Virus record (IMG/VR): IMGVR_UViG_3300033146_001833
Coordinates: 1-28,462 of that record
DNA from: a virus
DNA: 28,462 bases
Strand: one strand, 5' to 3'
Part shown: positions 1 through 28,462 of the stretch, one piece after another
How the letters are laid out: the number at the start of each line of letters is the position of its first letter
How positions within the stretch are numbered: the stretch's first letter is position 1
Notes under the pieces: generated by a model
Database searches by the model: none
What the model saw: only the letters and a program-made list of their open reading frames with translations
What the model was told of the DNA's origin: nothing
Translations under genes and position numbers: made by a program

Positions 1-2375
1 CACAATCCCTCTTCTGCTTCAGTCGCATTAGTGAATGTAGGAATTATCCCAGCAATAAGATTCTCATAATCCTCGAATACCCCATAAACCCCTTTGCCCG
101 GCCACTTGAGCTGAGGATCATAGTAATCAACACCGTCTATATTGGAGCGTCCCGGGATAAACTCAACGCTTCCGATAACCGGCTCTCTTCCCGAGGATGA
201 TATAAGAGAATCTGTTCCATCAAGTAACAGCTCTCCTACTCCAAGAGGTTCTCCTCTTACTGGATATTCAACTGTTTCACTCCATGCGTTATATCCTGGA
301 ACAGTAAATGAAGCCGGTTGCTTGGCCCTGATGACCCACTGACCCATTGCAGATGCTGGGCGTGATTGAGTTCCAGTTGAATTATTGGTTGGGCCGGGGT
401 TTGTTGGTTCTGTATTAGCTGGACCATCCCCTGTATCATCACCATTGGCCATAATCTCAGAAGAAACTCCACCAGCATGTTTTGTTCCTATAATCGAATG
501 GCTATGTTCCGGCATTGTGTGTGAATGGGGCTTTACGTCATCCTGTGCATATTCTCCTATGCCTTCCGATACTCCGTAGGTCACACCACCTATGTCCTGA
601 GTGCCGACAGCCCCCGGGTAGATACCTTTCAGATTGGGAATCCCGAAGGTACTTGTCCCGTCTCCTCCCCATATCGTTCCCAGGAAAGCATAGAGTTCTG
701 GATAATCAACTATATTGACGGTCTGGCCTTCACATAGAAGATCATTCTCATTGATAGTTGTATGAGGAATCCATCTGACATCACCTATCTGTACGTCTAC
801 GACTACTGCGTTAACTTCTGAAGGAGCCGGAGGTTCAGCCTGAATGAGCCACCGGCCTATTGCCCGGGAGACATCGGTGTAATCACCTGTTCTTCCTGTT
901 GGATACTCACTATCTCCAGCATTCAAAGTAGTTGCGTTAACATCAGTGGTATCAGGGGAAAACTTCAAGTAAGAAGTCCCTGTACCGTCAGTTCGTAGCA
1001 TAATATTATGAAGATGTTCCTGAAGTTGGTCTTCTTTGTAGTCGCCTATGGACGCTGAAGCATCACCCTTGATGTTTCCATTTATGTCCTGAGTGCCTAC
1101 GGCCCCGGGGAAGATGCCTTGGAGGTTGGGAAGACCAAAGGTGGTTGAGCCATCACCGCCCCAGACAACTCCCAACCGACTAAACAGCTGAGGATAATCA
1201 GCAATATTAACGATTGCTCCATCAGCAAGAATCTTTCCATCAGGAATATCCACTCCAACAGAAGCCGGCCACCATGTAACTTCTCCAACTTCAGTACCGC
1301 CTCCACCACCAGAACTTCCTCCGGTCAACACCATGAAAGCAATACCAGTCCAGATATAAGTCTTTGCCGAATCAATAAAGACCTGACTATATAAACCTTT
1401 CCCGATTACAGTTACTTTTTCTTTCCCAAATGCAGCTATCGTAACTTTATCCCCAGGAAGGTGTGAGTCAAGAAGCGTAATTGTTACAGGTGCAGAGGAA
1501 GTATCTACAAAGAGAGAGTGATCTGGCCGCCCAATAGCCACCGTCGTATCTGAGGCTACTTGCTCAAATGTAGAAGATGTCCATCTTGCCCATTTTCCGC
1601 CTGAATCTGTTGGTGCAACACCAAGATCAGATCCACCAGAATCAGTTACAATATAATAAATACCGTTGTAACTTCTAATAGAATTATGTGGATAAATAAC
1701 AAGATTCTGCCATTCTATTCCTGTTGAGTCCATTGTTCCCCATAATTCCCATTCTCCAGTAACAGCACCTGGAGGACTCCCAAGAACAGGAGAAATACTT
1801 AACCATAAACGATCTGAATATTCAACAAGCCATCCTGGGAGGTACTCTTCGAATGTAGCTTGCCATTCAAGAGAGGCAGCCCCAATATCTTCGGTATTCA
1901 ACGCTCTGACAATAACACTTCCATCTCCTGTAAAAGTGATAAACTTTCCAGCTCTTTGAGCATCGGGAGGAAGCTCATAACTTGCAGCTTCATCAAACAA
2001 TGGAGCAACGATTGACTTTTGAAAGACATCAGCATTCTGCTGTGCCAGCATCGTTATATAATCAAGATCTCTCTCTAATTGTTCTCGATCAAATCCAATC
2101 TGGGCATTCCTCATTGAAGAGAGTTGATTATAAAGATTATGTCTTGAAACAAGAACGTCTCCAGTTGGCCCCCAATCTTGGACGATCTTTGTGATTCGCT
2201 GTCCGGTAATCTCCCAGTCAACTCCGTAAAGTTTCTCTTCAACCGACCCATCAATATGATAAATAACAACCGTGACGAACTTACCATCAGTGAAATAGAA
2301 GTCGGTTATATCATAATAAGGAGCTGCTGTTGCATCTTCGTAAAGCTGCCATGATCTCTGTTCGCTAAAAGCCAT
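1..2375 (-). CDS. Tail fibre / receptor-binding protein with two phage tail collar domains (partial)
   Basis: Open from ATG 2375 to the left edge (791 codons, no stop); the C-terminus is outside the window. The start follows GGGAG six bases upstream. Residues about 1-105 (drug-like aromatic start MAFSEQRSW, then DGKFVTVVIYHIDGS, WGPTGDVLVSRHNLYNQ) resemble the virion-attachment N-terminus of T7 gp17-type fibres. Two collar-type domains follow at about 362-428 and 530-593, each with a DGxxVNIxDYPxLF core, WGGDGxxTFGxPNLxGI and PGAVGTQD. After the second, near 610-625, comes a histidine-rich stretch (HSHTMPEHSHS), like the metal-binding HxH that follows collar domains in T4 gp12-type short fibres. 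Last gene of the late operon seen here, 24 bases after the giant ejection protein gene, matching the gp16-gp17 order of T7. The fibre role is well supported; the receptor is unknown. Confidence 0.85.
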   Translation of the reverse strand, partial: MAFSEQRSWQLYEDATAAPYYDITDFYFTDGKFVTVVIYHIDGSVEEKLYGVDWEITGQRITKIVQDWGPTGDVLVSRHNLYNQLSSMRNAQIGFDREQLERDLDYITMLAQQNADVFQKSIVAPLFDEAASYELPPDAQRAGKFITFTGDGSVIVRALNTEDIGAASLEWQATFEEYLPGWLVEYSDRLWLSISPVLGSPPGAVTGEWELWGTMDSTGIEWQNLVIYPHNSIRSYNGIYYIVTDSGGSDLGVAPTDSGGKWARWTSSTFEQVASDTTVAIGRPDHSLFVDTSSAPVTITLLDSHLPGDKVTIAAFGKEKVTVIGKGLYSQVFIDSAKTYIWTGIAFMVLTGGSSGGGGGTEVGEVTWWPASVGVDIPDGKILADGAIVNIADYPQLFSRLGVVWGGDGSTTFGLPNLQGIFPGAVGTQDINGNIKGDASASIGDYKEDQLQEHLHNIMLRTDGTGTSYLKFSPDTTDVNATTLNAGDSEYPTGRTGDYTDVSRAIGRWLIQAEPPAPSEVNAVVVDVQIGDVRWIPHTTINENDLLCEGQTVNIVDYPELYAFLGTIWGGDGTSTFGIPNLKGIYPGAVGTQDIGGVTYGVSEGIGEYAQDDVKPHSHTMPEHSHSIIGTKHAGGVSSEIMANGDDTGDGPANTEPTNPGPTNNSTGTQSRPASAMGQWVIRAKQPASFTVPGYNAWSETVEYPVRGEPLGVGELLLDGTDSLISSSGREPVIGSVEFIPGRSNIDGVDYYDPQLKWPGKGVYGVFEDYENLIAGIIPTFTNATEAEEGL

Positions 2376-2399
2376 AATGATCTCCCTCTCTATTGTATA

Positions 2400-5300
2400 T
2401 CATTTATTCTCATTTCTCTCTATCGTTCTTTCAATGACCTTCTTCGGGTAGGTGGAGAAGCCAACCATCATCAGACTCAAGTCTAAAGCATTGTTGGTGG
2501 CATTCTCCAATGCCCTGATCCGAACCTGTTCACTGTTATTCGCATTCATTGATTTCATTAAAAAAGCAATACCATTCAATGAAAGTTCTGAAACCTCTTT
2601 TATCGGAGTCTCGTTAAAAGCATATTTTGAGGTTCCATACTTTTTGAATGAAAGACCAAAGGATGCAACATCTTTAATCCCATACCAATACCCAGAAGCA
2701 TTCTTGATGTAATTTTCAAAATAAAGACCATACCAAGGCTCATCCTTATCATCTTCATCTCTTGTATATTTGTCCCAGGCATTCTTCCGTATAGTATCAA
2801 AAGCGGCAGTCATTGAAGGGATAACACCCATTACCATAACCATCGTTCCGATAAAGGTACTCAATGCTCCCTGATCTCCTCTCCGAAGAGCACTGTATGT
2901 TCTATCTATCAAGTTCGCCATCTGCTCTGTGAAAGAAGAGAACATGGCATACGTTCTCAGGAATGCACCCTCTCTCCTCATTTGTGATGTATATTGAGGG
3001 TCATTAACCGGCTGCGTGCGGTCAAGAACATACTCTGCGAACTCAGCCGCTTTCTGCATTCTGACTTCCGGGGTCATGATAGCGATTATATCATTATCAA
3101 TATCAAGAGCATCCTTCACGGTATCAGAAAAATAACCTCTCTCTACTTCTGCGTTGAATTGATTCATTGCTCCATACATCCCAATTCTGACAGCCGTGGT
3201 ATCCACTCCACGCATCATCCAGTAACCGATCTTATCATAAGTAGAAGAACCACGAGTCAGCGTCCTGCCCTCTCTTCTCTTCATGGTCGCCAAGGCTTCA
3301 TGATTCCCCATTGTCTCTCTCCTCATTCTGTACCGTGGAGACCACGTTGAGAGGATGAGATCTACAGCATTTTTATCTTTCATGATTTGAGCATTTGAAT
3401 CAAAAAGATATTTGGCATCAACGTATGGGGCAAACGCCGGCAGGGATGTCAGCTGTTTCATCGCAATCTCAGGATTCAGAGAGAGAATAGACTGGCTTGA
3501 TTTCATCCTGATGAAGTCGATGAGCTGAGTGATCGGTCTTCTAGGTGGCCTCTGACCGGCCCAATGCTTGAGTCCTTCAACAATGATCGTGGGATAATGA
3601 GATCCGAATCTTTGTTCCAGCTCATTTCTTACAGCCGGATTGGCTATCATCATTCCGGCTTGCTCAAAAGCATTGTCTGTATAAGCAAACCTGGAGGCTG
3701 CATCAAGGCTGTGAATAAGCTCATCTCCCAGTTTTACCAATTCAATTGGTCTTGTGACACCCTCTCTCTCATAGGTACTGGAGGCATCAAATATCAGCTT
3801 AACATTCTCAGTATTAGAAACGTCACTGATAATTCCTTTAACGCTTGGAGCATCAAAAGATCTATCAGGAGATATTCTCATATGGAACCTTGTCTTCGGC
3901 ATCGGTTTGCCATAAAGCTGCTGATAACGTGTATCGGTGAGAAGATGAAGTTTATCCATGATATTCTGGAACTCGTTTATTGCCATCGTATCTGCATCAC
4001 TGAGTTGATAATTCTTTGCGATATTGATGATCTTGTTCATCTGCGTATGAGTCAGAGAAACAGGAGCTCCAGTAAAGACGTTTCTCATTGTCAGGCCATT
4101 CTGGCGAAGAGCAAATTCATTGTAAGTCATCCCGCTTCCACGATAATTCTCTTCGCCTGAACGTAGGTGCTGTAAAACAGAGAGTAGATCTTCTTTTGTA
4201 AACCGGACCCCATTGGAGAACTTTATAATAACCTCCCCCATGTAATCCTTTCCCTTCATTCCTGCTCTCTCTGCGATTCTCTCATAATTCTTGACTATCC
4301 GTTCTTTCATATCATGGACATATCCGTTTCTTTTAGTATCCTGCTTGTGGATATTCGAGAACAGAGTCTTGTAAATGACAGATTGCTTTCCAAATACCTT
4401 CTCAATAATCAAATCGTAGTGCAGCATCTGGTCATAGAAGCGATGGAACCCCTTTGGAAGTGGGTTCTTGACCGCAGCCTTCGGTCTTTCTGCCGTATTC
4501 AATCCTTTTGCTTCATTGATAGCCAAAGCAATTACGTCCTTGAAAGGAATGATACTGTCTCCAATCTGCATTCCTGTGATCTTCAAGTCTGTTTTGGCAG
4601 CCCGAAGCATGGCACTGTAAAGAGATCTGAGCTCCTTGATGGGAATTGCTTCAAGGGATTTCTTACTCATCTGAACGATATTATCAAAATCAGAGGGAGA
4701 GAGTCCTTCCCGTTCCATGTCAGAGAGAATCTTTCCTTCAATCATGGATCTCTCAGAGTGGAAATTATATTGAGCAGCCAGCTGGTTCACTCTCTCTCTC
4801 ATCTGTGAAGAGGCTATGTTGGCGTCGAGAAGAGCAATGATCCGAATCATCTTATTGATTTCTTCCAACGCCTGCTCCCTTGTTTCAGACGCCTGCTGGA
4901 GCATCGTTTCGAGGTTATCACGTACAGGACCGTTTGGATCTTCTTGTCGTGGTACTTGCTTCTCTACATACTCAACACTCTCTCTTCTCTCTCTCTTTTT
5001 GACTGTTCTTTTTTTCTTTACTTCCGTAATGTTCTCAACTCTTCCTTCTGTTGTGGTATATCCGCCTTCTCTTTCAGTCTTTTTTCCAGCCATCATATCA
5101 GGAAAGTCTTTGAACCCTTGAACTCTTTCCCAAGGTGCAATCATCGATTCCATCTCAACAATGCCGTAAGCATTGATATTATGAATGGCTTCATTGATAC
5201 CTGCCCGGTAACTGTTGAAAGCATGAAAGGCTTCATCGTTCATACCATCAGGGAAGAGCTTCTGTAGATCTAATGGGAGTTCATTGTAATAATCATTGAG

Positions 5301-8300
5301 GATCTTCATCATTTTATCTGATCTATTATAATTCCCATATCCTTTATCATTCCAATGCTCATTCAAGACTTCCCATATCTGTTCTGCATACTGGTCGTAT
5401 TCGTATTCTCTGGAGATTAAGAATGCTTTTGTAACATTTGATTCTCTTGAAGGTGCTTTCAGTTCGTCATTCAAGAGCTGTCCGGTGAGTTCTCTCAAAT
5501 CTTTTTCGATCTCAATCAGATCTTTAATATTATATTCGCCCTTATGCCCATCCATAATGTTCTCATAGGCTTCTCTTCGCCTCTCTTTGATTCGTTCAAC
5601 TACCGTATTATGAAGAGCCTTGATTTTCTTATCGTATTCAACAGAGTCAATGATTCCTTCTTTGAGATTTGTGAGAAGCCTTTGCATCTCATCACGAGTA
5701 TTTTCGTGTAAGATCTGATCTCCTTTATAGACCTCAACACCGGAAGCCTGGCTGCCGTCATACATGACATCGCTTCCGTAAATAATATCTTTGAACTTCT
5801 CCATTCTTTCTTTCATGAGGTTCATTGATTCTCTGATTCTCGAAACATATTCCCTGTTTGAGTCAGTGATTTCGATCTGATCCAGAGCAGAGAGAACAGA
5901 TTGTATGTAATTATCTACAAAAACATCTGCATTTATGGCTTCTGGTTCCTGATATTCTTTCTGAGCTGCCTCGAAAGCCTCTTGATATTTAGCCTCTTCG
6001 GCCCTTAATCCTTCAAGTTTTTTATTTGCTTCATCTATCCTTGTTGCAATCTTATCTGCAATCTCAAGAGTCTCGTCACTGACGGCCTGGCCTTCCATCC
6101 TTGCTTTAAGACCATCTATCTCTGACTGTCGATTAAAATCAGGATTACTTGCTTTCTCAGCTTCAAGCTCATCTATTTTCCCCTGAAGATAAGCCATGTC
6201 TTCCTGATTTTTCTCGATATATTCTCTGTTTGATTTCTGGAAAACTTCAAAGGCTTCCAGCTTACGCTCTTCTGACTGAATCTCTCTCTGTAGATTCTTA
6301 TGTCTTTTTTCTTCCAATCCATCATATGTAGAAGGAGTGGTATAAGTCACTTCATCTTCTGTTACGTCTTCTTCTACCCAAACATCCACATCTTCTACGA
6401 CAATATTCGGCACCTGTCTGGATACGAGCTTTTCTTCTGGAACATTCTTGCGTGGACCCATCTTCTCAATAAGAACTTCTGCAGCCGTGGCAATAAGATT
6501 GAGATCCTGCTTTGAAAGATTCTCAATATCACCATCAAGGATCTTCTGGAGTTGCCGGACTTCTGCAGTGTATTCTGCTGGAAAATTGTACTCATTCATG
6601 AAAAGATATTCCATGTTGATGGCACTATTGATGGCAGTCATGATTTGAGCATTATTTTCAAACGTACTTTCTTTTATACCTCCAAGAACAAGAGTGCCGT
6701 TCCGTCCTATTTTGGCATCAACTACGGCATGACTATCAGTGTTCTCTTCATAGACTTCTATGGTAGCATTCTCTCCTTCAGCACTGATCTGAATGCCAAC
6801 AGGGCCATTCCCTGTGTCCACGACAAGCTGTTCACCATTTACCTCAAGATCTGGATTACCCATCGTTACACGGCGGTAAAAGTTTACAAAGTTATTCTCT
6901 GGAGATACCGGAGAAGATGCTCCGGTCGCCATGCCATCCAACTCTGATTCACTTAATCCTGTAATCTTGCTCAAGCCGGAGGATCTCATGGCAGCTTCGG
7001 GATTCCTTCTTACATATTCAGCCATGATTGCTCTCTGAGCCGGAGAGATATACACCATTATATCAGAATCGCCAACAACAGAGTCAAAGACCTTCTTTCC
7101 CTCAATATCAATCAATTCTCCATTGGCATCTTTTATTGATACATTGCCACGAGAATCTTGCTCAAAGGTAAACTGTTCCATGCTGGGGAGAGAATTGAGT
7201 ATTCTCTTACCCTCTCTGGATAAGATCGGCATATCTGATGTTTTTGAGTTCATATAAGTTGTCGAAGCATCCATAATGGCTCCAACACTTCCAGCTCCAA
7301 CACCCATCGCCATGACGTTCATTGATGTATCTCGAACAATCATTCTCACAGTATCAGCCCATTCATCATTGGTCATGCTGTGATGAGTCTCGCTTCCCCA
7401 TGCTTTGAAATTAGCTTCAGTCAAAAGATATTCTGTGGCTTCTTCTGTCACTTCAAGAATATTTTCCATTGCAAGAGTCTTCCCAAGATGTTTTGCTTTC
7501 TTAATCAAAGCTCCACCAAGAAGATTCCAGAAACGAGGATCTGACTGAACTTGTCTCATGGCGTTGGTTAAAGGATTCCCGCCACGTATAAATCCGGCGG
7601 AGACAACCTGTTCAGCCGCAGAAATGCCGGCGACAAGACTTCCATTGATTCTGGCAGCCTGTTTCATCATGTCCTGGGAAACATCAAGACCCTCAGCTTT
7701 TATCCTTTGCTCCATCTCCAGATAGTTTGAGCCAATCATGATGTCTCTGTAGAAGTCATATGAAGAAGCCATTCCTCCAAACTTTCCAACAGTCTGGAAG
7801 GCTGTTAATGTTAAGAGTCCTGCCTCTGTAGCCAGGGCCCCGCCGAGAGTGGCTGTAGCCATTGCACTTCCACCCACTGATGCAGAGAGAGCTGCAGTGG
7901 ATCCTGCTACCGCTGGAGCGGCAAGAATTCCTCCTGAAGCAATCGCTACAATAGCGGCCATTGCAGCGATAGAACCAGCGATAATATATCCTTTATTCTG
8001 AGCTTTCCAACCCTCAATGTTCAGCCAGTGTTGTTTTGGCAAAGCATAAAGTCTTTCTTCCCATCTTCTTTTGAATGTCCCTTCAGGCATCAGATGAACA
8101 AAGTCTTCTTCTGCCATAAGGTTCCTGTATGCTGACTCAATGAAGGCTCTTTTCTCAGAGGTATCATATCCATCAGCAATGGTGGTCGCCATCTGCCACT
8201 GATCAAGAAGAAGCCGGGAATTGGCGGCTATCGTTCTAAAGTTGTCAAGAATATTCTTTGGATCAGGGTTTGAATTAGGGTAGAGTTTCGCCACCATTCT

Positions 8301-8675
8301 ATCATAATTATCTGCAACATAATCAGAACGAAATCCAGTATAGAGAGAGATGTAATCTGCAACCTTTCCGAGAGTGTATGTTGTTCCAGCGTTTTTAGAA
8401 AGATTGGGAAGATATTCTGACCGGACAACAGAACTGTACGCCCTCTGGTTTGCAGAGGCTTGGATATTGTACTCTGGCTGGCCGATAAACTGTGATCCTG
8501 CAATTTCTCTATCATCAACCTGAACAACATTCAGCGATCTCGATGAGGTGGACTGAGGAATCAATACTCTCCCATTTTCATACTTGGCAGTTGTATCGGT
8601 AGCCATAGCCTCCATATTTTCAGCAACAGAGGTTGGATTGGCAATTACGGTCGGTTCAGTTAAAGGTTCAGCCAT
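2400..8675 (-). CDS. Giant internal virion (ejection) protein, T7 gp16-position, 2091 aa
   Basis: By position and character this is the largest ejection protein, stored in the capsid and injected to help form the DNA conduit. I start it at ATG 8675, whose A is the last base of the preceding TAA (coupled translation); an in-frame GTG at 8687 would add four residues and neither start has a good Shine-Dalgarno. Visible regions: a Gly/Ala-rich hydrophobic segment at about 228-292, a Glu/Lys-rich coiled coil at about 780-905, a basic patch near 1222 (KKKRTVKKRERRES), and a C-terminal part with a hydrophobic segment near 1935-1958 (FIGTMVMVMGVIPS). It is much longer than T7 gp16 (1318 aa), and I see no soluble lytic transglycosylase motif at its N-terminus. 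The role rests on synteny and composition, not on a catalytic motif. Confidence 0.75.
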   Translation of the reverse strand: MAEPLTEPTVIANPTSVAENMEAMATDTTAKYENGRVLIPQSTSSRSLNVVQVDDREIAGSQFIGQPEYNIQASANQRAYSSVVRSEYLPNLSKNAGTTYTLGKVADYISLYTGFRSDYVADNYDRMVAKLYPNSNPDPKNILDNFRTIAANSRLLLDQWQMATTIADGYDTSEKRAFIESAYRNLMAEEDFVHLMPEGTFKRRWEERLYALPKQHWLNIEGWKAQNKGYIIAGSIAAMAAIVAIASGGILAAPAVAGSTAALSASVGGSAMATATLGGALATEAGLLTLTAFQTVGKFGGMASSYDFYRDIMIGSNYLEMEQRIKAEGLDVSQDMMKQAARINGSLVAGISAAEQVVSAGFIRGGNPLTNAMRQVQSDPRFWNLLGGALIKKAKHLGKTLAMENILEVTEEATEYLLTEANFKAWGSETHHSMTNDEWADTVRMIVRDTSMNVMAMGVGAGSVGAIMDASTTYMNSKTSDMPILSREGKRILNSLPSMEQFTFEQDSRGNVSIKDANGELIDIEGKKVFDSVVGDSDIMVYISPAQRAIMAEYVRRNPEAAMRSSGLSKITGLSESELDGMATGASSPVSPENNFVNFYRRVTMGNPDLEVNGEQLVVDTGNGPVGIQISAEGENATIEVYEENTDSHAVVDAKIGRNGTLVLGGIKESTFENNAQIMTAINSAINMEYLFMNEYNFPAEYTAEVRQLQKILDGDIENLSKQDLNLIATAAEVLIEKMGPRKNVPEEKLVSRQVPNIVVEDVDVWVEEDVTEDEVTYTTPSTYDGLEEKRHKNLQREIQSEERKLEAFEVFQKSNREYIEKNQEDMAYLQGKIDELEAEKASNPDFNRQSEIDGLKARMEGQAVSDETLEIADKIATRIDEANKKLEGLRAEEAKYQEAFEAAQKEYQEPEAINADVFVDNYIQSVLSALDQIEITDSNREYVSRIRESMNLMKERMEKFKDIIYGSDVMYDGSQASGVEVYKGDQILHENTRDEMQRLLTNLKEGIIDSVEYDKKIKALHNTVVERIKERRREAYENIMDGHKGEYNIKDLIEIEKDLRELTGQLLNDELKAPSRESNVTKAFLISREYEYDQYAEQIWEVLNEHWNDKGYGNYNRSDKMMKILNDYYNELPLDLQKLFPDGMNDEAFHAFNSYRAGINEAIHNINAYGIVEMESMIAPWERVQGFKDFPDMMAGKKTEREGGYTTTEGRVENITEVKKKRTVKKRERRESVEYVEKQVPRQEDPNGPVRDNLETMLQQASETREQALEEINKMIRIIALLDANIASSQMRERVNQLAAQYNFHSERSMIEGKILSDMEREGLSPSDFDNIVQMSKKSLEAIPIKELRSLYSAMLRAAKTDLKITGMQIGDSIIPFKDVIALAINEAKGLNTAERPKAAVKNPLPKGFHRFYDQMLHYDLIIEKVFGKQSVIYKTLFSNIHKQDTKRNGYVHDMKERIVKNYERIAERAGMKGKDYMGEVIIKFSNGVRFTKEDLLSVLQHLRSGEENYRGSGMTYNEFALRQNGLTMRNVFTGAPVSLTHTQMNKIINIAKNYQLSDADTMAINEFQNIMDKLHLLTDTRYQQLYGKPMPKTRFHMRISPDRSFDAPSVKGIISDVSNTENVKLIFDASSTYEREGVTRPIELVKLGDELIHSLDAASRFAYTDNAFEQAGMMIANPAVRNELEQRFGSHYPTIIVEGLKHWAGQRPPRRPITQLIDFIRMKSSQSILSLNPEIAMKQLTSLPAFAPYVDAKYLFDSNAQIMKDKNAVDLILSTWSPRYRMRRETMGNHEALATMKRREGRTLTRGSSTYDKIGYWMMRGVDTTAVRIGMYGAMNQFNAEVERGYFSDTVKDALDIDNDIIAIMTPEVRMQKAAEFAEYVLDRTQPVNDPQYTSQMRREGAFLRTYAMFSSFTEQMANLIDRTYSALRRGDQGALSTFIGTMVMVMGVIPSMTAAFDTIRKNAWDKYTRDEDDKDEPWYGLYFENYIKNASGYWYGIKDVASFGLSFKKYGTSKYAFNETPIKEVSELSLNGIAFLMKSMNANNSEQVRIRALENATNNALDLSLMMVGFSTYPKKVIERTIERNENK

Positions 8676-11068
8676 TATGGTAACCACTGAGAGGTGTCGT
8701 AATAATTGTTTGCTGTTTGTTCATCTGATGTTCCTCCTTGAAATCCAGGCACCCCAGGGGTAGAGCTGTATCGATCATAAAGTTCTGTCGGGATTACTTC
8801 CTCTTTCTCTGGCTGTGTGGTTTGAACAGGTGGTGTTGGAGCAGCCGGCTGGGCTGGCTGTTGGTTTCTACTTCTTGCTGGATTGATAACTCCTCCAAGC
8901 TGTTTTTCCCTGTTCCGATATATATTTTCAACATCAGTGGACAACTCTATCTGCTGATAACTTTTCTGCCCATACTGATCAACCACATAATAATCTGAAT
9001 CAGCAATAATATTGATTCTCATATCCGATGTCAGATCGATTAAAGCTCCTTCTCCATCAGTAAACACGACATTACTGCCATCTGCATTATAGCCGGACAC
9101 ATAATATCTTTCGTATTCCGTTTGCTCTTCAAACTTCAGTTGACGATTGCTTCCCTCTCTCAGTTTTGAAGAAAATACACGTACGGCAATTGCATTGGCT
9201 GGAAGATCTGATTGGTCTTCTGCCAGAGCTGCAATCCAAGGCACTCCGTTTTTATCAACAACTTGAGCAACTACAACTGGTTCATTCCTATCGTTTACAA
9301 CGAGATTTCTTCGATCCAATTCAGGCCATGCTCCCTGGGCCATGCCGGCTTGGAAAGATAATCCCATTTTTGTCGTATAAGCAGAAAGTAGTTCTGCATT
9401 CATTTCTACGTTTCCTCTGAAATCTCCATTATCAATACTCTTCTGGATTGCCCCTGTGTCTCTGGAGACAATAGTCCTGACGTTCTCTCCTCTATTGCGA
9501 ATACTGAGAGCCGCCATGTCGAGAGCACCCTTGGCAAAGTCATCAGCCATATCTGTCATCCGACCCTCTTTGTCTGCGTAATTGTTGATTATAGATTCAG
9601 CCCCCATCGCTCTCTCTATATTATTGAGGTTTCTTGCTCCTACAAAATAATTCTGAAGCTCAGTAGCCAAGCCGGCCCTTTGAGCTTCTGTGAAACCTTC
9701 AGCCTCAGCAATCTTCATTGCTTTGCTTATTGAATCTTTATATTCCTGGTCATTACTGAATGATCTCACTTGGTTTCTTGCACTGGTATATTGTGAATTT
9801 GTTATCATTCTATCTCTCAACAAATTGCTTAAAGCAGCGTCCTGTTCTCCAACAGTCATGCCAATATAGTTCCCAACAATATTCGCCATCTGGATTGTTC
9901 CTTCGGCTGCTCTCTCAGAATCAAGCTCATCACCACTCATGAAAGCCTCAAGGTAGTCTTTCATCTTCTTGCCTTCAACTCTATCAAACTGTCCAAGAGG
10001 AATAGGTTCGGCTCCTTCTATGTCTGTCTGAACAGAAGGAAGATCTTCTCCCATCATTCCAATAATCTGATCAATCTTCGCTTGAGCCATATCGAAAGGA
10101 TTCTTCCCATCAGCACCGGATGATCTCTCTATTCTGAAAATATCTTCCCATTGATTTGAATACCATCTAGCAGACTCTTCTTCGATGACGTTCTGAATTA
10201 CATTTGAATAATTCATGGCTCTGGAAACCCATTTTTCCTGATGTTTTTCCATCTCTTCATCTGTCAGGTAATTCTTTCCCATCCCTTCAAGATTGGCTCC
10301 ATAAAGAGCGATAGTCATTTCTTCTTTACTGGCTCCCTTCATTTGTAATGGCATCAAGGCTTCTCTATATACTTCATCAAGGAAGAATCTACTCTCTGTT
10401 TTTTGATAGGCAAGAAGATCATTATTCATTGCGATGATTGCCTGTTGTGGATCTGTTCCATACATTCCACTTCCAAGCATATTATCAAGAGCTGTTCTGA
10501 ATACTAAAGACTCAGTTCCTCCTGTTCCTTCTTTTACTGAATCATTCCATATCGCTTGAAGATTTGCTTTTGATTTCTGGACTGCTTCCTGATGGATAAA
10601 TCCATTTGCAATATCTTGGTATTTAGGCTCAACATCTTCCCATTTGATAAGCATTTCGGTCTTCCATGCTTCTCTTGTTTGCTCGTCTGTAATTGATCCC
10701 ATTCCAATCTGATCAAGAGCATATTTATAGTGAGTCTGTGCTGTTGTGCTATCATAAACCCCGATATTCCCTGCCATGATTCCAGAATAATCCTCGAAAG
10801 CCGTGCCTCCAAAGTTCTCTTTGAATTTATCTGGAGAATCCATTGAGGTTAAATATTTATTCAAGAAGTCCTTGGCCTCAAGCGTTGCCACATTCTGTTC
10901 ATAGACATCTCTTTGAGCCCTGGCATTATCTTTTATTTTCTGAGCTGTGAGATATGCCTGAGAAGCATTATCAAGCCCTTGTGTCAGACCATCGGTTCTG
11001 ATAGGAGTCCGATTAACAGCAAGAGGAGCCCTATTATATGTTGTTCCAAGTTGTGCTATTTTTGCCAT
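8675..11068 (-). CDS. Internal virion (ejection) protein, T7 gp15-position, 797 aa
   Basis: The length (797 aa) is close to T7 gp15 (747 aa), and the gene sits between a gp14-like and a gp16-like gene, so it is probably the middle ejection protein that forms part of the periplasmic tube. The sequence is rich in Gln, Asn, Asp and Ala, largely helical in character and without transmembrane segments. The N-terminus (MAKIAQLGTTYNRAP) is typical of such proteins. The C-terminal tail at about 725-775 is low-complexity Pro/Gln (QQPAQPAAPTPPVQTTQP), probably a flexible linker. The start ATG 11068 has GGGAGG seven bases upstream, formed by the last codons of the previous gene, and follows its TAG by one base. 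No enzymatic motif was seen. Confidence 0.7.
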   Translation of the reverse strand: MAKIAQLGTTYNRAPLAVNRTPIRTDGLTQGLDNASQAYLTAQKIKDNARAQRDVYEQNVATLEAKDFLNKYLTSMDSPDKFKENFGGTAFEDYSGIMAGNIGVYDSTTAQTHYKYALDQIGMGSITDEQTREAWKTEMLIKWEDVEPKYQDIANGFIHQEAVQKSKANLQAIWNDSVKEGTGGTESLVFRTALDNMLGSGMYGTDPQQAIIAMNNDLLAYQKTESRFFLDEVYREALMPLQMKGASKEEMTIALYGANLEGMGKNYLTDEEMEKHQEKWVSRAMNYSNVIQNVIEEESARWYSNQWEDIFRIERSSGADGKNPFDMAQAKIDQIIGMMGEDLPSVQTDIEGAEPIPLGQFDRVEGKKMKDYLEAFMSGDELDSERAAEGTIQMANIVGNYIGMTVGEQDAALSNLLRDRMITNSQYTSARNQVRSFSNDQEYKDSISKAMKIAEAEGFTEAQRAGLATELQNYFVGARNLNNIERAMGAESIINNYADKEGRMTDMADDFAKGALDMAALSIRNRGENVRTIVSRDTGAIQKSIDNGDFRGNVEMNAELLSAYTTKMGLSFQAGMAQGAWPELDRRNLVVNDRNEPVVVAQVVDKNGVPWIAALAEDQSDLPANAIAVRVFSSKLREGSNRQLKFEEQTEYERYYVSGYNADGSNVVFTDGEGALIDLTSDMRINIIADSDYYVVDQYGQKSYQQIELSTDVENIYRNREKQLGGVINPARSRNQQPAQPAAPTPPVQTTQPEKEEVIPTELYDRYSSTPGVPGFQGGTSDEQTANNYYDTSQWLP

Positions 11069-11069
11069 T

Positions 11070-11624
11070 CTAATCCCTCCCGAAAGGATCTATTTCACCT
11101 GGATTTTGTATCTCAAAACTGTCCTTCCAATCCGTTACAGTTGCCCCGACAATAGGGTTCCTTTTCTTTTTAGATGAAATAACACCGTCTTTCCCGCCAG
11201 TAGTTTTATCAGCTGCTCCGCTGAGATATATATTCCCCATCGTAGAAAAGACATCTCCAAGAGAACCGAGCACAGTGTTAAACATTTCTGTATTCCTGGT
11301 CTCTTCAAGATCTCCGACCCAGTTTTCAAAGTCTTCTCTCATGGCTTCTATCTGGGCATCTCTCGTCCTGACATTTCGATCTTGAGCAAAGGCAGCAGTT
11401 CCAACATCAGATTTCACTCCAGAGAGAGCCATATTTGCATTCAAATCCTGTGCGAGATCCATTGCATTCTGAGTGGTTGTCCCTATCCCAATGTCAAGCT
11501 GTTGTTTCCCTTCTATTTTTGCCTCATCTATTGCATTCCCAAGCCTGACCTGATTGGCTACACGGCCACCAATTCTTAATGCTCCGCCTATTAAAGCTGC
11601 GATTCCACCAAATAATAAAGACAT
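11070..11624 (-). CDS. Internal virion protein, T7 gp14-position, 184 aa
   Basis: Probable small ejection protein, the class thought to form the outer-membrane pore in T7-like phages (T7 gp14 is 196 aa). The N-terminus is hydrophobic and glycine-rich (LLFGGIAALIGGALRIGG), followed by an Ala/Gln/Asp-rich helical body with repeated small polar residues and a polar C-terminal tail (SSKKKRNP near 150-157). The start ATG 11624 shares one base with the TGA of the upstream tail tubular B gene, so translation is coupled. The following gene's Shine-Dalgarno is built into its last codons. Assignment rests on length, hydrophobic N-terminus and exact gene order. Confidence 0.65.
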   Translation of the reverse strand: MSLLFGGIAALIGGALRIGGRVANQVRLGNAIDEAKIEGKQQLDIGIGTTTQNAMDLAQDLNANMALSGVKSDVGTAAFAQDRNVRTRDAQIEAMREDFENWVGDLEETRNTEMFNTVLGSLGDVFSTMGNIYLSGAADKTTGGKDGVISSKKKRNPIVGATVTDWKDSFEIQNPGEIDPFGRD

Positions 11625-14047
11625 CAGTTACTCTCCAAATGATAAATAATATTTGTGATATTGAAAGGGACGGCAGTGTCTACGTAGATGTAAAAGAATG
11701 GATCATCACCATAGCCTCCAACAATCTGGGGCCGTATTGTTCCATCATAAAGTTCATACTTTTCAAAATCAGCCGGATATATCAAGTCCATCTGTTTGTG
11801 GTATTGAATCTTATTATTCAAGGTGGTACTAGCAGTCCCTATCTTCCCGCCAAGAGATCTGAATACTTCCAACTCAATCTTTGTTAATTTCCCTTTGTTC
11901 AACTGTTTCTTCATCATGTATGGAGAGAATATTGATTCGTATGGCCTTCCAATAATAATCTTATTCCAGAACTTTTTAATCTCATTATCTTTAGTTAAAA
12001 TTGATTCATCACCTTCCCAATTATCTATGAAAGTTTCAGTTGAATAGAACTTTGTATCAGAACTGATATAAATAGAAACTGGATTTCCATCTAAAAGAGC
12101 TTCACAAAAAACCCCTTTTAAGTGCGAATATTTATCTGGAGTAAGAGGATGTTTTGTTGATATTAAAGCATATCCATAATCGAGATAAGAGTTTTGAGCT
12201 TGATCTTTTTCCCATATCCCATTATATATAAGCCCTGTTTTATCCTGCAATTTGAATGTGAATCCAACTGAATCATATTCAATCACATACCATTCCTTAT
12301 AGATATAATCATAATTCTCGGAAGTAACAGATTGAACGCCATCATCTGTTCTAATGACATCATTAAAAAGCAATATTGAACCATCTTCAAGTAAGTAATT
12401 CTCTGCCGGGTTGTAATGGAATATCCTTCCAGAACCTGTTCCTTCTTCAATTGAATCAATATAAATCCTATTAGAGAGAGTTTCTTTCTGGGCAGCGTCA
12501 ACAAATACTCCATCTATCTGATTTGGGGTGTATTCATCCATGATCTCTATGGCGTAAACTTTCCCGTCTGAAGTCTCTCTCTCTGTGTAAGCAACAACTG
12601 TATCATAAAGGCCATCAGACGTAATACAAATTGAAATAACTTTACCATTATCGACAACTCTATTTACTTCATTTGTAAAATCGTGTCTTGCCCAAGCATA
12701 GATCTGTCTCATACGATCATATGTGAATGATACCAATGAGCCATCTTCTCTCAGGATCCATGCTACATTAAAAGGGGATCGCTGAATCTCCATTGCAATA
12801 GGAGCAAGATCGTAGAATAGATGGTCAGAAAACTCTGAAAGGTTCAAAGCTGTATAATTCTGAGTTGCTTCAGCAAAAATGAATTCCATGAGCAAACGCC
12901 CTGGTCTTTGGAAGTATAACAAAGAATCCCCGATAGCCCTTCCCTTCACCCAATAAGCTCCATTGGCAGTGGCTTTATACATCAATTGATTAGTTGTATC
13001 CAATCCTCCAGCCTGAGTATTGGAAAGCACCCATGCTCCATTGTTCGCTCCACCAACAAGCACTTGTCCACCGGTCAGCCAATAAAACTCTTCATACCCA
13101 AGATCTGATGCAGCAGCGTAGAGAAAAGGATCAGAATAAAGAATCTGTGGAGGTTCTTCTGTTGGTGCGCCGGGTTCTCCTGCTGGCGGAATATCCCCAT
13201 TGTACTGCATCCCTGCAAATGCGATATCCCCCGCAGCCGATCCATGTATATTTGGGCCAACCGCCCATACAAGTCTCTCAAAAGAGTATTCAACACAGGT
13301 GAGATACTTAAAAGTCTGTGGCGGGGTCTTTAATTTACCGCCATTTGCTCCAGCAAAAATACGCCCGGTATAAGCAGTCCACCCAGCTGGTATCGCAGCA
13401 GGAGGCTCTCCTTCCTCTGTTGTGCTATTACCACCTCCAAGTTCAAAATTGGGTTCCGGTTTTTTTACCCATCCATTTGTCTCATCATGCACAATATCTA
13501 TGTAATAATTTTCTTCATTGAGGGAGTAATTCATTACGAGGAATCCATCGACCGGCGGATCATTTACGTTTCCAGCCCAATTCCAGATAATCTCTCTTGG
13601 ATCCTCCATATTTGGATGAGTCATGTATAAATAATTCTCAACCTGAATATAACTGAGCTTGTTTAGGTCGAATGATTTTGGACGATCTTCTTCGAAGTCT
13701 GCGTCCTTAATTGTATATACATCGTGAGTATCCTGGTATGTAAGAGTTTTGTTTTCAATTCGATAAAAATCCATTTTCAAAATTGTATCCGGGTCACCAA
13801 CCTCAATAAAGAATACGAGAATAAATGTTTCATTCCTGAGATAGAATGGAATTAACCGAACACTTTCATGTGTTGTTGATACCTGATGAATAAATCCAGG
13901 CCGTCTCCACATCTTGCCAGTTTCAGAAGGAACAAAGTTCTTCACAATCCGGCATGAAGTTGAATAAGCTGCAAGATCATAATCCCCAGTAGAACGGAGA
14001 GAGGCTTCTCCGATATTCCATCGGCTAATTGATATTTTCTGTTTCAT
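11624..14047 (-). CDS. Tail tubular protein B (nozzle), T7 gp12-like, 807 aa
   Basis: Forms the distal tail tube or nozzle of short-tailed phages. The N-terminal region carries the recognisable family pattern: SRWNIGEASLRSTGDYDLAAYSTSC, then NFVPSETGKMWRRPGF at residues about 8-53, followed by a long beta-rich body with repeated aromatic, Gly and Asp residues, as expected of a propeller-like nozzle. The length is close to that of T7 gp12 (794 aa). ATG 14047 is preceded by GGAGG at four bases and lies 23 bases inside the end of the tail tubular A gene, so the pair is co-translated. Neighbours on both sides (gatekeeper A and the ejection proteins) agree with this role. Confidence 0.88.
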   Translation of the reverse strand: MKQKISISRWNIGEASLRSTGDYDLAAYSTSCRIVKNFVPSETGKMWRRPGFIHQVSTTHESVRLIPFYLRNETFILVFFIEVGDPDTILKMDFYRIENKTLTYQDTHDVYTIKDADFEEDRPKSFDLNKLSYIQVENYLYMTHPNMEDPREIIWNWAGNVNDPPVDGFLVMNYSLNEENYYIDIVHDETNGWVKKPEPNFELGGGNSTTEEGEPPAAIPAGWTAYTGRIFAGANGGKLKTPPQTFKYLTCVEYSFERLVWAVGPNIHGSAAGDIAFAGMQYNGDIPPAGEPGAPTEEPPQILYSDPFLYAAASDLGYEEFYWLTGGQVLVGGANNGAWVLSNTQAGGLDTTNQLMYKATANGAYWVKGRAIGDSLLYFQRPGRLLMEFIFAEATQNYTALNLSEFSDHLFYDLAPIAMEIQRSPFNVAWILREDGSLVSFTYDRMRQIYAWARHDFTNEVNRVVDNGKVISICITSDGLYDTVVAYTERETSDGKVYAIEIMDEYTPNQIDGVFVDAAQKETLSNRIYIDSIEEGTGSGRIFHYNPAENYLLEDGSILLFNDVIRTDDGVQSVTSENYDYIYKEWYVIEYDSVGFTFKLQDKTGLIYNGIWEKDQAQNSYLDYGYALISTKHPLTPDKYSHLKGVFCEALLDGNPVSIYISSDTKFYSTETFIDNWEGDESILTKDNEIKKFWNKIIIGRPYESIFSPYMMKKQLNKGKLTKIELEVFRSLGGKIGTASTTLNNKIQYHKQMDLIYPADFEKYELYDGTIRPQIVGGYGDDPFFYIYVDTAVPFNITNIIYHLESN

Positions 14048-14720
14048 GAAGCCTCCGATCTCTATATCTCAACGCATAATATCTTGAATGATCACGATAC
14101 CAAGGTCTCTTTTCTCCGTATTCTTTATGTCTTGAAATGTACCCGTCTTCCACATACGCTTTGATCTGGAAAGAGTTCGCCATCTGAACAACCATATTCA
14201 CAACACTCATATCTCCAGTCAGCATGAATCCTGTGTCGGCTGCCAGAGTGTAAGCAAAGTATTGAATGAAGGCAGGATTATACTTCATGGGATCTTCAGC
14301 CATCATGGTATATGTCAGCTCGACATATTTGACTTCATACTCGTTGAAGACTGTATAGTCATTGGCGTCAATCACTCTCTCTATTTTTGTTAATGCTCTG
14401 TTCAGCCTGATCGTGTCATTGTCGTAGATCTCATAGTATTGCTCTGGGACAATACTTCTTGATGCAATGAAGTCAGCCGGAAGAGAGAAAGAGTATTCGT
14501 AATTTTTATACATATCTGGTTCATTGAGCTGTGTCAGATCAATCGTCCTTCTGGCAAAGTTCCAATCTCTCTCTCCAAGTAATGTTCTGAGAGTCAATTC
14601 ATAATGCTCTTTCATCAGCATTGCTGAATCGTTTTCCTGATTTATATTTGTAATCCGTTCCAACCCAAGAGCCGTAAGAGCCAGGTTGGCAATTCTCGTA
14701 ACCCCTTGTTCGTATTTCAT
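14025..14720 (-). CDS. Tail tubular protein A (gatekeeper/adaptor), T7 gp11-like, 231 aa
   Basis: Adaptor ring between portal and nozzle. The family signature is clear: ANLALTALGLERITNINQ near the N-terminus, a helix with YELTLRTLLGERDWNFARRTIDL at about 40-62, then the PADF turn followed by beta-rich sequence. The length matches the family (about 190-230 aa). ATG 14720 overlaps the TGA of the upstream gene in an ATGA arrangement and has AAGGAGG upstream, itself encoded by the last codons of that gene. It overlaps the nozzle gene by 23 bases. Confidence 0.88.
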   Translation of the reverse strand: MKYEQGVTRIANLALTALGLERITNINQENDSAMLMKEHYELTLRTLLGERDWNFARRTIDLTQLNEPDMYKNYEYSFSLPADFIASRSIVPEQYYEIYDNDTIRLNRALTKIERVIDANDYTVFNEYEVKYVELTYTMMAEDPMKYNPAFIQYFAYTLAADTGFMLTGDMSVVNMVVQMANSFQIKAYVEDGYISRHKEYGEKRPWYRDHSRYYALRYRDRRLHETENIN

Positions 14721-15034
14721 TCTCTCTCCTCCTTCATCCTGGCTTTAACCAAGGCTTTCCTTCTTGCCAGAACTTCCCTTGGAAGAACAACATCCATATT
14801 TCCAAATGTCTGTCTCAGCCGGCTTCTGGTGACAAGAATCTTTTTTTCTCCGGCAATAACTTCCAATGGCCGGCCATATTCCCATTCTTTCGGAATGAGC
14901 TTTGGCCTATAACCACCAATAGATCGTACCTTTAATGTCTCATCATCAGTTTTTTCCTCTGTAATGTCTCCTGCGTGGACTACAATGTTTCCTGATGAAG
15001 TTACGACAACTGTATCTTGATGATAAACTTTCAT
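14717..15034 (-). CDS. Conserved-position hypothetical protein, 105 aa
   Basis: I do not recognise this protein. It is basic toward the C-terminus (RRKALVKARMKEERE) and beta-rich before that (DTVVVTSSGNIVVHAGDITEEK). The reading frame stays open upstream to 15088, but the intrinsic terminator at 15051-15076 lies in that stretch, so I prefer ATG 15034. None of the candidate starts has a proper Shine-Dalgarno; the closest purine run (GGGAGG) is part of the terminator stem about 20 bases away. It lies between the cement protein and tail tubular A genes and overlaps the latter by an ATGA, so a head-completion or assembly role is possible, but this is only inference from position. Confidence 0.6.
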   Translation of the reverse strand: MKVYHQDTVVVTSSGNIVVHAGDITEEKTDDETLKVRSIGGYRPKLIPKEWEYGRPLEVIAGEKKILVTRSRLRQTFGNMDVVLPREVLARRKALVKARMKEERE

Positions 15035-15050
15035 ATAATCATTGTAGTAC

Positions 15051-15076
15051 AAAAAAAGCCTCCCGGCGAGGGAGGC
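15051..15076 (-). terminator. Intrinsic terminator after the capsid/cement genes
   Basis: Read on the minus strand: a seven-base-pair stem GCCTCCC/GGGAGGC with loop TCGCC, followed directly by seven T. It starts 21 bases after the stop of the cement protein gene. This would end part of the transcripts after the most strongly needed head genes and lower expression of the tail genes, like T-phi behind T7 gene 10. Tail genes must depend on read-through or another promoter; none is obvious immediately downstream. Confidence 0.9.
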
Positions 15077-15096
15077 CATAAAGCACATTATGCTTT

Positions 15097-15534
15097 TTAC
15101 GCAGCAAAGATGAAAGCTGTCGCCTTTGCATCTGGACCAAGCCCGGTGAGGCCAAGGAGATCCAAGGTATATGTAATATACCGGCCCTCAGCAGTTACCG
15201 GAATTGCGAATACATAATGGATTCCGTTTCTTCCAGCATACACCGTATCTCCCAGTGTTGGCATTTCAACATCAACAACCTTTTCTGTTGCCGGATCTGT
15301 ATTACCCATGAACAAATGTCCAAGTGGATTTGTACCTCCAAGAGAACTTGCATCAGGAGCAATCGTAAGATGGATATACAAAGCAGAACCTTTGCCTCTT
15401 CCATTTTCATGGGAAAGGTTTGAGTTGGGATATATATCAATGTCCTCGCCATACAGGTCGATGGTTCCAGTCAGCTCGTCACCATCGGCGATATTGGCAG
15501 CATCGAAAAATACCATTCTTGAATCAATAATCAT
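15097..15534 (-). CDS. Bbp16-like capsid cement/decoration protein, 145 aa
   Basis: Likely capsid-stabilising protein. The opening MIIDSRMVFFDAANI followed by an Asp/Gly-rich beta pattern (GTIDLYGEDIDI), a central ALYIHLTI strand and a C-terminal TYTLDLLGL strand resembles the Bbp16 cement protein family of Bordetella phage BPP-1, which begins MIIDS and sits next to the major capsid gene. AAGGAGG lies six bases before ATG 15534, in the 11-base gap after the capsid stop, implying strong translation. An intrinsic terminator follows. I recognise the family from its N-terminus and position; a search would be needed to confirm it. Confidence 0.65.
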   Translation of the reverse strand: MIIDSRMVFFDAANIADGDELTGTIDLYGEDIDIYPNSNLSHENGRGKGSALYIHLTIAPDASSLGGTNPLGHLFMGNTDPATEKVVDVEMPTLGDTVYAGRNGIHYVFAIPVTAEGRYITYTLDLLGLTGLGPDAKATAFIFAA

Positions 15535-15545
15535 TTCTTTCCTCC

Positions 15546-16529
15546 TTAGATCACGATATCTTCGTTGTTCTTGATGACATCAGACCGCTTGAGCGGGATT
15601 CCCCGGAAGTAAGTCTGAAGAACTCCACCGGTATCTTTCTGCCAGACGTTCGGTACGGTGGTATCATAAGCCAGCCGGTCGAATACGTTGAACATCTCTT
15701 CATTACAGTACATGACGAGATTTCCTTCTTTTCCACGGTTCGGTGCATGGTTGATTGCTTCAATCAGGCGGTCAAACAGGGGGCGAAGGTTGGTCAGCGA
15801 TTCAGATGGGTCAATGTTACAGACCCTGGACAGGCCACGGGGATACCGAGTCACAGTTCCGAGGTCAAAGTAAAACCACGAAATCCACATCGGCAGATAT
15901 GCTCCGGCGTTATTCGGATCAGGAACAACCTGCAGTCCGAAATCCTCTTTGCTCATTCCGATCTTTGATCCACGAGGATAAATCAGATGAGTATAGTCTT
16001 TGCCCCAGGTTGTGAGGTAAACACTGGTATTGTTGAGCGGATCACTTCCGCCCATAGAATACACACCCTCGATCCCAATGCTGCCACGTCTGGTCGCAAA
16101 ACCATCAAAGGCTCCGGGAGTCTGAGTGCGATCACCGTAGAAGAGGTAAGAAGATGCGGTTTCAGAAAGGCCCTTGAGGTGAGCAATGTCTTCGTCGGAA
16201 CGAACCTGCTGTTTCTGCCCCTTGGGCGCCAGTCTGATGAGCCGGTCATCAACCATACTCATGTCTTCGATGAATCCAATATAGTCAACTTCCTGACCAA
16301 CCTGAGAGAGAGTAGGCTCAACACCTTTATTGATCTGCCGGAGAGTACCGGAAGGCTGAGTCTCTCGAATCGAGGTTACGTGAGAAGCTGTCCTGTTTGA
16401 TTCCACAAAAACTGCATCATTCATCGCTTCATCATGTTCGGCGATAACCTCAGCAATTTTATACAGCGTTGAACCATCGCCATCCATTCGTTTGGCGAGC
16501 TGAACAATGTTCATAGGATCCCATGCCAT
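15546..16529 (-). CDS. Major capsid protein, 327 aa
   Basis: The main shell protein, expected to have the HK97 fold. Evidence is position (directly after a scaffold gene and before a cement gene), size near that of the BPP-1-type capsid protein, and sequence character: a mixed polar body with YLFYGDRTQTPGAFDGF near the middle and a C-terminal LQTYFRGIPLKRSDVI, the sort of ending seen in podovirus capsid proteins where subunits are probed by gp/RGIP-type strands. The first residues (MAWDPMNIVQLAKRMDGDGS) also fit this capsid type. ATG 16529 shares a base with the scaffold stop (TAATG) and has AGGA upstream. Confidence 0.85.
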   Translation of the reverse strand: MAWDPMNIVQLAKRMDGDGSTLYKIAEVIAEHDEAMNDAVFVESNRTASHVTSIRETQPSGTLRQINKGVEPTLSQVGQEVDYIGFIEDMSMVDDRLIRLAPKGQKQQVRSDEDIAHLKGLSETASSYLFYGDRTQTPGAFDGFATRRGSIGIEGVYSMGGSDPLNNTSVYLTTWGKDYTHLIYPRGSKIGMSKEDFGLQVVPDPNNAGAYLPMWISWFYFDLGTVTRYPRGLSRVCNIDPSESLTNLRPLFDRLIEAINHAPNRGKEGNLVMYCNEEMFNVFDRLAYDTTVPNVWQKDTGGVLQTYFRGIPLKRSDVIKNNEDIVI

Positions 16530-17251
16530 TAGTCTATTCCTTTCATAGAGTCGTAACTTCCTGTCAGGCCCACGTTCTTGGAACGGGCTTTCATGCCGGC
16601 GGGAATGTTACCTTCTTGCATCAGCTCTCCAAGGCCGACAAAGAAGCCGATCATATCTGGATCATTATCAAGTCCTTTTTCTCGCATCGTATTGACAAGT
16701 GCATCGCCACCCAGCCGTTGAAGTGCGGTCTGAGCTGTTCTCATTTTGACATCATACTCATCACCATATTTGGTTTTCAAATCACCTACAGTTTTCTCAT
16801 ATGACTCTTTTCTCTTGGCTTTGTAATCCTCAATATTCTGCTCGTTGTACTTGGTGAGTCCAGCCGATAGTGCCTCTGCCTGTTTCGCCGTGAGATTCGC
16901 ATTCATATAGATCTTGGAAATATCTTCTTCCTCGATACCATATCCGGCAGCATTTTCGGGTCTTCCCAGTTTATTCCAAAAAGCCCCCCATGCTTCATCG
17001 CCATCTTCCTCGGAAGGAATGAAAGCTCTCTCTGGATCATACTTTTTTTGTAATTCTTCCAAGTCCGCCATCGACTTAAAGCCGGTTTCCAGTACCTCTC
17101 CGAAGCTATTGAACTGCTCCAGTCTCGAACTGTACTTCTCTCTCAAATCTCCGGGTACACTTGTAATCCAATTACGTTCAGCGTTCGGTTCACCACCTTG
17201 CTGTGTGGCTCCTTCCGGTTCAGCACCTTCAGGGCTCAATACTCCTGGCAT
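16529..17251 (-). CDS. Scaffolding / capsid assembly protein, 240 aa
   Basis: Acts inside the procapsid and is lost on maturation. It is acidic and largely helical, with a low-complexity Pro/Glu/Gly N-terminus (about 1-25). The typical element AWGAFWNKLGRPENAAGYG (near 87-105) is common to podovirus capsid assembly proteins, and an Ala/Glu/Lys-rich helical segment follows (TAKQAEALSAGLTKYNEQN). It lies directly upstream of the capsid gene. ATG 17251 has AAGGAG seven bases before it and overlaps the previous ORF by 23 bases. Confidence 0.85.
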   Translation of the reverse strand: MPGVLSPEGAEPEGATQQGGEPNAERNWITSVPGDLREKYSSRLEQFNSFGEVLETGFKSMADLEELQKKYDPERAFIPSEEDGDEAWGAFWNKLGRPENAAGYGIEEEDISKIYMNANLTAKQAEALSAGLTKYNEQNIEDYKAKRKESYEKTVGDLKTKYGDEYDVKMRTAQTALQRLGGDALVNTMREKGLDNDPDMIGFFVGLGELMQEGNIPAGMKARSKNVGLTGSYDSMKGID

Positions 17252-17561
17252 TTAGCAACTCCTTAATATTGTGTCTTTGATGAGGATTCATTACATCCTC
17301 TTCTGCTATAACTTTATAGTAATCTACCATTTTTTCAAGGGCATTCAGCTCTAAAACACCCAAAACATTGAGCATTTCTAACGCAAAATCCCTTCTATGC
17401 TTGTCTTTTTCCGAAACAACAGGTCGAAAGTAACCAAGATTGAAGAGAAACCACTTCAATGCAGCCATTCCATCTGCATCTTTGAAGAATACATTTCTCA
17501 ATGTCATCCTTTCATCAATTGTAACGCCTTTTGCAATAAACATTCCCTCATTATCCTGCAT
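17229..17561 (-). CDS. Hypothetical protein between portal and scaffold, 110 aa
   Basis: Not recognised. I start at ATG 17561 (GGGAG six bases upstream), which overlaps the portal end by 11 bases; the frame is open for 20 more codons but those lie inside the portal gene with no ribosome site. The sequence (KWFLFNLGYFRPV, then helical MLNVLGVLELNALEKMVDYYKV) looks like a small helical protein. Genes at this position in T7-like phages are often small head-associated or assembly factors; that is inference only. Confidence 0.7.
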   Translation of the reverse strand: MQDNEGMFIAKGVTIDERMTLRNVFFKDADGMAALKWFLFNLGYFRPVVSEKDKHRRDFALEMLNVLGVLELNALEKMVDYYKVIAEEDVMNPHQRHNIKELLNARSIEP

Positions 17562-19197
17562 TTTCAGCTCCCTGCTGTGCCATATCAAGAAGCGAGTTCT
17601 TCTCGATGGCTTTTGTTCCATGCTGCATGATGGTCTGGTTCTCCTGGTTCTCCTGCTCCTGCTTGGCAGCCAACTGCTGTGCCTGAACTCTCTCTTTTCT
17701 GATCATTGCCACTTCTGTTTCTTCTCTCAAGATGCCATAAGGAATATTGTAACTTTCCCCAAGCAATCTGGTGAGTGTATCGAAGTTGAAATTATCAAGA
17801 ACACTCGGATCCATTTGTGCGTACTGTAAAGACATCTGAACCGGCTGAATAATTCTTCGTTCGATCTGTGTCTGCTTCTGAGCCAGTGCCAGAGGGCCAA
17901 GAAGCTGGATATGATACTCCTGGTCAAGGATTTCCTGCGGTGGATCCGGCAATTTCCCCTGTTTGGAGAGAATCCTGAGAGTCTCGCTGATGATCTTATC
18001 CAGAAAATCTTTATTCATGAATGAAATGATCGGTCCGAGCATTGAGGCTTTCTCCTGCTGGATCTCTGCAACCTCCTGGGTCGTTCTTCTGGTGGTAGAA
18101 CCGGCTAATGTCACAAAGAAGTCAGTAAGAAAGTGCTTATTTACAATATCTGTGTATCTATTTACAGAATCAATGGCTGCCGGGTAGTCGTAACTGGTTC
18201 CTGTTCCTGTAATCGGTCTGTCCGGTGAACGGTAGAAGTTCCTCCCGCCGGCTCCAAGGTGATAATCGTCCATCATCTCAGCAGGGATGTTCATGGGCGG
18301 ATCTGCCATCTTCTGTTCAGCCTCCAGCCGGGTTCTCGCTGACTGGTTGAGAACATAAATATCGGGCAATGCCTTGGCGGCCATCCCCAAGCCGTAGGTT
18401 AACCGGCCTTGAACTGTCCATCTCCATACGGCTGCCGGGAACTCATTGAATCCATCCCTTCTGATGATCCTGTTATCCATCGTCATCAAGTGATAACCGG
18501 AATATTTGAACCTATTGGCAAAAGGATGACCCGGTTTGTACATATTATTGGGCATAATCATGTAATAAATCGTAGTTTTATCCCAGGGATTAGCTTTAAT
18601 CCGTTCAAAAGCCTCTGATCCAAGCTCTTCTGGTGAATATAAGTCCAAAAGCTGGTGATTTAAGTATTCTTTTTCTGTTCCAAACTGATTCACCTCATTA
18701 TAGGCGTCAGTTCCGATCACATAATCACCCGGATGCCAGAATCTGTACCGGATTCCATTGTTTCTCAGATCTTCTTCAACAGTAAGGGTCGCCGTTCCTA
18801 TTGGAACGATGGAAGAAAAGGCAGGAATGAGGTGTTTGTAGACATCATATTTCTCAAACGTACTCATCAGGGTGCGATTCACGTCTGTAATGTAATCTCT
18901 GACTGCTGCAGGTCTTCTGAGTGGACCATCCAGGGCAATTGAAGCCCATTCATCTGCCGGATTGCATGAATATCCGAATAAACCGGCAGTGACAATCTGT
19001 GCTGCCACCCTTGGGGATCCATCGTAAACATTATCTCCAATCAAATCTTTCGGATCCCAATTGTCAGACATATCCATGTATTCAGGTTGAGTCAGCTCTG
19101 CACACTCCTCCCACAATGGTTCCCATCTGTATCGTTCCTGCTTTGCTTTATCAAAGGCTTCTTTTGCCAGCCTATATGTTTCATCGTTCATCGGCAT
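17551..19197 (-). CDS. Portal (head-to-tail connector) protein, 548 aa
   Basis: Forms the dodecameric ring at the packaging vertex. The N-terminal helix (ETYRLAKEAFDKAKQERY, then RWEPLWEECAELTQPEYMD) is the mark of the T7 gp8-type head-tail connector family, and the length fits (T7 gp8 is 536 aa). Further hallmarks are QSARTRLEAEQKMADPP in the middle, TRRTTQEVAEIQQEKASMLGPI near the stem region, and a Gln/Glu-rich C-terminus. I use ATG 19197, preceded by AAGGAG at six bases, rather than the in-frame ATG at 19278 inside the upstream gene. It overlaps that gene by 17 bases. Confidence 0.93.
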   Translation of the reverse strand: MPMNDETYRLAKEAFDKAKQERYRWEPLWEECAELTQPEYMDMSDNWDPKDLIGDNVYDGSPRVAAQIVTAGLFGYSCNPADEWASIALDGPLRRPAAVRDYITDVNRTLMSTFEKYDVYKHLIPAFSSIVPIGTATLTVEEDLRNNGIRYRFWHPGDYVIGTDAYNEVNQFGTEKEYLNHQLLDLYSPEELGSEAFERIKANPWDKTTIYYMIMPNNMYKPGHPFANRFKYSGYHLMTMDNRIIRRDGFNEFPAAVWRWTVQGRLTYGLGMAAKALPDIYVLNQSARTRLEAEQKMADPPMNIPAEMMDDYHLGAGGRNFYRSPDRPITGTGTSYDYPAAIDSVNRYTDIVNKHFLTDFFVTLAGSTTRRTTQEVAEIQQEKASMLGPIISFMNKDFLDKIISETLRILSKQGKLPDPPQEILDQEYHIQLLGPLALAQKQTQIERRIIQPVQMSLQYAQMDPSVLDNFNFDTLTRLLGESYNIPYGILREETEVAMIRKERVQAQQLAAKQEQENQENQTIMQHGTKAIEKNSLLDMAQQGAENAG

Positions 19198-19513
19198 TGG
19201 TGTCTCCTTTCTGATATATTGTCCCCATGAAATCACTGAGTCCCTGGGCATAAATATCGGCTTCTTCTGGAGAGTCAAACATCCCGAGATGCTTTTTGTC
19301 TCTCATGTATCTGTAAATTGCTTCTTCTTCTGGGTCATCAATGGCGATTGTCGGGAGAAGTACTTCCTTGCCGGTATCCTCATCATAAAAGCTAAAAGAC
19401 AACAGAGTAGAGATTGTTCCGTCTTCATTCTCTCGTACCGGCCGGTTCAATATATCGATATTCCCGGTGTACCATCCATCGATTGCGTTCTGCTGCGTAA
19501 GCTCATCAGCCAC
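19181..19513 (-). CDS. Small phage protein with GNIDxxxRP...GxFDSPEEADxYA domain, 110 aa
   Basis: GTG start at 19513; AGGAGG lies five bases before it, formed by the last codons of the terminase gene, whose TGA (19506-19508) it overlaps. Residues about 16-95 carry a pattern I have seen in many phage proteins: TGNIDILNRPVRENEDGTIS, then EVLLPTIAID, EEEAIYRYM and HLGMFDSPEEADIYAQGL. In other phages this module occurs alone or attached to larger virion or lysozyme-related proteins; its function is not established to my knowledge. Its place between terminase and portal suggests a virion or packaging connection. It is expressed in coupling with both neighbours. Confidence 0.75.
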   Translation of the reverse strand: MADELTQQNAIDGWYTGNIDILNRPVRENEDGTISTLLSFSFYDEDTGKEVLLPTIAIDDPEEEAIYRYMRDKKHLGMFDSPEEADIYAQGLSDFMGTIYQKGDTNADER

Positions 19514-20846
19514 GGTATCCTCCTATTTTCCGTCTCAATAAGGATACCTTATCCTCTCTTGAGAGAAATCTATCTGAAGTTTTAATAACATTCCGGCCTT
19601 TCACAAACAGGATGCTATATTTTGTCTCATCAAACACATGGTCTTCACCATTGGTATCCACATCTTCTGATTTCCGCTTATCAGCCACTTGCATTGGTAT
19701 TGTCCTGATGAAATCCTTACAGGCTGGGAATACGGTCAACATCGGACCACCATCAGAGAGAGTGGTCTTGAGATAGTCATGTAAGGCATAAACGCCGGCA
19801 ATCCTGTCGTTGTTTCCCTTGTGCATGATGAAGTATTCACTGAAAACACTCTCAACAGATTCTTCACTGAATCCCTGCTTCGACCAACACGCCGGATCCG
19901 CTACCATATCTTCTATACCGACAAACGATGCAGCTTGTCCAACCTTTTTCGCTACATCCCTGATACTCTCTCTTGTGCCGACATTTGGTTTTTCTGCTCC
20001 ATAGAATTCAGCAAACCTGATCAGCCGGCCCTCATGAGTCAACGCCCAGAAGCCCACCGAGTAAGGTTTCGCAAAGCCCCAGTCCATTGAAGCGAACTTA
20101 TACCATGAAGGATCAAGGGGAAAGGGGTGAATGATATGTATCTGTGGATTCCATTCCGAAAAGACCTGTCCGGCGAACATATCCCAGTTGCCCCACCGGA
20201 ATGCCTCATATAAATGCTCTGGAAGCTGTTCCAGCATCTTCTCGTAATCAGTTTCAAGTAATGAAGGATTATCTTCCAGTCTGGAGGCTATAAACTGCCG
20301 TGTCCATCCATCCTCCTCCTCATACACCATGCCGGGCTTCCGCCCATTGATGAAACGCTCTTTAATCCATGAAGCCCCAATACCGCCGGGGTTCCCAGTT
20401 GCTCTCATGTAACACGGAATGTCATGAGCAGAACGGAGTGAACCAAACATAAAAAGATAAGGATAATCTGTGGGCCAGTTTCCAAGCTCATCAAAATATA
20501 AATTAGAGAGAGAGAACCCCTGGTACTTGCCTACATCATCATCCCGATCCAGATGCCGCATTCTCAGAGTGGCCCCATTGTTGAATGTCCAGATCTTATC
20601 TCCAGTCCTCCAGGTCGCTATCCCCCGGTAAAGCTCCTTCGATATGGCTATGGCTTCCTCAAGCTCCGGCGTGGTCCTGCGGAATAGCATCCCCTTGGCT
20701 GCCCGCCGGTAAGTCTTCGCTGATGCTGCAAAGTCAAGAAGGCAAGCAAATGTCTTGCCTCCTCCACGAGCTCCTCCAAAAAATACTTCCTTTGAAGTTG
20801 ATGCTATAAATTGTTCCTGCTTTAATGTGGGTCTGATCTCTGCCAT
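19506..20846 (-). CDS. Terminase large subunit, 446 aa
   Basis: ATPase and nuclease that packages DNA. Walker A GGARGGGKT lies at residues 24-32, Walker B LYFDEL at about 116-121 (D119, E120), and a coupling-type TGNPGG at about 150-155. The nuclease domain begins with MDWGFAKPYSVGF (D255), has a second acidic site in MVADPACW (D317), and ends with a GEDHVFDETKY motif near 400. The protein is compact and looks complete. ATG 20846 has no clear Shine-Dalgarno (GCTTGGGTT before it) although the rest of the operon has strong ones, so packaging enzyme levels may be kept low. No separate small subunit is evident; the 68-aa ORF upstream is a weak candidate. Confidence 0.96.
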   Translation of the reverse strand: MAEIRPTLKQEQFIASTSKEVFFGGARGGGKTFACLLDFAASAKTYRRAAKGMLFRRTTPELEEAIAISKELYRGIATWRTGDKIWTFNNGATLRMRHLDRDDDVGKYQGFSLSNLYFDELGNWPTDYPYLFMFGSLRSAHDIPCYMRATGNPGGIGASWIKERFINGRKPGMVYEEEDGWTRQFIASRLEDNPSLLETDYEKMLEQLPEHLYEAFRWGNWDMFAGQVFSEWNPQIHIIHPFPLDPSWYKFASMDWGFAKPYSVGFWALTHEGRLIRFAEFYGAEKPNVGTRESIRDVAKKVGQAASFVGIEDMVADPACWSKQGFSEESVESVFSEYFIMHKGNNDRIAGVYALHDYLKTTLSDGGPMLTVFPACKDFIRTIPMQVADKRKSEDVDTNGEDHVFDETKYSILFVKGRNVIKTSDRFLSREDKVSLLRRKIGGYRG

Positions 20847-20864
20847 AACCCAAGCATAACACTA

Positions 20865-21071
20865 TTATATATTACTTGCCATATCAGCAACCCTGCCGGG
20901 TCTTCGACCCCCAGGGAACTTCAACCCTTCATGAATCTCGGCACTCGGCTTGGTGTACATCAACCTCTTCCGCCGGCTTGCATTCTTCGGCAGCACCCTG
21001 TAATTCGGATAACTGGCGATATGTATATTCCCATAAAACTCCGCAAACTCCACCCCATGCCTATTCTTCAT
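20865..21071 (-). CDS. Hypothetical basic protein, first gene of the late operon, 68 aa
   Basis: Not recognised. ATG 21071 has AAGGAG five bases upstream; a GTG two codons earlier is too close to that site. The protein is basic, with RRKR in the middle and a Gly/Arg-rich FPGGRRPGRV near the C-terminus, and ends 18 bases before the terminase start. Its place in front of terminase would suit a small terminase subunit or DNA-binding helper, but it is short for that family and I see no helix-turn-helix. Confidence 0.6.
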   Translation of the reverse strand: MKNRHGVEFAEFYGNIHIASYPNYRVLPKNASRRKRLMYTKPSAEIHEGLKFPGGRRPGRVADMASNI

Positions 21072-21093
21072 CTTCACTCCTTCCTCTTCCCTG

Positions 21094-21123
21094 ATTATAT
21101 CACAAATCTATCTCTTTTTTCAT
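21094..21123 (-). promoter_or_regulatory. Candidate sigma70-type promoter for the late (minus-strand) operon
   Basis: On the minus strand an extended -10 box TGATATAAT (21094-21102) is an exact TGnTATAAT. An 18-base spacer separates it from ATGAAA (21118-21123), which matches four of six -35 consensus bases. Transcription would start near 21087, giving a leader of about 15 bases that is almost wholly the purine-rich ribosome site of the first late gene. If used, the late genes can be read by host RNA polymerase. Confidence 0.5.
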
Positions 21124-21204
21124 CCTCTTTTCCTATTTCCCCCCTTCCCCACTCTCTCTCTTTGTATTAAAATAGAGTCATGATTTTATATCACCGTTGT
21201 GAAA

Positions 21205-21429
21205 CGTCGATCAAATCTATCAAGTGCCCATTAGGCTCGCAGTCGTGAGCTGAGGGGAGCATCTTGAGGATGGGTTATCGACGATGATCGGTAGCCCATT
21301 TGTCACCTACCTACGGTCCGAAGGGTGTGAGGATAGGCAGAATTATCCGAAACGTAGAGTAGAACCTGGCTTACGATGCAATTCCTTGCATCTTGTCTGC
21401 CCAACCATCTGGCTCCTAAAAAAAGAGCC
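21205..21429 (+). ncRNA. Candidate structured RNA (multi-hairpin, possible bistable switch)
   Basis: There is no gene here, but helices are dense: 235-240/245-250 (loop AGTC), an 11-bp stem 270-280/289-299 with loop ACGATGAT, a 9-bp stem 307-315/353-362 with one bulged A that encloses GGATA/TATCC (331-335/344-348), a perfect 7-bp hairpin 375-381/386-392 with loop TTCC, and GGCTC/GAGCC (411-415/425-429); all numbers are 21 kb plus the value shown. Three pairs are U-G only if the plus strand is transcribed (239/245, 275/294, 278/291), and would be A-C mismatches on the minus strand. The segment 270-283 can instead pair upstream (CGTCGA 205-210 with TCGACG 278-283; CCCAT 227-231 with ATGGG 270-274). 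No known RNA family was recognised. Confidence 0.5.
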
Positions 21430-21430
21430 T

Positions 21431-21446
21431 GGGGGGGTAGGGGGGG
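21431..21446 (+). other. G7-TA-G7 tract, possible G-quadruplex
   Basis: Two runs of seven G separated by TA, directly after the last hairpin of the candidate RNA. Each run can supply two G-triplets, so an intramolecular quadruplex is possible in DNA or plus-strand RNA. It is striking in an otherwise AT-leaning sequence and could act as a transcription pause, replication block or packaging landmark. Confidence 0.5.
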
Positions 21447-21621
21447 TCTCTCCAAAGGCTTCTTCCTTTAACCTTTCTTATCTTAAAACCTTCAACATCA
21501 GAGAGAGTATAGAGAGAGTAAGTTAGCCTGAAAGGCTCCCCTCCATCGTTACATATCCTCTCTCTTCTCTCTCTCTGGTATTGTTTATCTTTTCTTCCTT
21601 CTCTTCGCCTTTAACGATTAC
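21447..21621. other. Geneless stretch, CT/GA-rich
   Basis: No ORF with a ribosome site. The stretch holds long CT or GA runs (near 21500-21520 and 21557-21577) and a short GCCT...AGGC inverted repeat near 21526-21536. No promoter or gene could be supported. Confidence 0.5.
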
Positions 21622-21677
21622 TTCTGACGATTTATATATAAACCACGATTACTCTGATTCTGACGATTTATATATAA
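21622..21677. repeat. Two 20-bp direct repeats TTCTGACGATTTATATATAA
   Basis: Identical copies at 21622-21641 and 21658-21677, 36 bp apart, each preceded by an ACGATTACT element (21613-21621 and about 21644-21652). The TATATATAA core followed by the GC-rich region could be a duplicated promoter for a phage polymerase or alternative sigma, a replication iteron or a protein-binding site. No -35 box at normal spacing was found. Confidence 0.8.
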
Positions 21678-21786
21678 GCTAGTACCCCCCCATGCGGGGA
21701 AGGAACAAATCAGGGAACTGGCCTTGGGTGTTGGGTACTTGGGTCTGACATGGATAACGGACTGGACCACGGGGTACCGGGTAGTC

Positions 21787-21799
21787 AACTATGATAGTT
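21787..21799. promoter_or_regulatory. Palindrome AACTAT-G-ATAGTT, operator-like
   Basis: A perfect 6-bp inverted repeat around one central base, standing just before the first GC-rich hairpin repeat. A stem with a one-base loop does not form well as RNA, so a dimeric DNA-binding protein site is more likely. No repressor gene is seen in the window. Confidence 0.35.
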
Positions 21800-21807
21800 A
21801 AGAGATA

Positions 21808-21888
21808 GCGGGGTTCCACCCCACACCCCAATGCGAGAGCAGGGTGTCCCACCCCGCACCCCTAGAGCGGGGCTCCGCCCCACACCCC
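21808..21888 (+). repeat. Three copies of a GGGG-nnnnn-CCCC-nnn-ACCCC hairpin repeat
   Basis: Copies at 21810-21829, 21842-21862 and 21869-21888. The last has the clean form GGGGCTCCGCCCC (5-bp stem, three-base loop) followed by ACACCCC; the others differ by substitutions that partly keep the stem. The first copy is followed by AATGC, as is the copy at 23084-23109. The same family recurs at 23083-23190. Such GC-rich hairpin plus C-tract units look like a dispersed repeat shared with a host or plasmid rather than phage coding sequence. Confidence 0.75.
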
Positions 21889-21908
21889 AGACTCGGAGGC
21901 TCCCTGAA

Positions 21909-22165
21909 CGGCGACGCTCGGAGGGCTGGCTGACCTATCGGGTAGCGGTAAGAGTCGCCGAGGACAAGTAGAGAAGAGGGATTGCGATATTCTCTGGAAA
22001 AGTCAACCCCCTGTGGCCACGGTAGCGTCAGATAATAAGGAAGCGTATCCGCCCCGAATATGGGGAGCCGGGGGCCCGTCCCCGGCGTGAACCGTATGAT
22101 AGTGTTTACTGTTGGGAGTACGGCCTGGTCGCACGACCAGAGGAAAACGTATATAAAAATATACG
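21909..22165 (+). ncRNA. Second run of hairpins upstream of the plus-strand operon
   Basis: Successive stems: CGGCGAC/GTCGCCG (21909-21915 with 21954-21960); CCCC/GGGG (22052-22065); GCCGGGG/CCCCGGC (22067-22086); CCGTA/TACGG (22092-22123) enclosing ATAGT/ACTGT; CTGGTC/GACCAG with loop GCAC (22125-22140); and CGTATAT/ATATACG with loop AAAA (22148-22165). No ORF with a ribosome site lies here. It could be one large structured RNA or a string of protein sites; the run ends just before the plus-strand promoter. Together with 21205-21429 this makes most of the intergenic region capable of folding. Confidence 0.4.
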
Positions 22166-22185
22166 CTAAAATGGTAACAAAGTAC

Positions 22186-22214
22186 TATACACTAAGATAC
22201 ACTCATGGTATACT
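22186..22214 (+). promoter_or_regulatory. Candidate promoter for the plus-strand small-gene operon
   Basis: Extended -10 TGGTATACT (22206-22214) with -35 TATACA (22186-22191, four of six consensus bases) at a 17-base spacing. Transcription would begin near 22221, immediately before the hairpin at 22223-22235, about 48 bases upstream of the first start codon. Confidence 0.5.
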
Positions 22215-22222
22215 TCCCATAG

Positions 22223-22235
22223 TTCCCGTAGGGAA
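22223..22235 (+). promoter_or_regulatory. 5'-terminal hairpin of the plus-strand transcript
   Basis: TTCCC-GTA-GGGAA, a perfect 5-bp stem with a three-base loop at the predicted 5' end of the messenger. Stems at the extreme 5' end commonly protect phage messengers from decay. It depends on the promoter call just upstream. Confidence 0.4.
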
Positions 22236-22268
22236 TACAAATCAAAGTATCACAAGGAGATACAACAA

Positions 22269-22622
22269 ATGTTAACGCCAAACATGGTAGAGAAGATCAG
22301 GAACCTGCAAGAAGAAGTGAAGACCAACCGGTACAGTTACGAAGAATGGATGCCGATGCTCAAGCAGAGAGTAAGCCCCGAAGAGTATCAGGAAATTGAA
22401 AGCATCATTGCAATCGGAGAAGCGGACCTGCGCAACGACGACGCCGTGAAAGCCTGCACCGATAGAAACGAATGGATGCTGACAGAGTTCGAGCATGAAG
22501 GAGAACAATCCCCATCATGGCTTGCACGTATCAAGGCGACTGGAGTAATGAAACCGAATGATATACGTCACCTGAATAAAATATCATTCTACGCAAATCA
22601 TACTAAGGCATTCATGAGCTAA
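22269..22622 (+). CDS. Hypothetical protein, first gene of the plus-strand operon, 117 aa
   Basis: Not recognised. ATG 22269 is preceded by AAGGAG nine bases upstream. The protein is charged and helical (MVEKIRNLQEEVKTNRYSYEEW, then RVSPEEYQEIESIIAIGEADL), with a C-terminal helix that includes PNDIRHLNKISFYANHTKAF. No cysteine pair, transmembrane segment or catalytic motif was seen. As the promoter-proximal gene it may be strongly and early expressed, so a regulatory or host-interaction role is possible, but nothing in the sequence shows it. Confidence 0.75.
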   Translation: MLTPNMVEKIRNLQEEVKTNRYSYEEWMPMLKQRVSPEEYQEIESIIAIGEADLRNDDAVKACTDRNEWMLTEFEHEGEQSPSWLARIKATGVMKPNDIRHLNKISFYANHTKAFMS

Positions 22623-22659
22623 AGGAGGAGCCGGGGCAATAGTCCCCGGCGCACTAATG
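22622..22659 (+). promoter_or_regulatory. Shine-Dalgarno separated from its start codon by a strong hairpin
   Basis: AAAGGAGGA (22621-22629) is followed at once by GCCGGGG-CAATAGT-CCCCGGC (22630-22650), then GCACTA and ATG 22657. In linear sequence the ribosome site is about 28 bases from the start, too far to work. When the hairpin forms, the gap shrinks to roughly the usual spacing. This arrangement is known for T4 gene 25. The stem is identical to the one at 22067-22086. Confidence 0.65.
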
Positions 22660-22941
22660 TTATACAAGCACGACAATTATATATTTAATGAGAAGACAGC
22701 GGAATTGTATATCGACGGGAAGATTGCCTATAAAGGACGGTCCGCCCTTGAGCTTCAGGAGATACTATCCGATGACTGGACAAGAGTGACTGAGGAGATA
22801 GGTTACTTCACCGCAGACAAGAGAGAGAGAGACGCCGACTTGTCCGCGACTCAATCCGCTGAGTCATTCATTGACAGGGGATATAAAAGACCGGACCCGA
22901 CGGACTCCGAGAGATACCCCCGCAATAATGAGGAGTATTGA
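22657..22941 (+). CDS. Hypothetical protein, 94 aa
   Basis: Not recognised. It starts with a beta-like N-terminus (KHDNYIFNEKTAELYIDGKIAYKG), then a short helix (SALELQEILSDDW), and ends in a highly charged, probably disordered tail with RERD and Pro/Asp-rich sequence. The start depends on the hairpin-bridged ribosome site described at 22622-22659; no other site lies close to ATG 22657. It is followed by another GC-rich hairpin at 22949-22968. Confidence 0.65.
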   Translation: MLYKHDNYIFNEKTAELYIDGKIAYKGRSALELQEILSDDWTRVTEEIGYFTADKRERDADLSATQSAESFIDRGYKRPDPTDSERYPRNNEEY

Positions 22942-22948
22942 AACCATA

Positions 22949-22968
22949 GGGGATCCGAAAGGGTCCCC
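22949..22968 (+). other. Intergenic hairpin GGGGATCC-GAAA-GGGTCCCC
   Basis: Eight base pairs (one U-G) closed by a GAAA tetraloop, a very stable RNA fold. There is no T run, so it is not a classical terminator. It lies between the stop at 22941 and the start at 22987, and may block 3' exonucleases or act on translation of the next start. Another G/C-stem hairpin precedes the previous gene. Confidence 0.7.
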
Positions 22969-22986
22969 GCCACCAGAAGGAATAGT

Positions 22987-23184
22987 ATGTTATATCAGAC
23001 AGATAACATAAAAGTACCAAACAGCAAAAAAGTCCAAAAAATTTTCGCTTATAATACGGTGGCCTTCGGCGTTTATATCGGAAGGGGCTCCGCCCCTCAT
23101 ACCCCAATGCCCCATTGGCTCCGCCCCTGGAACCCCGATAACAATATGGTGACCGAGTACGGTCGGCAAGGGCTCCGCCCCTGA
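22987..23184 (+). CDS. Doubtful 65-aa ORF, perhaps a gene remnant read into repeats
   Basis: AAGG lies six bases before ATG 22987, so initiation is plausible. Only the first 30 or so residues look like protein (MLYQTDNIKVPNSKKVQKIF); from residue 33 on the frame simply translates the GC-rich repeats. The opening MLYxxDN and the hairpin before it resemble the start of the previous gene, suggesting a duplicated start region whose original coding part was replaced by repeat sequence. I would not count on a functional product. Confidence 0.3.
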   Translation: MLYQTDNIKVPNSKKVQKIFAYNTVAFGVYIGRGSAPHTPMPHWLRPWNPDNNMVTEYGRQGLRP

Positions 23185-23336
23185 CACCCCATACTTCAGC
23201 TATCGAGAGATCAGGCAATGATGGGTGTCAGCCCCGGGCTTGCTCAACCTTCCTTTCGTGCGCCCGATATGCGTGGAGATTTCTCTCTCTGTTATTGATA
23301 TATATCGTGTAATTGTCTAAAAAAAATCGCTTATAA
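23032..23336 (+). repeat. Imperfect direct repeat GTCyAAAAAA...TCGCTTATAA flanking the GC-rich repeats
   Basis: Copy one spans 23032-23054 and copy two 23315-23336. Both have GTC, a pyrimidine, an A tract and then TCGCTTATAA, with an internal length difference of about one base. They bracket the cluster of GC-rich hairpin repeats (23083-23190). The TATAAT and TATAAC ends resemble -10 boxes, but no suitable -35 box is present, and copy two is too close to ATG 23349 to be an ordinary promoter. Confidence 0.55.
23083..23190 (+). repeat. Three further copies of the GGGGCTCCGCCCC hairpin repeat
   Basis: Copies at 23084-23105, 23111-23136 and 23169-23190, each with GGCTCCGCCCCT, three or four variable bases, then ACCCC. 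The first has the full GGGGCTCCGCCCC stem; the others have slightly shortened left arms. The first is followed by AATGC, as at 21826-21834. Together with 21808-21888 this makes six copies in 1.4 kb. They break the ORF that starts at 22987. Confidence 0.75.
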
Positions 23337-23348
23337 CAGGTAACTCAA

Positions 23349-23546
23349 ATGAAACACAGAAACATTTCAGATGTACTGTACAGTATTAAATCCATCTTCA
23401 TCATGATGGGGGTTGGCATGACCCTGGGAGGTATTCAGCTGTATGAAGAACACTTGGCAGCCGGATCCTTCCTTTCAATAGCCGGCATCATAACCATATT
23501 GGGCATTGGCCTGGTATGGAAAAAGATAAGGGATGACATATGGTAA
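23349..23546 (+). CDS. Two-helix membrane protein, holin candidate, 65 aa
   Basis: Two hydrophobic segments, residues about 13-31 and 37-57, separated by a short EEH turn, with a charged C-terminal tail (KKIRDD). This layout fits small class II holins, which permeabilise the inner membrane at lysis. ATG 23349 has only a weak site (CAGG further upstream). It overlaps the next membrane protein gene by seven bases, and an M23 peptidase lies about 0.85 kb downstream. Without family recognition, a different small membrane role is possible. Confidence 0.65.
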   Translation: MKHRNISDVLYSIKSIFIMMGVGMTLGGIQLYEEHLAAGSFLSIAGIITILGIGLVWKKIRDDIW

Positions 23547-23701
23547 TTTATCTATCATCAATGACCGCCTTCATCATCAGCATGGTGGCATGGGAAGCTC
23601 ATGGGCTCAATGATTTCCTCGCATGGGGGATAACGATGTTGGGCATCGCAATACTGACAAGCATATTCATAATATATGGAGGAAAAGATGTGCAAAAATA
23701 A
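23540..23701 (+). CDS. Two-helix membrane protein, holin/antiholin candidate, 53 aa
   Basis: ATG 23540 lies inside the last codons of the previous gene, with AAGGG seven bases upstream. The product (MVIYLSSMTAFIISMVAW, a short HGLND turn, then WGITMLGIAILTSIFIIY and GGKDVQK) is almost entirely two membrane helices with a short charged tail. Overlap with another two-helix protein suggests a pair, such as holin and antiholin. Its last codons contain the GGAGG used by the next gene. Confidence 0.6.
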   Translation: MVIYLSSMTAFIISMVAWEAHGLNDFLAWGITMLGIAILTSIFIIYGGKDVQK

Positions 23702-23918
23702 GATCAGAGAAGCCGAATCATTATTATTGGAGATTGATGCAACAAGCACGTTGTTGATTAATCAGCTCAAGGAATCAACATCATACAGAGAGAGAGAGCT
23801 CCTTATCAGTGCGTCTTCAGAAGCAATGGACGCTTGCAGAAGATTGGCGACAATCATCCGCCGGTATGCGTTCAAAGAGGGAATTGAAATCTCTCCAATT
23901 ACAGAGGTGTATTCGTGA
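23688..23918 (+). CDS. Hypothetical helical protein, 76 aa
   Basis: Not recognised. I choose ATG 23688, with GGAGG five bases upstream, over the ATG at 23676, which lies on that ribosome site. The product is mostly helix (IREAESLLLEIDATSTLLIN, then SYRERELLISASSEAMDAC) with an Arg pair near position 60. It overlaps the preceding membrane protein gene by 14 bases and the next gene by four (GTGA). No motif was seen. Confidence 0.65.
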   Translation: MCKNKIREAESLLLEIDATSTLLINQLKESTSYRERELLISASSEAMDACRRLATIIRRYAFKEGIEISPITEVYS

Positions 23919-24151
23919 AATACATTAAGATTTACATCAGGAATACAGATAAACTGCCGGACTATCACAAAGAATGGCTAGAAGAAGAGAAAGGCTTCAC
24001 CATGAAATACGGAAAACTCTATACGAGAGTCAAATACAGAGAGAGCTTGCTGCCCTTGAGCTTCTTTCTCAACTCTCTTGGATACGTATGTGGTATTGAT
24101 GGAAAGAATCGTACCGTCTATATAAATTCATACATTAAATTAGCGAGGTAA
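23915..24151 (+). CDS. Hypothetical basic protein, 78 aa
   Basis: Not recognised. GTG start at 23915, overlapping the previous TGA, with GAGG seven or so bases upstream. The protein has an excess of Lys, Arg and Tyr, a charged helix (DYHKEWLEEEKGF) and a beta-rich C-terminus (GYVCGIDGKNRTVYINSY), which gives an alpha/beta look. No catalytic or metal site was recognised. Confidence 0.6.
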   Translation: MKYIKIYIRNTDKLPDYHKEWLEEEKGFTMKYGKLYTRVKYRESLLPLSFFLNSLGYVCGIDGKNRTVYINSYIKLAR

Positions 24152-24154
24152 CAA

Positions 24155-24217
24155 ATGAATAACAAACCGGCTTCCTGGGAACAGCTCCGCAATGGACTGG
24201 CTCCCAAAAGGAAATAG
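24155..24217 (+). CDS. Tiny ORF MNNKPASWEQLRNGLAPKRK, 20 aa
   Basis: ATG 24155 follows GAGGTAAC at normal spacing, three bases after the preceding stop, and the TAG at 24217 lies one base before the next ATG. This clean placement suggests a real leader-type peptide or coupling ORF. It is basic and too short to fold. A chance ORF cannot be excluded. Confidence 0.4.
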   Translation: MNNKPASWEQLRNGLAPKRK

Positions 24218-24218
24218 T

Positions 24219-24413
24219 ATGAAATTTCACGTTTACAAGGAAGAACTCTGGCCCATCATCATGATTGATGAATGCGGTGAAGGAGTCGAGATTGAGATCA
24301 GTGAAGAGATGCACGCCAGGTACATCATGGCCCATAGGGAACTGGCAAGCATTAACAGACAGCTCAAGAAACTCTATGAGGAGGCTGAACAGTGCAATTC
24401 CAGCTCTTGGTAG
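24219..24413 (+). CDS. Hypothetical protein, 64 aa
   Basis: Not recognised. ATG 24219 has AAGGA six or seven bases upstream; an ATG at 24192 in the same frame lies inside the tiny ORF and is less likely. The N-terminus is beta-like (MKFHVYKEELWPIIMIDECG) and the C-terminal half is a helix with coiled-coil character (HRELASINRQLKKLYEEAEQ). It ends 22 bases inside the M23 peptidase gene and supplies its AGGAGG. Confidence 0.6.
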   Translation: MKFHVYKEELWPIIMIDECGEGVEIEISEEMHARYIMAHRELASINRQLKKLYEEAEQCNSSSW

Positions 24414-25096
24414 TCATTGCCCTGCCATTGATTGTCATCATTATTCTGGCGAATCTTTATGCAGATGAAAAGGATCTACATTACAACACGGAAAAATCTC
24501 TCTCTATATTGGAAGAAGATTATTCCATTCTGATGGGAAGGGTTCAACAATTAACCGATTCCAATTCTGAAAAAGAACACAAGATTATTAAATTGATGGG
24601 GGAAATGGATAAACTAGCTTCATTACAGCCGGTTATTGGTATCATCGATCCTGACGATATACAGCTCATTATCAAACAATTAACCATTTCATCTCCGTTT
24701 GACTCAACTTTCCGAATTACTGCTGGTTTTGGTGAGGGATTAGGGTATGAAGGAACCTACAGAACATCCCATCAAGGCACAGACATGGTTCCCTCTGGCA
24801 ATTGGTATATCCACCCCATGTGGCCGGGTACTGTCACTGACATAGGGATTCATCAATACTATGGGAAATACATTGTCATACAACACGCTTACAATATCAG
24901 GACAAAGTATTATCACCTTGAAAAGATCTTTAATACAGCCTTGCCGGAGAGTGAGGTGAAGGAGGATACAATTATTGGAATCATGGGCAGCACAGGATAT
25001 TCAGATGGCGCCCATTGTCATTTACAGCTCGAAATCAATGATGGGACACGATGGGTTCCAATTGATGCAAAACCATTTCTAAGGAGAGTACAGTGA
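24392..25096 (+). CDS. Membrane-anchored M23 family metallopeptidase (probable lysis enzyme), 234 aa
   Basis: Cuts peptide cross-links of peptidoglycan. GTG start at 24392 with AGGAGG seven bases upstream. Residues about 4-22 are a hydrophobic membrane anchor (QLLVVIALPLIVIIILANLY), followed by a charged coiled-coil linker to about 75. The peptidase domain from about 100 carries the M23 zinc ligands HxxxD (HQGTDM, H127 and D131) and HxH (HCHLQLE, H208 and H210), with the catalytic-type YYHLE (H175) and TGYSDGAHCH. All key residues are present. The uncleaved anchor suggests a signal-arrest-release or tethered lysin in the periplasm. Small membrane proteins upstream would provide its release. 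Confidence 0.93.
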   Translation: MQFQLLVVIALPLIVIIILANLYADEKDLHYNTEKSLSILEEDYSILMGRVQQLTDSNSEKEHKIIKLMGEMDKLASLQPVIGIIDPDDIQLIIKQLTISSPFDSTFRITAGFGEGLGYEGTYRTSHQGTDMVPSGNWYIHPMWPGTVTDIGIHQYYGKYIVIQHAYNIRTKYYHLEKIFNTALPESEVKEDTIIGIMGSTGYSDGAHCHLQLEINDGTRWVPIDAKPFLRRVQ

Positions 25097-25284
25097 CAAA
25101 AGAAGAACTTATAGAAGCCTTGAGAGCTGACATGTTTGCATCGAGAAATACAATTAAAGAAGCCGTGGAATATGCGACTACAATAGTTGATACCCTTGAT
25201 GCAGGCGACAGGCTTTACGTGTACACAGCCATTCACGTAATCATCAACACAATTGCAAATGAAATTGAGAGGATGGAAAATTGA
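25093..25284 (+). CDS. Hypothetical helical protein, 63 aa
   Basis: Not recognised. GTG start at 25093 overlaps the TGA of the M23 gene, with AAGGAG six bases upstream. The product is amphipathic helix throughout (TKEELIEALRADMFASRN, ATTIVDTLDAG, IHVIINTIANEIERME). No transmembrane segment. The position after a lysin gene would suit a lysis accessory, but nothing proves that. Confidence 0.6.
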   Translation: MTKEELIEALRADMFASRNTIKEAVEYATTIVDTLDAGDRLYVYTAIHVIINTIANEIERMEN

Positions 25285-25448
25285 AAAAGAAAAACATTTC
25301 ATTAACCGTAATCGGAGTGATCCTTGCCGGACCAGTGATGTTCATCTGGCATATTATTGGAGGAATCATCGGAGGATTCAAGATATTCTTTTCGCTCCAG
25401 AAAGAATGGTGGACCCTGGTATTGGAGGATTTCCGTGAGAATATTTGA
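25281..25448 (+). CDS. Small single-helix membrane protein, TTG start, 55 aa
   Basis: TTG 25281 overlaps the TGA of the previous gene and follows GAGAGGATGG. The product begins LKKKNISLTVIGVILAGPVM, continues with a glycine-zipper-like HIIGGIIGGF and a Trp-rich turn, and ends with an acidic tail (LEDFRENI). It probably spans the membrane once, with a basic cytoplasmic N-terminus. Because it stands next to the M23 gene it may be a lysis accessory. Confidence 0.5.
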   Translation: MKKKNISLTVIGVILAGPVMFIWHIIGGIIGGFKIFFSLQKEWWTLVLEDFRENI

Positions 25449-25671
25449 ACACCCGAACATGGACAACTTCACTTGTCCTATCTGTGGCAAATCAGATGAT
25501 AAGCCCGTACTCTTGGTTGGAATATCTGAAACTACAGATGGCAACCTCATGCAGGCGGCTCAATTCCATGTAGATTGCGTTCATCTGGTATCAACCAAAG
25601 TAGACAATGATTACACCGGAATATATATGATCTTCAAGGAGGTTCCAAATGGAGAAGATAACAAAGACTGA
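25435..25671 (+). CDS. Small zinc-finger-like protein, 78 aa
   Basis: GTG start at 25435 has GGAGG six bases upstream, overlapping the end of the previous ORF by 14 bases; an upstream in-frame ATG at 25357 lies inside that ORF and has no ribosome site. The CPICGK pair near 14-17 and the HVDCVH pair near 45-50 could bind one zinc ion. The surrounding sequence is alpha/beta. Possible DNA- or protein-binding accessory protein; the partner is unknown. Its stop lies 20 bases inside the next gene and contains that gene's AAGGAGG. Confidence 0.65.
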   Translation: MRIFEHPNMDNFTCPICGKSDDKPVLLVGISETTDGNLMQAAQFHVDCVHLVSTKVDNDYTGIYMIFKEVPNGEDNKD

Positions 25672-25966
25672 TATGTCAGTATGGAAAGTTATCTCTGAAC
25701 CAGGGGATGGCACCAGATATGAATACCTTGTAGTTGGTGATGGCTTTCTCTTTCAAATCATCGGAACAGGACACATCAAATACCCTGATGCAATCTATAT
25801 CACTGATGTCATCAAGTTCCTTCCTGAAATAAATTATGAAAGCAGGACACTCATGCCCGGTATTGTTTCATTCGCAAAAGCATATGACTGTAATCCCTGG
25901 ACAATGGCCGAAGTATGCACTCATCTTGAAACCATTGTGAAAAGCATAGAGCTGGAGGCAAAATGA
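25649..25966 (+). CDS. Hypothetical protein, 105 aa
   Basis: Not recognised. ATG 25649 has AAGGAGG six bases upstream. The N-terminal half is beta-rich (VWKVISEPGDGTRYEYLVVG, then FLFQIIGTG), and the C-terminal half has two helices (IVSFAKAYDCN, MAEVCTHLETIVKSIELE). It ends in an ATGA overlap with the next gene. No membrane segment or catalytic motif was seen. Confidence 0.65.
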   Translation: MEKITKTDMSVWKVISEPGDGTRYEYLVVGDGFLFQIIGTGHIKYPDAIYITDVIKFLPEINYESRTLMPGIVSFAKAYDCNPWTMAEVCTHLETIVKSIELEAK

Positions 25967-26328
25967 ATAAAGAAAAATCAATAAATTGGATAGAGATTAA
26001 CCAATACTCAATCCCAGAAGATATTCTTTCAGGAAATTATGAGTTTCAATGGCAAGATGAAGAACATGATTGGGAATCATCACCACTCTCTCTCTGGCTT
26101 ATCCTTGAATCAGTAAAAGAAGGTATAATCGGATGGAGATGCCGGCACACACCACTACAGCTTGGAACCTTCGGAATGTTCTGGGATAAAGATGCTCCGG
26201 CTGTCTATGACTACCTTGTGGATGTGGATCTCCTTTCCATGTACCCTTATCGAGCAAAACATTCAGCCAGCTATCAATTCTTCTTTATCATAGACCCCAA
26301 AAAAATGGCGGCACAGATAGATGTATGA
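25963..26328 (+). CDS. Hypothetical Trp-rich protein, 121 aa
   Basis: Not recognised. ATG 25963 overlaps the previous TGA, with GGAGG about five bases upstream. It is unusually rich in aromatic residues (WIEINQY, YEFQWQDEEHDWESS, SLWLILES, FGMFWDKDA). No hydrophobic stretch is long enough for a membrane helix. Aromatic-rich small phage proteins are often protein-binding, which is only inference here. Confidence 0.65.
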   Translation: MNKEKSINWIEINQYSIPEDILSGNYEFQWQDEEHDWESSPLSLWLILESVKEGIIGWRCRHTPLQLGTFGMFWDKDAPAVYDYLVDVDLLSMYPYRAKHSASYQFFFIIDPKKMAAQIDV

Positions 26329-26429
26329 ATATCTCAACACAGAGAGAGAGCAGAGAGAGATCATCATCGAAAAAGAAAACGATCTATATCAGAGAGAGAC
26401 CTGGGATACAGGAAAGGAGAGACAAGTAG
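26325..26429 (+). CDS. Possible 34-aa Arg/Lys-rich ORF in a GAGAGA stretch
   Basis: ATG 26325 overlaps the previous TGA (ATGA) and the TAG at 26427-26429 directly abuts ATG 26430, an ideal operon fit. Product: a very basic peptide rich in Arg-Glu and Ser (MNISTQRESRERSSSKKKT). A second ORF in another frame from ATG 26321 (46 aa, to 26461) is also open here, because GA repeats avoid stops. There is no clear Shine-Dalgarno for either. Either or neither may be translated. Confidence 0.35.
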   Translation: MNISTQRESRERSSSKKKTIYIRERPGIQERRDK

Positions 26430-26660
26430 ATGATAACGAGAGTTCAAGCATTCAGGGTTGAAGGCGTTGGTATCTTTGAGACAGAAGAACAAGCCGAAAG
26501 ATACGATGCCATCAAAGCAATCCTTGATTGGTTCAATCAAAATGGTATTGAACTGGAGAATCATGAAGCCGTGCATATCATAGACAATTATGAAACACCA
26601 CTTCGAATCCTCAGTAATTACCACGGATACCTTGAAGGGTATGAGGATGCAAAGCACTGA
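26430..26660 (+). CDS. Hypothetical acidic protein, 76 aa
   Basis: Not recognised. ATG 26430, with AAAGGAG about 11 bases upstream. The N-terminus ITRVQAFRVEGVGIFETEEQA resembles the start of small phage proteins with a beta strand followed by an EEA helix; then AIKAILDWFNQNGIE, and a C-terminal LEGYEDAKH. Acidic overall. It overlaps the next gene in a TGATG junction. Confidence 0.65.
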   Translation: MITRVQAFRVEGVGIFETEEQAERYDAIKAILDWFNQNGIELENHEAVHIIDNYETPLRILSNYHGYLEGYEDAKH

Positions 26661-26836
26661 TGAAATGTATCCACTGCGGAGAATCCTTTGAACCATATCA
26701 AAGCAAAGATTCACGCATCATCATGAATCTATCCTATTGGGTAGAAGCAGAATTATATTGCGAGGACTGTTTGAAATATCTTGGGAATAATATCTCAAGA
26801 ACAGTCGTATTCTTTGAAAAAGAAAACCAATTATAG
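26660..26836 (+). CDS. Small zinc-ribbon-like protein, 58 aa
   Basis: ATG 26660 shares a base with the preceding TGA. CIHC (residues 3-6) and CEDC (34-37) form two CxxC pairs about 28 residues apart, the layout of a single zinc ribbon, with an aromatic and charged body between. Binding to nucleic acid or protein is likely for this fold, but the target is unknown. No Shine-Dalgarno is visible, so expression probably depends on coupling. Confidence 0.6.
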   Translation: MKCIHCGESFEPYQSKDSRIIMNLSYWVEAELYCEDCLKYLGNNISRTVVFFEKENQL

Positions 26837-26862
26837 TCGTAAGAAACGACAAGGAGAAACAC

Positions 26863-27147
26863 ATGGCAAAGATTGAGCTTGATGTAAAAATCGAAGAGGG
26901 ATTGAATCTAGCTGAAGCAACAGGAATTGACTCAGAACATTTCAGTAAGTTCATGAATCGTATTGATGAGAATGATGGATACGAATCAACAGTAAGAGGC
27001 GTCATGGATGCCCTCAAAGATGAAGAGAATCTCAACGTTCTTATCGCTGCAACTGTAACTCTTTACAACATAGTACATATGGAAGCCGTTAAAAAAAGTT
27101 TGAAAAAAGTTCTTGGCTTATCAGATGAAATAGATGTCGAACAGTAG
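26863..27147 (+). CDS. Hypothetical acidic helical protein, 94 aa
   Basis: Not recognised. ATG 26863 has AAGGAG six bases upstream after a 26-base gap, so initiation is independent. N-terminal strand AKIELDVKIEEG, then helices; the C-terminal part has a run of lysines (AVKKSLKKVLG) before an acidic tail (SDEIDVEQ). Strongly acidic at the N-terminus. No motif was seen. Confidence 0.65.
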   Translation: MAKIELDVKIEEGLNLAEATGIDSEHFSKFMNRIDENDGYESTVRGVMDALKDEENLNVLIAATVTLYNIVHMEAVKKSLKKVLGLSDEIDVEQ

Positions 27148-27155
27148 GAGAAAAT

Positions 27156-27452
27156 ATGATTGTTGCAGAAACAAAAGGATACGTAACCAGTGATGGCGAG
27201 TTCTTTGAGCTGATTGAAGAAGCCTACAAGTATGAGCTTGGACTATCAAAAGCAGCTGCCAAAGAATCTCTTATGGATACATTTGAAGATGAACCAGTAT
27301 ATGTATTTAAGATTGTCGATCAAGAAAAAGATGTCTTAGAGATCTTGCTTCACATGAAAGAAGTTCAAAAACTCATCATCAATGAAGCCATTGAGAATAT
27401 GGACCATGATGCCTGGCATAATTTCAAACAGATGATTGAATATGAAGCATAA
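27156..27452 (+). CDS. Hypothetical acidic protein, 98 aa
   Basis: Not recognised. ATG 27156 follows TAGGAGAAAAT, a good ribosome site, eight bases after the previous stop. It opens MIVAETKGYVTSDGEFFE, continues with helices (EEAYKYELGLSKAAAKES), a beta stretch (PVYVFKIVDQEKDVL) and a C-terminal helix (VQKLIINEAIENMD). Acidic overall. Its end overlaps the next ORF by 11 bases. Confidence 0.65.
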   Translation: MIVAETKGYVTSDGEFFELIEEAYKYELGLSKAAAKESLMDTFEDEPVYVFKIVDQEKDVLEILLHMKEVQKLIINEAIENMDHDAWHNFKQMIEYEA

Positions 27453-27627
27453 CCCTGGAGATATGTGGATCAAGAGACATTGCAGCTTTGATGATCCACC
27501 AAAAGAATACTTCCGAGTTTACGAAATGACTGGAGCCGGATCCATTCATTGGCCTATGATCTACACCAAGAGAGAGAGTGCACACAAAGCCATTCAGGAT
27601 CTCCTCACAAAAGGAATACAGCCATGA
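27442..27627 (+). CDS. Hypothetical protein, 61 aa
   Basis: Not recognised. The frame is open from a TTG at 27436, but I use ATG 27442; neither has a clear Shine-Dalgarno, and both overlap the end of the previous gene, so coupling is likely. Contents: HNPGDMWIKRHCSFDDPPKE, beta-rich YFRVYEMTGAGSIHW, and a final helix (ESAHKAIQDLLTKG). It ends in an ATGA overlap with a membrane peptide. Confidence 0.55.
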   Translation: MKHNPGDMWIKRHCSFDDPPKEYFRVYEMTGAGSIHWPMIYTKRESAHKAIQDLLTKGIQP

Positions 27628-27710
27628 AAGAAACAATCATCATGCTGGTATCAGGATGGACTGCGTTAATGATAATATGTGGGTTCATTCTCTACTCTCT
27701 AAAGAAATAA
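27624..27710 (+). CDS. Single-span membrane peptide, 28 aa
   Basis: ATG 27624 overlaps the previous TGA, with AAAAGGA eight bases upstream. The peptide MKETIIMLVSGWTALMIICG and onward is one hydrophobic helix with a short charged start and a KK end. Tiny phage membrane peptides can modify host membrane proteins or aid lysis; nothing specific can be read from this one. It is the last gene of the tightly packed run. Confidence 0.5.
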   Translation: MKETIIMLVSGWTALMIICGFILYSLKK

Positions 27711-27764
27711 GGATGTACATTAGTGTATCCTTATGATAAGATATGAATAGTCTCAATAAGAGAC
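27711..27764 (+). promoter_or_regulatory. Leader with hairpins before the lipoprotein gene
   Basis: Three inverted repeats: GGATGTAC-ATTA-GTGTATCC (27711-27730, two U-G pairs), the 11-base palindrome CTTAT-G-ATAAG (27730-27740), and GTCTC-AATAA-GAGAC (27750-27764). The second overlaps TATGAT, a possible -10 box, though no good -35 box lies upstream. The concentration of symmetry suggests separate regulation of the lipoprotein gene, by a DNA-binding protein or at RNA level. Confidence 0.4.
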
Positions 27765-27777
27765 GAAGGAGTTTCAT

Positions 27778-28462
27778 ATGAAAAAATGGTTAGCTACCAT
27801 TGGCATCGTGACTGTAATATTGATTGCAGCCATCACCTTTATCGGGTGCAGCGACACAAGCGCACCAATCCCTGAAGATCCTCCAGCTGAAGAGATAACA
27901 GAATGGATGGATGTCGTACCTGAAGGGTTCTTCCAGCTGATTTGTATCTCTGACTATGGTACATTCAGTCGCTCGTCAGAAGATGTGACCACCATCAACG
28001 ATGTATACATTGTTTTTGAAGATGATGGTGATATTTCTCTTTGGCATGATAATGAGCCGAATGGTATTCTGGAACCTGAAGATTATGTTGGATCTGCTGG
28101 AACCTGGGAGCTGATTGATGGTGTTTTGGTCATTGATGGTGAAGAGTTCCTAGTCAAAGATGTATCTGAAAACGCTTGGTCAATGACAATGGATATTTCT
28201 GATCAGTTTGAAGCATGTCTTGGTGACTATGATGTCACTGGTACTCGAACATTCTGTTATGAGAGAGCCTATCCCACCTACATGACCCCGGATTTGCTGA
28301 TCACCACAGAGTTCCCCTTTGCTTTCAGTGACCGCAATGAGACTGGATTGGCATACACTCTGGAGCATACATGCAGTTGGTGGCACTCACACTGGTATCT
28401 GAATGAGGAAGAGATTCTTCTGGATGAGTTCGATGGCTTCTACTTTACCTGGGGAGACGTTG
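27778..28462 (+). CDS. Lipoprotein with type II signal peptide (partial)
   Basis: ATG 27778 follows AAGGAG at six bases; the frame stays open to the right edge (228 codons). The signal is textbook: MKKW, a hydrophobic core to about residue 22, and lipobox FIGC with Cys24, then an acidic Pro-rich linker (PEDPPAEE). The rest is Asp/Glu-rich and beta-like, with repeats of ISLWHDN, GTWELIDGVLVIDG and cysteine pairs later (ICIS, CLGDY, FCYE, CSWW), resembling secreted lipocalin-like domains. Exported to the envelope. A phage-encoded lipoprotein with its own signals suggests a moron, perhaps blocking receptor or superinfection; a host gene beside a prophage is an alternative. The sequence shows neither directly. 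Confidence 0.85.
   Translation, partial: MKKWLATIGIVTVILIAAITFIGCSDTSAPIPEDPPAEEITEWMDVVPEGFFQLICISDYGTFSRSSEDVTTINDVYIVFEDDGDISLWHDNEPNGILEPEDYVGSAGTWELIDGVLVIDGEEFLVKDVSENAWSMTMDISDQFEACLGDYDVTGTRTFCYERAYPTYMTPDLLITTEFPFAFSDRNETGLAYTLEHTCSWWHSHWYLNEEEILLDEFDGFYFTWGDV

Follow-up and report, generated by a model that had tools for sequence, protein, structure and literature searches.

Two neighboring hairpins as a candidate structured RNA in the divergent intergenic region of a podovirus-like contig

The window analyzed here, an IMG/VR virus record, comprises 28,462 bases. Its leftward gene block was assigned by PHROGs profiles and includes the terminase large subunit, a portal-type head-tail adaptor, the major head protein, and two tail proteins; very large proteins of 797 and 2095 aa in the window have no PHROGs assignment. 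We read the contig as podovirus-like, probably belonging to a podovirus with T7-like tail proteins. The small rightward (early-type) genes start at 22269, and a divergent intergenic region lies between the two blocks (Table 1). The base skews switch sign across this region, and a Shine-Dalgarno-like AAGGAG precedes both the ATG at 21071 (minus strand) and the ATG at 22269 (plus strand). The segment of interest, 21205-21429, is located within this region, more than 800 nt from the first rightward gene. A second geneless stretch of ~400 nt (22941-23349) follows a 94-aa ORF.

Table 1. Features of the divergent intergenic region and of the segment 21205-21429 (z, stability relative to shuffled sequences)
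Feature	Coordinates	Strand	Description
Geneless divergent intergenic region	21078-22268		From the ORF list; 1.19 kb; separates the leftward terminase/structural block from the rightward block
Best sigma-70-like site of the region	21094-21123	minus	10 of 12 positions, extended -10; between the segment and the leftward genes
Hairpin A	21220-21267	plus	Inner stem 21234-21251; z -3.5 plus, -2.7 minus
Hairpin B	21268-21301	plus	14 pairs including 4 G-U on plus, 6-nt loop; z -4.7 plus, -2.6 minus
Stem C	21307-21362	plus	Predicted fold; 9 bp, bulged A at 21358, encloses stem 21331-21348
Hairpin D	21375-21392		Perfect 7-bp stem, forms equally on either strand
Hairpin E	21411-21429		5 bp on plus, 7 bp on minus

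A first-pass annotation had proposed this segment as an undescribed structured RNA, and all of the helices it named were recovered at their positions by fold prediction. The 9-bp stem with a single bulged A around another stem (21307-21315 pairing with 21353-21362) and the perfect 7-bp hairpin were found as described. The reported 11-bp hairpin is present as hairpin B, but its length had been understated and amounts to 12-14 bp. The predicted plus-strand fold contains seven G-U pairs, three of them within helices (21239-21246, 21275-21294, and 21278-21291). Hairpin E is no intrinsic terminator on the plus strand, because G-rich sequence comes next.

The earlier statements that the segment is geneless and belongs to no recognized family both held. 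There is no gene in the ORF list for this stretch and no frame is gene-like; an 80-aa ORF (21284-21526) is probably not a gene, as no Shine-Dalgarno-like sequence could be seen by eye and its frame is not gene-like. Searching the window with 4227 Rfam families gave 0 matches at the gathering score, and permissive searches returned chance-level matches only, none of them to a phage RNA, RNase P, or GOLLD/ROOL. ARAGORN found 0 tRNA or tmRNA genes. The sequence AGAACCTGGCTTACG within the segment resembles the 3' conserved element of RNase P helix P4. An RNase P-like interpretation of the 3' half was discarded, with no 5' half seen and no Rfam match at E values up to 10, and where the AGAACCTGGCTTACG motif occurs elsewhere in IMG/VR its surroundings bear no resemblance to the segment. 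A search of the window for an antisense target gave 10 bases as the longest exact complementary matches.

We then compared the folding energies with those of dinucleotide-shuffled sequences. On the plus strand, the whole segment (-76.3 kcal/mol) is more stable than 99.4% of 1000 shuffles, and on the minus strand it surpasses 99.6% (0.4% fold as well), figures to be read with the fact that the first-pass annotation had picked the segment after seeing its fold. Hairpins A and B together (21220-21301) were equaled by 0 of 1000 shuffles on the plus strand (z -5.8) and by 4 of 1000 on the minus strand (z -3.2). The central part (21302-21405), which contains stem C, is no more stable than shuffled sequence (9.3% of shuffles fold as well on plus, 16.5% on minus), and for hairpins D and E 0 of 1000 shuffles were as stable on both strands. 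An unbiased scan with windows of 83 nt placed A and B 12th among 4730, and the loci ahead of them, about eight, are mostly coding; a scan with windows of 225 nt placed the segment in the top few percent for each strand. Two neighboring hairpins, A and B, are the only part of the segment that stands out as unusually stable. The lowest plus-strand z-score of the 225-nt scan (-5.95) belongs to 22801-23025.

For comparison with related phages, as suggested in the first-pass annotation, we looked for homologues of the segment, but 50,697 phage records, 72,556 plasmids, patterns run against IMG/VR, and two syntenic relatives yielded none. The BLAST matches of the segment were 20-25-base chance matches (E 3-10) to Prevotella Lak phages and a Polaromonas plasmid, and the sole match of the larger region, to phage Jeremy, falls outside the segment. 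Patterns built from three parts of the segment retrieved 0, 15, 2, and 0 stretches from IMG/VR, none of which carries the rest of the structure. Searches with the terminase, the capsid protein, and the first rightward protein found only L002, L003, and L004 as IMG/VR records of the same group, with L045 added by capsid; L003 is also a contig in a Thermotogae MAG, with a scaffold name that suggests Guaymas. The region upstream of the terminase gene is contained in L004 and L002. Synteny is backed in L004 by a homologue of the first rightward gene (E 4.9e-12), and in L002 its basis is gene order plus a weak alignment of 22% identity. Neither blastn nor the single-sequence covariance models R1 and R2 detected anything like the segment in these two syntenic regions. 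The terminase DNA of the relatives is ~67% identical to that of the window, so that loss of a diverged RNA would look the same as failed detection. An 84-aa rightward ORF is also present in the syntenic region of L004 (1957-2713), and the homologue of the window's first rightward gene there is preceded by a second non-coding stretch of ~750 nt, which is GC-rich.

These results bear on the possibility that the segment has no selected RNA function and that chance or drift produced its stable hairpins in an intergenic region that changes quickly. Comparable folds occur at about ten other, mostly coding places in the window, part C is not significant, nothing is conserved in the two syntenic relatives, and the stretch was picked after it had been seen. 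However, chance would have to account for A and B, unequaled in 1000 shuffles and with a plus-strand bias, as well as for D and E, which also had 0 of 1000. We regard this explanation as possible but rather unlikely.

The intergenic region harbors further repeats and hairpins. Just upstream of the first rightward gene, a strong fold is predicted in all three phages (22055-22268 in the window, z -4.6; 2967-3200 in L004, z -4.2; 1081-1200 in L002, z -4.1), and no similarity among these stretches was detected by blastn. By these predictions, a position-conserved leader hairpin before the first rightward gene appears to be a better shared-RNA candidate than 21205-21429. Short direct repeats are found in each intergenic region and differ in each phage: two exact copies of TTCTGACGATTTATATATAA in the window (21622-21641 and 21658-21677), two 31-nt units in L004 (3140-3201), and three 27-nt units with CTAAGT/ACTTAG dyads in L002 (1244-1449). 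These repeats could act as promoters or operators. In the non-coding stretches that flank the first rightward genes on both sides, REP-like hairpins recur around GGGGCTCCGCCCC, with ACCCC following (21807-21889 and 23084-23190). Immediately downstream of the segment, runs of G and C make up a 13-nt inverted repeat (21427-21439 with 21683-21695), inside which lies a long GA/CT hairpin (21493-21583) with 26-nt arms that are 81% complementary.

Such inverted repeats extending beyond the segment, together with nearby direct repeats, the base-skew switch within the region, and the ability of D and E to form equally well on the minus strand, would suit a DNA element, with the hairpins or inverted repeats serving as a replication origin, a packaging site, or protein-binding sites beside the terminase gene. 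But every mismatch within hairpin B is G-U on the plus strand, for which a DNA site has no need, and there are no iterons within the segment, which makes a DNA element unlikely in our view.

The first-pass annotation had argued from the G-U pairs for a plus-strand RNA. Counting such pairs is a biased strand test, because a predicted structure always shows them on the strand that was folded; the energy difference between the strands relative to shuffles is a fairer one. By this measure the argument stands for A and B, where the plus strand is favored with p about 0.005 at a position chosen post hoc, but it does not extend to the segment as a whole (p 0.65), since the minus strand folds equally well. 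The purine fraction on the plus strand is 0.52 in the segment, compared to 0.27 and 0.39 in the flanks (21078-21204 and 21430-21620), which are pyrimidine-rich on this strand like the leftward genes. Thus, the segment is a compositional island of balanced composition. Consensus scans of the intergenic region found 5 sigma-70-like sites against 1.9 expected, so even the best site is weak. They detected no plus-strand terminator and, just upstream of the segment, no promoter at threshold; a weak TTGTAT/TATATC pair read by eye at 21162-21192 is a weak possible plus-strand promoter. Alternatively, the segment could belong to the leader of the leftward late mRNA, folded on the minus strand, which would fit the equally good minus-strand fold and the purine-rich minus strand of both flanks, as in the leftward genes. 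Since A and B are weaker on that strand, and the segment would be missing from a transcript that starts at the best leftward promoter-like site, located downstream of it, we consider a late leader quite improbable.

Our tentative preference, held at somewhat less than even confidence, is that the segment represents a fast-evolving, lineage-specific plus-strand RNA element of the divergent control region. It is supported by the stability and strand bias of A and B, the compositional island, the lack of a coding frame, and the lack of an Rfam family. Against it stand the comparable folds elsewhere, the equal folding of both strands overall, the lack of a homologue, of a plus-strand terminator, and of a recognized upstream promoter, and the leftward-type skew of both flanks. 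If the element works, A and B are most likely the part that matters. They would function as a plus-strand RNA, which could be the 5' portion of a long rightward leader or a short transcript of its own. The segment would then be transcribed rightward, and the hairpins may protect or regulate the rightward transcript; C to E may be part of the same element. A bolder version, a new plus-strand RNA of ~225 nt made during infection, whose hairpins A and B would work in trans or from within the leader to govern switching between rightward and leftward genes, seems very doubtful to us. Hairpins A and B merit the label of a candidate structured RNA, and our results neither confirm nor refute the claim of an undescribed structured RNA.

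In T7-like phages, structured leaders and hairpins occur in untranslated sequence between the promoters and the first early genes. The segment shares with them stem-loops in untranslated sequence, but it lies >800 nt from the rightward gene and has no known transcript or RNase III processing site. Comparative genomics has yielded structured RNA candidates from phages and metagenomes (Weinberg et al. 2010, PMC2864571), and GOLLD and ROOL are further such candidate RNAs (PMC12286853). The published RNAs were accepted on the basis of many homologues with conserved sequence and compensatory changes (PMC2864571). Helices in one sequence are insufficient, since equally stable stretches, largely coding, occur elsewhere in the window. 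Unlike these candidates, our segment is a single sequence for which no homologue was found and which none of their Rfam models matches at the gathering score. Like them, it is geneless and intergenic, as some of them are in phages, with several predicted helices and a function initially not known. If confirmed, it would be one more phage intergenic RNA and would hint at the control of two divergent gene blocks in an uncultured T7-like podovirus.
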